Below the pieces are notes generated by a model. It ran no database searches. It was not told the origin of the DNA and worked only from the letters and a program-made list of their open reading frames with translations. From Bacteroidota bacterium (lineage in GTDB: Bacteria; Bacteroidota; Rhodothermia; Rhodothermales; UBA10348), in NCBI GenBank assembly GCA_029262855.1, contig JAJCYP010000054.1, positions 1-64,000 on the forward strand: a DNA stretch of 64,000 nucleotides, in the 5' to 3' direction. Shown here one piece after another: positions 1 to 64,000 of the stretch (within the stretch, counting starts at the first letter, position 1; each line of letters starts with the position of its first letter). Both the position numbers and the translations under genes were made by a program.

Positions 1-240
1 TTGAGGTGGATGTAGCGATTTGCGCGATACAGCGATACCTGCCGTTTGGAGAGGGAGTATGGAGCAGAAGAGAGCACAAGGGACAATACGGACCGAAGAG
101 CTTCGTTAGAACTACCAATTCATCCGATGAAGCTAAATAAATGATGCCCAATGTCCGATTATCAAGAATAAACACAGTAGGCGGAGGTAGGTGAGCCGCA
201 AATATCGCATCTTCAACCGTTAGAACAGACAAAACTTAGT

Positions 241-249
241 TGTGGATAA
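241..249 (-). promoter_or_regulatory. Single DnaA-box-like 9-mer
   Basis: TGTGGATAA on the plus strand is the exact complement of the consensus DnaA box TTATCCACA. Only one exact copy is visible in this leader. No dnaA, dnaN or box cluster is present, so it may be a lone DnaA-responsive site or chance. Confidence 0.3.
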
Positions 250-285
250 CTAACGGGATCTACTTTCGGGAGTCAGAAGTAAAAG

Positions 286-304
286 AGCCTAAATAAATTA
301 GGCT
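286..304. promoter_or_regulatory. Palindrome just upstream of the Lrp start
   Basis: AGCCTAA (286-292) and TTAGGCT (298-304) are perfect inverted repeats separated by five A/T bases. They end 10 bases before the ATG at 315. Lrp/AsnC regulators commonly autoregulate, so an operator is plausible. A short RNA hairpin affecting initiation is the alternative. Confidence 0.35.
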
Positions 305-314
305 GACCTGCAGA

Positions 315-809
315 ATGGATCGAATTGACGAAATAGATGCCCGCATCCTGGAGCTGCTCCAGCAGCGCGGTAGGATGAAGCGAAACCGCATCGCCGAAGA
401 CGTGGGTATGTCCCTGCCCTCGATTTCGGACCGCATGCGAAAGCTTGAGGAGCGAGGTGTCATTCAAGGGTACCACGCCGTCCTCGACGCCAAGCGCTTG
501 CAGTATGACATCATGGCCTTTATCCGCGTCACCGTTGACGGATCGGCCAATTACCCAGGCTTCCTGAAGATCGCAGAGGCCATGTCCGAAGTGCAGGAGC
601 TCCATTCGATTACCGGAGATGGCTCGCACATTCTGAAAGTGCGGACGCGGAGTACCACTACGCTTGAGGCCCTGCTGACAGCCATTCAGGCGATGCCTGG
701 AGTCCACGGGACTTCCTCCAGCATCGTTCTGTCCACGTACAAAGAGACCCGAACACTGAAAGCCTCGCCCATGGTGCTGATGCAGCACCATGAGAGAGAC
801 ACCGCCTGA
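315..809 (+). CDS. Lrp/AsnC-family transcriptional regulator
   Basis: A 164-residue protein of normal length for the family. Residues 1-60 form the AsnC-type winged HTH ([20 protein letters not shown], then [21 protein letters not shown]). The remainder is the RAM/AsnC effector domain, including the [11 protein letters not shown] stretch. Such proteins are octameric DNA-binding regulators that sense amino acids. The next gene is a type III glutamine synthetase 40 bases downstream, so control of nitrogen assimilation or amino-acid supply is a reasonable inference. A palindrome at 286-304 could be its own operator. The effector cannot be read from the sequence. Confidence 0.88.
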
Positions 810-849
810 TTTTTCAACCCCCAGTTCCAGACCAACCCCGCTCAAGAAC

Positions 850-3021
850 ATGACCCGCACCGTAGCCGACTACAACGTCCTAGCTGCCACGAAGCACGTC
901 AACGGAAACAACACGTCCGCCCGCAAGGCCATGGACATCGAAAAAATCTTCGGAGAGAACACCTTCGGGATGGATGAGATGAAAGCTCGCCTTCCCAAGA
1001 CTGTGTTCAAATCGCTCGTTGCCACGATTGATAAGGGCGCCAAACTCGATCCCTCCATAGCCGACACCGTGGCCCTAGCCATGAAAGAATGGGCCGTGGA
1101 GCGGGGCGCCTCCCACTTTACCCACTGGTTTCAGCCCCTGACCGGGTACACCGCTGAGAAGCACGACAGCTTCATCACCCCAAACAAGGGCGGCGGGGCC
1201 ATCGCCCAGTTCTCCGGAAAGGAACTGATCCAGGGTGAGCCGGACGCCTCCAGCTTCCCGTCCGGCGGTGTCCGCGCCACGTTTGAGGCCCGCGGCTACA
1301 CGGCGTGGGACGCCACCTCGCCTGCGTTCATCATTGAGAACAAGAACGGCTCCTACCTGGCCATTCCAACGGCGTTCGCGTCGTGGACCGGTGAGGCGCT
1401 GGACCACAAGACTCCACTCCTGCGTTCCATGCAGACGCTGAACTCGGCGGCCCTGCGGGTGCTTGAGCTCTTCGGCGTCAAGGACGCCCACAAGGTCTAC
1501 TCCACGGTGGGGGTGGAGCAGGAGTATTTCCTTATCGACGAGGAGTTCTACTACCGCCGACCGGACATCGTGACGACCGGCCGGACGCTTTTCGGCGCCA
1601 AGCCGCCGCGCGGCCAGGAACTTGATGATCACTACTTCGGCTCCATCCCGGACCGTGTGCTGGCCTGCATGCTGGAGACCGAGAAGGAGCTCTACCGTCT
1701 GGGCGTTCCGGTTAAGACTCGCCACAACGAGGTAGCCCCCGGCCAGTACGAGATCGCTCCGATTTTCGAGAACACCAACGTGGCGGCGGATCATCAGCAG
1801 CTGCTGATGTTGACACTGGAGCGTGTCGCGCGGCATCACGGTCTGGTCTGTCTGATGCACGAGAAGCCGTTTGCCGGCATCAATGGATCGGGCAAGCACA
1901 ACAACTGGTCGATGGCCACCGACACGGGCATGAACCTGTTGGAGCCGGGGGACAATCCCCACGACAACATCCAGTTTCTGTTCTTCTGTGCTGCGGTCAT
2001 TCGCGCCGTCAACCGGCATCAGGACCTGCTACGCATTTCAGTTGCGAGCGCAGCCAATGACCATCGCCTGGGTGCCAATGAGGCTCCGCCAGCCATCATT
2101 TCGATCTTCCTGGGCGAACAGCTTGAGGACGTCTTCAACCAGTTGGAGCACGGCCCGGCCAAGACCTCCAAGCAAGGTGGACTCCTTGGCCTTGGCGTCG
2201 AGACGCTCCCGCACCTCCCGCGCCACGCCGGAGATCGCAACCGGACCAGCCCCTTCGCCTTCACCGGCAACAAATTCGAGTTCCGCGCGGTGGGATCTTC
2301 CCAGTCCGTCTCGTTCCCGAACATCGTTCTGAACGTCATCGTCGCCGAAGCCCTGGTGGAAATGGGCGACATGCTGGAGGCCGAACTGGCCGGCAAGAAG
2401 AAGACGGAGGGTGTCCTCGAAGAGGCCGTGGCCGAGGTGATCAAGAGGGTCATCCACAACTCCAAAGCCATCATCTTCGGCGGCGACAACTACTCCGACG
2501 ATTGGCATCAGGAGGCAGAGCGCCGCGGACTGCTCAACCTGCGCACCACGATGGATGCGTACCACCATCTGCTGGACGAAAAGAACATCAATCTGTTCGA
2601 GCGCGCCGGGGTGCTGAGCGAGGTTGAGCTGCGAGCCCGGGAGGAAATCCTGGTCGAGCAGTACTTCATCCGCGTCAACATCGAGGCGGAGACCACCGAG
2701 TACCTCGGTCGCACCTACATCTTGCCCGCCGCGGTCCGGTACCTGACCCAGCTGAATGACAGCGGGGCGGGAGCCGGCGTGAAGTCGGTGGCCAAGAATG
2801 TCTCCACGGGAATCGATGCGCTCTGCAAGAGCCTCGACGCCCTCGGAGTGCAGAACCGCGAACTCGGCGGAGACACGGTGCACGAGAAGGCGGAGCACAT
2901 GCGCAGGAATGTCATCGGAGCGATGACCGAGGTTCGTTCCGCCGCCGATGCGCTTGAGGGAATCGTCGCGCACGACATGTGGCCGCTGCCGACCTACCGC
3001 GAGATCCTCTGGGTGAAATAG
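850..3021 (+). CDS. glnN: Glutamine synthetase, type III
   Basis: ATP-dependent ligation of ammonia to glutamate. From the ATG at 850 the product is 723 residues, as expected for the large GSIII class and well above type I (about 470). Family blocks are visible: [58 protein letters not shown], the nucleotide/glutamate block [30 protein letters not shown], and the C-terminus [13 protein letters not shown]. An in-frame ATG at 790 would overlap the Lrp gene, but its extra 20 residues are not family-like, so 850 is preferred. A strong hairpin terminator follows. Co-transcription with the Lrp gene is likely. Confidence 0.95.
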
Positions 3022-3046
3022 GCCTCACTCAACCAAGGCTCTCTCG

Positions 3047-3083
3047 AAATGCGCCCGCCCTGTCAGGGGTCGGGCGCATTTTT
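3047..3083 (+). terminator. Rho-independent terminator after glnN
   Basis: A perfect 11-bp stem, AAATGCGCCCG (3047-3057) with CGGGCGCATTT (3071-3081), has a 13-base loop and is followed by TT. It lies 26 bases after the glnN stop and could also work in the opposite direction. Confidence 0.8.
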
Positions 3084-3123
3084 GTGCCGCCACCTCGACG
3101 TAAGAACGTATGGGCCAACAAGA

Positions 3124-3154
3124 AGGCCGGAGCCCCCAAAGGAGACTCCGGCCT
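3124..3154 (-). terminator. Hairpin terminator after the subtilisin gene
   Basis: AGGCCGGAG (3124-3132) pairs with CTCCGGCCT (3146-3154). On the minus strand it lies 22 bases beyond the protease stop and is followed by TCTTGTTG, a modest T tract. Confidence 0.6.
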
Positions 3155-3175
3155 GAGTCGGGAGAGCAGTCCCGG

Positions 3176-4345
3176 TCAGTGGATGACGATGGGGTCCGGA
3201 TTGCCGTCAGGGTCACCGGTCGCCGTGCCGTCGGCACGCAACGCCCCAAGCAGACCCACGCCCGCAGCATGCGGTGTGGCCATCGACGTTCCGCTAATGG
3301 TGTTGTAGCCCCCATCCTTCCAGGTGGAAAGAACGGCGACGCCTGGCGCGGCGTAGTCCACGGGGGGATTGCCAAAGTTGGAGAAGTAGGCAAAGCCGTC
3401 CCCCTCGGCGATTGCTGAGATGGTATAGACGTTTGCGCCATTGGCACGAGCGGGAGAGTGGTTGTTCGCGTCGTCACTTTCGTTGCCAGCGGCAAGGAAG
3501 AACTTCACCTTGCCTGATGCAGCTACAACTGCGTCATCCATCGCCTGAGACACGGGTCCGCCAAGACTCAGGTTGGCCACGTCGCCGGCAACTCCATGGG
3601 TGCCCACGAACTCCACGCCGGCAATAACCCCGGAATAGCTGCCCGACCCGCGCGAATTCAAGACCTTGACGGGAATGACCGTGGCCCCAGGCGCGACGCC
3701 AATCACGCCGATCAAGTTATTCTCGGCAGCGATCGTCCCCGCGACGTGCGTACCGTGACCGTTGCCGTCATTGGTACTGGAGTCCTTGCCGCGCGTGAAC
3801 ACGCTGAATCCGCGGCTCGCATCAACATTCAGGTCAGGGTGATCCGTGTCTATTCCGGTATCCACGATCCATGCAACGCCGGCAGGCGTACCCGATCCGC
3901 CATTTACGCGAGTGATGCCCCAAGGCGTGCTCTGCTCAGGCTGCGACCCGCCTCCGGGCTTCTTGCCCTTGCCGTTGCCCCCGAGAATCGTGATCGGATC
4001 AAGAACCACACGCCTGTCCGGCTCGATGTAGGCCACGCGGACATCGTCAGCCAATCGCGCCAGTTCCCGACCCGAAACGGCACCCGCGAATCCGGTGAAG
4101 CCTCCGCCGTACACATACTGGGGCTCGACACCGTATTCCGCCGCCAGTCCCTCGGCCTGCTGGGCGGGTGCCTTTCCGGCAACGAGCGCGTCACTGCTCA
4201 TGACGACGATATATCGCCCGGGTATGGGATCGCCCGAACGGGCCTCGACCGCGGTTTCGTCCGGAGTGTCCAGAGCGGACTGTTCACAGCCAATGACAAG
4301 GAAGGCAAAGAGGCCGACAAGAAGGACGCGGGAGAGACTCGACAT
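3176..4345 (-). CDS. Secreted subtilisin-like serine protease (S8), lipoprotein
   Basis: A 389-residue exported protease. The N-terminus has a lipoprotein signal with lipobox VIGC (Cys20). Residues about 40-115 look like an inhibitor I9 propeptide (GRYIVVMSSDAL, ending VAYIEPDRRV). The catalytic domain carries all three S8 motifs: Asp162 in VDTGID, His197 in NGHGTH, and Ser354 in SGTSMATPH. The oxyanion Asn is in AAGNES (about 288). The chain ends shortly after the catalytic domain in a Gly/Asp/Pro-rich tail with no sorting domain. It is transcribed divergently from the ECF sigma gene across a 320-bp region with repeated TGAGACAC motifs, so shared regulation is possible. Confidence 0.92.
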   Translation of the reverse strand: MSSLSRVLLVGLFAFLVIGCEQSALDTPDETAVEARSGDPIPGRYIVVMSSDALVAGKAPAQQAEGLAAEYGVEPQYVYGGGFTGFAGAVSGRELARLADDVRVAYIEPDRRVVLDPITILGGNGKGKKPGGGSQPEQSTPWGITRVNGGSGTPAGVAWIVDTGIDTDHPDLNVDASRGFSVFTRGKDSSTNDGNGHGTHVAGTIAAENNLIGVIGVAPGATVIPVKVLNSRGSGSYSGVIAGVEFVGTHGVAGDVANLSLGGPVSQAMDDAVVAASGKVKFFLAAGNESDDANNHSPARANGANVYTISAIAEGDGFAYFSNFGNPPVDYAAPGVAVLSTWKDGGYNTISGTSMATPHAAGVGLLGALRADGTATGDPDGNPDPIVIH

Positions 4346-4667
4346 TTGATAAAGCGGATTTGGATGAGACAGCCCCCCATCCCAAATTCCGCGCCGTTCT
4401 CACATCGAGACGGTGACCCTCCATTACGCCCTTAAACCGACGTTCGCGGCCGTCCGCCGTGAGGCGAGCCCAAAAAACCAGGAAGCCGGCGATACACAAT
4501 TGAGACACGAGAGAGGCACACGTGAGACACGCCTGAGACACTGATGGCCGGGCCGTGTGAGACGCCCGCCACCTCGCCACGAACAACCACAGTCCGCCCG
4601 CATTCTACGCGCCTGCCCTCGCCCTTTTTTCTATCTTCAGCGACGTTAATCCCCAGCGCTTCTGTTC
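4346..4667. promoter_or_regulatory. Divergent promoter region with phased TGAGACAC repeats
   Basis: This 322-bp gap separates the protease (minus) from the ECF sigma gene (plus). It contains TGAGACAC at 4501-4508 and 4523-4530, TGAGACAC at 4534-4541, and TGAGACG at 4558-4564. All are on the plus strand, with start offsets of 0, 22, 33 and 57. The first three intervals fit whole DNA turns of about 11 bp, as expected for cooperative binding on one helix face. No convincing gene was seen here. Confidence 0.4.
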
Positions 4668-5279
4668 ATGGCCGGCAACCGCACTTCCAAAGCCCCCTCG
4701 CAATCCAGCGAGCAGGATAGGGAGTTGGTGACTGCCGCTCTGGCGGGTCGTCAAGCGGCCTACCAGGAGCTGATGGAGAAGTACCAGGGCGCCCTGACGC
4801 GGCACGTGCAGAAGATGGTGCGCGGGTCGAACGATATTGACGACCTGGTCCAGGAGTGTTTTATCAAGGCGTTCGGTGCCCTTAAGTCATACTCGTCGGA
4901 CTACGCCTTCTCCACGTGGCTCTACAAGATTGCCACGAACCACACTATCGACTTCCTCCGCAAGAAGCGGCTCAAGACCTTCTCGATCGACCGACCCATC
5001 CAGACCAGGGACGGCGAGGTTGAGTACGAAATCCCCGACACCGACTATCGTCCCGATCGGCACATCGTGGAGGATCAGCGGCGAGAGCTCATTCAGGAAG
5101 CGATTGACACCCTGCCGCCGAAGTACCATATGGTGATCGTGATGCGGCACCAGCAGGAGAAGTCCTACGAGGAGATTGCTCGGGAGTTGGATTTGCCGCT
5201 GGGGACGGTGAAGGCGCACATTTTCCGCGCTCGTGCGTTGCTCTACAAACACCTGCGCAACCAGCGGGATACCATTTGA
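4668..5279 (+). CDS. ECF RNA polymerase sigma factor
   Basis: A 203-residue sigma-70 family group 4 factor. Region 2 spans about residues 20-90, including [17 protein letters not shown] and [20 protein letters not shown]. Region 4 covers the C-terminus, with [20 protein letters not shown] as the HTH. The linker includes an acidic [18 protein letters not shown] stretch. No anti-sigma gene with a membrane segment lies next to it, which is unusual for ECF factors. The following gene is purB, starting 31 bases downstream. Regulation may be transcriptional or by a distant partner. Its targets cannot be inferred beyond the possibility of the divergent protease. Confidence 0.92.
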
Positions 5280-5310
5280 ACCCGGCTCTTCGTCGGGGTA
5301 CAGAAGTCTG

Positions 5311-6606
5311 ATGATCGAACGATATTCGCGGCCCGAGATGGCTGCGCTGTGGACGGAACAGGCGCAGTTTGACGCCTGGCTGGAAGTTGAATTGGCGGCC
5401 TGCTGGGCATGGTCCCAACTGGGGGTGATTCCGGCCGAGGACGTAGAGAAGCTCTATGCCAAGGCTGCCTTCGATGTAGACCGCATCCACGAGATCGAGG
5501 AGATCACACGGCACGATGTGGTTGCGTTCACCCGGTCCGTCTCGGAGTCCCTGGGTCCGGAGAGGAAGTGGATCCACTACGGTCTCACGTCATCCGATGT
5601 GGTAGATACCGCGTGGTCCGTCCGCCTGGTGCGGGCGAATGTGATGATCCGCGAGAAGCTGATTCACCTGATTGACATCCTGGGGCGCCGCGCGGTTGAG
5701 CACAAGCACACCCTGATGATGGGCCGGACGCATGGCGTCCACGCAGAGCCTACCACGTTCGGGCTGAAGATGGCGCTCTATTACGCCGAGATGAAGCGCA
5801 ACCTGAAGCGCTTCGACGCCGCCGCCGAGGATCTCAGGGTCGGGAAGGTGTCCGGGTCGGTGGGGACCTTTGCTCACCTGCCCACAGATGTCGAGCGATT
5901 CACCTGTGAACGGCTGGGTCTCGAGGCCGCGCTCATCTCCACCCAGGTCCTGCAGCGGGATCGGCACGCGCACTACATGTCCGTGCTGGCGCTCATCGGT
6001 GCCACCCTGGAGAAAATGGCCATCGAGGTCCGCGGCCTCCAGAAGTCAGAGGTCCGCGAAGTGGAGGAGGCCTTCCGAAAGGGCCAGAAAGGCTCCTCGT
6101 CCATGCCCCACAAGCGGAATCCGGTGGGCAGCGAGAACGTCACGGGCTGTGCCCGGCTCCTGCGTGGCTACATGATTACGGCGTTCGAGAACGTCCCGCT
6201 CTGGCACGAGCGGGATATCTCCCACTCCAGTGCCGAGCGGGTGATTCTGCCCGATGCCACGACCGTTCTCCACTACGCCCTGGACCGCTTCGGCGGGCTC
6301 ATGGACAATCTCGTGGTCTTCCCAGAGACCATGAGGGAAAACATGGAGCGGACGTTCGGCCTGTACAACAGCCAGCGCCTACTGAACGCGCTCATCGACA
6401 AGGGTCTGGTTCGCGAGAAGGCCTACGACACTGTGCAGCCACTGGCCATGCGTGCCTGGACCGAAAAGCGTTCGTTCCGTGCCCTGGTGGATGCGTCGCC
6501 GGAGATCGCGGAATTCCTGACGCCGGACGAAATCGGCGCGGAGTTCGACGTCGAATACCACCTGCAACGGGTGGACGAGATCATGGAGCGGGTCGGGCTG
6601 GGATAG
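5311..6606 (+). CDS. purB: Adenylosuccinate lyase
   Basis: Catalyses the two fumarate-releasing steps of purine synthesis (SAICAR to AICAR, and adenylosuccinate to AMP). The ATG at 5311 gives 431 residues beginning [14 protein letters not shown], typical for the short bacterial form. The longer frame from 5233 overlaps the sigma gene and adds non-family sequence. Visible blocks are the [15 protein letters not shown] substrate region and the fumarase/aspartase signature [16 protein letters not shown] (catalytic Ser loop). It is probably co-transcribed with the upstream sigma gene and converges with folA. Confidence 0.95.
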
Positions 6607-6627
6607 CCGCGTCCGCCAGCGCTGGTG

Positions 6628-7125
6628 CTAGCCCGCCACGTAGGTCACGAACCTGAATCCGTCACGCGGCTCGTCGCGGGTGATTCGGTACCGCGTCCCG
6701 ATCAGGTGCTCATACTCCGGGAAGAACACGTCGCCTTCGTGGTCGCCCTCAACGAGGGTGAGCTCCATGCGATCAGCCCGTTCCAGGAACTGCTCGTAAA
6801 TCGTGGCTCCTCCTGCGATGACTACCAGGTCCACAGTGCCTGCCGCTGCAAGGGCATCCTCGGGGGATGAAAAGACCTCGGCCTGATCCGACGTGTACGC
6901 GGGATTTCGGGTCACAACAAGGTGCCGGCGCCCCTTCAGCGGCCCCCCGAACTGTTCCACCAGACTCTGAAACGTTCGGCGGCCCATGATCATGGGATGT
7001 CCGAGCGTGAGACGCTTGAAGTGCTTCAGGTCCTCAGGAATGTGCCACGGCAGTTCCAGGCCCTTTCCGATGACGCGGTTCTTCGCTCCGACGGCGGCGA
7101 CAATGACAATTTCAGGCTTGGACAT
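6628..7125 (-). CDS. folA: Dihydrofolate reductase
   Basis: NADPH-dependent reduction of dihydrofolate to tetrahydrofolate. The length of 165 residues is normal. Visible motifs are VGAKNRVIGKGLELPWHIPE (Met20-type loop, with Trp and an acidic catalytic residue), MIMGRRTF, and the cofactor loop VIAGGATIYEQFL. The gene starts 8 bases after thyA stops, the classic thyA-folA operon that regenerates the dihydrofolate produced by ThyA. Confidence 0.95.
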   Translation of the reverse strand: MSKPEIVIVAAVGAKNRVIGKGLELPWHIPEDLKHFKRLTLGHPMIMGRRTFQSLVEQFGGPLKGRRHLVVTRNPAYTSDQAEVFSSPEDALAAAGTVDLVVIAGGATIYEQFLERADRMELTLVEGDHEGDVFFPEYEHLIGTRYRITRDEPRDGFRFVTYVAG

Positions 7126-7133
7126 GAGCGGCT

Positions 7134-7928
7134 TCAGACGGCCACCGGCGCCTTGATGGAAGGGTGGTGCTGATAATCTACTACCTCGAAGTCCTTGTAT
7201 TCGTACTCGAAAATCGAGGCAGGCCGCCGGTTGATCCGAAGCTGTGGCAGCGGGAACGGCTCGCGCGTCAACTGCTCCTCAATCTGGTCCAGGTGGTTGA
7301 GGTAGATGTGGGCGTCGCCAATCGTGTAGACCAGCTCGCCGACATCCAGGTCACATTGCTGGGCGACCATATGCGTCAGGAGCGCATATTCCGCAATATT
7401 GAACGGGGCACCGAGAAAGAGGTCGTTTGATCGCACGTAGAGTTGGCAGGACAGCCGCCCGTTGCCCACCCAGAACTGGTAGAACATGTGGCACGGCGGC
7501 AGTGCCATCCGGTCAATCTCGCCCACGTTCCAGGCATTGACGATGTGACGACGCGAGTCCGGGTTCGATTTGATCGAGTCGATGACCTGCTGGATCTGGT
7601 TGTAGGATCGCCCGTCCTGGTTGACCCAGTCGACCCACTGCTTGCCGTAGACGGGGCCGAGGTCGCCGTTCTCGTTGGCCCATTCGTTCCAGATCCTCAC
7701 GCCGTTCTCGTTGAGGTACCGCACGTTGGTGTCGCCGCGGAGCAGCCACAGCATTTCGACGGCCAGGCCCTTGAAGAAGACGCGCTTGGTGGTGACCAGC
7801 GGGAAGGCCTTCGCCAGATCAAGACGCATCTGGTGACCGAATACGCTCAGTGTGCCGGTGCCTGTGCGGTCTTCCTTGCGAAGGCCGGTGTCGCGGACGT
7901 GGCGGAGTAGGTCGAGGTAGGGCCGCAT
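7134..7928 (-). CDS. thyA: Thymidylate synthase
   Basis: Converts dUMP and methylene-tetrahydrofolate to dTMP and dihydrofolate. Starting at the ATG at 7928 gives 264 residues, exactly the length of the E. coli enzyme, with the nucleophile at Cys146 in [12 protein letters not shown]. The in-frame ATG at 7994 adds 22 Ser/Thr/Pro-rich residues and would overlap the divergent gene, so it is rejected. Other motifs are [19 protein letters not shown]-like [21 protein letters not shown] and [16 protein letters not shown]. It leads the thyA-folA operon. Confidence 0.97.
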
Positions 7929-7983
7929 CGGGGCTTGGGTAGTCGAAGGCCGGAGGGTCGAGGGCTGAGAGGGCGAAAGGAAA

Positions 7984-8340
7984 ATGCCGCGCAAAAAGGT
8001 TCAGGGCAACATGAAACCCGAGACCAGGGATCTTTTGCCGCCGAACTCGCGTGAAGCGCGGCCACCCAGACCGTCGATCATGGATCCAAACCTCCACCAG
8101 CAGCAAGGCATCAACCACCTGATAAAGGTGCTGACTTACGCGCAGTTCGTGCGCGAGGGAGCCCGCGCGCAAGTGCATCTGACTACCGAAGATTGGCACG
8201 TGGTGGCCGACACGCTTTTCCAGCTTGAGACCCCCAAGGAGATGCTTCCTGAGTCCATTCAGGAGTATCGATTGGCTCGTGAGAACGAGATCATCGAGTT
8301 GAAGACGGAGGGTCTGACGATAGACCTGGAGAAAATCTAG
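7984..8340 (+). CDS. Conserved-looking small protein of unknown function
   Basis: A 118-residue protein I do not recognise. The first 30 residues are Pro/Arg-rich, and an internal ATG at 8080 ([20 protein letters not shown]) may be the real start, giving 86 residues. The rest looks like a compact helical domain with an amphipathic charged C-terminus ([20 protein letters not shown]). It has no signal peptide, membrane segment or Cys motif. It is transcribed divergently from thyA across about 55 bases and converges with the S10 peptidase. Confidence 0.55.
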
Positions 8341-8414
8341 GAGTGCGCCTTCCGCCGGCCGACCGTCAGGCCTCGACCGGCCGCCAGCCACGCAGCGGAT
8401 CAGCGCCCATAGCC

Positions 8415-9884
8415 TCAGTACTTCGCCGGCGTCTTCGCAGTCTGCAGCGCATCGGCAATGAACTCGCGGATGTGCTCATTGGATGTCACCAGATCCTCGG
8501 CCCGGAGGTACATCATGTGCCCGCTCCGGTAGCCCTCGAATCGCATCCGATCAGCGAGGCGCCCCGAGGGATCCATCTGCCACATGGTGTACTTGGCCGC
8601 GAAGTACTGCGTCGCACCGTCGTAGAAGCCGGACTGCACCATCATGTGCAGGTTGGCATTCTTGGCCATAGCCGACCGTAGCTGCTCACCGGTATTGTCG
8701 CCGTCCCGATTCCAGGGACCCACCGGACCAAAGACCCAGTAGCGCAGGTCGGTGTGGAAGCCCAGTTCCTGTCTGAGGTAGTAGTTGATGGCCGGTGCGA
8801 AGGCGTGATTCCAGGAGGTCAGCTCCTGGTTGTAATCGGATCGGTCTCCGGCCTGCTCGCGATCCAGTCCCCGGTAGCGGGAGTCCAATCGCCCAACCGT
8901 GAAGCCCTCATCGCGAAGCAGTTCCTTCCAGAACTCGCCCGCCGACACCTCCATGTTGCGGTCCAGAAACCAGTCGGCAGAAACTCCCGAGTAGCGTGCG
9001 GCCTGCCGGGCCACTTCAGCACGGGCGGCCGAATCGGCCGAACCTCCGCGGGCGATCATCGGCAGCAGCACATCGACTGCATACTCCTCAACCTCGGCAA
9101 GCAGATCGTCCAGATCACGGGCCTGCAGCGTCGGATCCAGTTTGTTGTGGTACCACGCCGTTGCTGCGAAGTAGGGGAGATTGAGGGCGACTCCGACGGG
9201 ACCATCCCGCTCCACGCCCAGCCCGGTCGGTGAGACCAGAACAACGCCATTCAAGAACATCCAGTGCCGATCCTGGAGGACGCCTGCCAGTCCGGAAACC
9301 CGCGTCGTTCCATACGATTCGCCAATCAGGAATTTCGGCGACCGCCACCGATTCTGACGGGTGACGAAGGTCTCGATCCAGCCCGCGAGGTAGGCGATGT
9401 CTTCGTTTACGCCAAAGAACTGCTCGCGCTCGGCATCACCGACGATACGGGAGAAACCGACATTGACCGGATTGACGAAGACGATGTCGGCGACGTCCAG
9501 GATCGAGTTGGGATTGTCCCGCACTCCGTATGGCTGAACGGGATAGCCCTCATCATCGATCAGGAGCTGTTTCGGTCCGGTGTAGCCGACGTGCATCCAG
9601 ACGGATGCCGACCCGGGGCCTCCGTTGAAGGAGAAAACGAGCGGGCGATTGACCCGGTCCTGCACATCGGTCCGCTCGTAGTAGGTGTAGAGCAGGCTGG
9701 CGATGGGGGTGCCATCGTCCCCCCAGACCGGCTGAGTCCCCACGGTGGCGGAATACGGAACCCGCTGACCCTTGATGGTCACCTGATGCTGGGTGGTGAC
9801 GGTGGTATCGACCGGGAGGCGCGAATCCTGCGCCTTGACAGAGAGAGTGAGGCCCACGGCCACAAATAGCAAAAGGAGGCGCAT
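8415..9884 (-). CDS. Secreted S10-family serine carboxypeptidase-like peptidase
   Basis: A 489-residue protein with a cleavable signal peptide (ending VKAQ, about residue 19). The alpha/beta-hydrolase features of peptidase family S10 are present: oxyanion motif FNGGPGSASVWMH (about 86-98), nucleophile Ser190 in GESYGTTR, and the C-terminal catalytic His at about 456 in GYRSGHMMYL. S10 enzymes release C-terminal amino acids at acidic pH. A role in peptide scavenging in the periplasm or outside the cell is likely. The next gene on the same strand upstream is apaG, 53 bases away. Confidence 0.88.
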   Translation of the reverse strand: MRLLLLFVAVGLTLSVKAQDSRLPVDTTVTTQHQVTIKGQRVPYSATVGTQPVWGDDGTPIASLLYTYYERTDVQDRVNRPLVFSFNGGPGSASVWMHVGYTGPKQLLIDDEGYPVQPYGVRDNPNSILDVADIVFVNPVNVGFSRIVGDAEREQFFGVNEDIAYLAGWIETFVTRQNRWRSPKFLIGESYGTTRVSGLAGVLQDRHWMFLNGVVLVSPTGLGVERDGPVGVALNLPYFAATAWYHNKLDPTLQARDLDDLLAEVEEYAVDVLLPMIARGGSADSAARAEVARQAARYSGVSADWFLDRNMEVSAGEFWKELLRDEGFTVGRLDSRYRGLDREQAGDRSDYNQELTSWNHAFAPAINYYLRQELGFHTDLRYWVFGPVGPWNRDGDNTGEQLRSAMAKNANLHMMVQSGFYDGATQYFAAKYTMWQMDPSGRLADRMRFEGYRSGHMMYLRAEDLVTSNEHIREFIADALQTAKTPAKY

Positions 9885-9937
9885 GACGGGACGGTTAATG
9901 CGGTGAGCAATGCCAGAGAATACGGCTTGCCGGATCG

Positions 9938-10321
9938 CTAGTTGGCCGCCGCCCGCAGGTCGAATCGAGGAATGTTGACCTTGAACCGGCTCCCGTACTC
10001 GCGCTCCATGAGGTACGTGCCTTCCATGGCACCCTCGAAGGTCTCGATAATGCAGAAGGAGTTGTATTCGTGAGACTCACCTGGGCTGATCACCGGGGTC
10101 TTCCCGACCACACCTTCTCCCTCCACTTCCTGCACCCGACCCTTTGAGTCCTGGATGTGCCAATGTCGGCGTAGTAGCTGCACCTCCGCGGTCCCTTCGT
10201 TCTGAATGCGAACGAAGTAGCCAAAGACAAATCGCTTGTTCAGCACGTCAGACTGACCGTCCAGATAGACCGGACGGACCGTGACGGTGATGTCTTCAGT
10301 TGTTGCGACGTAGGGGACCAT
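9938..10321 (-). CDS. apaG: ApaG protein
   Basis: A 127-residue ApaG of full family length, forming an immunoglobulin-like beta sandwich. Typical sequence includes ITVTVRPVYL at the start, FGYFVRIQNEGTAEVQLLRR, GEGVVGKTPVISPGESHEYN and GTYLMEREYGSRFKV. ApaG has been linked to divalent cation phenotypes, and the domain also occurs in eukaryotic F-box and polymerase-delta-interacting proteins. Its biochemical role remains unclear. It lies between a BtpA-like gene and the S10 peptidase, with nothing to suggest a specific partner. Confidence 0.92.
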   Translation of the reverse strand: MVPYVATTEDITVTVRPVYLDGQSDVLNKRFVFGYFVRIQNEGTAEVQLLRRHWHIQDSKGRVQEVEGEGVVGKTPVISPGESHEYNSFCIIETFEGAMEGTYLMEREYGSRFKVNIPRFDLRAAAN

Positions 10322-10410
10322 GTTTCGACCGATTGGCTCGGACTAACTCCGTCCCGAGGAGTGAGGATCCGTCCCTGGGCCGCAATCAACTTCGATTGTC
10401 AAGCTCTGTC

Positions 10411-11247
10411 TCAGGACTTGCCTGCGGGCACGTCCGCTCTGACCCTCTTTGCGGCCTCGACCACAACACCCACACACGTGTCGCAAACCGGGGCGTCCCA
10501 GTGACCATTCTCCTTCATGGCCGAGCCGATGATGAAGCCATCCGCGAACGGCGCGAATTCCTCCAGGTTGTCGGCTGAGAGTCCACTTCCAATGAGAATG
10601 GGAAGCTCGGAGGCGTGCCTGACGGACACAAGGTCGTCCGGGTCCGGAGCGGTTCCCGTGTGGGAACCCGTCACGATGAGGGCATCCGAACGGTGCAGGG
10701 TCATTCCGTAGGCGATGTCTCCGATGTCCAGGTCTGCGGTGAGCGCGTGGGATGCGTGCTTCTTCTGGATGTCGGTGAAAATGGGAATGTGATCCGCTCC
10801 GATCATGTGTCGGTAGCGAATCGATTCCCCCGCACATGCCTGGGCCAGGCCCTTGTCGGAGATATGGGCGTAGGTCCAGCCCTCGGCACGAATAAAGTCG
10901 CATCCGGCCGCCAGAGCAACCGCCAGTGCCGTACGGTTACCCTGAAATAGAATCTGTATACCAACCGGGAGCCGGCTGGCGCGCCGCTTGACGGCCCGCG
11001 CCACGCGGGTCATGAACGCCGCCACCTCCGGTCCCATCTCTCGCTCATGCACACACGGAAAGTCGTGCATATTCTCGATGATGATGCCGTCGACTCCGCC
11101 TTCGACATACGCTTCCGCCTCCGCGAAAGCCCGGTCAACGGCGCTGTCAACACAAAAGAAGCCGGGGACGCCCGGACTTGGACCGGTGTGGATCACCCCG
11201 ATGACGGGACGCTCCATGGGAAATAGATCGTAAAAATCCTTCTGCAT
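10411..11247 (-). CDS. BtpA/SgcQ-family TIM-barrel protein
   Basis: From the ATG at 11247 (MQKDFYDLFPMERPVIGVIH) the product is 278 residues. Family features are VIGVIHTGPSPG at the N-terminus, EGGVDGIIIENMHDFPC, the barrel strand FIRAEGWTYAHISDKG, DALIVTGSHTG, and the phosphate-binding-like LIGSGLSADNLEEF followed by DGFIIGSAMKENG. BtpA was first tied to photosystem I accumulation in cyanobacteria. Homologues in heterotrophs are of unknown or sugar-related function. A nucleoside or sugar-phosphate enzyme activity is possible but unproven. The longer frame to 11289 adds 14 basic residues and is not favoured. Confidence 0.82.
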   Translation of the reverse strand: MQKDFYDLFPMERPVIGVIHTGPSPGVPGFFCVDSAVDRAFAEAEAYVEGGVDGIIIENMHDFPCVHEREMGPEVAAFMTRVARAVKRRASRLPVGIQILFQGNRTALAVALAAGCDFIRAEGWTYAHISDKGLAQACAGESIRYRHMIGADHIPIFTDIQKKHASHALTADLDIGDIAYGMTLHRSDALIVTGSHTGTAPDPDDLVSVRHASELPILIGSGLSADNLEEFAPFADGFIIGSAMKENGHWDAPVCDTCVGVVVEAAKRVRADVPAGKS

Positions 11248-11313
11248 GCGCCGGGGTGGGTGGGGCGAGTAACGGTGGGTTCTCCCCATAAGCCGATTCG
11301 GGTTCCCTGTTCC

Positions 11314-12303
11314 TTAGATGGCGGCCAGAAACGGCAGCAAGGCCAGGCCTCCGAGCATCATGAGCTTGGCCAGCTGGCTTACGCGGCGGAACACAGGCTC
11401 GGCTGGAACCAGGTTGGGGGGCGGTTCCGAGGCGCCGAAGCCGGCGATGGCTCGGAGCTGGTAGACCGCGATACCCGCCGGGAGGCCCACCCCAACTCCA
11501 GCGATGAGCCAGGGCATGACACCAGCGCCCCACCAGAAAAGGAAAACAGGAAGACCAATCAGGAGAGTGAACAGGTCTCCCAACGCCAGCCGCAGCGCTG
11601 CGCGTGGTCGGACTACCGCCAGCGTCTTGCATCCGAATACCTCATCGCCCTCGATATCTTCGAGATCCTTGATGACCTCCCTGAAGACGGAGGCCAGAAA
11701 AGCGAACAGGGCGAAGGCCCAAAGCAGCGTTCCGACTCGCGTCAGCGCGTCGGTGGCCAAAGCTGGCCGGTCCGCGTAATAGACCAAGAGCGGGATGGCG
11801 GCAGAAAGGACGGACACGGCCAGATTTCCCAGGACCGGCCGGCATTTCAGTCCGAATGCGTAGGCCAACAGAAGGCCACCCGCGGCCGGGAATATGACCT
11901 GCCACCACTCGAAGCCGGCGGTCCACAGGAGAGGAAACAGCGACAGGGCAGCCATCACCATGAGAGTGGCGGCGAGTTGGTTGGCCGCGGCTGGCGAGAG
12001 GTGGACGCCGACAAAGACCTGCCCCGGCCGATTGATTTCGTCCATCTCCTGATCGGCGAGGTCATTGCCCACGTAGCCTGCCGCTGCAATCAGGATGGTG
12101 CTCAGAATCATGCCCGAGAATTCCAGCGCACCGACCCCGAAGACGTCCGTGATCGCCAGGGACGGAGCCACGACGTAGACCCTGATCAGAAGCATGGTTG
12201 CGCCGATGATCATCAGATTGGGCCAACGAAGGAATCGGGCCCATCGAGCGAGGGACTCAATGGAAGCGCCTGCCGAACTGCGTAAAGGGGGAGATTCCTG
12301 CAA
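11314..12303 (-). CDS. UbiA-family prenyltransferase, geranylgeranylglyceryl-phosphate synthase-like
   Basis: A 329-residue polytopic membrane protein with about 8-9 hydrophobic segments. It carries the two Asp-rich Mg-diphosphate motifs of UbiA enzymes: GNDLADQEMDEINRPG after the second helix and KDLEDIEGDEVFGCKTLAV in the middle. The second motif resembles the GGGP/digeranylgeranyl-type and protoheme/chlorophyll subgroups, so the acceptor is uncertain. It could serve lipid, quinone or carotenoid-type prenylation. The first 17 residues precede the family-like start, so a later start is possible. It is transcribed divergently from korA and precedes the BtpA-like gene. Confidence 0.8.
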   Translation of the reverse strand: MQESPPLRSSAGASIESLARWARFLRWPNLMIIGATMLLIRVYVVAPSLAITDVFGVGALEFSGMILSTILIAAAGYVGNDLADQEMDEINRPGQVFVGVHLSPAAANQLAATLMVMAALSLFPLLWTAGFEWWQVIFPAAGGLLLAYAFGLKCRPVLGNLAVSVLSAAIPLLVYYADRPALATDALTRVGTLLWAFALFAFLASVFREVIKDLEDIEGDEVFGCKTLAVVRPRAALRLALGDLFTLLIGLPVFLFWWGAGVMPWLIAGVGVGLPAGIAVYQLRAIAGFGASEPPPNLVPAEPVFRRVSQLAKLMMLGGLALLPFLAAI

Positions 12304-12449
12304 GAAAAAAGCCGTTCAACCATCCGGAACAATCGGTCCTCAAGATCGAACGTTACATCGCAACAGGGAAACCGCTATCATCTGCGGCGAGACCGATTCT
12401 GACGACTTCACATAAATCCGCCCTGCCTCAGGGTACGCGGGAAGAGTCC

Positions 12450-14309
12450 ATGGCTCCAAAGACCGTCGAGTCCATAGCCGAAGCCACCATTCTGTTTGCT
12501 GGCGATTCGGGTGATGGCATGCAGCTGACGGGGTCGCAGTTTACGCTGGCAACGGCGTATGCGATGAATGATCTGGCGACGCTGCCGGACTTCCCGGCTG
12601 AAATCCGGGCCCCTGCCGGTACCACCTATGGAGTGAGTGGCTTCCAGCTCCATTTCGGTTCCGTCAACATTCAGACGCCCGGCGACGAGGTGGACCTGCT
12701 TGTGGCCATGAACCCGGCTGCGCTGAAGGTCAATCTGGAGCGGGTCCGCAAAGGGGGCTCCGTTCTGGTGAACACAAGTGCCTTCGAGAAGCGCTCTCTG
12801 GATCTGGCAGGCTACGAGGAGGACCCCCTCGAGAACGATTCGCTCGATGGCTACCAGGTCATCCGTGTCGAGCTGACCAAGCTGACCCGTGAGGCTCTGA
12901 AGGACTCCCCCCTCAACCAGAAAGAGATCGACCGCTCCAAGAATATGTTCGCGCTCGGGCTGGCCCTGTGGCTCTACTCGCGTCCGGTCGACCCCGCGCA
13001 ACGCTGGATCTCACAGAAGTTTGCCAAGAAGCCCGCCATCATGGAGGCCAACCTCCATCTCCTGAAGAAGGGATACCACTACGGGGAGACCACCGAGCAG
13101 TTTGTCTCTCGGTTCGAAGTGGATCCGGCTTCGCTTGAGCCCGGCCGGTACCGCGCCATACAAGGCGTCCATGCGCTTGCTTTGGGGTTGCTGGCGGCGT
13201 CGGTCGAATCCGGTCTTCCCTTGTTCTACGGATCCTACCCGATCACGCCGGCCTCCGATTTGCTCCACACCCTGAGCCGCTACAAGCACTTCGGGGTCAT
13301 GACTTTTCAGGCCGAGGACGAGATCGCGGCGGTCGGCTCCGCGATCGGAGCGGCGTTTGGCGGCTCGCTCGCCGTCACGGGCACGAGTGGCCCGGGTGTG
13401 GCCCTGAAGGCAGAAGCCATCGGTCTGGCGCACATTATGGAATTGCCCATGGTGATCGTCAACATGCAGCGCGGTGGACCCTCTACCGGCCTGCCGACCA
13501 AGACGGAGCAGAGTGATCTCCTCCAGGCGATGTTTGGTAGAAACGGAGATTCGTCAATACCCATCGTCGCGCCGAGTACACCTGGCGACTGTTTCGAGGC
13601 CGCCTACGAAGCAGCCCGCATTGCCGTCACCTACATGACGCCGGTTATACTGCTTTCTGACGGCTATTTGGCCAACGGGTCTGCGCCGTGGCTCATCCCG
13701 GACGTGTCCAAGCTGCCTCCTTTCCCGGTCCAGTTCGCGAAGGAGTCCCTCAGCGATGAGGAGTTTCGTCCCTACGTGAGGAACAAGGAAACGCTGGCAC
13801 GCCCCTGGGCCAAGCCCGGGACCAAGGGCCTGGAGCATCGGATTGGAGGCCTCGAAAAGCAGGATGGGACGGGCAATGTCTCCTACGATGCGGGCAATCA
13901 TGAAACGATGACCCGGCTGCGTGAGGAAAAGACCGATCGCGTAGCCCGCGACCTGCCGCCCTTGGAGGTATACGGAAAGACAGAGGGCGACGTGTTGATA
14001 ATCGGCTGGGGCTCGACAAGGGGCTCGATTGAGGCGGCGACCGACCGCCTCCTCGCTGCAGGCCGCAGCGTCGGCGCCGTGCACCTCCGCCACGTAAACC
14101 CGCTCCCACTGGACCTCAAGAGCATCTGCGATCGGTTTACCCACCTGGTGGTGCCCGAACTCAACAACGGCCAGATGGTCCGCATCCTGCGTGATCGCTT
14201 CCTGCTTCCTTTCCAATCCCTGACCAAAATCCAGGGCCGGCCTTTCCCGGCAGGTGAAATCGTTTCCTTCGTGGAGTCGATGATAGACGGACACACAGAC
14301 AATGGCTGA
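12450..14309 (+). CDS. korA: 2-oxoacid:ferredoxin oxidoreductase, gamma-alpha fusion subunit
   Basis: A 619-residue subunit of the KorAB/2-oxoacid:acceptor type. The N-terminal gamma domain spans about residues 1-190 (ILFAGDSGDGMQLTGSQF). It is fused to the alpha (pyrimidine-binding) domain, which starts near FYGSYPITPASDLLHTLSR, with FQAEDEIAAVGSAIGAAFGG, TGTSGPGVALKAEAIGLAHI and MQRGGPSTGLPTKTEQSDLL. A transketolase C-terminal-like domain follows (LIIGWGSTRGSIEAA). With KorB it should oxidise 2-oxoglutarate (or pyruvate) to acyl-CoA with ferredoxin as acceptor. It overlaps korB by 8 bases, indicating coupled translation. Confidence 0.93.
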   Translation: MAPKTVESIAEATILFAGDSGDGMQLTGSQFTLATAYAMNDLATLPDFPAEIRAPAGTTYGVSGFQLHFGSVNIQTPGDEVDLLVAMNPAALKVNLERVRKGGSVLVNTSAFEKRSLDLAGYEEDPLENDSLDGYQVIRVELTKLTREALKDSPLNQKEIDRSKNMFALGLALWLYSRPVDPAQRWISQKFAKKPAIMEANLHLLKKGYHYGETTEQFVSRFEVDPASLEPGRYRAIQGVHALALGLLAASVESGLPLFYGSYPITPASDLLHTLSRYKHFGVMTFQAEDEIAAVGSAIGAAFGGSLAVTGTSGPGVALKAEAIGLAHIMELPMVIVNMQRGGPSTGLPTKTEQSDLLQAMFGRNGDSSIPIVAPSTPGDCFEAAYEAARIAVTYMTPVILLSDGYLANGSAPWLIPDVSKLPPFPVQFAKESLSDEEFRPYVRNKETLARPWAKPGTKGLEHRIGGLEKQDGTGNVSYDAGNHETMTRLREEKTDRVARDLPPLEVYGKTEGDVLIIGWGSTRGSIEAATDRLLAAGRSVGAVHLRHVNPLPLDLKSICDRFTHLVVPELNNGQMVRILRDRFLLPFQSLTKIQGRPFPAGEIVSFVESMIDGHTDNG

Positions 14310-15504
14310 CGACAAGAAGCCCGCCGGACGCAAGCCTACGTTGCCGCCGGGGATGAAGAAGCCCGCCGGCCCAGCAGTTGCAGGATCGAAGCTGCCCCCG
14401 GGATCCAAGCGGTCCCCGGGATCAAAGCTGCCCCCGGGCAAGCGCCCGCCTGGTGCCAAGCGCCCGCCCGGTGCCCCCGCGGGACCTGGCGGCGATGGCG
14501 CGACTGCGCTCACACGCGCCGACTTCTCCACCGATCAGGACGTTCGTTGGTGCCCGGGATGCGGCGACTACGCGATTCTCGCCACCGTCCAGCGGTTGAT
14601 GCCGGAGATCGATACGCCCAAGGAAAACGTGGTATTCATCAGTGGGATCGGTTGTTCAAGCCGGTTTCCGTACTACATGAAGACGTACGGCATGCACTCC
14701 ATCCACGGACGTGCCCCGACCATTGCCACGGGGCTGAAGGCTTCACGGCCGGAACTGGACGTTTGGATTGTCACCGGTGATGGGGATGGCCTCTCGATTG
14801 GCGGGAATCACCTCATCCATCTGATGCGGCGCAACGTCAATGTGCAGTTGCTCCTGTTCAACAACCAAATTTATGGTCTGACCAAAGGGCAGTACAGCCC
14901 GACGTCCGAGACCGGGAAGGTCACCAAGAGCACGCCATTCGGATCCATCGACCATCCCTTCAATCCGTCGGCACTGGTTCTCGGAGCCGACGCCACGTTT
15001 GTGGGGAGGACCATGGATCGCGACCCGAAGCACATGAAGATCATGCTTCGGGCAGCGCATGACCACCGGGGCACCGGCTTCCTGGAGATCTATCAGAACT
15101 GCAACATCTTCAACGACGGTGCCTTCTTCGAGTACACAGAGAAGGCCACCAAGGCGGACCGTTCGGTCTTTGTGGAGCACGGGAAGCCGCTGGTCTTTGC
15201 CGGAGGCAGCAAGGGAATCCGTGTAAACGGGTTCAAACTTGAGGAAATCGATCTGGAGGGCGGCAAGTGGTCCGCTGACGACTGCCTCATCCACGACGAA
15301 TCGAGTGTGGAACTGGCTGGACTGATCGGGCGCATGTTCAGGAGTGACAGCCTTCCCCAGCCCTTCGGCGTCTTCTATCGCGTCTCGCGTCCGACCTACG
15401 AGGATCAGCTGCACGCCCAGATCAAGGACGTGGTCGATCGTCGTGGAAAGGGAAAACTCGAAGAACTTCTCAATATGGGGGACACCTGGGAGGTATCCGG
15501 GTAG
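14302..15504 (+). CDS. korB: 2-oxoacid:ferredoxin oxidoreductase, beta subunit
   Basis: The thiamine-diphosphate-binding subunit partnering KorA, 400 residues. Residues about 75 onward are a normal Kor beta chain: VRWCPGCGDYAIL, FISGIGCSSRFPYYM, the TPP-Mg motif GDGDGLSIGGNH and NNQIYGLTKGQYSPT. No 4Fe-4S ferredoxin domain is seen, so electrons probably leave via a cluster bound by conserved Cys in this chain and a separate ferredoxin. The first ~65 residues are an unusual basic Pro/Gly-rich tail made of KLPPGSK, KRPPGAK and KRPPGAP-like units, which may be disordered. No pairing with delta or gamma subunit genes is seen nearby. Confidence 0.92.
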   Translation: MADDKKPAGRKPTLPPGMKKPAGPAVAGSKLPPGSKRSPGSKLPPGKRPPGAKRPPGAPAGPGGDGATALTRADFSTDQDVRWCPGCGDYAILATVQRLMPEIDTPKENVVFISGIGCSSRFPYYMKTYGMHSIHGRAPTIATGLKASRPELDVWIVTGDGDGLSIGGNHLIHLMRRNVNVQLLLFNNQIYGLTKGQYSPTSETGKVTKSTPFGSIDHPFNPSALVLGADATFVGRTMDRDPKHMKIMLRAAHDHRGTGFLEIYQNCNIFNDGAFFEYTEKATKADRSVFVEHGKPLVFAGGSKGIRVNGFKLEEIDLEGGKWSADDCLIHDESSVELAGLIGRMFRSDSLPQPFGVFYRVSRPTYEDQLHAQIKDVVDRRGKGKLEELLNMGDTWEVSG

Positions 15505-15566
15505 GAACGTTCTTGCCGATGTTGGTTGGAAGGCCTACATTTTGAAGCTCTACCAAAACCAGACGG

Positions 15567-15583
15567 GCGCCATGCGATGGCGC
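15567..15583 (+). promoter_or_regulatory. Hairpin in the bL31 leader
   Basis: GCGCCAT (15567-15573) and ATGGCGC (15577-15583) form a perfect 7-bp stem with a GCG triloop. It ends 11 bases before the bL31 ATG, close enough to affect ribosome loading. Autogenous control by bL31 through leader RNA is known in other phyla. Here it is only a candidate. Confidence 0.35.
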
Positions 15584-15594
15584 GCAATCAGGAT

Positions 15595-15801
15595 ATGAAG
15601 AAGGACACGCACCCCGAATACCACCTGTTGACGGTGCAGCTTGCTGACGGTACCTCGTTCGAGACGCGTTCGACCATGAAGGCCGAGGAGTATCGTTCGG
15701 AAGTTGATTCCACGAATCACCCGTTCTATACAGGCAAGCGCCAGTATGTGGACACGGCAGGTCGTGTGGAGAAGTTCAGGCGTCGTTACGGCAAGAAGTA
15801 G
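15595..15801 (+). CDS. rpmE: 50S ribosomal protein bL31
   Basis: The 68-residue product begins MKKDTHPEYHLLTVQLADG and ends NHPFYTGKRQYVDTAGRVEKFRRRYGKK, the diagnostic bL31 C-terminus. It has no Cys, so it is of the zinc-independent type. The frame is open further upstream (to 15526), but those 23 residues are not bL31-like. A short leader hairpin precedes it and a terminator follows directly. Confidence 0.93.
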   Translation: MKKDTHPEYHLLTVQLADGTSFETRSTMKAEEYRSEVDSTNHPFYTGKRQYVDTAGRVEKFRRRYGKK

Positions 15802-15825
15802 CCGGCACCGCACTTACAGCCTTGG

Positions 15826-15862
15826 AAAGGGCGGTCTGCTTGGCGCGGATCGCCCTTTTCCT
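15826..15862 (+). terminator. Rho-independent terminator after rpmE
   Basis: AAAGGGCGGTC (15826-15836) pairs with GATCGCCCTTT (15848-15858), with one G-U pair, and is followed by TTCCTGTTTT. It lies 25 bases after the bL31 stop. Confidence 0.75.
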
Positions 15863-15879
15863 GTTTTCACACTCCGGAT

Positions 15880-17205
15880 ATGAACGCTCTGGAATGCATT
15901 CGCATCAAGCGGGATGGGGGTACCCTCCCCTCCCAGGATCTTCGGGATCTCGTCCTGGCGTATACCCGAGGTGAGGTCCCGGACTACCAGATCAGCGCCT
16001 TTCTGATGGCCGCTTTTCTCAACGGAATGGCTGACTCGGAGACCGAGACGCTCGTGGATGCCATGCTCCGTTCTGGTGAAGTCCTGGACCTGAGCGCCAT
16101 TCCCGGAGCCAAGGTGGACAAGCACTCCACCGGAGGCGTGGGCGACAAGATATCCCTGATTCTGGCCCCACTCGTGGCCTGCCTGGGTGTCAACGTGCCC
16201 ATGATCTCGGGCCGGGGGCTTGGCCACTCCGGCGGCACGCTGGACAAACTGGAATCGATTCCCGGGTTCCGGACTGACCTCACGCTGGACCGGATGAAGG
16301 CCCAGTTGGCCGACTTGAAGGTGGCCATGATCGGACAGACCGCCGAGATTGCACCAGCGGACAAGAAGCTCTACGCTCTCCGGGATGTCACGGCAACGGT
16401 GGAGTTCATCCCGTTCATCGCGGCCAGCATCATGAGCAAGAAGCTGGCCGAGGGGCTGGACGGGCTGGTGCTGGACGTAAAAGTCGGCGCCGGGGCGTTC
16501 ATGAAAACCCCGGAGACGGCTCGCGAATTGGCCGAGGCGCTTGTCATTGTCGGCGAGCGGAGGGGTTGTCGTACGGTGGCGCTGATGACGGCCATGGATG
16601 AGCCACTCGGAAACGCCGTGGGCAATTGGCTGGAAGTAGCCGAATCCCTGGACGTACTGAATGGGGAGGGGCCGGACGACGTGCGCGAACTTTCGTGCGT
16701 TCTGGCTGGTGAGATGCTGGCGATGGGTGGCGCCGCAAGCAGTCCGGAGAAGGGAGCCGAGATGGCCGCGGAGGCCCTGTATGACGGTCGGGCGATGGCC
16801 TGCTTCCGCCGATTGGTCGCCGCGCAGGGGGGTGACCTGAGATCGCTGGATGATCCCTGGAGCCGGCCGGGATTGGAAGTGCGGGCGGAGATAGCGGCGC
16901 CAGCCGCAGGCATTGTGCAATCGATCGACGGATTCCGACTCGGGGTCGCCTGTGTGCAAATGGGTGCCGGCAGGGCACAGAAAGAGGACGACGTCGATGC
17001 TTTTGCAGGCCTCACCCTCAACAAAAAGGTCGGAGATCCCGTAGGAGAGGGCGAAACGCTGGCTCGACTCCACGGCTCTGACCCCTCACGGGTGGCAGAA
17101 CAGACGCGGGAAGTAGAGGCGGCGTTTGGCATCGGATCAGCAGCACCGGAACCCGGAACGCTGATTCGGGGCCGATTCGCCGAGGGTGGATGGACCGGCA
17201 CTTGA
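15880..17205 (+). CDS. deoA: Thymidine / pyrimidine-nucleoside phosphorylase
   Basis: Phosphorolysis of thymidine (and perhaps uridine) to base and pentose-1-phosphate. The length of 441 residues is standard. The glycosyltransferase-3 type helical N-domain is followed by the phosphate-binding KVDKHSTGGVGDKISL. The family signature SGRGLGHSGGTLDKLESIPG comes next, then KKLAEGLDGLVLDVKVGAGAFMKT. The C-terminal lid domain covers about 345-430. The choice between deoA and a broad-specificity pdp cannot be made confidently by eye. It stands alone between terminators. Confidence 0.9.
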   Translation: MNALECIRIKRDGGTLPSQDLRDLVLAYTRGEVPDYQISAFLMAAFLNGMADSETETLVDAMLRSGEVLDLSAIPGAKVDKHSTGGVGDKISLILAPLVACLGVNVPMISGRGLGHSGGTLDKLESIPGFRTDLTLDRMKAQLADLKVAMIGQTAEIAPADKKLYALRDVTATVEFIPFIAASIMSKKLAEGLDGLVLDVKVGAGAFMKTPETARELAEALVIVGERRGCRTVALMTAMDEPLGNAVGNWLEVAESLDVLNGEGPDDVRELSCVLAGEMLAMGGAASSPEKGAEMAAEALYDGRAMACFRRLVAAQGGDLRSLDDPWSRPGLEVRAEIAAPAAGIVQSIDGFRLGVACVQMGAGRAQKEDDVDAFAGLTLNKKVGDPVGEGETLARLHGSDPSRVAEQTREVEAAFGIGSAAPEPGTLIRGRFAEGGWTGT

Positions 17206-17329
17206 CGGCCGGATCGTCCACGATGAGGCTCCTCCCGGAGCCCCGTGAGTCATGCGCCTATAAATCGCGGATTCGGGGGCGTATATTGAATTCTGCGGAT
17301 GTCCGCAGGTAAACCAAGATCCAGAGACT

Positions 17330-18100
17330 ATGTCGGTTTGGTCACGTTTCAAGCGACTCATGAAGTCCATCTTCGGCGGTGCAATCTCGTCGCTTGAAGA
17401 CCCGAAGCTGATCCTTGAACAGAACATCCGGGAGCTGAACGATCAGGTCCCCAAGATGAACGAAAATATCGCGACGGTGAAGGCCAACGTGATGTTGCTG
17501 CAGAAGGAGCACAAGAAGTACAAGTCAGAGGTCATTGACCTGACATCCAAGATCAAGGCCGGTATTCAGGCTGGCCGCGACGACATCGCAGAGCGGTACG
17601 CGTTGCGCCTTCAGGGTGTCAAGGAGAGCATGGCTCGAACACAGGAGCAGTTGACCTATGCCTCGGCCGCCTACGACAAGGCGCTCCAGGTCAAGAAGGC
17701 CTTCATGCGCGAGAAGGAGCGCAAGATTGCCGAGGCCAAGGAGGCTCTCCGTGCCCATGAGCGGGCCAAGTGGCAGGCGAAGGTGGCCGACACTCTTGAG
17801 AGCTTTGAGGTTACGGGTATTGACCAGACGCACGATGAGATGCTGACCCGCATCCAGGAGCAGACGGCCAAGAACGAAGCCCGGATGGAAATGGCGCTCG
17901 ACTCCATAGACACGGATGCCCTCCAGATCGAGGAGGACGCTGAGCAGATTCGTGCCTCGGAGTTGGTCAAGCAGTTCAAACTGGAAATGGGCGTTGGCGA
18001 CACCAGTGCGGCTCAAGGCGAACCCGAACTCGAAGTACCGGAAGCAGACGTCGAGGCCGGCGCCAAGACCATCGGCAAGCAGCGTTCGAAGACCGATTAA
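17330..18100 (+). CDS. PspA/IM30-family membrane-remodelling protein
   Basis: A 256-residue PspA/Vipp1 (ESCRT-III-like) protein. The N-terminal amphipathic region (MSVWSRFKRLMKSIFGGAIS) would bind membrane. Long coiled-coil helices follow, starting LEDPKLILEQNIRELNDQVP and running through about residue 205. The C-terminal hairpin contains AKNEARMEMALDSI and ASELVKQFK. The tail from about 225 is acidic and basic, without known motifs. It heads a cassette with two further coiled-coil genes. Its stop codon abuts a 164-bp palindromic element (18100-18263), so its original C-terminus may have been altered by insertion. No pspF, pspB or pspC is present. Confidence 0.9.
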   Translation: MSVWSRFKRLMKSIFGGAISSLEDPKLILEQNIRELNDQVPKMNENIATVKANVMLLQKEHKKYKSEVIDLTSKIKAGIQAGRDDIAERYALRLQGVKESMARTQEQLTYASAAYDKALQVKKAFMREKERKIAEAKEALRAHERAKWQAKVADTLESFEVTGIDQTHDEMLTRIQEQTAKNEARMEMALDSIDTDALQIEEDAEQIRASELVKQFKLEMGVGDTSAAQGEPELEVPEADVEAGAKTIGKQRSKTD

Positions 18101-18263
18101 GAAGGCTGTTGAATAACCAGAGCACAACCATTTGGGGCGGCGCAACACCATCTGCCGCGTTGCCCTTCCTCGCCATAGCTAAGGCTATGACTCGTCAGGC
18201 CGCCTTGCATCTGGCGCCACGGCGCTCCCAACTGGGTATACGCTGCTTATTCAACAGCCTTCT
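18100..18263. mobile_element. MITE-like imperfect palindrome with 17-bp terminal inverted repeats
   Basis: AGAAGGCTGTTGAATAA (18100-18116) is perfectly repeated in inverse orientation at 18247-18263. Symmetry continues imperfectly for about 40 bases inward, and a central hairpin (CATAGC / GCTATG, around 18174-18189) completes a near full-length palindrome of 164 bp. It has no transposase gene. The ends resemble those of some IS elements, but the family is not identified. A clear target-site duplication is not visible: flanks are TTA on the left and AGT on the right. It sits exactly between pspA and the next gene of the cassette. No second copy was noticed in the window. Confidence 0.65.
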
Positions 18264-18296
18264 AGTCCTCACCAACGCACCAACCGGGCACACCGC

Positions 18297-18752
18297 TTGA
18301 CTCCCGAAGAGTACCAGCGCCTCAAGGAGGCCGAAAAAGAGCACCTGCGGTCGCTTCGAAAGCTGAAGCAGACCGTACGGAGTCTGCAGCGACAGAAGAA
18401 GCTGACCGACGCCGTTGAGAATGTGACCACAAAGCCGATGGACGCACTCAGCGACCATGATGCGCTGGTTCAGGAACTGGCGCTGGAGACGGCGAGAAAC
18501 GAGGCTCGACTGGACGTTGCGCTGGAGTCCATTTCGCAAGATTCGGTCGAAGAAGCGGCCCGGGATGCCGAGGCCGAGGACACGCTCAGAAAGGCCAAGG
18601 CTGCCGAGCTGGTGCGGCAGTTGCGGAGTCAGGTCGATGCCGGCGTACCCGGACCCGCGGGTCCCCGGACGGAATCAACCTCGCCCAACGCCAAAGATTC
18701 CGGCGCGCGTGACCGACTCCCGGAAAAAACAATTGGTCGCATGAAGCGCTAG
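18297..18752 (+). CDS. Mini-PspA-like coiled-coil protein
   Basis: A 151-residue, highly charged helical protein, apparently starting at TTG (18297). There is no ATG before residue 46 and no strong ribosome site. Residues about 55-110 resemble the C-terminal hairpin of the neighbouring PspA: ETARNEARLDVALESI against QTAKNEARMEMALDSI, and AAELVRQLR against ASELVKQFK. The PspA N-terminal membrane helix and most of the long hairpin are missing. The tail is Pro/Gly/Ser-rich. It is likely a shortened PspA paralogue that could copolymerise with or cap PspA. The palindromic element just upstream may have removed its original start or promoter. Its stop codon lies one base before the next gene. Confidence 0.65.
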   Translation: MTPEEYQRLKEAEKEHLRSLRKLKQTVRSLQRQKKLTDAVENVTTKPMDALSDHDALVQELALETARNEARLDVALESISQDSVEEAARDAEAEDTLRKAKAAELVRQLRSQVDAGVPGPAGPRTESTSPNAKDSGARDRLPEKTIGRMKR

Positions 18753-18753
18753 C

Positions 18754-19614
18754 ATGTCAGACGTCCAGAACTATACCAAGGAGGCGTTCCTCCACCCCTG
18801 GAATCTGACCTTCCTCATCGTCTCGATGCTGTCGGCGTTCAGCATCAGTTCGTTCCTGGGGCCCTCTCCGGTTTTCGAAACCATCCTGCTCTTTGCCGCA
18901 GCGATGGAGCTGATCTATCTGGGCTACATGCCGAGGCAGGAGCGCTTCAAGCGGGCGGTCAAGTCCCGCCGGGCCGCCGAGCATGCCAAGCCGCCGAGCC
19001 AGAAGGAGATATTCCAACACCTCACCAAGTACAGTCAGCGCCGATACGCCCGACTCCGGAAGCTCGAGAAGGAGATCCGCTCCAACTATCGCAAGCTCTC
19101 GTACGCCTCGCAGGGGATGCTGGACAGCCACCTGAAGAAGGTCAACACCCTGCTCGATTCGTACCTGAACCTCCTTTACCAGAAGGAGCGTTACGAGTAC
19201 ACCGCGCACTCGTCCACGGAAACGGAGGTAGTTCGCGCCATCGAAGCCCTGCGTGAGGACATGACCGATGATTCGGATCGCGTTCGGGCCATCAAGTCCC
19301 GCCGTATGCGCATTCTGGAGCAGCGACTGGAGCGGTCGAAGAAGGGCCAGGAAAACCTGGAGATCATTGAAGCGCAGATGGAGACCATCGAGGATGTGGT
19401 CCTCTACATCCACGAGCAGTCCCTGACGCTCCGAAATCCGGAGGAGATCTCCTTCCAGTTGGACACACTTCTGACCGAAGTCGAGGAGACCCAGAGCTCA
19501 GTCGAAGAGCTTGAGGCCGTGTTCGCCTCGCCTGCCGACCTCCTCACGGACCTGGATACGTTCGAGGCACCCGGAACGGAGTCCAGCTCCGATCGTGCCC
19601 GCGAAGGAGCGTGA
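18754..19614 (+). CDS. Membrane-anchored coiled-coil protein of the PspA cassette
   Basis: A 286-residue protein not recognised as a named family. Two hydrophobic segments at about residues 15-34 (WNLTFLIVSMLSAFSISSFL) and 38-58 form a hairpin. Then comes a basic stretch (RQERFKRAVKSRRAAEHAKPP) and about 190 residues of nearly continuous charged helix, ending in an acidic tail. This predicts a cytoplasmic coiled-coil tethered by an N-terminal hairpin. It starts one base after the mini-PspA gene, so they are almost certainly co-translated. A membrane receptor or scaffold for PspA polymers is an inference from context. No PspC or Ist1-type motif is apparent. Confidence 0.7.
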   Translation: MSDVQNYTKEAFLHPWNLTFLIVSMLSAFSISSFLGPSPVFETILLFAAAMELIYLGYMPRQERFKRAVKSRRAAEHAKPPSQKEIFQHLTKYSQRRYARLRKLEKEIRSNYRKLSYASQGMLDSHLKKVNTLLDSYLNLLYQKERYEYTAHSSTETEVVRAIEALREDMTDDSDRVRAIKSRRMRILEQRLERSKKGQENLEIIEAQMETIEDVVLYIHEQSLTLRNPEEISFQLDTLLTEVEETQSSVEELEAVFASPADLLTDLDTFEAPGTESSSDRAREGA

Positions 19615-19645
19615 TCCCTACCCACCACTCGCCACAATCGGCCTG

Positions 19646-20425
19646 ATGGAATTCAAAACCCTTCTTCTTGAGGTGACCGGCGCGGTAGCGGTGGTCACCA
19701 TCAACCGTCCCGACAAGCTCAACGCCCTCAACGCGCAGGTCCTGGACGACCTGGACGCCTGCTTTTCCCATCTCGGGACCGACGATGCCGTGCGCGCTGT
19801 GGTCCTGACCGGCGCGGGAGAGAAGGCCTTCGTGGCGGGGGCTGACATCAGCCAGTTCACCAAGTTCGACGCCCAGGGCGCGGCCGCCTTCGCCCGCCGT
19901 GGCCAGGACGTGTTCAACCGGATCGAGCAACTCGGCAAACCGGTCATCGCTGCCATAAATGGATTCGCGCTCGGGGGCGGGTGCGAGATTGCCATGGCCT
20001 GCCACATCCGCATTGCCTCAGCCAATGCTCGGTTGGGACAGCCGGAAGTTGGCCTTGGCCTGATGTGCGGGTTCGGCGGAACCCAGCGATTGCCGCGTAT
20101 CGTCGGCATGGGAAATGCCCTCGAACTACTGACCACGGGATCACACATCACGGCCGAGCGAGCACTCATGATCGGTCTGGTCAACCAGATGGTGGAGCCT
20201 GGAGAGGCTCTCGCAGCGGCAACGAAGATGGCAGGCGTGATCTCGAAGCAAGCTCCCAACGGAGTCAGGTTAAGTCTGCAGGCCGCGTTGGCGACCGATG
20301 CACACCTGGCCGAAGGCCTGGAACTTGAAGTGGAGCTGTTCAGCCAGACCTTCGAGACCGAAGACCTCACCGAAGGAGTGTCGGCGTTTCTTGAGCGCCG
20401 AAGACCCGACTTTACCGGACGCTAA
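19646..20425 (+). CDS. Enoyl-CoA hydratase/crotonase-family protein
   Basis: 259 residues from the ATG at 19646 (MEFKTLLLEVTGAVAVVTIN). The longer frame overlaps the preceding gene. Crotonase features are NRPDKLNALNAQ, the oxyanion-forming GAGEKAFVAGADISQF, and GFALGGGCEIAMACHIRIAS with the first catalytic Glu. The second catalytic Glu is in GQPEVGLGLMCGFGGTQRLP. Both hydratase glutamates are therefore present, supporting hydration of trans-2-enoyl-CoA in beta-oxidation or the acetoacetyl-CoA/butyrate route. The exact substrate is unknown. It is followed by a CNNM/CorC-type gene 5 bases downstream. Confidence 0.9.
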   Translation: MEFKTLLLEVTGAVAVVTINRPDKLNALNAQVLDDLDACFSHLGTDDAVRAVVLTGAGEKAFVAGADISQFTKFDAQGAAAFARRGQDVFNRIEQLGKPVIAAINGFALGGGCEIAMACHIRIASANARLGQPEVGLGLMCGFGGTQRLPRIVGMGNALELLTTGSHITAERALMIGLVNQMVEPGEALAAATKMAGVISKQAPNGVRLSLQAALATDAHLAEGLELEVELFSQTFETEDLTEGVSAFLERRRPDFTGR

Positions 20426-20430
20426 AGCCC

Positions 20431-21699
20431 GTGTACGCGATCCTGATTGTGGTAGCACTCGCGTTGAGTGCATTCTTCTCCGGCTCGGAGATCGCATATG
20501 TCACGGCCAATCGTCTTCGGGTTGAGGTGGTCGCCCGGCGAGGGGGAATCGCCGGACCGATCGTCCAGCGCTTCCTGAAGGATCCGACGACGCTCCTGAC
20601 CACGACACTGGTCGGCAACAACCTGTCGCTTGTGGTCTATTCCACGCTCCTGGCGCTGTTTCTCGAGCCCCCCCTTCTGGCGTTTTTCGGCCAGATAGGC
20701 GCCTTGTCTACCGGCGCCACCGAGGTGTTGATTCTGATCACGCAGACGATAGTCGGATCTGCGGTTGTCCTGGTCTTCGGCGAGATCATTCCGAAATCCC
20801 TCATGCGGCAGGTGGCGAGTCGGGCTGTGTTTGCCCTGGCAATCCCTCTCCGGATCAGTTACTTCATTCTCCTGCCCCTGATCAAGGTGGCCGGCTTGGC
20901 CGCGAGCGTGATCATCCGGTTGGCCAACGGGGACGATGCCACGTTTTCCCGCTTCATCCGGCGTGACTTCGAGATGATGATCGAGGAGAGCAAGCTCAGC
21001 GGCGAGTTGGACCTGGACGAAGAGGAGACCGCCCTCCTCTCCAATGTGTTCGCGATGAGCTCCATCCGCGTGAAGGAGTCCATGGTGCCCAGGACGGAGA
21101 TGGCCGCCGTCGAGGAAAACGCTTCGCTGGCCGAAGTGCTGGCTGCGTTCATAAGCACGGGCCACTCAAAACTGCCCGTCTATCGCGACAACATTGACCA
21201 CATCGTGGGCGTAGCCTTTGCCTACGACATGTTCAGTGATCCCGCCAAGCTGAGCGACATGATGCGGGAGGCCACGTTTATCCCGGAGAACAAGCTCTCC
21301 AAGGATCAACTGCGCGATTTCCTGGAGGCCAAGACCTCAATCGCCATTGTGATCGACGAATATGGCGGTACGGCAGGCCTGGTCACGGCGGAGGACCTTC
21401 TTGAGGAGTTGTTTGGCGACATTCAGGATGAGTTTGACCAGGAGGCCCACATCATCCGTAGGGAGGACGAGAACACCATCATCGTCTCGGCTCGACTTGA
21501 ACTCAGCGAGCTCGAGGAAAAGATGGGCTGGCCACTTGCCTCGGGAGACTACGGGACCGTCGCCGGCTTCATCATCGATCGAATGGGGACCATCCCCGCG
21601 GTGAAGGAGGAATTCGAGGACGGAGGCTTCCGCTTTACCATCCTGGAAGCCACGGCCAACCGATTGGAGCTGCTCCGCATCAGGAAACTGGACCGCTGA
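20431..21699 (+). CDS. CNNM/CorC-type transporter-like protein (DUF21-CBS-CorC)
   Basis: A 422-residue hemolysin-family protein starting at GTG 20431. The DUF21 membrane domain covers about 1-180 (ALSAFFSGSEIAYVTANRLR, then helices). A CBS pair spans about 205-330 (VKESMVPRTEMAAVEENASL; VVIDEYGGTAGLVTAEDLLE). The C-terminal CorC/HlyC domain ends VAGFIIDRMGTIP and FRFTILEATANRLELLRI. Homologues take part in Mg2+ or Na+/Mg2+ export (CNNM, YhdP/MpfA). The older hemolysin label is not supported functionally. It is probably co-transcribed with the crotonase gene and converges on the moa operon end. Confidence 0.88.
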   Translation: MYAILIVVALALSAFFSGSEIAYVTANRLRVEVVARRGGIAGPIVQRFLKDPTTLLTTTLVGNNLSLVVYSTLLALFLEPPLLAFFGQIGALSTGATEVLILITQTIVGSAVVLVFGEIIPKSLMRQVASRAVFALAIPLRISYFILLPLIKVAGLAASVIIRLANGDDATFSRFIRRDFEMMIEESKLSGELDLDEEETALLSNVFAMSSIRVKESMVPRTEMAAVEENASLAEVLAAFISTGHSKLPVYRDNIDHIVGVAFAYDMFSDPAKLSDMMREATFIPENKLSKDQLRDFLEAKTSIAIVIDEYGGTAGLVTAEDLLEELFGDIQDEFDQEAHIIRREDENTIIVSARLELSELEEKMGWPLASGDYGTVAGFIIDRMGTIPAVKEEFEDGGFRFTILEATANRLELLRIRKLDR

Positions 21700-21702
21700 A
21701 GC

Positions 21703-22293
21703 CTACTGCTCTGCGTAGGCGCGGACCAGTTTTACGTGGGTGTCGACCAGCGCCACGAGGTCCAGGGTCTCCAGTCGCTTGGAGGGCGACTCGGGCAATC
21801 CGGGAGGAGACACGCGCCCCATCCACAGTTCCATCTTGTCCTTCAGCGCCAAGGGACCCGGCAGGCGCCCGGTCGGAAGGTGCGCTTCGTAGAACGAGAG
21901 CTTGCGTCCAATGCGCTGGTAACTGGCGGCCTGGGCCTCGGTGATCTCATCCAGGCCTTCCTGCGTCCCGCCGCCGACCATGTCCGCGCCGATCATGTCC
22001 GCGCCGATCATATAGTCGCGAAAAGAAAGCGCCAACGACAGGAGGGCGCCCGCAGCAGCAGGGTCCTGGCGCAGGCTTCGGGCCGTCACCACGGACAGGA
22101 AGGCAAGGGTCTCCTCGGCCACCAACTCAGCGTCAGCACCGGGAATGGAGGCCACAATCGTCCCAGCCACGTGCTGGGCCGTGGTGAGCGCACCCAGCGT
22201 GGCAAAGGCCGTCAGACCGGCCAGGCGTGACGCCACATCCGGCAGCAGCTCCCGTCCGTCCGGCGCATCCGCGTCGCCGGGAGGACTACTCAC
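21703..22293 (-). CDS. Unknown protein at the end of the moa-floA operon
   Basis: From GTG 22293 the product is 196 residues. That start overlaps the stop of the upstream gene in a GTGA arrangement, indicating translational coupling. I do not recognise the family. It is Ala/Leu-rich and probably helical, with no signal peptide. The middle contains a short in-frame repeat (DYMIGADMIGADMVGGG) produced by a perfect 15-bp DNA duplication at 21980-22009. The C-terminal half has a charged region with WMGRVSPPGLPESPSKRLET. Its place at the end of a run of dodecin and flotillin genes suggests no particular role. Confidence 0.55.
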   Translation of the reverse strand: MSSPPGDADAPDGRELLPDVASRLAGLTAFATLGALTTAQHVAGTIVASIPGADAELVAEETLAFLSVVTARSLRQDPAAAGALLSLALSFRDYMIGADMIGADMVGGGTQEGLDEITEAQAASYQRIGRKLSFYEAHLPTGRLPGPLALKDKMELWMGRVSPPGLPESPSKRLETLDLVALVDTHVKLVRAYAEQ

Positions 22294-22538
22294 TGAACCG
22301 ACTGGACATCCGACAGCGTGACGGGCGAGCCCCACTGGTGAAGCGTGAAGACGGGCGCAGCCTGATGGCTGAACCGGATGCGTGTCCCGTCTCTCCGGAA
22401 TTCCTCGGCAAGGTTGACCGGGTAGAGGTCCTGTCCCCCGTCGGTCACGATTCCGAAGAAACCGCCCTCAAGGTCCACCTTGCGCACTGTGCCTAAGGTG
22501 GATGTGCCTGTGGTGGATGTGCCTGCCTTGGAGGACAT
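22290..22538 (-). CDS. Small unknown beta-rich protein
   Basis: 82 residues. The first ~18 are a Gly/Ser/Thr repeat (GTSTTGTSTLGT) encoded by a 15-bp period duplication (14-mers at 22497-22510 and 22512-22525). The rest (VRKVDLEGGFFGIVTDGGQD, then LYPVNLAEEFRRDGTRIRFS) looks like a compact beta-barrel domain seen in many small bacterial proteins and lipoproteins without assigned function. It begins directly at the dodecin stop and overlaps the following gene, so it belongs to the same transcript. It has no signal peptide. The real start could lie after the repeat. Confidence 0.6.
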   Translation of the reverse strand: MSSKAGTSTTGTSTLGTVRKVDLEGGFFGIVTDGGQDLYPVNLAEEFRRDGTRIRFSHQAAPVFTLHQWGSPVTLSDVQSVQ

Positions 22539-22736
22539 TCAGTCGACGACGAAGGTGACCTTGACGTTGATCCTGTAGCCTTGAATCTTGCCGTCTTTGA
22601 CGAGGGCCTGAATGCCCTTGGCATAGACGGAGCGGACCTTGCGAACCGACTTCGAGGCTTCAGCTACGGCATTCTCCATGGCATCCTCTACTGAGGACCC
22701 TTCGGAAATGATTTCGAGGACTTTGGCAATAGACAT
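22539..22736 (-). CDS. Dodecin (flavin-binding/storage protein)
   Basis: A 65-residue protein of dodecin length and pattern: MSIAKVLEIISEGSSVEDAM, then ENAVAEASKSVRKVRSVYAK, ending YRINVKVTFVVD. Dodecins form hollow 12-mers that bind flavins (riboflavin, FMN or FAD) and protect them or buffer their concentration. The aromatic residue that stacks on the flavin in archaeal dodecins is not clearly visible, so ligand preference is open. It starts 3 bases after floA and abuts the next gene, in an operon with moaA and moaC. Confidence 0.9.
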   Translation of the reverse strand: MSIAKVLEIISEGSSVEDAMENAVAEASKSVRKVRSVYAKGIQALVKDGKIQGYRINVKVTFVVD

Positions 22737-22739
22737 AAC

Positions 22740-23735
22740 TCAGAGATTGTCTTGCTCAGGCTTGTCGCCACCGGTTCCGATGGACGTCCGCATCGCGGTG
22801 TCGGCCTGAATGTTCTTCAAATTATAGTAATCCATGACGCCCAGGTTACCGGCGCGCAGGGCGTCGGATATGGCCTTGGGAATTTCTTGTTCGGCCAGCA
22901 CCACCTTGGCGCGCGCCTCCTGAACGGCAGCAATCATCTCCTGTTCACGGGCCACGGCGGCGGCGCGGCGTTCTTCGGCCTTGGCACGGGCGATCTTGAG
23001 ATCGGCATCGGCCTGATCGGTCTGGAGCTTGGCACCAATATTCTCGCCCACATCCACGTCGGCGATATCAATGGAGAGAATCTCGAAGGCGGTACCCGAG
23101 TCCAGTCCCTTCGCCAGGACGACCTTGGATATGGAGTCGGGATTTTCGAGTACTTCCTTGTGCGTAGCCGAGGACCCGATGGTCGAAACGATGCCTTCTC
23201 CGACACGCGCGATGATGGTCTCTTCTCCGGCACCACCCACCAGACGGTCTATGTTGGCGCGGACGGTGACCCGGGCGATGGCGCGGACCTGGATACCATC
23301 CTTGGCGACTGCCGAAACGGCCGGAGTCTCAATCACCTTCGGGTTGACCGAGACCTGCACCGCCTCGAAGACGTCGCGTCCGGCGAGGTCGATGGCCGTT
23401 GCCCGCTCAAAGGTCAGATCTATGTTGGCCTTGTCCGCGGAAATCAGCGAATTGACAACCATCTGGACGTGTCCGCCCGCCAGGTAGTGCGCCTCAAGCT
23501 GCGGTGTATCCAGATAGATCCCCGCCTTGTAGGCCGTGATGAGCGGCCTGACGATCAGGTTTGGGGGGACCTTGCGAAGGCGCATTCCCACGAGATCGCG
23601 CATGAGCTTTATTTTCACGCCCGAGAAGTAGGCCGTAACCCACAGTCCGACGGGTACGAAGTACAGGAAGACCATCGACCCAAGCAGAATGAGCGCGATG
23701 AGGAAGAGTCCTCCGGTGGTCAGCAAGAATTCCAT
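22740..23735 (-). CDS. floA: Flotillin-like protein FloA (SPFH domain)
   Basis: 331 residues, the usual FloA length. A single N-terminal hydrophobic segment ([20 protein letters not shown], about 11-30) anchors it. SPFH/band 7 sequence follows from about 40: [40 protein letters not shown] and [22 protein letters not shown]-terminal flotillin helix follows, rich in Ala/Glu ([20 protein letters not shown]). FloA organises membrane microdomains. It lacks an adjacent NfeD gene. It lies 3 bases from both moaC and the dodecin gene. A membrane-stress link with the PspA cassette about 4 kb away is only suggestive. Confidence 0.93.
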
Positions 23736-23738
23736 GGT

Positions 23739-24233
23739 CTAAAGGTCCTTTCGGTAGTTGCCGCTCTGGCCGCCTGTCTTGGCGACCAGATGAATGTCAT
23801 TGATGCGCATGCCTTTGGAGACGGACTTGCACATGTCGTAGAGCGTGAGTGCGGCGACGGAGACCGCCGTCAGGGCCTCCATCTCGACTCCGGTGGGGCC
23901 GACGGTCTTGGCAAAGGCCCGAATCTCGACCGATTGGGTGGCCTCGTCCAGGGTCAGTTCCACGTCGATACCGCCCATCACCACGTCGTGGCAGAGCGGG
24001 ATCAGCCTGCTCGTTTGCTTGGCTCCCATGATGCCGGCCAGTTGTGCCGTGGATAGCACATCGCCCTTGGGGTTGCGCTGCTCCTGCACCATGGAGAAGG
24101 CCTCTTCGCCAAGGAGGACTCGCCCCATGGCAACGGCCGTCCGGACCGTGTGGGACTTGGCGGAAACATCCACCATGTGAACCCCTCCACGGGGATCCAA
24201 ATGCGTCAAGGTCGGAGCGTCAGGCGTGTCCAT
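23739..24233 (-). CDS. moaC: Cyclic pyranopterin monophosphate synthase
   Basis: Second step of molybdopterin synthesis, converting the MoaA product to cPMP. Start at ATG 24233 gives 164 residues, normal for MoaC. The frame reaches 24275, but that overlaps moaA and adds unrelated residues. Signature sequences are MVDVSAKSHTVRTAVAMG, QLAGIMGAKQTSRLIPLCHD with the catalytic His/Lys region, GPTGVEMEALTAVSVAALTL and YDMCKSVSKGMRI. The moaA stop lies 34 bases upstream. Confidence 0.95.
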   Translation of the reverse strand: MDTPDAPTLTHLDPRGGVHMVDVSAKSHTVRTAVAMGRVLLGEEAFSMVQEQRNPKGDVLSTAQLAGIMGAKQTSRLIPLCHDVVMGGIDVELTLDEATQSVEIRAFAKTVGPTGVEMEALTAVSVAALTLYDMCKSVSKGMRINDIHLVAKTGGQSGNYRKDL

Positions 24234-24267
24234 TATCATTGGGAGTTTCAGGCACTGGCAAGATAGA

Positions 24268-25287
24268 CTAACCACCGATGAGGATCATGGGGCGATTCGG
24301 TTGCAGGGCGATGGCCGTCATGCCGTCGTGTGCGGCTTTCTTGGAGCGAACGGCTGGTCCGATGAGTGCGTCCAGATCTTCGTCTGTGGCTCCATCCCGA
24401 ATGGCATCCCGCAGGCTCACGCCGTCCTTGCCGAACAGGCAGGTCCGCAGACTGCCATCGGCGTTGAGCCGGATTCGATTGCATCCGCTGCAGAATTTGT
24501 CGGTCATTGACGAGATAAAGCCCACCGTCCCGGCCGCTCCGGGAATCCGGTAGTCGGTGCTCACCGCCGTGGGTGGTGCCGGAACCGGCACCATCCCGGG
24601 CCACTCGGCCATAACCGTGTCCAGCATCTCCTGATACGGGATCATCACCGACTCATCCCAGCCATTTCCGGCAAACGGCATGTACTCGATGAAACGAATG
24701 CTCAGCGGTCTGTCGATTGACATTCGGGCGAAATCGAGGATTTCGTCGTCGTTTTGACCGCGCAGTGTGACACAATTGACTTTGGTCCCCTCGTAGCCCA
24801 GGTTCAAACTCGCGTCGATCGCGTCGAGGACAACCCTGAGCCCGCCCCGACGCGTGATGGTCCTGAAGCGATCCTCCCGGAGCGTGTCCAGCGAGATGTT
24901 AATGTGGGTCAGCCCGGCCTCGCGCAGGCGGGGCAGGCGGTCCTTGAGGAGGAGACCGTTTGTGGTAATGGCGAGTGTCTCCACGCCGGGAATGGCGCCG
25001 AGCGACTCGACCAGAGAAACCGCGTCCTTGCGAACCAGCGGTTCACCTCCGGTCAGGCGGATCTTCCGAACACCGCGAGACACAAAAAACCGCGCAAGCC
25101 GCTCGATTTCCTCGAACGTGAGCATCGCGGACCGTGGCTTCAGTTCCACGCCTTCGGGCGGCATACAATACACACAGCGGAGGTTGCAGCGCTCGGTCAG
25201 CGAGATGCGCAGGTAGTCGTGGAACCGGCCGAATGAATCGGTCAGAACCGGCGGCGTGCTGTTGGTATCAAGAGGGTTCTCAGTCAA
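24268..25287 (-). CDS. moaA: GTP 3',8-cyclase (radical SAM)
   Basis: First step of molybdenum cofactor synthesis. The 339-residue protein has the N-terminal radical-SAM cluster motif in RCNLRCVYCMPPEG. It has KIRLTGGEPLVRKD for SAM binding and the C-terminal second 4Fe-4S motif CSGCNRIRLNADGSLRTCLF. It ends in the GG terminus (LIGG) needed for MoaA activity. It overlaps the preceding amidohydrolase gene by 8 bases, placing it in the long minus-strand run. Other moa, mog or moe genes are not in the window. Confidence 0.96.
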   Translation of the reverse strand: MTENPLDTNSTPPVLTDSFGRFHDYLRISLTERCNLRCVYCMPPEGVELKPRSAMLTFEEIERLARFFVSRGVRKIRLTGGEPLVRKDAVSLVESLGAIPGVETLAITTNGLLLKDRLPRLREAGLTHINISLDTLREDRFRTITRRGGLRVVLDAIDASLNLGYEGTKVNCVTLRGQNDDEILDFARMSIDRPLSIRFIEYMPFAGNGWDESVMIPYQEMLDTVMAEWPGMVPVPAPPTAVSTDYRIPGAAGTVGFISSMTDKFCSGCNRIRLNADGSLRTCLFGKDGVSLRDAIRDGATDEDLDALIGPAVRSKKAAHDGMTAIALQPNRPMILIGG

Positions 25288-26926
25288 CCGGGTATACCTG
25301 CTCTCCGCCCAGCCAGGTCTCGACCACGCTCACATCCAGCATGTCCGGTCCGGGCGCCGTCATGATGTCCCCGCTCAGAATCACGAAATCCGCCCACTTG
25401 CCCGGCTCCAGAGAACCCAGCGATTCTTCCTGAAAACCGGCGTAGGCGGCATCGACTGTGAAGCCACGGAGCGCCTCCTCACGTGTGAGGGCCTGATCCG
25501 GGTACCAGCCACCTTCCGGCCAGCTGGCGGCGTCCTGACGCGTGACAGCGGCATAGAATCCAAGAAGTGGGTCCACCTGCTCGACCGGAAAATCAGAACC
25601 GAGCGCCAATCGTCCACCGCTCTCGAGAATGGAGCGCCACGCGTACGCACCCTGGATCCGGCCCGGCCCTACGCGGTCTTCGGCCCAGTACATGTCGCTG
25701 GTCGCGTGCGTGGGTTGCATGGATGCGATGACGCCAAGCTTCGCATGCCGTTCGATGTCCTCCAGGGCGACAATCTGAGCATGCTCGTTCCGGTGCCTCT
25801 GATCGGGCTCGATACCGGCGGCTTCATAGGTGTCCAGTAGCAACCGATTGCCGGCATCACCGATGGCGTGGCTGTTGACCTGGTAGCCGCAGTCGAGTGC
25901 CTGTCGAACCAGAACCCGGTAATCCTCCGGCGAGGTGCGCAGCAGGCCGCGGTTTCCGGGGTCATCCGAGTAATCTTCCAGCAAGGCGGCGCCGCGACTT
26001 CCCAGCGCACCGTCCAGATACATCTTGACCGACCGGACCGTCAGGCGATCGCCATAGTCGATGAGGTGATTGTTGCAGTAGGCGTCGAACGAAGGCCCCG
26101 GTTCGGTCATGGCATACAGCCGAATGGTGAACCGGTCCTCATCGATGAACCGCTTCACACGCTCCAGGAATGCCATGTCAGCGCCGGCCTCATGGACTCC
26201 GGTGATGCCGAACCGGGCCATCTCCATCAAGGCTGCTTCCAGTCCCCGCTCGAGATCTGCCTCGGAGTACGGCGGCACCGCGCCGCTGACCAGTTGCTCG
26301 GCGTTGTCGATGAACAGGCCGGTCGGTTCGCCCGCGGCGTCGCGGACGATCAGACCGCCCGCAGGGTCCGCGGAATTTTGGATGGTCTCTTCTCCCGCCA
26401 GGCGGAGGGCGGCCGAGTTGGCCCACATCGCATGCCCGTCGATCCGCTCCAGCCAGACCGGTCGATCCGGGAAGGCGGCATCAATGTCGTGTCGCGAGGG
26501 AAAATCCGTGTTCGCCCAGTCGTTCTGATCCCAGCCGCGCCCCAGCAGCCACGCCCCGTACGTCAGATTGGCTTCCAGGGCACGCAGCCGCTGGATGATC
26601 TCCTCGATACTCTGCGTCCCGGTCAGGTCGGCGGCCAGCCGCATGGTTGCCAGGTTGCGAACATGGGCATGCGCGTCAATCAGCCCCGGGATCACCACCT
26701 GGCCCTGAAGGTCCACGCGCTCGGCCTCGGGGGCGGAATCGAGCAGGGTCTGGGCGTCACCCGTCGCGATAATGCGTCCGGCATCGACCAGCAGGGCTTC
26801 GACCACGGGAGCGTGCTCGGACATCGTGTAGATGACGCCGTTCTCGAAGAGGGTGGGCGTGGAGGACTCCTCGGCCGGCTGGCACGCACAGATCAGAACG
26901 AAAAGCAGGACAGATACTTGGCGCAT
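25280..26926 (-). CDS. Amidohydrolase, YtcJ/family-3 type, lipoprotein
   Basis: 548 residues from the ATG at 26926 (MRQVSVLLFVLICACQPAEE), with a lipoprotein signal ending in CAC. The metal-dependent amidohydrolase fold is seen. HAHVRN lies in the first strand after VIPGLIDA, and TGVHEAG lies mid-chain. Later come HAIGDAGNRLLLDTYE and RNEHAQIV, then the C-terminal LGSDFPVEQVDPLLGFYAAV with the catalytic Asp. This subgroup hydrolyses assorted C-N bonds. The true substrate is unknown, and a periplasmic location follows from the signal. The overlap with moaA suggests a shared transcript rather than a shared pathway. Confidence 0.88.
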   Translation of the reverse strand: MRQVSVLLFVLICACQPAEESSTPTLFENGVIYTMSEHAPVVEALLVDAGRIIATGDAQTLLDSAPEAERVDLQGQVVIPGLIDAHAHVRNLATMRLAADLTGTQSIEEIIQRLRALEANLTYGAWLLGRGWDQNDWANTDFPSRHDIDAAFPDRPVWLERIDGHAMWANSAALRLAGEETIQNSADPAGGLIVRDAAGEPTGLFIDNAEQLVSGAVPPYSEADLERGLEAALMEMARFGITGVHEAGADMAFLERVKRFIDEDRFTIRLYAMTEPGPSFDAYCNNHLIDYGDRLTVRSVKMYLDGALGSRGAALLEDYSDDPGNRGLLRTSPEDYRVLVRQALDCGYQVNSHAIGDAGNRLLLDTYEAAGIEPDQRHRNEHAQIVALEDIERHAKLGVIASMQPTHATSDMYWAEDRVGPGRIQGAYAWRSILESGGRLALGSDFPVEQVDPLLGFYAAVTRQDAASWPEGGWYPDQALTREEALRGFTVDAAYAGFQEESLGSLEPGKWADFVILSGDIMTAPGPDMLDVSVVETWLGGEQVYPVD

Positions 26927-27004
26927 GTGGCAGCGGGATTGGAACAGGATTACCGGGAGAGGCGGCATTCGTTTCGCCCGGCCTCGGACTGGGTGGCGAT
27001 TGGT

Positions 27005-27457
27005 TCAGGCTGGCGCCCGGCGCTCCACCCAGAGCGTCACGGGTCCGTCGTTCAGCAGGCGCACGTCCATCATCGCCCCGAAGACACCAGTGGACACCCC
27101 TTGGCCAAGGAGCGCGCCCAGTTCGCTGCAGAAACTCTGGTATAGTGGTTCCGCGACGTCCGGGTGGGCCGATTCGACGAAGGAGGGGCGATTTCCTTTT
27201 GCCGTGTTTCCGTACAGCGTAAACTGGGAGACCACCAGGACCTGACCTCCGGTATCGAGCACAGACCGGTTCATGAGACCGGCTTCGTCGGGGAAAATTC
27301 GGAGGTTCGCACATTTTCTGACGAGCCAGTCCCGCTCGGCCGCGGTGTCGGTTCGGTGGACCCCCAAGAGGATGAGAAGGCCGGGTCCAATGGCTCCTGT
27401 CACCTCCCCGGCCGCGGTTACGCTGGCCTCCCTGACACGCTGAATGAGTGCTACCAC
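27005..27457 (-). CDS. dtd: D-aminoacyl-tRNA deacylase
   Basis: Removes D-amino acids (and glycine from tRNA-Ala) to protect translation. The GTG start at 27457 gives 150 residues beginning [19 protein letters not shown], the DTD N-terminus. Cross-subunit motifs are [10 protein letters not shown] and [12 protein letters not shown]. The open frame to 27628 overlaps rdgB in another frame and is not family-like. It overlaps the rdgB stop by 7 bases, indicating coupled translation. Proofreading plus nucleotide cleansing makes a sensible housekeeping pair. Confidence 0.95.
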
Positions 27458-28038
27458 GTCTCGAGGTCGCTGAGGAACGCCTGCAGGGCGCGTCCACGGT
27501 GGCTGATACGGTTCTTTACTGCCGAGGCCAGTTCGGCGAACGTACCCGATTCGCCGTCGGGGAGAAAGAGGGGATCGTAGCCGAAGCCCCGGCTTCCACG
27601 AGGCGCCTCCATAATGGTACCCCGGCACACGCCTTCGTAGAGCCTGCCGCCCTGGCCGTCATAGTATACCACGGCGGTTCGAAACTGCGCGGAACGATCT
27701 GGCCGCCCGGTCAACTCGCGAAGGAGCTTGGCCATGTTTGCCTCCGCGTCGCCGTCCTCGCCCGCATAGCGCGCCGACCGGACGCCGGGACGCCCATCCA
27801 GCGCGTCTACCTCGAGTCCGGTGTCGTCGGCCAGGGCGGGGATGCCGGCGAACTCGAAGAGAGTCCGCGCCTTTTTCAAGGCATTGCCTTGAAGCGTGGG
27901 GCGGTCTTCCTCTACCTCCGGCGCGTTCACCTGACCGGACGAGAGGATCTCATCTACCCGGTCCCGAAGCAAATCCCTGAACTCTGCGAGCTTGCCCGGA
28001 TTGGTGGTGGCGATGAGAAGTTGACTGAGCGTGGTCAC
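27451..28038 (-). CDS. rdgB: Non-canonical purine NTP pyrophosphatase (RdgB/HAM1)
   Basis: Hydrolyses dITP, ITP and XTP to monophosphates. The start is GTG 28038 ([20 protein letters not shown]), giving 195 residues, as usual for the family. The upstream extension to 28200 is not conserved-looking. Motifs are [34 protein letters not shown] (broken here by a space), [19 protein letters not shown], and the C-terminal [10 protein letters not shown]. It heads the minus-strand run with dtd next. Confidence 0.95.
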
Positions 28039-28238
28039 GGGGCCGGGCCGGATAGAGGGTGATGACGGCGGCAAAGCTAATGGCCTCCGGCCGCATCCGC
28101 CAACGCGGTCCGTCCCGCGCTGGCGGCGGTTCAGCCGAGCACACAGGTTGTTCACCCCGATCCGGTAACTGCTCACCGCCCCCGCCGTAGCGGAGGTCAA
28201 ACATTCTTCAACTCACTGCATCCTTGAGGGAGGGTCAC

Positions 28239-28676
28239 ATGCAGATCATCAACAGTTTCCGCCGAGTCGCCGGCCTTGCTTTCGCAATCGCCATTATTGG
28301 CTCAACGCAGGTATTCGCCCAGTCTACCTACCAGGATATGGACGCCGAATGGTGGTCATCTCTTGAGCAGCAGCTAACCGAGTCGGCCGCTTCGGATGTG
28401 GCGAAGGTGCGACAGGGTGCCATCCAGCACATCATCTTCTTCGCCGAGAACTATGACGAATTCGTCAACTTCGACGAGGCTGCCTACGAGATCATGGGCC
28501 TCTTCGAGATGTCTGAGGATGTGGATGAGCGTCTTCTCGCGTTGGCCGCACTCAGTGCAATTGGTGAAAACATGACCATGGAGCGGCTTTCCGTGGTTGC
28601 GGCCTCCGAGAGGTCGGCCCGCGTTCGCGGTGTGGCCGCGGCGGTGATCCATGCGCACAACACAGCCAGTTCCTGA
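28239..28676 (+). CDS. Secreted small helical (HEAT-like) protein, unknown function
   Basis: The ATG at 28239 follows a strong Shine-Dalgarno run (GAGGGAGGG, 28226-28234), which decides it over the ATG at 28224. The 145-residue product has a signal peptide (MQIINSFRRVAGLAFAIAII, cleavage near FAQ). The mature part consists of paired amphipathic helices with HEAT/ARM-like spacing (VAKVRQGAIQHIIFFAENYD; DERLLALAALSAIGENMTME; SARVRGVAAAVIHAHN). It is probably a small periplasmic helical-repeat protein. It shares no obvious partner with rpsU downstream. Confidence 0.7.
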   Translation: MQIINSFRRVAGLAFAIAIIGSTQVFAQSTYQDMDAEWWSSLEQQLTESAASDVAKVRQGAIQHIIFFAENYDEFVNFDEAAYEIMGLFEMSEDVDERLLALAALSAIGENMTMERLSVVAASERSARVRGVAAAVIHAHNTASS

Positions 28677-28704
28677 TTGACAGTCCCGGCCCGGTCGGCC
28701 GATG

Positions 28705-28733
28705 TTGACAAACGATCGTGATCTACTTACCTT
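28705..28733 (+). promoter_or_regulatory. Putative sigma-70-like promoter of rpsU
   Basis: A perfect -35 hexamer TTGACA (28705-28710) is followed after exactly 17 bases by TACCTT (28728-28733), a partial -10. A TTTG sits at 28735-28738, recalling the Bacteroidota TAnnTTTG element. The bS21 start codon lies 37 bases further on. Confidence 0.45.
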
Positions 28734-28769
28734 CGTTTGCTATACCAATCGCTTTCCGATTCAGAACCT

Positions 28770-28964
28770 GTGTCCGTAGGAATCAAAGTTCGCGACAACG
28801 AGTCCATCGACCGCGCCCTTCGCCGTTTCAAACGCGCTGTTAACCGCAGTCGTGTCCTCCGCATCTTCCGCACCAACATGGCTTACGTCAAGCCGTCAGA
28901 GGAGCGCAGGCTTGCGAAGGAAAAGGCACTCCGCAATGCGCGCAAGCGCAACCGCTACTACTAG
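28770..28964 (+). CDS. rpsU: 30S ribosomal protein bS21
   Basis: 64 residues from GTG 28770: VSVGIKVRDNESIDRALRRF, then KRAVNRSRVLRIFRTNMAYV, ending in the basic tail NARKRNRYY. This is the bS21 pattern of Bacteroidota-type organisms. The frame extends 11 codons upstream but those residues are not conserved. A hairpin terminator and two G-rich tracts follow in the gap to the convergent kgd gene. Confidence 0.93.
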   Translation: MSVGIKVRDNESIDRALRRFKRAVNRSRVLRIFRTNMAYVKPSEERRLAKEKALRNARKRNRYY

Positions 28965-28970
28965 GCGGTA

Positions 28971-29000
28971 GGGAGGTCGGGCGGCCGGGGCGAGGTCGGG
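28971..29000 (+). other. G-quadruplex-forming motif in the rpsU 3' region
   Basis: Four G3 runs (28971-28973, 28979-28981, 28987-28989, 28998-29000) are separated by loops of 5, 5 and 8 bases (7 if the fourth G of the third run is used). It starts 6 bases after the rpsU stop, on the transcribed sense strand, so it could fold in RNA. Confidence 0.4.
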
Positions 29001-29035
29001 TGCCCCCGGGGCGGCGACTGCCAAGACAGTTTGAG

Positions 29036-29070
29036 AAAGGGGTCTCTCCTGATTGGGGGGACCCCTTTTC
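29036..29070. terminator. Bidirectional terminator between rpsU and kgd
   Basis: AAAGGGGTC (29036-29044) pairs with GACCCCTTT (29060-29068), followed by TC on the plus strand. Because the A tract mirrors the T tract, it can serve both convergent genes. Confidence 0.75.
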
Positions 29071-29097
29071 TCGTGCCGCGTATTTTGCCGGGCCGGC

Positions 29098-29132
29098 GGG
29101 GGCTGGCCGGGTGGGCGGCGGGCTGGCCGGGG
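29098..29132 (+). repeat. G-rich direct repeat with G-quadruplex potential
   Basis: GGGCTGGCCGGG occurs perfectly at 29100-29111 and again at 29120-29131. G runs at 29098-29102, 29109-29111, 29113-29115, 29120-29122 and 29129-29132 are separated by loops of 6, 1, 4 and 6 bases, meeting the G3+N1-7 pattern. It lies 13 bases beyond the kgd stop, with the G-rich strand being the kgd template strand. Confidence 0.4.
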
Positions 29133-29144
29133 CCACCGCCAGGC

Positions 29145-32100
29145 TCAGGCCACCACCACGCCGATGGCGGTCTCGAGGATCGCCGTCTGCTCGTACTGAT
29201 GGATGTGGGAACTGCCTGTCGCAGGGCTCGCCGATGCCGGCCGTCCAGCGTAGTGCACCCGTTGTCGCGAGGAGCGCAGTTCCTCAAGGATGTCCTCCAG
29301 CTGATACCGGATAAACTGCCACGCGCCCATGTTGGCCGACTCCTCCTGCATCCAGACGACCTCGGCCGTCGCGGGGTACCGTCCCAACTCGTTCTTGAGT
29401 CCTTCGGAGTCCAGCGGGTAGAGTTGCTCCACCCGAACAGCGGCCACCCGGCGTGTAGCCGCTGGATCGCCCTCCAGTTTCTGGACCAGGTCGTAGTAGA
29501 TCTTGCCGCTGCACAGAACCACGCGCTCGACTTCCTCGGGACTTTCGTGATCGGCCGTCAGAATCTCGCGGAAGTGCCCCTCTGTGAATTCGTTCGGATC
29601 GGAGATCGCCAGCGGGTGCCTGAGCAGACTCTTCGGCGACATGATGATCAGCGGCCGTTTTGCCTCCGCATGGATCTGACGCCTGAGAGCGTGGAACAGG
29701 TTGGCCGGCGTCGTGATGTTGCAGACGCGCATGTTGTCCTCAGCGCAGAGCTGCAGAAACCGCTCGAGGCGGGCAGAGGAATGCTCGGGCCCCTGGCCCT
29801 CGTAGCCATGAGGCAGAAGCAGAACCAGAGAACTCGCCTGGCCCCATTTCTCCCCTGCTGCGGAGAGGAACTGGTCGAAGATGATCTGGGCTCCGTTGGC
29901 GAAATCGCCAAACTGGGCTTCCCAGATCACCAGTGCCTTTGGCGCGGCCACAGAGTACCCGTACTCAAAACCCGAAACCGCATACTCCGAAAGCAGACTG
30001 TCGTAGATGTAGAGCCGTCCCTGATTGTCGGCGACGTGGTTCAAAGGGACGTACTCGTCCGCGGTATTCTGGTCATAGACCACACCGTGACGGTGTGAGA
30101 ACGTGCCTCTTCGCGAGTCCTGTCCGCTGAGTCTGACCTGGATGCCTTCGGCAAGCAGGGTCCCGAAAGCAAGAGCCTCGGCAAAGCCCCAGTCCACCTT
30201 GCGGTCGTCGTTGTAGAGCTTCTCCCGGCGCTGAAACTGCCGGAGCAGCTTCTTGTGGACGTGGAAGTCCTCCGGGAAATTCATCAGGGAGGCGATTGTC
30301 TTGTCGATGTGCTCCTGCGAGGCTGCCGTATCCACCTTGACGATGGACTCGCGAACGGGTCGAGCCAGCGGATTCTCCGGAGCCTGGGGTACGACCTCCT
30401 CGGAAACCTCCTTGGTCCTGGCGAAGGCTTCCTGCAGCTTGTCGCGGAAGTCGTCCAGCAACTGCTCGGCCTCATTGGGACTCATGTCTCCCCGGCGCAG
30501 CAAGAGTTCGGTGTAGAGCTTCCGCACCGATCGCTTGGCCTCGATCTTCTGGTAGAGGAGCGGCTGGGTGTACGTGGGCTCGTCGCCCTCGTTGTGCCCG
30601 CGGACCCGGTAGCATAGGAGATCTACAACGACATCCTTGTTGAACACCTGCCGAAAGTCCAGCGCCAGCCTGGCAACCCGGACGCACGCCTCGGGGTCAT
30701 CTCCGTTCACGTGGAAAATGGGCGCCTGGATCATGCGGGCGATGTCACTCGCATAGGTCGAGCTGCGCGCGGCCTCAGGTCCGGTGGTAAAGCCGATCTG
30801 GTTGTTGATCACGATATGGACCGTACCGCCCGTTTCGTATCCGGGGAGTTGGCTCAAGTGCAGCGTCTCACCCACTACGCCCTGTCCGGCGAAGGCCGCA
30901 TCGCCGTGAATCAGAAGCGGGATGACCGAGTCGTGATAATCGCGACGGGCCGACTGGGGTCTGGCATCGCGGATGGCCTCCTGCTTGGCGCGGGCCATTC
31001 CCTCGACCACGGGGTTGACGGCTTCGAGGTGGCTGGGGTTTGAGGCCAACGTGACTTTGACGGTGGCGCCGGAGGGAGCTGTGTGTTCGCCCTTGGCCCC
31101 CAGGTGGTACTTGACGTCTCCCGACCCCTGCGTGGTGGACGGGTCGATGTTGCCCTCAAACTCGGAGAAGATGACTTCGTAGGGCTTGTTCAGGATGTTG
31201 GCGAGCACGTTCAGCCGGCCGCGATGGGCCATCCCGATAACCACTTCCTGTGTCTCCTGCTCGGCGGCATCCGACAGGACCATGTCCAGCATCGGAATCA
31301 CCGTTTCGGAGCCCTCAAGCGAGAAACGCTTGTGTCCGATGTACTTGGTGTGGAGGAAAGTTTCGAACGCCTCAGCCGCGTTCAGCTTCTCCAACATCCG
31401 CTTCTTGGCCGTTTCCGATATGGGCTCAGCCCCACGGACGGGCTCGATGCGCTCCACGAGCCAGCGCTTTTCCTGCGGATCCGAGATGTGCATGAACTCG
31501 ATTCCGACCTTCCGGGTGTAGGTCTGGCGGAGAATCGCGAGGATCTCTCGTAGCGGGAGCACATCGGCTCCTCCGAGTCCACCTGTCACGAACTCGCGAT
31601 CCAGGTCCCAAATGGTGAGTCCGTACTCCTTGGGGTCCAGTTCCGAGTGGTAGGCCCAGGTGTATCCGAGCGGGTTGACATCGGCCTGCAGGTGGCCTCG
31701 CACACGGTAGGCCCGGATCAGCTGCAGGACGCGGGCCTGCTTGCGGATCATGTCCATCTCGTTCCGCTGGTGCCCACCGACCTGCGGCGTCGAGTCCGAT
31801 GCCAGCACGAAGGGCTGGTAGGGGATTCCGAGACTGAGGAAGATCTCTTCGTAGAACCCGTGATGCCCGACCAGGAGGTCCTGGACATACTTGAGGAAGG
31901 CCCCGGACTCGGCGCCCTGAATCACGCGGTGATCATAGGTGGACGTCAGGCTCATGACCTGACTGATGCCGGTCTTGGCAATCACCTCAGGCGGGAAAGC
32001 ATGGTATTCCGTGGGATATCCGATCGAGCCCACACCGACAATCAATCCCTGCCCCTGCATGAGCCGTGGTACGGACAGGATCGTCCCGATCATCCCGGGG

Positions 32101-32819
32101 TTGGTCAGGGTCGCGCTGGTGCCTGTGAAGTCGGACAGTTCGAGATTGCCATCGCGTGTGCGGCGGACGAGGTCATTGTAGTGGCCCAGGAACTCGCGAA
32201 ACGAGAGCGCCTCGGCCCCCTTGATGCTCGGCACCATCAGGGTACGCTTACCTCGCTTCTCGATGTCGATGGCCAGACCCAGGTTGATCGATTCCCGGGT
32301 CACATGTTCGGGGGTCCCGTCCGTCTCCCGAAACGATGAGTTCATGTTGGGGAATTCCTTGATCCCCTTTACGATCGCAAAGGCAATCACGTGGGTGTAG
32401 GAGACCTTGTTGCCGCCAACATCCCGCTGCTGGGCGTTGATGAGCGTCCGGTTCTCGGCAAGAAGCTTGACCGGGACTGACCGGACGGAGGTGGCCGTCG
32501 GCATGTGGAGGCTGGCCTCCATGTTCTCGACGATCTTCGATGCCGCGCCGCGAATGGCCTTGGCCTGCACAGCTTCCTCGGGTGAAGCAGGAGCCCCATC
32601 TCCCGAGCCGACAGAAGGCGTGACCGCGGGAGCCACGGCGGAGGCGGGCGTGGCGGCGGCGGGCGCGGCTTCTGTGCTCGTGTCGTGCGCGACGAACTCG
32701 GCGCCGGGGTCATAGTCGGCGAAGAAGTCACGCCAACTTTCGCTGACACTGGAGGGATTGTCCAGATACTGACGATACAGGTCTTCGATGTATCCGGTGT
32801 TGAATCCGAGGTTGCTCAC
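29145..32819 (-). CDS. kgd: Multifunctional 2-oxoglutarate dehydrogenase E1 with fused E2 catalytic domain (Kgd/OdhA type)
   Basis: A 1,224-residue protein. The N-terminal E1 segment (NLGFNTGYIEDLYRQYLDNP) is followed by an Ala/Pro-rich linker (about 55-85). Next is an E2 succinyltransferase-like domain (about 90-340, with INLGLAIDIEKRG and the catalytic His in TSTYDHRVIQGAESG). The E1 domain then starts near residue 370. TPP binding is in GDAAFAGQGVVGETLHLSQL and INNQIGFTTGP. No lipoyl domain is present, as in the actinobacterial Kgd/OdhA enzymes, which depend on another lipoylated E2. It converts 2-oxoglutarate in the TCA cycle. KorAB in the same window could perform the same oxidation with ferredoxin. 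Confidence 0.93.
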   Translation of the reverse strand: MSNLGFNTGYIEDLYRQYLDNPSSVSESWRDFFADYDPGAEFVAHDTSTEAAPAAATPASAVAPAVTPSVGSGDGAPASPEEAVQAKAIRGAASKIVENMEASLHMPTATSVRSVPVKLLAENRTLINAQQRDVGGNKVSYTHVIAFAIVKGIKEFPNMNSSFRETDGTPEHVTRESINLGLAIDIEKRGKRTLMVPSIKGAEALSFREFLGHYNDLVRRTRDGNLELSDFTGTSATLTNPGMIGTILSVPRLMQGQGLIVGVGSIGYPTEYHAFPPEVIAKTGISQVMSLTSTYDHRVIQGAESGAFLKYVQDLLVGHHGFYEEIFLSLGIPYQPFVLASDSTPQVGGHQRNEMDMIRKQARVLQLIRAYRVRGHLQADVNPLGYTWAYHSELDPKEYGLTIWDLDREFVTGGLGGADVLPLREILAILRQTYTRKVGIEFMHISDPQEKRWLVERIEPVRGAEPISETAKKRMLEKLNAAEAFETFLHTKYIGHKRFSLEGSETVIPMLDMVLSDAAEQETQEVVIGMAHRGRLNVLANILNKPYEVIFSEFEGNIDPSTTQGSGDVKYHLGAKGEHTAPSGATVKVTLASNPSHLEAVNPVVEGMARAKQEAIRDARPQSARRDYHDSVIPLLIHGDAAFAGQGVVGETLHLSQLPGYETGGTVHIVINNQIGFTTGPEAARSSTYASDIARMIQAPIFHVNGDDPEACVRVARLALDFRQVFNKDVVVDLLCYRVRGHNEGDEPTYTQPLLYQKIEAKRSVRKLYTELLLRRGDMSPNEAEQLLDDFRDKLQEAFARTKEVSEEVVPQAPENPLARPVRESIVKVDTAASQEHIDKTIASLMNFPEDFHVHKKLLRQFQRREKLYNDDRKVDWGFAEALAFGTLLAEGIQVRLSGQDSRRGTFSHRHGVVYDQNTADEYVPLNHVADNQGRLYIYDSLLSEYAVSGFEYGYSVAAPKALVIWEAQFGDFANGAQIIFDQFLSAAGEKWGQASSLVLLLPHGYEGQGPEHSSARLERFLQLCAEDNMRVCNITTPANLFHALRRQIHAEAKRPLIIMSPKSLLRHPLAISDPNEFTEGHFREILTADHESPEEVERVVLCSGKIYYDLVQKLEGDPAATRRVAAVRVEQLYPLDSEGLKNELGRYPATAEVVWMQEESANMGAWQFIRYQLEDILEELRSSRQRVHYAGRPASASPATGSSHIHQYEQTAILETAIGVVVA

Positions 32820-32922
32820 AGAGAGAAAGCGTTGAGTGCGACGATGAGGATGCGCTCCCTGTCAGCGCAGGGGGCGCGCGACCGCGGGGCGAGAGCGCAA
32901 ACGATGGGCCTGAGGGATTGGT

Positions 32923-33960
32923 TCATTTCAACCAGCCCCGATCACGGTACCATGCGACGGCTTCGTCGAAGCCATCCTGGAGCGGGACTTCGGCGGCATA
33001 GCCGAAGTCATTCGCTGCCGAGTCGGAGCTGCACATGATGCAGGCGTCCCTGATCTCCAGGGCCTTCTCGCGGTTGAGCGGAGGGTACCGACCAAACAGC
33101 CCCGCGACTTTTTCGACCAGCGTCCCCACGGGAACGATCAGGGCAGAGGGTATTCTGAGCGTGAGCACGCGTCGCCCAAGCGCGGAGGCCGCCGCGTCGC
33201 GCACCGCGGACCACGCGTACGCCGGATCAGCGCCCAGGAAGTACGTACGGCCCTGGCTGACCGGCGCCTCGGCGGCGTCGATCATGCCGCGCACCAGGTC
33301 GCGAACGTGAACGAGCGTGAGGGCCGGCCCCTCGGACCCACCAACTACCGCGAAGAGCCCCCGCGATGCGCCCTGAATGACCGTGAAGATGTCTGTGTCC
33401 CGCGGTCCATAGACTGCCGGGGGGCGGACCACGGTGATGTCCAGCTGGTCCCGATACGCCTCCAGGGCCCGTTCCATTTCGGCCTTGCTGCGGCCATACA
33501 TGGAAACCGGGTTGAGCGGCGTGGTCTCCGTGGCGACGGGTTCGTCCGCGCGCCCCACCGCAGCCAGACTGCTGACAATCTGGATTCGCGGAGGGACCTC
33601 GAGGCTGGAGGCCGCCTCAAGCAGGTTGATGGTTCCGGCCACGTTTGCCCCGTGGAAGGCCTCCCACGAGCGGGCTCGCGTGCGACCGGCAACGTGGAAT
33701 ACCAGGCCGCAGCCGTCCATGGCCCGGGTCAGCGCGGCCACATCGTTCAGATCGCCGGGCACGGGCGTGTGGGCGACCTCGCCCAGCCAACCAGGATTCT
33801 TGCGAACGAGGCACCGGATCTGGCCGTAGCCGCGTCTTGAAAGCGCCTCCACCAGGTGACTTCCTACGAAGCCGGTACCGCCCGTCACGAAAACCGGCTT
33901 GTTTCTGCCAGTGGGCGAGGCGCCCGAGAGATCAGTCTCTTGCCGTGAGTCGGACGACAT
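32923..33960 (-). CDS. NAD-dependent epimerase/dehydratase (extended SDR)
   Basis: 345 residues from the ATG at 33960, overlapping the 3' end of the rlmD-like gene by 29 bases. The Rossmann nucleotide motif is VFVTGGTGFVGSHLVEAL, and the catalytic YxxxK is in PVSMYGRSKAEMERALEAYR. VVRPPAVYGPRDTDIF is typical of sugar-nucleotide or steroid-like extended SDRs. A hydrophobic stretch near the C-terminus (SALIVPVGTLVEKVAGLFGR) may be peripheral to the membrane. The substrate is not deducible. It lies between the methyltransferase and kgd genes in a minus-strand run. Confidence 0.85.
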   Translation of the reverse strand: MSSDSRQETDLSGASPTGRNKPVFVTGGTGFVGSHLVEALSRRGYGQIRCLVRKNPGWLGEVAHTPVPGDLNDVAALTRAMDGCGLVFHVAGRTRARSWEAFHGANVAGTINLLEAASSLEVPPRIQIVSSLAAVGRADEPVATETTPLNPVSMYGRSKAEMERALEAYRDQLDITVVRPPAVYGPRDTDIFTVIQGASRGLFAVVGGSEGPALTLVHVRDLVRGMIDAAEAPVSQGRTYFLGADPAYAWSAVRDAAASALGRRVLTLRIPSALIVPVGTLVEKVAGLFGRYPPLNREKALEIRDACIMCSSDSAANDFGYAAEVPLQDGFDEAVAWYRDRGWLK

Positions 33961-35332
33961 TCTCCACGTGATGGGTGTGAGGGAACAGGTCCACGGGTTG
34001 CGCCCAATCGATCTGGTAGGCGTCCCCAAGGAGTGCCATGTCGCGGGCCTGCGTCCGGGGATTACAACTCACGTACACCAGACGCCTGGGCCTCAAGGCT
34101 GCGATCTGGGCGACCACCTTGGGGTGGATGCCCGCGCGGGGAGGGTCGACAATCATCACGTCCGGGTTGCCGTGCTTTCCAATGAAGTCGGGCGTGAGCA
34201 ACTTCAGCATGTCACCCGACTCGAACGTGACGTTCTCGATCTGGTTGATCCGGGCATTCTCACGCGCGTTTACCACGGACTCTTCAATCAGCTCTACGCC
34301 GACCACGTGACGGACGCTTGGAGCCACGAACAGGCTGATGGTGCCGGCCCCGCAGTACATGTCGTACAGCAGGTCGTCAGGCTTGAGATCACCCGCCTCG
34401 CGGGCCACTTCGTAGAGCTTCTCGGCCTGCTTCGAGTTGGTCTGGAAAAAAGCGTTCGGCGCGATCTGAAAGGTGAGATCACCGATGCGGTCCGTCAGGT
34501 AGCCCGGCCCGTAAATGGTGTGGATGGATTCGCCAAATGCCGTCTGCGCCACGCCGGAATTGACGCCGTTGACCAGCGTGGTGATCTCGGGGAATCGCTC
34601 CTGATAGAAAGCCGCCAATTCTCCCATGCGGTTCGAGACGTGGCTTCGGGTCACCACGTTCACCAGCAGGTCTGACGTGTTGCCGGCCTGCCGAATCACG
34701 AGATGGCGAAGAAAGCCGGCGTGCTTCCGGATATGCCACGGCTTCCAGTCATGCTCGACGGCGAACTCGCGGGTCGCGTTGACGATGCGTGCGCTCAGGC
34801 CGGACTGCAGGTGGCACTCGTCCAGGTCAATGACCTTGTTGAAGAAGCCCGGGGCGTGGAGGCCCAGGGCAAACGTCAGGTTGAAGCGCTCCTCGCTGGC
34901 GATTTCCTCAGACGTGAGCCACCGCTCGGCGCTGAAGGAGAACTCCATCTTGTTGCGGTACTCATAGATGTCCGCCGCGGCGATGGTATCCCTGACGGGA
35001 ACGGACGCGAAGCCCCCCTCATGCTGCATGGCCTCGCTGACGCTCTGGGTCTTCGCGTCAAGCTGGGCCTGATACTGCACGTGTTGCCACTTGCAGCCAC
35101 CGCAGGCCCCGAAATATGAACACCGGGGCTCGGTCCGGAGCGGACTCGCCTCAAGGAGTTCGACGATTCGAGCCTCCCCATAGGATTTCCGTTTCCGGAC
35201 AAGCGTGGCCCTGACCCGGTCGCCGGGAACGGCACCCGGGACAAAGATCACGTAGCCTTCGTGCTTGGCGAGGGACTTTCCACGATCGGCGAATTTCTCG
35301 ATCGTGAGCTCCAACTGGGCTCCTTTCTTCAT
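33932..35332 (-). CDS. rlmD: 23S rRNA (uracil-C5)-methyltransferase, RlmD-like
   Basis: 466 residues from the ATG at 35332 (MKKGAQLELTIEKFADRGKS). The upstream open frame overlaps the cNMP protein gene and is a shadow. A TRAM domain covers about 5-55. The 4Fe-4S cluster Cys are in PRCSYFGACGGCKWQHVQYQ. The SAM-binding core includes LLYDMYCGAGTISLFVA, and the nucleophile Cys is in VYVSCNPRTQARD, preceded by MIVDPPRAGIHPKVV. It makes 5-methyluridine in 23S rRNA (U1939 in RlmD; RlmCD-like dual specificity is possible). Confidence 0.92.
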   Translation of the reverse strand: MKKGAQLELTIEKFADRGKSLAKHEGYVIFVPGAVPGDRVRATLVRKRKSYGEARIVELLEASPLRTEPRCSYFGACGGCKWQHVQYQAQLDAKTQSVSEAMQHEGGFASVPVRDTIAAADIYEYRNKMEFSFSAERWLTSEEIASEERFNLTFALGLHAPGFFNKVIDLDECHLQSGLSARIVNATREFAVEHDWKPWHIRKHAGFLRHLVIRQAGNTSDLLVNVVTRSHVSNRMGELAAFYQERFPEITTLVNGVNSGVAQTAFGESIHTIYGPGYLTDRIGDLTFQIAPNAFFQTNSKQAEKLYEVAREAGDLKPDDLLYDMYCGAGTISLFVAPSVRHVVGVELIEESVVNARENARINQIENVTFESGDMLKLLTPDFIGKHGNPDVMIVDPPRAGIHPKVVAQIAALRPRRLVYVSCNPRTQARDMALLGDAYQIDWAQPVDLFPHTHHVENVVRLTARD

Positions 35333-35378
35333 GCACTTGCCGGCGCCAGAAGCGACCGGAGCTGACTTGGTGTACGGG

Positions 35379-35990
35379 CTACCAGCCCGGTGGGGGATCG
35401 GCGTGGCGGGCGGCTTCGTCCGCCGCCTGACCGAGGTACTGGGCGGCCTCGATGGCGCCCTCCCGCTCAGAAATAATGCGGCGGGTCCCGACCAGGCGCT
35501 GGGCGAAATGCCTGGCCAGCAGGTTGGCGATGGCCGCTCCCGTTTTTGGGTGGCGCCGCTGGAGTGTGCGGAATTCAGGGCTGAACAGACCGAGCACCTG
35601 CGTCGGGGAGGTCGCCTGGGCGCTCTCCGTCCGTTTGATGATTCCGCCGCCCAACAGACAGGTGGCCCCCAGCATGTCGTTCGGTCCGATCTCCCGGACT
35701 TCCTGGGGCTCGCCGTCCTCACCCTCAACCAGAAGTCGAACGGAGCCCTGTCGAACGAGGTACAATCCGATCCCGGGATCGCCTTCGTAGTACAGATACT
35801 CATCCTTGCGATACGCCCGCTCGTGAAAAGCCTCCGCGAGGTGGATCAGCATGCCGCGCGGCAGCGGATTGAAGAGCGGGACTTCGCCGAGCAAGTCCGC
35901 CAGTGCGCGGAGCCGGGCGTCTTCTTCCTGCCTGAAGAGACTCTTGCCCAGCTTTCTGAGTCCGTCTGATATGGTGGTCGCCAACGACAT
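35379..35990 (-). CDS. Cyclic-nucleotide-binding-domain protein without a visible DNA-binding domain
   Basis: 203 residues. A cNMP domain spans about 30-150 (EVPLFNPLPRGMLIHLAEAF; YEGDPGIGLYLVRQGSVRLL; GATCLLGGGIIKRTESAQAT). The rest is a helical tail ending RHADPPPGW with no Crp-type HTH, so it does not look like a transcription factor. The phosphate-binding cassette is degenerate (no clear FGE-RAA), so ligand binding is uncertain. It starts 2 bases after the BamA-like gene stops and is followed by rlmD. Similar stand-alone domains regulate membrane or envelope processes in some bacteria. Confidence 0.8.
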   Translation of the reverse strand: MSLATTISDGLRKLGKSLFRQEEDARLRALADLLGEVPLFNPLPRGMLIHLAEAFHERAYRKDEYLYYEGDPGIGLYLVRQGSVRLLVEGEDGEPQEVREIGPNDMLGATCLLGGGIIKRTESAQATSPTQVLGLFSPEFRTLQRRHPKTGAAIANLLARHFAQRLVGTRRIISEREGAIEAAQYLGQAADEAARHADPPPGW

Positions 35991-35992
35991 GG

Positions 35993-38380
35993 TCAGAAGG
36001 TATGGCCGATTCCGAACTGCGCCACAAGATCAGACAGCCCATCTGGCATAAATTCGCCTCTTCTCAAGGGATCGTGGACCTTGAAGGCGAAATCGAGCCT
36101 CACAATCAGGTAATCCCAGCCGAGTCGTATACCGATCCCGGAGCCTACGCCCAGGTCCCGGTAAAACTGGTCCAGCCGGAAGCGGCCCGCCGAAGGCCCC
36201 GGATTTCTCGGTCCTGACCATACGTTCCCGATGTCGACAAACGTGGCGATGCTCCAGTCGGCTTCGAAGAGTCCCCGGATCAGGACCTGTCGATGCTCGA
36301 GGGAGGCTTCGAGCTTGATCTCGCCGCCAAGAATATTGGTCCCGCCGACACCCACAGAATCCGAGAAGGAGGCTCCTCCGGGACCGAGCTCCCTCAGACG
36401 CCAGGCCCGAACGCTTGAGGCTCCCCCGCTGTAGAACCTGCGGTCGAAGGGGACCACGTCTGCCGCGCCGAGAGGTTGCGCGAGTCCGACCACGGCCTTC
36501 CAGGCCAGCACCCTTCGCGGGTTCAGCGTGTGGTATCGGCGGAGGTCCACCAGCCCACGCACGTACTGGCGATAAATGAGCCTGTCATCACTGGTGGATC
36601 CTCCAAAGAACGGGAGTCCAGGGAGACTGCCCTCGATGGTCCCCGGGTCAAAGATGTATCGATCCAGGAGATACGGCAGGTTGCCACCCACCTCGACGGC
36701 CGCCTCGTAGGTGTGCCCATCGTCTCGACGAAAGGGGTCAACCCGGCCTGAACGGAGGGTATACCGGAGAGCGTTGTTTACCTGTGGCTGCGTATAGTCC
36801 TCGACGATCTGACCCTGCTGAACCGGGTCACGGATCGAGGCAAGCACGTCGTCGAGGAAGATCTCACCGAAGCCCTCGAGCGTATCCGGATTTGACACAC
36901 TCAGATCCAGGATATCCACGAAGGAGGTCAAGGTGGGCGAGTGCCGCAACTCAAGGCGATATCCGAGGTTGCCGCGGCCCCGCAACACAAGCCGGAGCGC
37001 GTCCCGCCGGGCCGCCAGAAAGCTGACCGACAACCTGGTCCTGGCATCGTATAGTCCAAGGGCACGGTCCAATCGGCCGAATGGCCACGTCAAGTACGGG
37101 AAGGACAGAGTGCCCGATACGTCCCACTGCGAGCTGGTGAAGCCCTTCTGGAGACCGAGATCGGCGGCGATGGTCCCGGTGGTGCGCAGGCGAAACGCTT
37201 CCCCCCCGCCCAGGACGTTGAGGTTGGAGTAACTAAGCCCCAGCCCGGTCCCGATTTCGTTGTCACTGTCTGCGAATCCCCCGCTGCGCTGGAGCATGAA
37301 GGTCTCGACCTGAATTCGATGTCGATCTCTGGTCTGAAGATCAAAGCGGAGGGGAATCACGGTCGAAGCCGAGTCCGGCCGTACCATCCTCAATTCGGTA
37401 AACGCGAAGACGCCAACGGCATCCAGTCGGCGCTTGGTAGCACTGACCAGGCTTTGGTCGTACCACTGGCCGGGTGCGAATTGAAGGGTTCGTCGCAGGA
37501 CGTTCGGATCGATCCGGCTGTCGCCCACCACGCCGCCTGGAATCGCGAACGTCGTGTCCCCCCGGCTCACCATCACCGTGTCCAGCCTGCCTCCGACGTC
37601 GTCCTGAGGGCCGGAAACGGCGAAGGTCAAATCGCCGAAACGATACCGCCGGTCCAGGCGAATATCCATTACCACATCGAATGAGTCAGGCTTAGCCGGG
37701 ATGACCACCGCGTGAATGGAGTCCCGCGTGATTACCGCGTAGCCGTGGTCCCGCAGGAAGTCGAGTATGCGCCGGCCTTCCTCGAGGAGCAGCGGCTCGG
37801 AATAGCGCGTAGTGCCCCTGAGGAATCCGCTTGAAGAGGGCGTTCCCAGAAGGGCGCCATCGCGCAGATCGCGTTGCACGGAAGGTTCCAGCGGCTCGAG
37901 TCCTTCGTATCGAACCTCCCGGATGAACGTGGGAGGCCCGGGATCAATCCGGAAGACCACGTGGGTCTTCTGCCGCCCCCGAGTGGTGTCAATGATGGCC
38001 TCGATCGCGGCTCGCCTGAACCCTTCCTGGTTGTAGAAGAGTCTGAGCCGTTCAACGTCCGCCGCGACAACGGTGGTGTCGAGGGGGGCCGGAGGTTCTC
38101 CGCTGGCCCGGATGCCCCGCCCGAGTCGGCCGCCCATGCCATCGCCAAATCTATACAGCCAGAGCCACCAGTTCGCCCCTGGGATGTCGAGCAGTCTGCG
38201 GTTCCCGCGAGTTCTGGTTCGGAGCTGCAGCTGCTCCTTGGAGAACACCAGGTCGCCCTGATACCTGACGTGGGCCACACGATAGGTCCGCTGATCGGGC
38301 GCATTATCCTGTGCCCGTGCGACAGATGTGCCACTCAGCCCTCCGACCAGAACAATCAGGCCGAGCAGGGCACGAAGCAT
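35993..38380 (-). CDS. BamA/TamA-family outer membrane protein (Omp85)
   Basis: 795 residues from the ATG at 38380, with signal peptide MLRALLGLIVLVGGLSGTSV ending ARAQ. The earlier frame to 38620 overlaps the DUF2795 gene. POTRA-like segments begin at YRVAHVRYQGDLVFSKEQLQ and PTFIREVRYEGLEPLEPSVQ, and a third precedes the barrel. The C-terminal ~400 residues are a beta-barrel with the Omp85 hallmark FYSGGASSVRAWRLRELGPG and a terminal GHTF (C-terminal Phe). No Cys lipobox is present, so it is not a TamL lipoprotein. It probably assembles or inserts outer-membrane proteins. It lies in an operon with the cNMP protein. Confidence 0.88.
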   Translation of the reverse strand: MLRALLGLIVLVGGLSGTSVARAQDNAPDQRTYRVAHVRYQGDLVFSKEQLQLRTRTRGNRRLLDIPGANWWLWLYRFGDGMGGRLGRGIRASGEPPAPLDTTVVAADVERLRLFYNQEGFRRAAIEAIIDTTRGRQKTHVVFRIDPGPPTFIREVRYEGLEPLEPSVQRDLRDGALLGTPSSSGFLRGTTRYSEPLLLEEGRRILDFLRDHGYAVITRDSIHAVVIPAKPDSFDVVMDIRLDRRYRFGDLTFAVSGPQDDVGGRLDTVMVSRGDTTFAIPGGVVGDSRIDPNVLRRTLQFAPGQWYDQSLVSATKRRLDAVGVFAFTELRMVRPDSASTVIPLRFDLQTRDRHRIQVETFMLQRSGGFADSDNEIGTGLGLSYSNLNVLGGGEAFRLRTTGTIAADLGLQKGFTSSQWDVSGTLSFPYLTWPFGRLDRALGLYDARTRLSVSFLAARRDALRLVLRGRGNLGYRLELRHSPTLTSFVDILDLSVSNPDTLEGFGEIFLDDVLASIRDPVQQGQIVEDYTQPQVNNALRYTLRSGRVDPFRRDDGHTYEAAVEVGGNLPYLLDRYIFDPGTIEGSLPGLPFFGGSTSDDRLIYRQYVRGLVDLRRYHTLNPRRVLAWKAVVGLAQPLGAADVVPFDRRFYSGGASSVRAWRLRELGPGGASFSDSVGVGGTNILGGEIKLEASLEHRQVLIRGLFEADWSIATFVDIGNVWSGPRNPGPSAGRFRLDQFYRDLGVGSGIGIRLGWDYLIVRLDFAFKVHDPLRRGEFMPDGLSDLVAQFGIGHTF

Positions 38381-38414
38381 ATTGCTGTGGAGTTTGGTCG
38401 GCACCGAGGCCGGA

Positions 38415-38639
38415 TCAGTCCTCCTCGAAATAGAAGTCGTCGTCGCCGGTTGGGTAGTCCGGCCAGACCTCCTCGATGCTCTCGTAGGGCTCGCCGTCAT
38501 CCTCCATGGCCATGAGATTGTCGCCAACCTCAGCGGGCGCACCAGTGCGATCCGCGTAGTCCATGAGTTCCACGCGGGTAGCGGGCCAAGGGGCATCCTC
38601 CAGATAGGAGGCCAAGTCAAGAGTCCAGTACATGCTCAA
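38415..38639 (-). CDS. DUF2795-domain small acidic protein
   Basis: 74 residues (72 if the second ATG at 38633 is used). The sequence YWTLDLASYLEDAPWPATRV, followed by ELMDYADRTGAPAEVGDNLM and EDDGEPYESIEEVWPDYPTG, is the conserved pattern of a short DUF2795 protein common in Bacteroidota-like genomes. It is strongly acidic at the C-terminus (DDDFYFEED). Its function is unknown. It immediately precedes the BamA-like gene on the same strand, 34 bases apart. Confidence 0.75.
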   Translation of the reverse strand: MSMYWTLDLASYLEDAPWPATRVELMDYADRTGAPAEVGDNLMAMEDDGEPYESIEEVWPDYPTGDDDFYFEED

Positions 38640-38698
38640 TTAGGCGGGGAGCAGATCGCTCGCGGCCACTATAGTATCCTTCGTGGTGAAATGCAAGA

Positions 38699-38732
38699 CG
38701 GCCGGAATAGCTATAGGGAAGCTTTCCGGCCG
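38699..38732 (-). terminator. Hairpin terminator after the M23 peptidase gene
   Basis: CGGCCGGAA (38699-38707) pairs with TTCCGGCCG (38724-38732) over a 16-base loop. On the minus strand it is 47 bases beyond the M23 stop and is followed by TCTTGCATTTCA. Confidence 0.6.
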
Positions 38733-38779
38733 ACACAATGGTCTTTGTGAAACGACTGCCTTTCGGCAGCAGACCACGC

Positions 38780-39757
38780 TTAGTCGAAGATGACCGTTGT
38801 GTTCTCCGCCTCTTCCAGAATTTTCTGGTAGGCTGCCGGCGTCAGACTCGGAGCCAAAAAGTAGACAGGGTTGAGGGCGCGTCCTTCCAGATCCCGGACC
38901 TCATAATGGAGGTGGGGTGATTTGGAGAGTCCCGTGCTGCCGCTGTAAGCCACGACGTCGCCACGGGAGACTTTTCGGCCAGGGCGGAGGCCCTTCTCAA
39001 AATTGCGAAGGTGCGCGTAGAGCGTGACGTAGCCAGCGGTCTCGTGTTGGATCTTGACGTAATTGCCGTATCCATTACCGCGCTTGGCCTCCAGGACAAC
39101 GCCGTCACCGGCGGCAACGACTGGCGTGCCTGTGTTGACGTTGATGTCGACGCCGTAGTGCATGCGGCGAACCTTGAGAATGGGGTGGTAGCGCATCCCG
39201 AATCCGGAGATAACGCGTCCCTCGGACGGAATCATGATGGGCATCTGTTCCAGCTGCACCTCGTAGTCCGAAGCATAGCGAGTCAACTCACGATAGCTGT
39301 CGGTCTGAAAGCCAACCTGCCGTTCGAGTCGGTCCAGTCCCTCGGCGGTACTCCGCAAAACGCGGGAGGCCGACGAACTGAAACGGGAGAACTCAGCGTA
39401 GGGATCGGCACCACCGACACCCAACTGGCGAATATCCTCCGAGATCGGGTCCGCCTGGAACAGAGAGCGGTAAAGCTCCTGGTCCTTCTCGCTCAGTTTC
39501 TCCAGTTCGGAGGAAACGGACGCGATTCGTTGATCGAAATCGGCCAGCTGCTGCTGCAGGGCCTCATTCTCGGCACGCAGCGCCAGTTCCTGTGGGGTTT
39601 CGACCACGTGATCCATTCCCCAGGTCAGACCCAAGGCGAGGATGACGGCGATAGATACCACGCCTGCCACCTGCATCTGCAGGCGCCTGCGCCGACTCTT
39701 CAGCTCGACGAAGGAGCAACTGTCGGAATCGTAATAGTAGTAGCGATGTTTAGCCAT
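38780..39757 (-). CDS. Membrane-anchored M23-family peptidoglycan endopeptidase
   Basis: 325 residues from the ATG at 39757 (MAKHRYYYYDSDSCSFVELK). The frame continues to 39943 but the added part lacks family character. A single transmembrane helix (VAGVVSIAVILALGLTWGMD, about 31-50) is followed by a coiled coil (about 55-100). The LytM domain spans about 195-310, with GFGMRYHPILKVRRMHYGVD containing the metal-ligating His and Asp, VTLYAHL, and the HLH motif in SKSPHLHYEVR. All zinc ligands look present, so it should be active on cell-wall peptides. It resembles the Bacteroidota M23 protein commonly paired with cell-shape genes. Confidence 0.92.
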   Translation of the reverse strand: MAKHRYYYYDSDSCSFVELKSRRRRLQMQVAGVVSIAVILALGLTWGMDHVVETPQELALRAENEALQQQLADFDQRIASVSSELEKLSEKDQELYRSLFQADPISEDIRQLGVGGADPYAEFSRFSSSASRVLRSTAEGLDRLERQVGFQTDSYRELTRYASDYEVQLEQMPIMIPSEGRVISGFGMRYHPILKVRRMHYGVDINVNTGTPVVAAGDGVVLEAKRGNGYGNYVKIQHETAGYVTLYAHLRNFEKGLRPGRKVSRGDVVAYSGSTGLSKSPHLHYEVRDLEGRALNPVYFLAPSLTPAAYQKILEEAENTTVIFD

Positions 39758-40082
39758 GCGGCGACGGGGACCAACCTGATGCCGATATCTTTCGACAGAT
39801 CTCTTATCGGCCAGGATTTGGGTTTCAGTAGGGGCCGTACTGCTTCGCAAGGGGATCATTCGGCTTTCACTTCGTCCACGATTCGAGGGCGCGCCTGTAG
39901 GACTGCTGTCTCGAATGGTGCTTTGGCGAAGGTCGTGGGGCATTCCCTGGGGGACGCCGGCGCGAGGCCGAATAGTCTGGGGGGCTAGTCAGTTCGGATG
40001 AGGGGGGTGAACTCTACGCATAGGGCGAGGAGTCGGGCGATAATAGGCATCGCTGAACTCCCGGTCAATGACGAACCCGGGT
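39758..40082. other. Intergenic stretch between M23 peptidase and ridA
   Basis: About 325 bases with no gene I can support. The minus-strand open frame running to 39943 looks like a random extension of the peptidase. It likely holds the peptidase promoter. No hairpin or repeat stood out. Confidence 0.4.
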
Positions 40083-40484
40083 CTACTGTTCCCCGGGGGC
40101 CACCGCCAGGGCTTCGATTTCAACCAACATGCGCGGGTCAATCAGTCCGGACACCTCAACCATGGAGGTGGCGGGCAGGATAGCACCGAACACTTCGCCG
40201 TGTGCCCGGCCCACTGATTCCCAGTCGCCGATGTCCGTCACATAGATGCGGGTTCGAATCACATCGTCCAGCGTGACGCCGGCCTGCGTGAGGGCCGCCT
40301 CAATGTTTGCGAGGGTTTGGACGGTCTGAGCCCGGGCGTCCCCTTCGCCGACCAACTCTCCGTCATCTCCGGTCGCGGTGCAGCCGGAGACGACAACCAG
40401 GTTGCCCACCCGGACGGCCCGGGAGTAGCCGACCACGGGCTCCCATGGAGTACCCGAACTGATGTTTAAACGCTTGTCTCCCAT
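40083..40484 (-). CDS. ridA: RidA/YjgF family protein
   Basis: 133 residues. RidA family sequence covers [56 protein letters not shown] and [15 protein letters not shown]. The Arg of [11 protein letters not shown] is in the position that binds the carboxylate of imine substrates. RidA deaminates reactive 2-aminoacrylate released by PLP enzymes. Paralogues vary. It precedes no clear partner; the SpoIIE-type gene lies 8 bases upstream on the same strand. Confidence 0.88.
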
Positions 40485-40492
40485 CCCGCCCC

Positions 40493-41608
40493 TCAGGTGG
40501 TCAGCGGGAGTCGTGCCTTTTCCCGGCGGGCGACCACGGCCACGGAGAGGTCATCGCTTGGGCGGGCGGCCCCGACAAAGGCCGTCACCGCGGCCACAAT
40601 ATGCTCGCCGACCTCGCGGGCGCTGCGCCCATAGGCGTGCTCGAGCAGCCGGTGCAGCCGATCGTCTCCGAAGAACGCCCCGTGGGCGTCGCGGGCCTCG
40701 GTGACTCCATCGCTGACGATGACCAGCAGTTCGCCCGCGTCCACTTCCACGTCCGTTTCAACGTAGCGGGCCTTGTTGGTCAGGCCGATGGCTGCTCCGC
40801 CTTTCTTCAGTTCAACGATGCCCTCGCGGGTGACCACGTGCGGAGGGAGGTGGCCGGCATTGACCACGCGCACATTCGTGTCGGATCCCGACAACTCGGC
40901 GTACACCAGGGAGGCGAATCGTCCGGGGATACCGTCCCGGCAAAAAATTTCGTTGACCCGCGCTCCGAGTTCGGAGAGCGAGTGGATGGAGGGCGCGATG
41001 GCGCGGACCGTCGACTGCAGCTTGGCCATGAAGAGTGCCGCAGCCAGCCCCTTCCCCGAGACGTCACCGAGCGAAACGGAGAATCGATCTTCCTCGATCA
41101 ACTGGCAGTCGATGAGGTCTCCGCCGACGTCGTTGGCCGGAGCGGTGTACAACCAGATATCCCATCCTGGAAAGTGCGGGTTCTGCTCGGGCATCAATGC
41201 GGACTGAACCGCCCGGCCCGCTTCCAGCTCATCCCTGGCCAGAAGCTTGTCCTTCAACTCCAGAAACAGAATGAAAAGCATGGACAGAAAGCCAAGCAGG
41301 AGATTGCCTGTGTCACCCCCGGCACCGTCAGCAGCCAGGACGAGACCCACGGCCATGATGATGCGGCGGGTGGGTGTCAGCTTCAGAAACATGCTCTTGA
41401 GGAGCAGCCACGAAGATACCATCCAGCGTTTGACGGGATGCATGCCGGACAGGCGGGACCGCGTGTCGCGATCCAGATAGAAGTCGTAGGTCTCCCGCAG
41501 ATCCTGACGCAGGGTCTGGGGGATCTCGGCCGAGTTCAGGTCGCGGAAGAGCGACTCCGCGAACCGGGCGGACTTCTCGTAAACAGTTTTGGTATCAGAC
41601 GATGACAT
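40493..41608 (-). CDS. SpoIIE/RsbU-type PP2C phosphatase, membrane-associated
   Basis: 371 residues. The N-terminus is a helical region. A hydrophobic pair lies at about 79-117 ([33 protein letters not shown]), followed by a short linker helix. The catalytic domain starts at [20 protein letters not shown], with Mg-binding motifs [31 protein letters not shown] and [14 protein letters not shown]. Such enzymes dephosphorylate anti-anti-sigma proteins in partner-switching systems. No STAS or kinase gene is adjacent. It is transcribed divergently from the NhaC antiporter, 95 bases apart. Confidence 0.88.
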
Positions 41609-41703
41609 AAGGCGCGCGTGTGGAGCAAGTTACTACGGATGGCCGGTCAATAGGGTGCGATTGATTCCTGCGCTTACCTTGGCGGCCAGGAAAACCTGGC
41701 ATT

Positions 41704-43125
41704 ATGGACTGGATCGTTCTGCTGCCGCCCATCGCGGCCATTGCTCTTGCCCTCTGGACGAAAGAGGTCTACCTCAGCCTGTTCGCGGGACTCCTGATAG
41801 GAACCACGATTCTGGTTGGAGGCAATCCCGTACTCGGGATGCGTGAGTTGGTTGAGCAACTCGTGCTCGTATTTCAGGACCCGGGAAACACGCGGATCGT
41901 GTTTTTCTGCCTGCTGGTCGGCGGCCTCATGGCGCTGGTCCAGGGCTCGGGCGGTGTGGCCGGCTTTGTCAAATGGGCGCAGTCCCGCGGCTGGGGCCAG
42001 ACGCGCCGCGGTGCCGAGCTGTTGGCGTGGGTCGTCGGCATGCTCATTTTCGTCGAGTCGTCCATCACAAGCCTGGTGGTTGGCGCGGTCAGCCGGCCGT
42101 TCTTCGATCGCCTCAAGATTCCGCGGGAAAAGCTGGCCTTCTACTGCGACACCACGTCCGCGGCGGTCTGCATGACGTTCCCGCTGAACGGCTGGGGCGC
42201 CTACATCCTGGGGCTGCTGGCCGCCCAGGGAATCAGCGAGGGTGCGGTTGGCCTGCTGGTCTCGGGCCTCCTGTTCAACTTCTACAGTTGGCTCGCGATT
42301 CTCTTCGCCCTGGTCGTGGCGTTGACGGGCTGGCGATTCGGGTCCATGAAGACGGCCGAAAAGCGTGCGCTTGAGACGGGGGCGCTGACCCGCCCGGGCT
42401 CAACGCCAATGATGTCTGAGGAGGTCTCCGAACTGGAGCCGGTGACCGGGGCTCCCGAGCAGGCACGAGACCTCCTGATCCCAATCGGAGTGATGGTCCT
42501 GATGATCTTCGTCGGGCTGTGGATCACCGGAGACGGCGACCTGATGCGCGGATCGGGCTCGACGTCCGTTCTCTGGGCGGTAGGAACGGCCATCATGGTG
42601 GCGGCGGGTCTCTACGCCATTCCGCGCAACGGGCAGCGTGTCATGACCCCCATGCAGTCGTCTGCGCTGGTTCTCAAGGGGTCGGCCGGGCTCGTCGGCG
42701 TTACGATACTGATTGTGTTCGCGTTCGCGCTGGGTCAGGTATCCCGTGCACTCGAGATGGGCCCCTACGTCGTGGGCCTGGTGGGTGATGGCGTTCCGAC
42801 GTGGTGGATTCCGGCGCTGGTCTTTGTGGTGACCTCATTTATTTCCTTCACCCTGGGATCGTCCTGGACGGCGTTTGCGATTCTGCTTCCCATCGCCCTG
42901 CCGCTGGCCAGTGGCCTGGGACTTCCGGAGTCACTCATGCTGGGCGCGGTTCTCTCAGGCGGAGTTTGGGGCGATCACGCCTCGCCGCTTTCGGACACCT
43001 CGATCATTTCATCGATGTCGGCGGCCTGTGACCACGTCGATCACATCCGGACCCAAATGCCCTACGCCCTGGCTGTGGGCGGCGTAGCCTTTGCCGCCTA
43101 TCTGGTGGCCGGACTCCTGGCATAG
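41704..43125 (+). CDS. NhaC-family Na+/H+ antiporter
   Basis: 473 residues, mostly hydrophobic, with about 11-12 transmembrane segments. Typical NhaC elements include AWVVGMLIFVESSITSLVVG, FYCDTTSAAVCMTFPLNGWG and TLGSSWTAFAILLPIALPLA. The C-terminal block is GGVWGDHASPLSDTSIISSM followed by ACDHVDHIRTQMPYALAVG. It would exchange Na+ for H+ or, in some homologues, carry amino or organic acids. The neighbour two genes on is phenylalanine hydroxylase, so transport of an aromatic substrate is conceivable but not supported. A 71-residue membrane protein follows 7 bases downstream. Confidence 0.85.
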   Translation: MDWIVLLPPIAAIALALWTKEVYLSLFAGLLIGTTILVGGNPVLGMRELVEQLVLVFQDPGNTRIVFFCLLVGGLMALVQGSGGVAGFVKWAQSRGWGQTRRGAELLAWVVGMLIFVESSITSLVVGAVSRPFFDRLKIPREKLAFYCDTTSAAVCMTFPLNGWGAYILGLLAAQGISEGAVGLLVSGLLFNFYSWLAILFALVVALTGWRFGSMKTAEKRALETGALTRPGSTPMMSEEVSELEPVTGAPEQARDLLIPIGVMVLMIFVGLWITGDGDLMRGSGSTSVLWAVGTAIMVAAGLYAIPRNGQRVMTPMQSSALVLKGSAGLVGVTILIVFAFALGQVSRALEMGPYVVGLVGDGVPTWWIPALVFVVTSFISFTLGSSWTAFAILLPIALPLASGLGLPESLMLGAVLSGGVWGDHASPLSDTSIISSMSAACDHVDHIRTQMPYALAVGGVAFAAYLVAGLLA

Positions 43126-43132
43126 AATCAGC

Positions 43133-43348
43133 GTGACGAACTGGGCTTTTGAAACGTGGCCGCGCATCATTGTCGGGGCACTGGTATTGTCGACGGCCTT
43201 CGCGGTTGCACATGCGCTGGGACGCGTCGTGACGGGATTGGACGGGGCGATTGACCGTGCGACCGTGGCGGCTTTCGTCCTTGTTTTCGGGAGTTACCTG
43301 GTCATCGCTACCATGCATCGCCGGAACCCGATCGAGGACGACGAGTAG
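43133..43348 (+). CDS. Small two-helix membrane protein, unknown
   Basis: 71 residues from GTG 43133 (VTNWAFETWPRIIVGALVLS). It has two hydrophobic helices (about 11-32 and 44-63) separated by a polar turn, with a charged C-terminus (HRRNPIEDDE). The frame to 43091 overlaps the antiporter and is not favoured. It lies 7 bases after the antiporter stop, so it may be a small subunit or stabiliser. I do not recognise the family. Confidence 0.55.
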   Translation: MTNWAFETWPRIIVGALVLSTAFAVAHALGRVVTGLDGAIDRATVAAFVLVFGSYLVIATMHRRNPIEDDE

Positions 43349-43424
43349 TCCAAAAGCGAAATTTCGCTGGACAACACGAGGGCGCGCAAGCCCAGTCAGA
43401 ATCAACGGAAACGGTCCCCTGGAT

Positions 43425-44240
43425 ATGGATGCAGCGGTAGAGCCAGATCTGAGATCGGCGTACGAAAAGGCAGCAGCGGACGGCGTGGATCCGCGCTGTG
43501 TGCCACAGGGTCTCGACCAGGACCCACCCCTGGGGCGAGACATCGTGCCGCCCCAGTATTCCACCCTCGAGCACGACAACTGGCGCTTCCTCTTCGAACG
43601 CCAGATGCAACTGCTCCCGGGGCGCGCCGGCCAGGCCTTTATGACAGGCGTCGAAACGCTCCACATGACCCCCGACCGGATTCCGCGACTCGCCGATCTG
43701 AGTGCCCGGATGGAGGAAGCCGCCGGTTGGCGCATTGCCCGAATTCCGGGGCTGCTCCACGAGCGGGACTTCTTCAACCTGCTGTCCAAACGCATCTTCC
43801 CGTCCACCGACTACATCCGCGGCGTGGATGAGTTGGACTACACGCCCGCGCCGGACTGCTTCCACGACATTTTCGGCCACATGCCGATGCTGACGGAGCC
43901 GGCGTTTGCCGACTTCTACCAGTTATTCGGCCAGGCGGCGCTCAATGCGGAGGGATCCGACCGGATTCGGCTGGAGCGGCTTCACTGGTTTGCCGTGGAG
44001 TTCGGGCTGATCAAGCAGGACGAAGGCAACCGCATCTTCGGCGCCGGCATCCTGTCATCACGAAATGAAGTGATGCATGCCCTGTCCAATGACGTTGAGC
44101 GCATCCCCTTCGAGGTTGCCAGAGTCGTCGAGCAGGATTATCAGGTTTGGCACCTGCAGCCCATCCTCTTCGTTCTGGAATCCTTCGACCAGCTTGTCGA
44201 TGGATTCCGGTCATGGACCCACGAACGGGGGCTGACCTGA
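43425..44240 (+). CDS. phhA: Phenylalanine 4-monooxygenase
   Basis: Pterin-dependent hydroxylation of phenylalanine to tyrosine. The ATG at 43425 gives 271 residues, the usual bacterial length. The longer frame overlaps the preceding gene. The non-haem iron ligands are clear: His147 and His152 in CFHDIFGHMPML, and Glu192 in HWFAVEFGLI. The C-terminal RIFGAGILSSRNEVMHALS is also typical. No pterin carbinolamine dehydratase gene is nearby. Confidence 0.95.
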   Translation: MDAAVEPDLRSAYEKAAADGVDPRCVPQGLDQDPPLGRDIVPPQYSTLEHDNWRFLFERQMQLLPGRAGQAFMTGVETLHMTPDRIPRLADLSARMEEAAGWRIARIPGLLHERDFFNLLSKRIFPSTDYIRGVDELDYTPAPDCFHDIFGHMPMLTEPAFADFYQLFGQAALNAEGSDRIRLERLHWFAVEFGLIKQDEGNRIFGAGILSSRNEVMHALSNDVERIPFEVARVVEQDYQVWHLQPILFVLESFDQLVDGFRSWTHERGLT

Positions 44241-44241
44241 C

Positions 44242-46287
44242 TCAGGCCTCGACCGGCTCCCGGTAGATGGTTCTGATGTAGTCCTCGATCATGCGGTGGG
44301 CCGAGAACTGGTAGCTCAAGCCCTTCATCGCCGAGCGCATGCGAGCGACCCAGGCCGTCGGAATGCCATCCGTGTTCTCGTAGAACGTCGGCACGACTCC
44401 GCCCGCCAGCGTCTCATAGAGGAAGTCGGCGTCTTCCGGGTCCTGAACGGCCGGATCCTTGTAGACGTGGGAGGCATCCTCGCCGATCGACCAGCCGTTG
44501 GTTCCGTCGTAACCCTCAGGCCACCAGCCGTCCAGAATGGAGAGGTTGAGGCCTCCGTGTATGGCCACCTTCTGGCCACTGGTGCCGCTGGCCTCGTACG
44601 GACGACGCGGGTTGTTCAACCAGATGTCCGATCCGGAAACGAGCATTCGGCCCACTTCCATGTTGTAGTTCTCTAGGAACACCAGGCGGCCGTTGAAACG
44701 TGGGTCCTGTGTGAGCTCGAAGATCTGATGGATGAAGCGCTGGCCTTCCTTGTCGGCTGGGTGGGCCTTGCCGGCGTAGATCACCTGGATCGGGCGATCG
44801 GGGTTGTTGAAGAGGTCCGCGGCGCGATGCAGATCACGGAAGAGCAGAGGAGCACGCTTGTAGGTCGCGAATCGACGCGCAAATCCGATCGTGAGCACGT
44901 CAGGGTCCAGAGTGGCCTGCTGGGGCATGGTCTGGTACAGGATGTGGTTGTTCACGAAGCCGATGAGCGCCTTGCGAAGCGAGCGGCGATAGGCCCAGAG
45001 CTCGGCATCGGTAACCTCGTCCAGCTGGTCCCAGACAGCAGTTTGCTCGCGGCGGTCCATCCAGTCTGAACCCAGCGCATTCGAGAGGAAGTCGCGGGCG
45101 TGAGGGGCCGTCCACGTCGGGAGATGCACGCCGTTCGTCACGTGACCAATCGGTACCTGGTCCACGGGGCGATTGGCGAATAGATGATGCCACTGGCGCC
45201 GGGCCACCTCACCGTTGAGTCGGGAGACCCCGTTCGAGTGGCGGGCCAACTTCAGGCCCAGCACCGTCATGGTGAACTGCTCGGAGATATCGTAGGGGTT
45301 GACGCGCCCCCAGGCCAGGAGCTCGTGCTCACTGAAGCCGATCTTCTCGCGAAAGTGGGCGAGTTGCTGAAGGAAGAGGCTCGGATCGAACCGATCGTGC
45401 CCGGCATGGACCGGGGTGTGGGTTGTGAGCACGGAGTGCTGGCGCACCCAGGCCTCCGCATCCGGGTCAACGCCGCGCCGCTCGCGGAGCAGTTCGAGGG
45501 TGAGCAGGGCACAGTGGCCCTCATTCATGTGGTAGACATCCACATCTTCGCCGAGGGCGCGAAGCATCCGGAGACCGCCGATGCCCAGGATGATCTCCTG
45601 CTGCAGGCGGGTGGTCCGGTTGCCCTGGTAGAGTCTCCTCGTCATGAAACGCAGTTCGTAGGGGTTGGCATCAAAGTCGGTGTCCAGCATGTAGAGCGTG
45701 GACCGACCAACCTGAAGCTTCCACGCACGAAGACTGACTTCCTGCCAGCCAAAATGCACCGTGACCACCACCTCGGCCCCGTCGGGCCCTCGCATCAGCT
45801 CCACCGGGTGCTTGGTGGCGTCAATGGATGGGTATTCGTCCTCCTGCCAGCCCTTCGGGTCGAAGTACTGCTTGAAGTAGCCATCCCGAAGGAAAAGGCC
45901 GATTCCGACAAACGGGAGTCCCACATCGGAGGCGGCCTTGACGTGATCGCCGGCCAGAATGCCGAGTCCGCCCGAGTACAGGGGCAGGCTCTCGTGCAGG
46001 CCGTACTCCATGCAGAAGTACCCTGTACGGGGCGCATCGGCGCGCGGCCCCGGCGTGTCCATGTACGCACGAAAATCTGCATAGACCGTGTCCACCTCGG
46101 CGCCGAAGCCGGGCTCGGCCAGCACATCCCGATCCGCCATGCGTAGCGCCGCAACCGGGCTGTTGCCGGCGGTACGAAAGGCACCGGGGTTGAGTCTGCG
46201 AAACAGTTCGATGGCCTCTGGATGCCAACTCCACCAGAGATTTCGGGACAGGAGATCCAGTTTCTGAAGCGTAGTGATCGTATCCAT
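44242..46287 (-). CDS. glgP: Alpha-glucan (glycogen/maltodextrin) phosphorylase
   Basis: 681 residues, the shorter phosphorylase type without the N-terminal regulatory extension. It releases glucose-1-phosphate from alpha-1,4-glucans. Visible features are WWSWHPEAIELFRRLNP, YFCMEYGLHESLPLYSGGLG, and the C-terminal PLP-lysine block EASGTSGQKVAIHGGLNLSI followed by LDGWWPEGYDG. It lies alone on the minus strand, about 4.5 kb before the LacI/TonB/amylase locus, with which it could share substrate. Expression linkage is not evident. Confidence 0.93.
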   Translation of the reverse strand: MDTITTLQKLDLLSRNLWWSWHPEAIELFRRLNPGAFRTAGNSPVAALRMADRDVLAEPGFGAEVDTVYADFRAYMDTPGPRADAPRTGYFCMEYGLHESLPLYSGGLGILAGDHVKAASDVGLPFVGIGLFLRDGYFKQYFDPKGWQEDEYPSIDATKHPVELMRGPDGAEVVVTVHFGWQEVSLRAWKLQVGRSTLYMLDTDFDANPYELRFMTRRLYQGNRTTRLQQEIILGIGGLRMLRALGEDVDVYHMNEGHCALLTLELLRERRGVDPDAEAWVRQHSVLTTHTPVHAGHDRFDPSLFLQQLAHFREKIGFSEHELLAWGRVNPYDISEQFTMTVLGLKLARHSNGVSRLNGEVARRQWHHLFANRPVDQVPIGHVTNGVHLPTWTAPHARDFLSNALGSDWMDRREQTAVWDQLDEVTDAELWAYRRSLRKALIGFVNNHILYQTMPQQATLDPDVLTIGFARRFATYKRAPLLFRDLHRAADLFNNPDRPIQVIYAGKAHPADKEGQRFIHQIFELTQDPRFNGRLVFLENYNMEVGRMLVSGSDIWLNNPRRPYEASGTSGQKVAIHGGLNLSILDGWWPEGYDGTNGWSIGEDASHVYKDPAVQDPEDADFLYETLAGGVVPTFYENTDGIPTAWVARMRSAMKGLSYQFSAHRMIEDYIRTIYREPVEA

Positions 46288-46453
46288 GGAGTAGACCTAA
46301 GGTGGCTGGCTTGCCTTGGGCGGCAGCGCAGGGCCCGATCGGGCGGAGGAAACGGTTGAGAACGCGTTTCGTGGAAGAACTGAATATAGCGGGCAAATCG
46401 ACGCCAGCGACGAACCAACAAAAGCTTCAAATCCTCTCTGAACGGCAAAAACC

Positions 46454-47308
46454 CTGAAAGCGCTACCGGATGAAATCGCCCCCCTTCGCAGGGTCCTGTC
46501 GGCCCGCCTGGCAGCGGCGGGGATTCACAATGCCGTCAAGGAGGCGGATTGGCTGATAGAAGAGGCAAGCGGTCTGGGCCGCGCGTACCTCCTCGCAAAC
46601 GGCCATCAGCGCCTGACCGGCCGTCAGGCCGCCTGGCTGGCCGACGCGGCTCGCCGACGCCTCGGCCGGGAGCCCCTTCAGTACATCCTGGGCATCACAT
46701 CCTTCTACGGACGTGACTTCAAGGTGACCCCATCGGTTCTCATCCCAAGGCCGGAGACGGAGTTGCTCGTCGAAAAGGCGCTCGACGGACTGCAGGAGGG
46801 CGCGCAGGTCCTGGAGGTGGGCGCAGGCAGTGGTTGCGTGGCGATAACGCTGGCGCTTGAGCGCCCGGACCTTCGGGTCTCCGCGGTGGATATCAGCGCC
46901 GACGCCCTGGTCGTGGCACGGCAGAATGCTGCGAAACTCGGCGCTGGAGTCCGGTTCATCCACGGCGATGCATTCGAGGACGACTGGATCACAGCGCCAG
47001 ACCGGTCGCTGGACCTCATGGTTTCAAACCCGCCGTATGTGCCCCTCCAGGACCGACCGGGGTTGGAGCCGGAGCTGGCCTTTGAACCCGCCCTGGCGCT
47101 GTTCGTCCGGGACGGGCCCGGCCGCTTCATCCAGCGCCTGGGTCTCGTGGGATGCCGTCTGCTCAAACCGGGAGGCCGACTCATGATCGAAACCCACGCT
47201 CCGGAAGCGGACGCCAGTCTGGAATACCTCCGAGGTCAGGGGTACCGGGATCCACATACCCTGGAGGACCTCTCGCGGCGCCCGAGGGTTCTCGTAGGAA
47301 CCAGATAG
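46454..47308 (+). CDS. prmC: Peptide-chain release factor N5-glutamine methyltransferase, non-standard or frameshifted start
   Basis: Methylates the Gln of the release-factor GGQ motif. The body is full-length family sequence: LGREPLQYILGITSFYGRDF, VTPSVLIPRPETELLVE, the SAM motif VLEVGAGSGCVAITLAL, catalytic NPPY in VSNPPYVPLQD, and a normal C-terminus. The in-frame stretch from 46454 to 46723 lacks any ATG, GTG or TTG before GTG 46724, which is too late. The first possible start is CTG 46454. An ATG at 46470 in the next frame would join the frame if the six-C run at 46479-46484 had one more C. The gene is thus real, but its start is odd or the run is miscalled or mutated. Confidence 0.85.
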   Translation: MKALPDEIAPLRRVLSARLAAAGIHNAVKEADWLIEEASGLGRAYLLANGHQRLTGRQAAWLADAARRRLGREPLQYILGITSFYGRDFKVTPSVLIPRPETELLVEKALDGLQEGAQVLEVGAGSGCVAITLALERPDLRVSAVDISADALVVARQNAAKLGAGVRFIHGDAFEDDWITAPDRSLDLMVSNPPYVPLQDRPGLEPELAFEPALALFVRDGPGRFIQRLGLVGCRLLKPGGRLMIETHAPEADASLEYLRGQGYRDPHTLEDLSRRPRVLVGTR

Positions 47309-47439
47309 TCCGGCGGTATGACTGGCGGCCCCGCGCCCGGCCGAAGGATGACGGCCTCCATCGGGTTTGTGGGCGGGATCAAGCTTAAGACGCCCCATCC
47401 CGCGTCGATCCTCCTAGTGTTATCCAACGGCATTTCCTT

Positions 47440-48081
47440 GTGAAAGAGCTTCTATCCCTATTGATGCTGGGCGCCCTGCTTACGGCAGGCTGTACCTCGA
47501 CGAACCAGGTGGCCGCGCCCGTGGACGCCGGCGTTGAGACGGTGGTGTTCACGACATCCGCCGACCGCGTGACGGTCGTGGACGTTGCCACGGCCCTCTT
47601 GGTGCACCATGATTTTACCATCACGCTTGCCAACGAACGACTGGGCCTGCTGCAGACGGACTATGCCTCCGTCGGCCAGGTCGAGGCCATGCGCCCCGAC
47701 ACAGGCCGAAGTCACATCGCCCTGAATGACCTTTACATGCGCCTTACCGTCAACAGTGAGGGGCGGGACGGCATTCAGTTGGTACAGATCAAGGGCAACT
47801 TCCAGCGGATGGCAGGCGGCCGGGCACCGGATCGCCTGATCGGTCTGTACTGGATGGAGCAGCTCAGCAGCGACATGGCGCGGGCTCTCGATGCGGACTA
47901 CGTGGCGCGCGTTTCCGACGAGATCTACGATCAGGCGCTCGCGAACGCGTCACTCCCCACACCCAACGACGGCAAGAGGGAGCAGGTCTATCGTGGATTG
48001 AAGGCCCTGGGAATCGTCGGAGCGATTCTCTTCGCCGCCACGCTTGCGGCCAGTTCGTTTTCCCCTTCCTCCTCTCGGTAG
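47440..48081 (+). CDS. Lipoprotein with a C-terminal hydrophobic segment, unknown
   Basis: 213 residues from GTG 47440. The lipoprotein signal is MKELLSLLMLGALLTAGC with Cys18. The central part is mixed beta and alpha with no familiar motif (VVDVATALLVHHDFTITLAN; IALNDLYMRLTVNSEGRDGI). A hydrophobic helix near the end (LGIVGAILFAATLAASSF) precedes a Ser-rich tail. It lies 131 bases after prmC and 47 bases before the nitrilase-type gene. Its function is unknown. Confidence 0.7.
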   Translation: MKELLSLLMLGALLTAGCTSTNQVAAPVDAGVETVVFTTSADRVTVVDVATALLVHHDFTITLANERLGLLQTDYASVGQVEAMRPDTGRSHIALNDLYMRLTVNSEGRDGIQLVQIKGNFQRMAGGRAPDRLIGLYWMEQLSSDMARALDADYVARVSDEIYDQALANASLPTPNDGKREQVYRGLKALGIVGAILFAATLAASSFSPSSSR

Positions 48082-48128
48082 AGGCGGACTCCGGCGTACC
48101 TTGCAGGACCGATCCATTCGACTGTCCC

Positions 48129-48962
48129 ATGCAGATCGCCCTCATCCAGCACATCGCATCGAGCGATGAGCAAGCCAACATTCGCCGCGCCCTGATATCG
48201 GTCCGGGAGGCCGCCGAGGCCGGCGCTCGGGTAATCGCCTTCCCCGAACTGGCGTTCACCACCTTCTTTCCGCAGAAACGGCTTGGTTCGGGAGACCGAT
48301 TTGCACACAGCCATGAGGTCCCGGGGCCGGTCGTCCAGCAGTTCCAGGGACTCGCCCGTGAACTTGGCGTGGTTCTCGTCCTGAACCTGTTCGAACGCGA
48401 GGGCAACAGGACATTTGACTCATCGCCCGTGATTGATGCGGATGGGGCCCTGCTGGGGTGCACCCGCATGATGCACATCACCCACTACGAAGGCTTCTGG
48501 GAGCAGGACTATTACAATCCCGGCGACTCGGGTGCGCCGGTGTACGAGACGGCATTTGGCCGAATCGGCGTTGCCATTTGTTACGATCGGCACTACCCGG
48601 AGTACATGAGGAGCCTGGCCCTGGCTGGAGCCGACCTCGTGATTATCCCGCAGGCGGGTGCGGCGGGCGAATGGCCCGAGGGGCTGTTCGAAGCCGAAAT
48701 GCGTGTCGCCGCCTTTCACAACGGATACTACACGGCGCTGGCAAACAGGGTCGGCGAGGAGCACGTTCTGACCTTCGGCGGCGGATCGTTTGTCTGTGAC
48801 CCATTCGGGCAGGTCGTGGCCCGGGCACCCGAGTCCAGGGAGGCGGTCCTGCATGCCGATCTTGATCTGGATCGCTGCGCAGAATCAGTCGCCCGGCAAC
48901 TCTTCCTCCAACACAGGAGGCCCGATCAGTACAGCCAAGGCGCCGTCGCGGCTACCTACTGA
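48129..48962 (+). CDS. Nitrilase-superfamily carbon-nitrogen hydrolase, atypical catalytic Lys position
   Basis: 277 residues, overall like N-carbamoylputrescine amidase (AguB). The catalytic Glu40 is in FPELAFTTFF, the second Glu at 125 is in GFWEQDYYNPGD, and the nucleophile Cys151 is in VAICYDRHYPE. The family's usual catalytic Lys, in YRKMHIP, falls on Met114 here (CTRMMHITHY), so the E-K-C triad looks incomplete. Either another residue supplies the function in this subgroup or the enzyme is altered. A C-terminal extension ends QGAVAATY. It overlaps the convergent thioredoxin gene's end by 7 bases. Confidence 0.82.
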   Translation: MQIALIQHIASSDEQANIRRALISVREAAEAGARVIAFPELAFTTFFPQKRLGSGDRFAHSHEVPGPVVQQFQGLARELGVVLVLNLFEREGNRTFDSSPVIDADGALLGCTRMMHITHYEGFWEQDYYNPGDSGAPVYETAFGRIGVAICYDRHYPEYMRSLALAGADLVIIPQAGAAGEWPEGLFEAEMRVAAFHNGYYTALANRVGEEHVLTFGGGSFVCDPFGQVVARAPESREAVLHADLDLDRCAESVARQLFLQHRRPDQYSQGAVAATY

Positions 48963-49480
48963 TCCCCGGAGGACTTGGGTTCGATGCCTTCTTTCTGCAT
49001 GAATTCCTGAAACGACATGTCGCGGAACGACTCCGTTGCGATGAAACGCAGCACCGGGAAGTACGAATCGTAGTCGTGGAAACCGGGGAGTCGCGTTATG
49101 TACGCGCCGTCCGGACTCAGGAATATGGTGGTCGGGGTGCCCGTCGCGCCGAAGCCCGCCGAGAGTTCGCCTGAGGAGAGGGAGTACCCGAGATAGGACA
49201 GCGTGTCGTCCTTCACGTCAATATTCAGCCGGCCGGTGACGAAGTGCTTGTTCACGTAGTCGAGCAGATCCTCGCGCGTGTACACCTCCTCCTGCATCTT
49301 TCTGCACCATCCGCAGCGCGGGGACCAGATATCCACAAGCACCATCTTGCCTGAGTCCTCGCCGTCGGCCAGCGCCTCCTCGAAGGGGATCCACTCGGGG
49401 ACGCGGGGTTCCTGGGCACACGCCGCAGTCGCGGAGATGAGCACCAGGGTCAGACAAAGTGTCGGAAACGTTCGGATCAT
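48956..49480 (-). CDS. Periplasmic thioredoxin-fold protein
   Basis: 174 residues. The signal peptide (MIRTFPTLCLTLVLISATAA) is followed by a thioredoxin-like fold with redox motif CGWC at Cys56-Cys59 in IWSPRCGWCRKMQ. The cis-Pro loop is in TGTPTTIFLSPDG. The spacing (KMVLVDIWSPRCGWCRKMQE) resembles SoxW/DUF953-like exported thioredoxins, which reduce or shuffle periplasmic disulfides. It begins 10 bases after the glycosyltransferase gene stops on the same strand. Confidence 0.85.
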   Translation of the reverse strand: MIRTFPTLCLTLVLISATAACAQEPRVPEWIPFEEALADGEDSGKMVLVDIWSPRCGWCRKMQEEVYTREDLLDYVNKHFVTGRLNIDVKDDTLSYLGYSLSSGELSAGFGATGTPTTIFLSPDGAYITRLPGFHDYDSYFPVLRFIATESFRDMSFQEFMQKEGIEPKSSGDQ

Positions 49481-49490
49481 GCGTTTTTGC

Positions 49491-50732
49491 TCAGGAGCCG
49501 GCGATGAGGTCGGTCAATCGGGCGACGAAGGCTGGAGAAGCCTTATTCCAGTCTAATGTTTCGGCAGCGGCCGTTGCGTTACAGCGAAGTGTCTCATGAC
49601 GGTGCCGGACGGCGGCACTCAGCGTGTCGCGGATACTGACCTTGTTTCCAGGATCGACCGTCCAGCCGCATTCATAATCCGAGATCATCTTTCGGGTCTC
49701 GATCAGATCAGACGCGACAACGGGCAGTCCGGCGGCGAGGTAGTCGAAGAGCTTGTTCGGCAAGGCATAGCGGTGATTCAGGCAGGTTGGCTGCAGCAGC
49801 GTGACCCCGACATCGGCTTCAGCCACGACACCCAGGAGTTCGGCCGGCGCGAGGGCGTCCATGAAGTGGACCCGATCCTGCAGGCCCTGAACCAGGGTGT
49901 TGGCCTGCAGCCTGGCCCGCTCGGGACCATAGCCCAGGAATACCAGGCGGGTGTCGCGGGGGTCAGAGGGTCGCCACAGGGCCATGGCGCCAATGAGTTG
50001 TTCTGCGCCCCGGTCTTTTCGCAGTTGGCCAACGTGCAGGATCACGGGCGTGTCCTTGCCAATACCGAGCTCGGTCCGGAGGCGGTCAGCAGGAACCACG
50101 GGCCTGTAGGCCGGCGCGTTAAACTGGACCAGCGGTCGGGGCATCTTGTACGCCGTCTCCAGGTGCTCGGCGATTGACCCGGAGACCGTCCACACCTGCG
50201 CGGCCTGTCGTATGTGGCGCCGCTCGACGAGTCCCCACATCCAACGGACATGGGGCCGACCCACCGTGGCCGACACGTGTGTGTACAGTTCACGTGCGTC
50301 GTACGTGTACGAACCCTGACCGGCGGCGGCGTGGACAGCGGCGAGCACGTACAAGTCGCTGGCGTGATACAGCCTGGCCGGCGTCCCGGAGAGCGCCCTG
50401 GAAAAGGCCTGGTGCAAGGCCCGAAAGAACCGCGGTCCGCCCGAGCCGGGCACCGTGACCGGGACAATCCTGACGCCGGCCGGGAGGGTGGACTCAATGT
50501 CGGTTCCGGGCAGGCAAACCACGGTGACTGAGAGCCCCGAGTTCGCCAAGGCACCGAGTTGGCGTAGGGCCCGGGCGTTTCGGTGGACGTCGCCGGCCAT
50601 GGCGAAGGCAATATCGGTGGGCTTGCTCAGGAGGGCGGTTCTGCTTCGTGTGGTCCAGGCACAAACCGACGCTCTTTCGAATGGTTCGTGAATTGGAGTG
50701 GGTACGCCAAAATGCCTTCTGAATCGTTGCAT
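49491..50732 (-). CDS. Glycosyltransferase family 4 protein
   Basis: 413 residues from the ATG at 50732. Fold features are the N-terminal FAMAGDVHRNARALRQLGAL, the second Rossmann start VILHVGQLRKDRGAEQLIGA, and the GT-B motif with LFDYLAAGLPVVASDLIETR. The first ~35 residues precede the first strand and may not be translated; no other standard start codon was obvious before it. Its start lies 7 bases from a perfect LacI-type operator (50739-50754), so it may belong to the same regulon as the divergent locus. The sugar and acceptor are unknown. Confidence 0.8.
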   Translation of the reverse strand: MQRFRRHFGVPTPIHEPFERASVCAWTTRSRTALLSKPTDIAFAMAGDVHRNARALRQLGALANSGLSVTVVCLPGTDIESTLPAGVRIVPVTVPGSGGPRFFRALHQAFSRALSGTPARLYHASDLYVLAAVHAAAGQGSYTYDARELYTHVSATVGRPHVRWMWGLVERRHIRQAAQVWTVSGSIAEHLETAYKMPRPLVQFNAPAYRPVVPADRLRTELGIGKDTPVILHVGQLRKDRGAEQLIGAMALWRPSDPRDTRLVFLGYGPERARLQANTLVQGLQDRVHFMDALAPAELLGVVAEADVGVTLLQPTCLNHRYALPNKLFDYLAAGLPVVASDLIETRKMISDYECGWTVDPGNKVSIRDTLSAAVRHRHETLRCNATAAAETLDWNKASPAFVARLTDLIAGS

Positions 50733-50738
50733 TTTGCC

Positions 50739-50754
50739 GTGTAAGCGCTTACAC
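50739..50754. promoter_or_regulatory. Perfect LacI/CcpA-type operator palindrome
   Basis: GTGTAAGCGCTTACAC is a perfect 16-bp palindrome with the central CG typical of LacI-family operators (TGWAARCGYTWNCW cre-like class). It lies between the divergent glycosyltransferase and lacI genes, 7 bases upstream of the former and 75 bases upstream of the lacI start. Autoregulation and control of both flanks is expected. No second copy was noticed elsewhere in the window. Confidence 0.8.
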
Positions 50755-50829
50755 TATGCCTTACACCATCCCCTCGGGATCCGCCATCGCTTCCAGCACC
50801 CACCAGATTCGATTGCGGCCGATGTTGCT

Positions 50830-51882
50830 GTGCCGGTGACCATCTACGACATAGCGAACAAGGCCGGAGTGTCCATCGCAACCGTTTCCCGCGTCTTCAA
50901 CGGGAGCACGCGCGTGTCCGCGAATACGCGGAGCAACGTGCTGAAGGTTGCTGCTGACCTCGGCTATCAGCCCCATGCCACCGCCAGGTCCCTCGCCAGG
51001 CGGAAATCGAGCATCGTGTCGGCTGTTATCCCGATGCTCACGAACTACTTCTTCGTGGAAATCCTTCGGGGGCTGCAGGACACCCTGGCGCGCACGGAGT
51101 ACGACTTACTCGTGTTTTCGGCGCGGACACTGGACGAGGTTGACGGTCAAATGGATCGTGCACTGCAGCGCGGACAGGCAGCAGGAATTTTTGTCTTCTC
51201 CAGTCCGATGACCGGAGAGCGCGTGACCAAGCTGTCCGCCTTCAACGAAGCACTGGTGCTCGTGGACTGCTTCCATCCCGGTCTGGATTCGGTGACGACC
51301 AACAACCTGGAGGGCGGCGAAGTGGCTACGCGGCACCTCCTGGAGACAGGCTGCGAGCGACTTGCGCTCATCATGGCAAATCCGGAATCCGTGCCCGCGA
51401 GGGACCGCCGGGACGGATTCGAGCGTGCATTGGCCTCGGCCGGTCGAGAGTTCGACCCATCTCATGTTGTCACCAGCACAGATGAGGATCATCACGGTTA
51501 CAACGAACAGTCGGGCTATGACGCCATGCGAAAATTGCTGGCCGGGAAGGTGTGCCCTGACGGTGTGGTTGCGACCTCGGACGTGCAGGCCATAGGTGCG
51601 CTGCGAGCCATCCGCGAAGCGGGCCTGTCGGCGCCGGAAGACATACGAGTGGTGGGCTACGACGACATTCTTATTGCACGCCACGTGGGTCTTACCACCA
51701 TCCGTCAGCCCATGTACGAAATGGGTGTGATGGCCGCCGAGCGTCTGCTTTCCCAGATTGAAGTGCCGACGCAGACACGGGCCCAGACGGTGCTGTCACC
51801 CTGTCTTGTAGTGCGGAGGACCACATCAAATGACGTCGGCTCCGGGGAAGAACCCAGCGGGCAGATCGTGGGCAGGGCATGA
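50830..51882 (+). CDS. LacI-family transcriptional regulator
   Basis: 350 residues from GTG 50830 (VPVTIYDIANKAGVSIATVS). A GTG at 50836 is also possible. The frame is open to 50698 but that part runs through the operator and is not family-like. The N-terminal LacI HTH and hinge (RVFNGSTRVSANTRSNVLKV, ending ARSLARRKS) are followed by a periplasmic-binding-protein-like effector domain with the corepressor/inducer cleft typical of GalR/LacI. The cognate sugar is likely an alpha-glucan breakdown product, given the genes downstream. It overlaps the next gene in an ATGA junction, so it is co-translated with the PPIase. Confidence 0.92.
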   Translation: MPVTIYDIANKAGVSIATVSRVFNGSTRVSANTRSNVLKVAADLGYQPHATARSLARRKSSIVSAVIPMLTNYFFVEILRGLQDTLARTEYDLLVFSARTLDEVDGQMDRALQRGQAAGIFVFSSPMTGERVTKLSAFNEALVLVDCFHPGLDSVTTNNLEGGEVATRHLLETGCERLALIMANPESVPARDRRDGFERALASAGREFDPSHVVTSTDEDHHGYNEQSGYDAMRKLLAGKVCPDGVVATSDVQAIGALRAIREAGLSAPEDIRVVGYDDILIARHVGLTTIRQPMYEMGVMAAERLLSQIEVPTQTRAQTVLSPCLVVRRTTSNDVGSGEEPSGQIVGRA

Positions 51883-53534
51883 GGAGAGTCTTACAATCAT
51901 CCTTGATCATCACCGTGCTCGTGCTCTTCGCCGGGTGTGGAAGCGGACAGCCCGCCAAGGAGACCCTTGCGGTCGTCAATGGGCGAACCATCAGCCTGGA
52001 TCAATATCAGCGGGGGTATCGCGAGTACCTGTTCCGTGGCGGTCTCCCTGACGAACCGACCCGTCGCGCCGCGTTTCTGAACCGGCTCATCGCGGTGGAA
52101 CTCATCGCGGCCGAGGCGCGCGACGCCGGCATTGAGGACACGGAGGATTTCGTTCAGGCGCGGGAGCGGGCCCGGCAGAAGCTTCTCATCGAGGCGTACC
52201 TGGCCGACGAAGTCTACAGCAGGATCGAGATCACAGATCAGGATCTGGTGGACCAGTTCGTGCGGGTCAACACGCAGATGACGGCCAGGCACCTTCGGGC
52301 CGCCGGACCCGAGGAAGCGGCTCGCCTGGTCGAGCGGCTGCAGCAGGGTGAATCCTTCGAAGCCCTGGCTGCGGAAGTCTTTGCCGATCCTGTCCTCGCG
52401 AGTAATGGGGGCCTGATTGGGACATTCGGGTTCGACGAAATGGATCCCGCATTTGAAGACGCCGCGTTCCGCCTTCGCGTCGGGGAGGTTTCCGAGCCGG
52501 TGCGTACGTCGCAGGGCTATTCCGTCATCAGGCTGGATGACAGATTCACGAAGCCGGTGATGACCGAGAGCGAGTTTGCGGAGTCCCGCGACAAGCTGAC
52601 CGGATTTGTGCGGGGCAGGAAGGAGGTAGACGCGCGGCGCCGATTCCTGGACGAACTCCTGGCCGAGGCAAATGCTACGGTGAACGCTGCCGAAGCGCTG
52701 GCCCTTCTAGCTGCAGACGCCGAGTCGGCTGAGGGCGACGCATCACGGCCTGTCGTGACCTTCACGCTCGACGGGGTCGCGGAGTCCTGGACGCTGGACG
52801 AGCTGATGGCCGCCGCAGAATTCACATCGGACCGGCAGCGTCGTTCCGTGGATGACGAAATCGACTTCAAGGCGTTCGCAGAGGGCCTGGTTGCCAGAAG
52901 CCTCCTGCTGTCCAAGGCGAACGAGCGCAATCTCGGCCGTGACCAGCGGGTCCGCGAGGGGCTGGACGCTGCGATGTCCGAGTGGATCTATGAGGAGGCG
53001 TTCAATCAGATCGTAGAGGACATGGAGCTCCCCGACGAGGAGCTGAAGGCGTATTTCGAGGCCAACCGCGAGGAATTCAAGCTGCCGTCCAAGGCACGTC
53101 TGAGGGAAATCGTAACCGCAACCAAGGCCGACGCCGATGCGCTGAAAAGCCGAGCGAGCGGCGCCAATTTCGAGGCCATCGCCCGCCAGGAATCGCTCCG
53201 ACCGGAATCAGCGTCTTCCGGAGGTGACCTGGGTTCCTTTTCCAAGGAGGAATTGGGGCCGTGGGGAGACCAGGTTTTCGCCGCACGCGCTGGGGCGATT
53301 GTCGGCCCATTGCCATCGGCCGGAAAATACATCCTGCTCAAGGTGGACGCCTTTGAGCCCGCGCGTCCCGCAACATTCGAAGAAGCCCGGTCACAGGCCA
53401 CGGCGCTTCTGCGTCGCGAGCGCCAACAGACCTACCTGCGCGGGCATGTCCAGATGCTCCGCAGCCGATATCCCGTACGAATCGTGATTGAGTCCCTTGA
53501 AGATGTACCGCTTTCAGGACCTGCAAATGCTTAA
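51879..53534 (+). CDS. Parvulin-type peptidyl-prolyl isomerase lipoprotein
   Basis: 551 residues. The lipoprotein signal is MRRVLQSSLIITVLVLFAGC (Cys20). The SurA-type N-domain region (TLAVVNGRTISLDQYQRGYR) is followed by two parvulin-like domains. One is near 130-215 (TARHLRAAGPEEAARLVERL; GLIGTFGFDEMDPAFEDAAF). The other is near 400-500 (LREIVTATKADADALKSRAS; SSGGDLGSFSKEELGPWGDQ). Such proteins fold outer-membrane or secreted proteins in the periplasm. Encoded directly before the TonB receptor and overlapping it by 8 bases, it may be dedicated to this locus. Confidence 0.88.
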   Translation: MRRVLQSSLIITVLVLFAGCGSGQPAKETLAVVNGRTISLDQYQRGYREYLFRGGLPDEPTRRAAFLNRLIAVELIAAEARDAGIEDTEDFVQARERARQKLLIEAYLADEVYSRIEITDQDLVDQFVRVNTQMTARHLRAAGPEEAARLVERLQQGESFEALAAEVFADPVLASNGGLIGTFGFDEMDPAFEDAAFRLRVGEVSEPVRTSQGYSVIRLDDRFTKPVMTESEFAESRDKLTGFVRGRKEVDARRRFLDELLAEANATVNAAEALALLAADAESAEGDASRPVVTFTLDGVAESWTLDELMAAAEFTSDRQRRSVDDEIDFKAFAEGLVARSLLLSKANERNLGRDQRVREGLDAAMSEWIYEEAFNQIVEDMELPDEELKAYFEANREEFKLPSKARLREIVTATKADADALKSRASGANFEAIARQESLRPESASSGGDLGSFSKEELGPWGDQVFAARAGAIVGPLPSAGKYILLKVDAFEPARPATFEEARSQATALLRRERQQTYLRGHVQMLRSRYPVRIVIESLEDVPLSGPANA

Positions 53535-56376
53535 CAGAACTCCAAGGCTTGGACGCCTGGCCACACTGCTCGGCCTTGTGGGATCCATTATGGTTCTGCA
53601 GCCGGCCATGGCGCAGACGGGCAAGATCTCCGGTACCGTCATCGACGATACCGGTCTGCCGCTTCCGGGCGTGAACGTCCTCATCGAAGGCACCCTGCAG
53701 GGAACGGCGTCAAACCTGGACGGTGAGTTCGTCATCATCGGTGTTCGACCAGGCACCTACACCATCGCCGCCTCCTTCATCGGGTTCTCGACGCAGCGCC
53801 GTGAGGGCGTCCGGGTCAATGTTGATTTGACGACGACCGTGGACTTCACCATGGTTGAGGAGATCTTCCAGGGCGAAGAAATTGTGATCACCGCCGAGGC
53901 CGAGACTGTCCGGAAGGACGTCACGAGTTCGGAAGCGCGCGTCACCTCGGAGACGCTGGATCGACTTCCCGTGACCGAGCTCGGTCAGGTATTGGAAGTG
54001 CAGGCGGGCATCACCAATCGGAATGGGCTGCACGTTCGTGGCGGGCGTTCAAGCGAGATCGTATTCATGGTCGATGGGGTGCCGGTCACCGATTCCTACG
54101 ATGGCTCGACGTCGGTCCAGCTCGAGAATGACGGTATCGAGGAGCTGCAGATCATTTCGGGCACGTTCAACGCGGAGTATGGCAACGCCATGTCGGGGGT
54201 GATCAATGTGGTCACCAAGGAGGGTGGCCGCGACTACAAGGGGAGCTTTTCCAGCTACATCGGCTCCTATGCTGTGACCGGAAGCGGCGGCGAGAGCTTC
54301 CTTCGTGGGACGGACGTGGAGGACAACAGGGAAGCTGGCATCGAATACCGCGATGTCGACCCCTACTCGTACCTGCCCTTCAAGCCCGGCCAGTTCTACA
54401 ACACGCAGCTGGCGCTGGAAGGCCCTGTGTTGGGAGACAAACTGACCTTCTTTGCCCTCGGCCGCTACTTCAACAACGACGGTTGGCTGTACGGCGCCAA
54501 CATCTATGACATCAATGGGCAGGCGGGGGACTCGACGCTGGTCCCGATGAACAACTTCGCGCGCCTGTCCTGGCAGGGCAACCTCCGGTACCGCGCCTCC
54601 AGCAAGATCATCCTGAACCTGATCGGTCAGGGCCAGTCGTCGGAGAGTCGCGGGTACAATCTCTTCCGCCGGTGGTCTCCGGACGGTCGTTCCTACGGCC
54701 TCAACGACGGGTACAATGTGATGCTGAAGATGACCCATCTGGTCAGCGCCACGACGTTCTATACGCTCAACGTGTCTACCTTCCGGGCCAAGAACGAGTC
54801 GTACCTCTACAGCGACCCCTTCGACGCGCGCTATAACGGATTCAACCTCACTCCGCCCGATTCGGTGGAGTTCACGCCGGGCAACTTCCAGCCCGTGGTG
54901 ACCGGATTTGGGCGTTACGGTCGGGGTGGAACGGATCTGGGCCGGTTCGAGCGCACCACGGACACCATCCTGCTCAAGGGAGACCTGTCCAGCCAGATCG
55001 GCCGCTCCCATCTCACCAAGGCCGGGTTTCAGGTCAAGATCGACCGGATGAATCTCGGCGGCTTCTCGCTGCAACCGGCTACGAACGCCTCCGGCAACCT
55101 GATCGAGCCTTTCCAGCCTGCGTTCCCGGATTCCAGTTCTTCCAGATACACCTGGTTCGAGGACTTCAGCCCGATCTCGCTCAGTGCGTATGTGCAGGAC
55201 AAGATTGAGTTCGAGAACTTCATCGTGAACGCCGGGCTGCGGCTCGACTACTTCGATTCGCGCGCCGACGTGCCGGTGGACCCAAGCGATCCGAACATCT
55301 TCAGTCCCCTCAAGGCCATCAACCGCTTCGGGGACGAGAACGGAGACGGCATCATCACGGCAGATGAGGAGCGGGCCGACAACAGGCTCACCGTCGCCGA
55401 CCGCGAGGCCTATTGGTGGGCGGATTCGAGAAGCAACTGGCAGGTTTCCCCACGCCTTGGCGTGGCCTACCCGATCACCGAGCAGGGCGTCATCCACTTC
55501 TCCTATGGCATCTTCTTTCAGGTGCCCACGGTGGATCAGATGTCGGCCAACTTCGGCTACAAGATCCCGAACGCGTCGGGATCCTACGGACCCTTCGGCA
55601 ATCCGAATCTGGATGCGCAGAAGACCACGATGTACGAGATCGGCTTCAAGCAGGGGTTCGGCGAATTTGTACTGGACGTCACCGGCTACTACCGCGATGT
55701 GCGTTCCTGGGTGTCCACTTCGAGCCCGATTCTTGCCGCCCTTCCCGGCATCAACTACGTGGTCTACACCAACCGCGACTATGCCAATACGCGCGGCCTG
55801 ACGGCCAGCCTGAAGAAAAACTTCTCCGAGGGCTGGGGCTTCGACCTGAACTACACCTATCAGGTGGCCGAGGGCTCCAATTCGAATCCGGCCGACGAGT
55901 TCTTCAGTCTTCTGGGCAACAACCAGCCAACCCTCGCGCTGCTGCCACTCAACTGGGACCAGCGACACAAGATCGCCGGTGCCGTCTACGCCGGCGGGGA
56001 CGATTGGGGAAGCTCGATCCGTTTCCGGGCGGAATCAGGCTTCCCCTACACCCCCTCCTTCGCGCAGGCCGCGCTGACCGGGAATGACGTGCAGCCGGAG
56101 TTTCCGAGCAACTCTCGCCGGATCGCGGGCGCCGCCGAGGCGGACTTCAGCTTCTATAGGCAGTTCACCGTCGGCAACATCCGGCCCCGTTTGACGCTCG
56201 ACATTTTCAATGTCCTCGACACCCGGAACGTGAACTCCGTCTTCTCCGATACGGGTGAGCCCGATGTCACGCTCGATCAGCTCAGGACGGGCCAGTTTGA
56301 CCCGGGATACTTCGTCAGGCCCGAGCACTTCCGCGAGCCGCGCCGGATTCAGCTCGGCGTTGATTTTCGATTCTAG
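53527..56376 (+). CDS. TonB-dependent receptor with carboxypeptidase-regulatory N-domain
   Basis: 949 residues from the ATG at 53527, which overlaps the PPIase stop; starts at 53488 or 53503 are in frame. The signal peptide ends VLQPAMAQ. The regulatory-like domain (GKISGTVIDDTGLPLPGVNV) spans about 35-110. A plug domain follows (LPVTELGQVLEVQAGITNRN; RGGRSSEIVFMVDGVPVTDS; ISGTFNAEYGNAMSGVINVV), then a long barrel ending RRIQLGVDFRF. No SusD homologue follows; the next gene encodes a different large secreted protein. It should import a bulky substrate, probably an oligosaccharide. A function as an export or structural barrel cannot be excluded. Confidence 0.9.
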   Translation: MLNRTPRLGRLATLLGLVGSIMVLQPAMAQTGKISGTVIDDTGLPLPGVNVLIEGTLQGTASNLDGEFVIIGVRPGTYTIAASFIGFSTQRREGVRVNVDLTTTVDFTMVEEIFQGEEIVITAEAETVRKDVTSSEARVTSETLDRLPVTELGQVLEVQAGITNRNGLHVRGGRSSEIVFMVDGVPVTDSYDGSTSVQLENDGIEELQIISGTFNAEYGNAMSGVINVVTKEGGRDYKGSFSSYIGSYAVTGSGGESFLRGTDVEDNREAGIEYRDVDPYSYLPFKPGQFYNTQLALEGPVLGDKLTFFALGRYFNNDGWLYGANIYDINGQAGDSTLVPMNNFARLSWQGNLRYRASSKIILNLIGQGQSSESRGYNLFRRWSPDGRSYGLNDGYNVMLKMTHLVSATTFYTLNVSTFRAKNESYLYSDPFDARYNGFNLTPPDSVEFTPGNFQPVVTGFGRYGRGGTDLGRFERTTDTILLKGDLSSQIGRSHLTKAGFQVKIDRMNLGGFSLQPATNASGNLIEPFQPAFPDSSSSRYTWFEDFSPISLSAYVQDKIEFENFIVNAGLRLDYFDSRADVPVDPSDPNIFSPLKAINRFGDENGDGIITADEERADNRLTVADREAYWWADSRSNWQVSPRLGVAYPITEQGVIHFSYGIFFQVPTVDQMSANFGYKIPNASGSYGPFGNPNLDAQKTTMYEIGFKQGFGEFVLDVTGYYRDVRSWVSTSSPILAALPGINYVVYTNRDYANTRGLTASLKKNFSEGWGFDLNYTYQVAEGSNSNPADEFFSLLGNNQPTLALLPLNWDQRHKIAGAVYAGGDDWGSSIRFRAESGFPYTPSFAQAALTGNDVQPEFPSNSRRIAGAAEADFSFYRQFTVGNIRPRLTLDIFNVLDTRNVNSVFSDTGEPDVTLDQLRTGQFDPGYFVRPEHFREPRRIQLGVDFRF

Positions 56377-56382
56377 CAGGCG

Positions 56383-59300
56383 ATGGCCCAGCACTTATAC
56401 ATGACCAGCATGCAGCATATCCGTCTCCTGGCGGTCGTCGCCCTGTTGTTTGTTTTCGGGACCGACGTTTCAAAGGCACAGGGTGTCATTGATCGCAACC
56501 ACGTCCCGAGCACCGAGCGCATCGATCCGTTCGAGCGCCGCCGGGACAACATCGACGGAAACAACATCCGCGCGAGTATTACCAACTACGGTCAGACCGC
56601 CAACTCGGGAAGCCCCGGGGATTTTTTCTACGAGTGGCCCAAGAACACCGGTCGGCGATACATCGCTCTGACCCAGCTTTGGGTAGGAGCCCGCGTCAGG
56701 GACAACGCAGGCGATTCGCTGTTCGTCGTGGACGTGGCGAGCTTCCGTACCAACCCGGTCGACGAGAACATCTCCTGGACGTTCGAGCCCATCAAGGGCT
56801 ACGTGAACCCGGCCGGAGCGTCGCTCGGTATTGCCCAGTCCGACGAGTTCAGTTCATGGCCTCCGTTTTGGCCGGACAAGCTCAGCGACGACACCGATCC
56901 CGGATGGACCAATTCCTGGAATGGGTTCTTCGGCAAGAACGTCTTCAACGCTGATCAGGAGTTCTTCTACAAGGTGGGAGACGATCAGTACAACAAGTAC
57001 CCCAACTATTTCCCCGACTCCACGGACACCAGCCGCAAGGGGCTTGGCATCGTAGCCGAGGTCCGAACGCTGGCCTGGAGCCAGATTCTGATTGACGACG
57101 TGGTGTTCCACATCCATGGGGTGAAGAACGACGGGACCAGGGATCTCGATCAGGTAGGCTTGACCATCTGGCTGGCCGACCTCGTTGGCGGCGACAGTCA
57201 GGATGACATTCCGTTCTTCGATCTTCTGGAAGACGTGGCGTTCATGACGGATGCCGACGGAGTGGGCGATGAGTTCTTTGGCTCAGACCCGGTAGGGCAG
57301 GCGGTATTTGCCTTCCTCGAAACACCCGGCAATGCCGTCGACCGCATCGACAACGACGCGGACGCCTCTACGGCCACCGAGTGCAGTCCGAGCATCGGGG
57401 AGTGCAACAGCCCGGTTGTGCCGGAGAGTTTCTTGGCCAACGAAAACCCGATCAACGGAAAGGACGACAACGGCAACGGACTCATCGACGAGAACCGTAC
57501 GCACACGCCCTTCGTGGGTGAGCAGGCGGTCAACGTGGGTGTAGGTTACGCAGACTACATCGACAACGACTCCGACGGCGAGCAGGGTGGCCCCATCATC
57601 ACCCAGGAGATGATCGCCCAGGCCTCCTCGAATTCCTTCCAGCGCTGGCCTCCCAATCCGGGGAACGATGCCATCTCCACCGGCCCGAACGGGCGCCCGA
57701 TTGTCGGCATTCTCGGATTGAGTGATGAGGATCTCGGCCTGTCCTTCGCCGACGGCATCGACAATGATGGGTCCAATGTGACCCCGACTCCGGCCTACCG
57801 GCTGCTCAGCGAGCCCGGCTCGCCCGTGGTGACCCAGGCCATTGTGGATCAAGCGGCAGGGGATGCCTACGGGCGGTACCGCGTGCCGGGGACGCGAATC
57901 ATCCTGTACCAGGTTGGTCCCGAAGACCTCGGAAAGGCCTACGCCGACGGCGTGGACAACGACAACGACGGCGCTGTGGACGAGGGGATTGACGAAGGCA
58001 TCGACGAGATGATCGACGAATCCCGGGCCGACGGCATCGACAATGATGGCGACTGGAATTTCCTCCAGGATGACGTGGGACTGGACGGCGTTGGATTCTC
58101 GGGCGACACCGGCGATGGCGACGGCGTTCCGACCACCGGGGCCGGTACCAGTTTTCCGGGCGAGAAGAACATTGACGTCACCGACGTTTCGGAGTCCGAC
58201 CAGATCGGTATCACGAACGTCCAGATCATTCCGGCCTTCTTCCTGAACTTCAACTCGCAGACGGACCGGTTCCTGTTCAACTCGTTCATGATTCCGGGTC
58301 TGTTCGATGAGAACATCCCCGAGCCGGGCGAGAACGACCTCGTGGTTTCGAGTTCAACCTTCCCGCTCAAGGCCGGACAGACCGAGCGCATCAGCCTCGC
58401 GATTATCCTGGGGATCACCGAGGATGAGGTGCTGAATTCGCGGGACAAGGCCCTGCAGGCCTATCTGGAGGACTACCAGTTCGCCCAGGCTCCGATCACA
58501 CCCGAGTTGTCGGCGGTGCCCGGCGACGGCAAGGTGACCCTGTATTGGGATTCGGATTCCGAGGACTCCTTTGACAACTTCCTGGCGGGTCTGGGGCGCA
58601 ATCCGAATGACTTCGAAGGGTACCGCGTCTATCGCTCGACCGATGCGGCCTTCCTGGACGCGCTCACCATCACCGACGGATTCGGGAACGCGCTTCTTCG
58701 GAAGCCCATCGCCCAGTTCGACAAGATCGACGGTTTCTCGGGCTTCCACCCCGTGGACGTCAACGGGGTCAAGTTCTTTCTTGGCACGAACCGGCAGGAT
58801 CCCGGTGAGGACGAGCAGGGTCTGACCCACTCGTTTGTGGATACGGATGTCACCAATGGCATCCAGTATTTCTACGCCGTGACGGCCTATGACTTCGGGT
58901 CGACCATCGATGACATTCCGCCCACCGAAACGCCGATCCGCATCCAGCGTCTGGCGGACGGGACCATCCTCACCGGCCGGAACGTGGTGGCAATCACGCC
59001 CACCGCGCCCGTCGCGGGGTATGTCGGAGCCGACATCAAGGACCTGACTCGCGTGGAGGGAGCGACCTCGAGTCGCATCGGCTACGAGATCATCGATCCG
59101 ACCGTTCTCAATGATGGGGAACGCTTCCGGATCACCTTCCAGGATACCCTCCGCCTCGGCGGACGCAACTTCCCGGACACGCTGATCACGAAGAACTATT
59201 CGCTGACCAACGTTTCCACGGGAGAAGTGCTCATAGACCGGTCGCGGTCATTCCTGGACGGTAAGGAATTCCCGATCTTCGATACCGAGGGAGACCCGCT

Positions 59301-60246
59301 GGGATTCAAGCTCCAGTTCATCCTGGAGCCCTTCATTGTCCTGAACAAGTCGGCCTCGTCCTGGACGGACCCGACCGTTTACCCGCCAACGCTCGAGCCG
59401 TACCTGTCGGCCGGTTTCGTCAAGGGGCTTCGGAATCCCGCCGACTACCGGGTGAAAGTGGTTGGTGACGGCGAAGGGCAATCGATCGAACTGGCCGTCG
59501 CTCGCCGGCTGACGTTGCCTGCGCGCCCGACGAACGTGCTTGTGTTCCGGGCGAATCCGGATGGAACCGAGACTCCCGTCCCGTACGGGTTCTGGGACCT
59601 GACCGGGCCGGACTTCATCTCGGCTGAGTCAACCGCGCCGGCCACGTTTACCGCCGATCCCTCGATCGGCGAGAGTGACCTCCTTGTCCTCTTCGAGCCT
59701 CAGGTCGGCGGGGCGGGTGATCCGAAGATCACATGGAGAATCGGAATGAACTTCGTCTTCCGGGACAACCACAGTCCCGTCCAGGGTGATGTGCTGGATG
59801 TGATCACGAGGAAGCCGTTCCTGGCCACCGACGCATTCGAGTTCTCCACCACGGGGGCAACGGTCACGCGGGCCAATCCCGACTCGCTGCTCGGCCTGGT
59901 CCGCGTGGTGCCCAACCCGTACGTGGTGACCAACTCGTTTGAAGCGCTCAATCCGTTCTCGACGGGACGCGGACCGCGCGTGATCAAGTTCACGAATCTC
60001 CCGCCGTCGGCCATCGTCCGGATTTTCACCCTGAGTGGCAAGCAGGTGACTGTCCTGAGACGGGACGAGGGGTCCAACGAGGGCGTGCTCTTCGATCCAC
60101 TGGCAGCGGTGAATCTGCTCAACGGGACGTTGGACTGGAATCTGGAGAGCGATGACGGCCTTACCATTGCCTACGGAGTCTACCTGTATCATGTTGAGGC
60201 GCCGGACTTGGGCGAGTCCACTGGCACCTTCGCCATCATCAAGTAG
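56383..60246 (+). CDS. Large secreted protein with Asp-rich calcium-type repeats and Fn3-like domain
   Basis: 1,287 residues; start at 56383 or at ATG 56410 (MQHIRLLAVVALLFVFGTDV, the better signal start). Residues ~290-560 contain repeated Asp-rich stretches (VDRIDNDADAS, DYIDNDSDGEQGG, DGIDNDGSNV, DGVDNDNDGAVDEGIDEGID, DGIDNDGDWN) resembling thrombospondin type-3/dockerin calcium loops. A fibronectin-III-like region begins near GKVTLYWDSDSEDSFDNFLA. The C-terminus (VRVVPNPYVVTNSFEALNPF, then VRIFTLSGKQVTVLRRDEG, ending TGTFAIIK) resembles FlgD-like/sorting tails. Its place directly after the TonB receptor suggests a SusD-like surface partner with unrelated sequence; this is inference. Confidence 0.75.
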   Translation: MAQHLYMTSMQHIRLLAVVALLFVFGTDVSKAQGVIDRNHVPSTERIDPFERRRDNIDGNNIRASITNYGQTANSGSPGDFFYEWPKNTGRRYIALTQLWVGARVRDNAGDSLFVVDVASFRTNPVDENISWTFEPIKGYVNPAGASLGIAQSDEFSSWPPFWPDKLSDDTDPGWTNSWNGFFGKNVFNADQEFFYKVGDDQYNKYPNYFPDSTDTSRKGLGIVAEVRTLAWSQILIDDVVFHIHGVKNDGTRDLDQVGLTIWLADLVGGDSQDDIPFFDLLEDVAFMTDADGVGDEFFGSDPVGQAVFAFLETPGNAVDRIDNDADASTATECSPSIGECNSPVVPESFLANENPINGKDDNGNGLIDENRTHTPFVGEQAVNVGVGYADYIDNDSDGEQGGPIITQEMIAQASSNSFQRWPPNPGNDAISTGPNGRPIVGILGLSDEDLGLSFADGIDNDGSNVTPTPAYRLLSEPGSPVVTQAIVDQAAGDAYGRYRVPGTRIILYQVGPEDLGKAYADGVDNDNDGAVDEGIDEGIDEMIDESRADGIDNDGDWNFLQDDVGLDGVGFSGDTGDGDGVPTTGAGTSFPGEKNIDVTDVSESDQIGITNVQIIPAFFLNFNSQTDRFLFNSFMIPGLFDENIPEPGENDLVVSSSTFPLKAGQTERISLAIILGITEDEVLNSRDKALQAYLEDYQFAQAPITPELSAVPGDGKVTLYWDSDSEDSFDNFLAGLGRNPNDFEGYRVYRSTDAAFLDALTITDGFGNALLRKPIAQFDKIDGFSGFHPVDVNGVKFFLGTNRQDPGEDEQGLTHSFVDTDVTNGIQYFYAVTAYDFGSTIDDIPPTETPIRIQRLADGTILTGRNVVAITPTAPVAGYVGADIKDLTRVEGATSSRIGYEIIDPTVLNDGERFRITFQDTLRLGGRNFPDTLITKNYSLTNVSTGEVLIDRSRSFLDGKEFPIFDTEGDPLGFKLQFILEPFIVLNKSASSWTDPTVYPPTLEPYLSAGFVKGLRNPADYRVKVVGDGEGQSIELAVARRLTLPARPTNVLVFRANPDGTETPVPYGFWDLTGPDFISAESTAPATFTADPSIGESDLLVLFEPQVGGAGDPKITWRIGMNFVFRDNHSPVQGDVLDVITRKPFLATDAFEFSTTGATVTRANPDSLLGLVRVVPNPYVVTNSFEALNPFSTGRGPRVIKFTNLPPSAIVRIFTLSGKQVTVLRRDEGSNEGVLFDPLAAVNLLNGTLDWNLESDDGLTIAYGVYLYHVEAPDLGESTGTFAIIK

Positions 60247-60253
60247 CCGACCC

Positions 60254-61315
60254 ATGCTGACCATCAACACAATGAAGGCTATCCGGCGGATCACATTCCT
60301 CCTGGCGGTGATCGGGTTCATCGGCCCGGATGCGGCTTGGGCGCAGTTCGATTCCACCACCCGCGCGGTGACCAAACGGGGCACCACGGCCGCGGACTTC
60401 CTGAACATCCCCGTGGGCGCACGCGCCACGGCCATGGGCAATGCGGTGACGGCGACTATCGACGACGCCACATCGGTCTACTGGAATCCGGCCGGACTAA
60501 CCGCCATGGAAGGCGGCGGCTTCGCCGGCGAGTACGCTTCCTGGCTGGCGGGTGTCGAGTTCAATTTCGTTTCCGTAGTATTTCCAGCAGTCGGCGGTAA
60601 GCTGGCCGTCGGAATTACTTCCATGCGGACCCCGGAGATGGAGGTCACGACGGTGGCCAATCCAAACGGAACCGGCGAGACCTTCGACGCGGCCTCGTAC
60701 GCAATCGCCCTGACATATGCGCGGGCGCTCACGGACCGCTTCTCGATTGGCGCGTCCATCAAGCGGATCAGCGAGCGGATCTGGAACACGGGCTCGTCCG
60801 GGACGGCCGTGGATATCGGGACCCAGTTTGTGACGCCGTTCCGCGGCATCCGGCTTGGGGCGAGTATTTCCAACTTTGGGTCCAAGCTCAAACTGACCGG
60901 GGATGACCTCCTGGTCCGCGTCGACATCGACCCGGTCAATGCCGGAAACAACGAGTCCAACAGGGCCAGTCTGAATACCGACGAGTTCGATCTGCCGCTG
61001 ACCATGCGGATCGGCCTGGCGGGCGAGGCCTACCAGTCCGGTGCCACCCGGCTGACCCTGGCCGTGGAGGCACTCAATCCCAACAGCAGCGAGCAGTACG
61101 TGAACATCGGGGCCGAGCTCGGCCTGCTGAATGATCTCGTGATGCTCCGGGGCGGATACAGCGAACTCCTCCTGGATGACGCCGTCCGCTCGTTCTCCGT
61201 GGGCGCCGGCCTTCGGTACCGGTTCGCACCGCTTAACTTTTCCTTTGACTATGCCTATGAGGCCCAGGAGTACTTCGCCGACGTGAATCGCTTCACGATG
61301 GCGATCCTGTTCTAG
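60254..61315 (+). CDS. PorV/PorQ-family outer membrane barrel protein
   Basis: 353 residues from the ATG at 60254; the ATG at 60272 (MKAIRRITFLLAVIGFIGPD) is also plausible. The signal peptide ends AWAQ. The mature start KRGTTAADFLNIPVGARATA and MGNAVTATIDDATSVYWNPA is the PorV/PorQ family signature, a FadL-type 14-strand barrel. The C-terminus ends YFADVNRFTMAILF. PorV shuttles type IX cargo to the attachment complex in Bacteroidota. Genes of this type also occur beside TonB receptors and secreted proteins with sorting tails, as here. It is likely in one transcript with the preceding gene, 7 bases away. Confidence 0.85.
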   Translation: MLTINTMKAIRRITFLLAVIGFIGPDAAWAQFDSTTRAVTKRGTTAADFLNIPVGARATAMGNAVTATIDDATSVYWNPAGLTAMEGGGFAGEYASWLAGVEFNFVSVVFPAVGGKLAVGITSMRTPEMEVTTVANPNGTGETFDAASYAIALTYARALTDRFSIGASIKRISERIWNTGSSGTAVDIGTQFVTPFRGIRLGASISNFGSKLKLTGDDLLVRVDIDPVNAGNNESNRASLNTDEFDLPLTMRIGLAGEAYQSGATRLTLAVEALNPNSSEQYVNIGAELGLLNDLVMLRGGYSELLLDDAVRSFSVGAGLRYRFAPLNFSFDYAYEAQEYFADVNRFTMAILF

Positions 61316-61420
61316 GGCCCATTCCAACAAGACGATCACTCTGATCTATAGAACGGCAGCGTCCTCCCGAGACAATGCCGCCATCATTCATCCACCACAA
61401 ACACTCATCGGAGGAGCTAC

Positions 61421-63406
61421 ATGCACACCTCTACTAAGCTTGCGCGAGGACTGTTCATTACAGTCGCGATGCTGGCGATTGCAGGCACTGCCACCGCGCA
61501 GCGCACTGTGACGCTTACGCTGAATACAGCGACTGCGCCGGACACTGTCAATGCGCTTGATGAAATCCAGGTCCGCGGCCAACTCGGCAGCGGAACCGCC
61601 CTTCCTGACGGCGGCGTAATCGACTGGAACGACAACACAACCCTAAAACCGACCAATGTGGGCGGCGACTACTGGGAGATCGATTTCCAGATTCCGGACG
61701 ACGACGCTCTCCAGTTCAAGTTCTATTCACAGCTCCTTGAGGACGACGGACTCGGCGGCTGGGAAGACGGCGGCGACAACCACCAGGTTGCAGCAGGAAC
61801 CGGCGATGTAACGATGCCGCTGCACTACTTCCACAAGGGAGCAGGCGCACCCTACGACTGGCGCCCGTTTGCGTCACAGGACGGTAAGGTCGCGGTGCAC
61901 TACCGCGTCTTCGCCTGTACAGAGGACGGATCAAACGACCTCTACGTCCCGAGCAATCCTAGCATGTTCGTGGGAGTCCGCGGTGCGACCGAACCGGGCG
62001 TCCTTGATTGGGGAGTGACCAATGTGGTCCTGTCTCAGGAGAGCGACCTCGAAGGCACCCCAGGCTGGGATCTCTGGTCTGGTACTGCCTACTACGATGC
62101 TGCCCAGGCGGGAGCAACTCAGGAGTACAAGTACGTCGTCGAGACGGATGTTGTAGGCTGGGAAGATTCCGATAACCGGACCTTCACGATTCCGGCTCAG
62201 GACACCACGCTCGCGTGGGTCTACTACGGCAACTCCAGCCCAACCACCTGTGCGGCGCAGCCGGTGACCTCAACGGTCATCTTCTCGGTTGACCTGACTC
62301 CGCTTCAGGACATCGGAATCTTCGACAAGGCCCGCGGCGACACGCTGCAGGTCCGTGGTGGATTCAACAGTTGGAGTGGCGAAGACCCCGACAGAAGCCT
62401 CCTGCTTCCGTTCCCGGGGACGAACATCTTCGAGGCTGCGGTGCCCGTTACCGGTCTTCCGGCGGCGACGCTTCCGTACAAGTTCTTTATCAATTTCAAC
62501 GATGAGAACTTCATCGCTGACTTCGGACAGAGCCCTCCGGGTGGCTGGGAAGAGCCCCTGTCAACCACGGGCGCGAACCGGACGTTTGTGTACGATGGTG
62601 ACGAGAACAACGAGCAGTTCCTGGGAGACAAGAGATTCAATGATGTTCTCGAAGCCAACATCATTCCTCTGGGCACCAGCGTAGATGTTACGTTCAACGT
62701 CGACATGAGCGGTCAGGCCAGAGATTTCGCGAATCCGTTTGTCGAGGGAACGCATTTTCCATTCCCGATCTTCCAGGATCCCATCTGGACGTTCACTCAG
62801 GGTTTCCCGGGCTTCAATGCCAATCCGGATCACCAGATGTCTACCAATGGAGACGGCACGTACTCCGTGACGGTCACGGTGAATGGCCCGACCTACTCGG
62901 GACTGCAGTACCTCTTCGGATTCGGTACCGATTCCGCCAACATGGCGGGTACGGAGATGGGTGGTGGCTTCGATGGCCTTGGCCGTCGTCGCGAGCGCTT
63001 CATCAAGCCGAATCCGGATGGCTCCTGGCCGGCTACCTATGAGATTGATGTCGAGGTCTTCCAGCCGGAAGGCGCGCTTCCCTTCGATACCAATCCGGCC
63101 GTAAGCGGAACGAACATCGAGCCGCTGGATGGAGAGCTCCCCCAGAGGGTGGCGCTCAGCCAGAACTTCCCGAACCCCTTCAATCCGTCCACTTCGTTCG
63201 AGTACAGCTTGACGAAGACGGCGGACGTAAAGGTTCGGGTCTACGATGTCCTCGGACGCGTAGTGGCGACTCTGGTGGACGGCGTACAGCCAGCTGCCAG
63301 CTACCGTCTGTCCTTCAATGCCAGCCAGTTGGCGAGCGGTACCTACATCTACCGTCTCGACACGGCCGGGCATTCGCTGACGCGCACCATGGTGCTTCTG
63401 AAGTAA
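61421..63406 (+). CDS. Secreted starch-binding-like repeat protein with type-IX-like sorting tail
   Basis: 661 residues, with a strong Shine-Dalgarno GGAGGAG at 61410-61416 and a signal peptide ending ATAQ. About four beta-sandwich-like segments follow. Each has the pattern of a carbohydrate-binding strand set, such as VIFSVDLTPLQDIG, QVRGGFNSWSGEDPDRS, LPYKFFINFNDENFIADFG and VDVTFNVDMSGQARDF. They recall SusE/SusF or CBM-like repeats; no catalytic motif is seen. The last ~80 residues form a sorting tail: LSQNFPNPFNPSTSFEYSL, VKVRVYDVLGRVVATLVDG and YIYRLDTAGHSLTRTMVLLK. It is probably a cell-surface glucan-binding protein. Confidence 0.8.
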   Translation: MHTSTKLARGLFITVAMLAIAGTATAQRTVTLTLNTATAPDTVNALDEIQVRGQLGSGTALPDGGVIDWNDNTTLKPTNVGGDYWEIDFQIPDDDALQFKFYSQLLEDDGLGGWEDGGDNHQVAAGTGDVTMPLHYFHKGAGAPYDWRPFASQDGKVAVHYRVFACTEDGSNDLYVPSNPSMFVGVRGATEPGVLDWGVTNVVLSQESDLEGTPGWDLWSGTAYYDAAQAGATQEYKYVVETDVVGWEDSDNRTFTIPAQDTTLAWVYYGNSSPTTCAAQPVTSTVIFSVDLTPLQDIGIFDKARGDTLQVRGGFNSWSGEDPDRSLLLPFPGTNIFEAAVPVTGLPAATLPYKFFINFNDENFIADFGQSPPGGWEEPLSTTGANRTFVYDGDENNEQFLGDKRFNDVLEANIIPLGTSVDVTFNVDMSGQARDFANPFVEGTHFPFPIFQDPIWTFTQGFPGFNANPDHQMSTNGDGTYSVTVTVNGPTYSGLQYLFGFGTDSANMAGTEMGGGFDGLGRRRERFIKPNPDGSWPATYEIDVEVFQPEGALPFDTNPAVSGTNIEPLDGELPQRVALSQNFPNPFNPSTSFEYSLTKTADVKVRVYDVLGRVVATLVDGVQPAASYRLSFNASQLASGTYIYRLDTAGHSLTRTMVLLK

Positions 63407-63448
63407 GCTGATTGCCGTGGGTACTGCCCACAGGCTCTTTTCAGACGT

Positions 63449-63488
63449 AAGGGGGCCGGCCCGCGCGACGCGTGTGTCGGCCCCTTTG
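63449..63488 (+). terminator. Hairpin between the surface protein and the amylase-like gene
   Basis: AAGGGGGCCG (63449-63458) pairs with CGGCCCCTTT (63478-63487), with one G-U pair, and is followed by GC with no long T tract. It lies 43 bases after the stop and 24 bases before the next start, so read-through or attenuation is possible. Confidence 0.5.
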
Positions 63489-63511
63489 CATCTGTTCAAA
63501 ACCTGATTTCC

Positions 63512-64000
63512 GTGACCCGAATCTCGCTTCTCCTGATTGCTCTGACTGTGTTCGTGGCTCCGGCCCGGGCCCAGCAACTGGACGTCAGTTTCCGCTACGT
63601 GCCGTCGGGTGTGGTCGAAAACGCCTTCGTCCCGGGCTCCTTCAACGGCTGGGGACAGCCGTATGCCAGTGGCAGCTGCATCGCAGATGGTCACGAATCC
63701 CAGATGGCCTTCGTCCGATTCGAGAACTACTGGGTGAAGACCATCCCCCTGGACATCGGCACGCGCTACACCTACAAGATTCAGGTCCATCGCAACGTCT
63801 CCGGGACCGACTGCGAGTGGATCTCGGACCCGTTGAACGCTCAGGTGACCGGACCGAACAGCGATTCCGTCCTCGACGTCACCGACCCGATGACCTTTCA
63901 GCCCGCCGAGGAGCTCTCGGCCTCGGGGCTGGTCCGCTATTTTTCCGTCGGACTCTTTTCCACGGAGGACATCACGGATATCTCCTTCACCATCAACGGG
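63512..64000 (+). CDS. 5' end of a probable alpha-amylase-family (GH13) protein, truncated by the window
   Basis: Reading starts at GTG 63512 with signal VTRISLLLIALTVFVAPARA and cleavage before QQ. 163 codons remain open to the window edge without a stop. The visible part is an N-terminal E-set/CBM48-like module: VENAFVPGSFNGWGQPYASG, TRYTYKIQVHRNVSGTDCEW, ISDPLNAQ. A second immunoglobulin-like domain seems to begin near SGLVRYFSVGLFSTEDITDI. This arrangement precedes GH13 catalytic domains in extracellular amylases and pullulanases. The catalytic part is outside the window, so amylase is a context-based inference. Confidence 0.7.
   Translation, partial: MTRISLLLIALTVFVAPARAQQLDVSFRYVPSGVVENAFVPGSFNGWGQPYASGSCIADGHESQMAFVRFENYWVKTIPLDIGTRYTYKIQVHRNVSGTDCEWISDPLNAQVTGPNSDSVLDVTDPMTFQPAEELSASGLVRYFSVGLFSTEDITDISFTING

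Follow-up and report, generated by a model that had tools for sequence, protein, structure and literature searches.

A class-wide PspA cassette of Rhodothermia with a hairpin-less PspA paralogue, a dedicated membrane protein and a shared C-terminal KTIG[K/R] tag

Members of the class Rhodothermia nearly always carry a conserved three-gene cassette in which pspA is followed by a gene for a short PspA paralogue (mini-PspA) and by a gene for a membrane protein, and this trio is a signature of the class. PspA shares its C-terminal tag, KTIG[K/R], with mini-PspA, and in both proteins a linker of variable length and sequence precedes it. We tentatively interpret the cassette as a lineage-specific ESCRT-III-like PspA module, in which the membrane protein would act as receptor, mini-PspA as a tag-bearing accessory, and a common partner would read the tags; we rate the probability of this interpretation somewhat below even. 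The window, that is, the whole stretch of DNA that was analyzed, comprises 64,000 nucleotides and contains the following features.

17330..18100, forward strand: pspA, a divergent PspA/IM30 gene of 256 aa with an ATG start (Pfam PspA_IM30)
18065..18079, forward strand: C-terminal tag KTIGK of PspA, residues 246-250 (tail alignments)
18100..18263, forward strand: element of 164 bp bearing imperfect inverted repeats of 37 nt, located where pspA ends and outside the conserved cassette
18297..18752, forward strand: mini-PspA gene, 151 aa, TTG start, paralogue of the PspA region from the end of alpha3 through alpha4 and alpha5 to the tail
18726..18740, forward strand: C-terminal tag KTIGR of mini-PspA, residues 144-148, within PEKTIGRMKR (tail alignments)
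18754..19614, forward strand: membrane protein gene, 286 aa, ATG start, Rhodothermia-specific family
18796..18858, forward strand: transmembrane helix 1, residues 15-35 (hydrophobicity and AlphaFold2)
18868..18936, forward strand: transmembrane helix 2, residues 39-61 (hydrophobicity and AlphaFold2), with a K/R-rich stretch after it
19384..19473, forward strand: residues 211-240 of the membrane protein, its best-conserved stretch and acidic (mean column identity, 0.84; six acidic residues and one basic)

The coordinates and lengths of the three open reading frames, and the single base between the second and third genes (18752/18754), agree with those given in an earlier sequence-only reading of this DNA. 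That reading had also proposed a three-gene set in which pspA is joined by a shortened paralogue of its own and by a dedicated membrane protein. The survey of Rhodothermia described below upheld this set as conserved, with the membrane protein occurring only alongside this type of PspA.

The first gene product matched Pfam PspA_IM30 with 66.7 bits over residues 2-207 (cut-off, 33.9) and was the sole PF04012 match in its own genome, as was the case in most class members tested. Its score against the E. coli-type PspA model TIGR02977 was 27.3 bits, below the equivalog cut-off of 242.95. A predicted amphipathic N-terminal helix, alpha0, spans residues 2-19 (hydrophobic moment, 0.52), with conserved residues W4, R6, F7, and R9. 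Compared with the nearest relative, PspA showed a dN of 0.02 and a dS of 0.95. The membrane protein was also slow-evolving (dN, 0.05), and mini-PspA evolved faster than both (dN, 0.19). In all three genes, substitutions fell mainly at third codon positions, indicating purifying selection.

Judged from its sequence, mini-PspA arose by an ancient tandem duplication and corresponds to the rear half of PspA. The two proteins aligned by BLASTP across 139 aa with 28% identical residues (pairwise E = 6e-11) and their family profiles aligned with 99.5% probability (E = 1.8e-22; PspA residues 128-253), values which coiled-coil composition can inflate. The matched region, PspA residues about 127-250, comprises the end of alpha3, alpha4, alpha5, and the tail; mini-PspA thus has neither alpha0 nor the alpha1/alpha2 hairpin. 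When a tree was built from the region common to both proteins, one branch separated all minis from all PspAs (SH-aLRT, 99), and the duplication is therefore older than the split of the two orders of the class. The TTG start is considered right because relatives start their minis at this residue too, using ATG or GTG. The minis share a conserved N-terminal signature. Against mere inflation by coiled-coil composition, the mini profile matched PspA in each class genome listed in full, and mini-PspA itself appeared as a separate second match in 35 of 37 class genomes. Confinement of mini-PspA to this genome was rejected, as it is present in most class genomes. Canonical PspAs of other Bacteroidota were not matched by the profile, and a search of 111 genomes outside the class gave nothing credible, with a single weak match to a 1114-aa ORF.

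The sequence-only reading had likened the 151-aa protein to the C-terminal hairpin of PspA. The paralogy stood, but the hairpin did not: the alignment begins at PspA residue 127, and AlphaFold2 predicted one straight 112-residue helix (residues 3-114; pLDDT, about 97) with a disordered tail, of which the helix alone is trusted because the overall pTM was 0.46. The ESCRT-III alpha1-alpha2/3 hairpin is thus absent from this protein, and a copy of the PspA hairpin was ruled out. Neither a PspA_IM30 match nor any Foldseek match was obtained for mini-PspA.

These features bear on the function that had been assigned to the short protein, namely, modulation of polymer length. In polymers of Vipp1 and ESCRT-III, alpha5 binds to the hairpin tip of a different subunit (PMC8281802). 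Mini-PspA, which matches the region from the end of alpha3 through alpha5 and has no hairpin, might accordingly occupy hairpin tips through its alpha4/alpha5 region and cap or limit the PspA polymer. However, the alpha5 region was deleted in 9 of 81 minis, belonging to several lineages, and in 0 of 81 PspAs, while the tag was always kept, and the predicted structure of mini-PspA is a single straight helix. Because alpha5 is dispensable in the minis, the alpha5-donor form of this model is weakened; the proposed modulation of polymer length found no support, and we consider an assembly regulator of this kind unlikely.

The gap between pspA and the mini-PspA gene is 196 bp here and 29 bp in the nearest relative. 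The 164-bp element is missing from the same site in the nearest relatives, shows a strong RNA fold (z = -5.1), and appears MITE-like. Partial copies of about 70% similarity were found at other sites in relatives, three in genome G004 and a short one in genome G001. Truncation of mini-PspA by this element was ruled out, since the minis of element-free relatives have equal length and the same start residue.

We counted the tag in the tails of 81 distinct cassettes using the pattern [KR][TS][IVLM]G, which is short and is degenerate in some members. The tag was present in 81 of 81 minis and 74 of 81 cassette PspAs, and every cassette held at least two copies. PspA and mini-PspA carried one each in 63 cassettes, one and two in nine, zero and two in seven, and two and one in the remaining two. 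Thus, all seven cassettes with an untagged PspA had two mini tags (Fisher p = 3e-6). On the tree, this trade-off corresponds to two to three independent events and is not significant; it was therefore rejected as statistical proof and is kept only as a lead. KT[IVL]G was found in the last 45 residues of only 1 of 526 other ORFs of the loci, and the tag was absent from the ten canonical Bacteroidota PspA tails compared. KTIG-R-M-K was rejected as a common genome motif, having one occurrence in the genome. Because alpha5 was lost from nine minis and the tag from none, the tag is the part of mini-PspA under the strictest retention.

Co-occurrence of the three genes in relatives, which the sequence-only reading had regarded as a mark of a system, holds across Rhodothermia. 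The membrane protein family was found in 62 of 62 sampled genomes of the class and in 0 of 185 other Bacteroidota, the same class-limited distribution as that of the cassette PspA type. The trio was adjacent in 30 of 30 Rhodothermales loci and in 20 of 20 loci across two orders; every complete locus read showed this adjacency. The gene order in the 30 Rhodothermales loci was pyrimidine phosphorylase (PYNP), pspA, mini-PspA gene, membrane protein gene, and enoyl-CoA hydratase (ECH), apart from contig ends and a few flank exceptions. The same order was found in 16 loci of the other order, which we take to be Balneolales, usually followed by a CNNM gene. A motif-seeded scan returned only loci labeled as Rhodothermales or Rhodothermia (or as genera or families within them) or unspecifically as Bacteroidetes or bacterium.

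Because the flanking genes (PYNP, ECH, and CNNM) are almost as position-conserved as the trio, adjacency alone is weak proof of joint function. The three genes might be co-located merely through a slowly rearranging operon (L31-PYNP-pspA-mini-TM-ECH-CNNM) and not belong to one system. However, the trio stays together where PYNP, ECH, or CNNM has moved (L165, L167, and L168), mini-PspA is a PspA paralogue with the same tag, and the membrane protein family shares the class-limited distribution of the cassette PspA. We regard mere co-location as very improbable.

Other genes near the cassette were also recorded. The CNNM/CorC-type transporter gene (20431-21699, forward strand) is a near-constant downstream neighbor across the two orders. 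A FloA flotillin gene follows downstream of the cassette at a distance of about 3 kb, encoded on the opposite strand (22740-23735, reverse strand); it was rejected as a conserved partner, being near the cassette here and in one Rhodothermales locus (L167) and in 0 of 16 loci of the other order. The gene at 14302-15504 was assigned by eye to the beta subunit of a 2-oxoacid:ferredoxin oxidoreductase-like pair, and its product carries KLPPG/KRPPG-type repeats as an unusual N-terminal extension.

At least two families have lost mini-PspA; their pspA and membrane protein genes remain neighbors, and their PspA still carries one tag. Mini-less loci of this kind, which can serve as natural knock-outs, are L064, L065, L067, L068, L081, L108, and L109. 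Such dispensability, the faster evolution of mini-PspA beside two slow partners, and the short, basic nature of the tag would fit an account in which PspA has the membrane protein as its functional partner, while mini-PspA evolves fast as a peripheral helper (such as a chaperone-like or stability factor) and the tag is a general feature, for instance a lipid-binding or turnover signal. The retention of mini-PspA in two orders, its unbroken tag, and its conserved N-terminal signature speak against this account, which we hold to be rather unlikely.

The third gene product has two N-terminal hydrophobic helices followed by a long helical domain, as the sequence-only reading had described. Because a K/R-rich stretch follows the hydrophobic helices, the rest of the protein, roughly 220 residues, is probably cytosolic. 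AlphaFold2 predicted packed helices (pLDDT, 89; pTM, 0.75). Pfam and PDB-sequence searches gave no meaningful match for this protein, and Pfam PspC and PspB matched none of 56 members of its family. Alignment with the PspA profile by hhalign gave 2.2%, indicating no relation, and the best Foldseek E value against the PDB was 0.17, with query-normalized TM scores of at most about 0.31 among the 50 matches listed. Homology with PspA/Snf7 was rejected, as none of these four approaches supported it. The conserved acidic stretch, residues 211-240, is a candidate docking surface, and the combination of a basic tag with an acidic conserved surface suggests that the two may dock.

The absence of PspB, PspC, and PspF had been noted earlier, and this was correct in part. 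Neither PspB nor PspC was found in the window, no PspB was found in the genome, and nothing in the genome scored above the curated cut-off for PspF. However, two adjacent PspC-domain stretches are located elsewhere in the same genome, outside the window (contig C46, 7130-7532). PspC-domain proteins were found in 59 of 60 class genomes tested, never at the pspA locus, and it is therefore uncertain whether the module is self-contained.

We favor mini-PspA as a tag-bearing accessory subunit because its tag is never lost, its alpha5 is dispensable, and doubled tags stand opposite untagged PspAs. In this preferred interpretation, PspA would be the polymer-forming, membrane-binding subunit, and the 286-aa protein, held by its transmembrane hairpin, would be a dedicated membrane anchor or receptor for it, a role that we consider plausible. 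Mini-PspA, a predicted helical rod without a membrane helix or hairpin, would have as its indispensable feature a second copy of the tag, which is flexibly linked on PspA as well. One partner may recognize the tags of both proteins, and the cytosolic domain of the membrane protein, with its conserved acidic part, is the most likely one; mini-PspA would then add or tune docking sites, or provide tethering, for the PspA assembly. The sequences themselves show the genes, their paralogy, conservation and co-occurrence, and the shared tag; we infer that Rhodothermia PspA polymerizes, that the tags are bound by such a partner, and that the module acts in membrane repair. Several observations weigh against the docking model: the flanking genes also keep their positions, the tag pattern is short and in some members degenerate, the tag trade-off is not significant on the tree, the PspC-domain proteins encoded elsewhere in the genome could be the real receptor, and mini-PspA is missing in some families, whose PspA retains a single tag.

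The cassette bears on how polymers of bacterial PspA/Vipp1 are recruited and controlled in the absence of Vps4-like ATPases. According to Ravi et al. (PMC11237479), the way in which PspA homologues lacking an associated ATPase regulate their assembly is unknown. As a compact natural variant found throughout the class, the cassette supplies candidates for a receptor and for an accessory subunit, together with a short tag that is easy to mutate. The shared tag suggests that an ESCRT-like repair machine may be docked to the membrane in a manner specific to this lineage. The presence of the cassette in Roseithermus sacchariphilus (L047), a cultured isolate, and in genomes assigned to Rhodothermus (L061 and L063) makes it testable.

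Finally, we compared the cassette with known systems. Its neighborhood has probably been seen before, since CBH24266.1 probably comes from Salinibacter ruber M8, a member of Rhodothermia, and a Salinibacteraceae record (L072) carries the trio. In one sentence, Ravi et al. 2024 (PMC11237479) report that in the Bacteroidetes PspA-Snf7 neighborhood of CBH24266.1 a PspA-like coiled-coil protein is encoded by a further, third gene; like the cassette here, that locus would thus combine pspA with a second gene that is PspA/Snf7-like and a third that encodes a coiled coil, and the trio was probably glimpsed there. That sentence says nothing of a truncated paralogue, a transmembrane hairpin, a shared tag, a survey of the class, or losses, and the main text, as far as it was available to us, does not describe the tag, the truncation, the membrane topology, the class-wide rule, or the losses.

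In B. subtilis, PspA needs the operon-encoded membrane proteins YdjG and YdjH for the formation of membrane foci, and pspA-ydjGHI resembles the cassette in encoding PspA with dedicated membrane proteins (PMC8581546), which by analogy favors the proposed receptor role of the Rhodothermia membrane protein. In contrast, the Rhodothermia cassette has no SPFH protein or YdjG/YdjH relative, and pspA-ydjGHI has no short PspA paralogue. The proteobacterial pspFABC system likewise combines a PspA effector with membrane partners; it differs from Rhodothermia in the complement of PspB, PspC, and PspF given above, and the Rhodothermia membrane protein matches neither the PspB nor the PspC family. In the mycobacterial clgR-pspA-pspM(-pspN) system, pspA is followed by a gene for a lineage-specific membrane protein (PMC11237479), which by description resembles the arrangement in Rhodothermia. 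The cassette differs from it in that no ClgR-like gene was seen here, and the mycobacterial system is not known to have a PspA fragment partner.

PspA and Vipp1 form ESCRT-III-like polymers through a membrane-binding alpha0, hairpin packing, and alpha5 contacts, and the C-terminal extensions of ESCRT-III proteins are flexible interaction regions (PMC8281802). Unlike the ESCRT-III subunits, mini-PspA lacks the fold-defining hairpin; the KTIG tag is not a known MIM motif, and no Vps4-like ATPase or MIT domain was identified in the Rhodothermia analysis. PspA and mini-PspA resemble the paralogue sets of eukaryotic and archaeal ESCRT-III in their flexible C-terminal extensions, which in those sets are used for protein contacts (PMC8281802). 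A bolder reading, which we rate as doubtful with an appreciable chance of being right, is that an ESCRT-III-like polymer and a hairpin-less, half-size paralogue share a receptor-read docking tag, with at least two copies per cassette, as an independent bacterial counterpart of the tail-motif/receptor logic of ESCRT-III, with the receptor anchored in the membrane.
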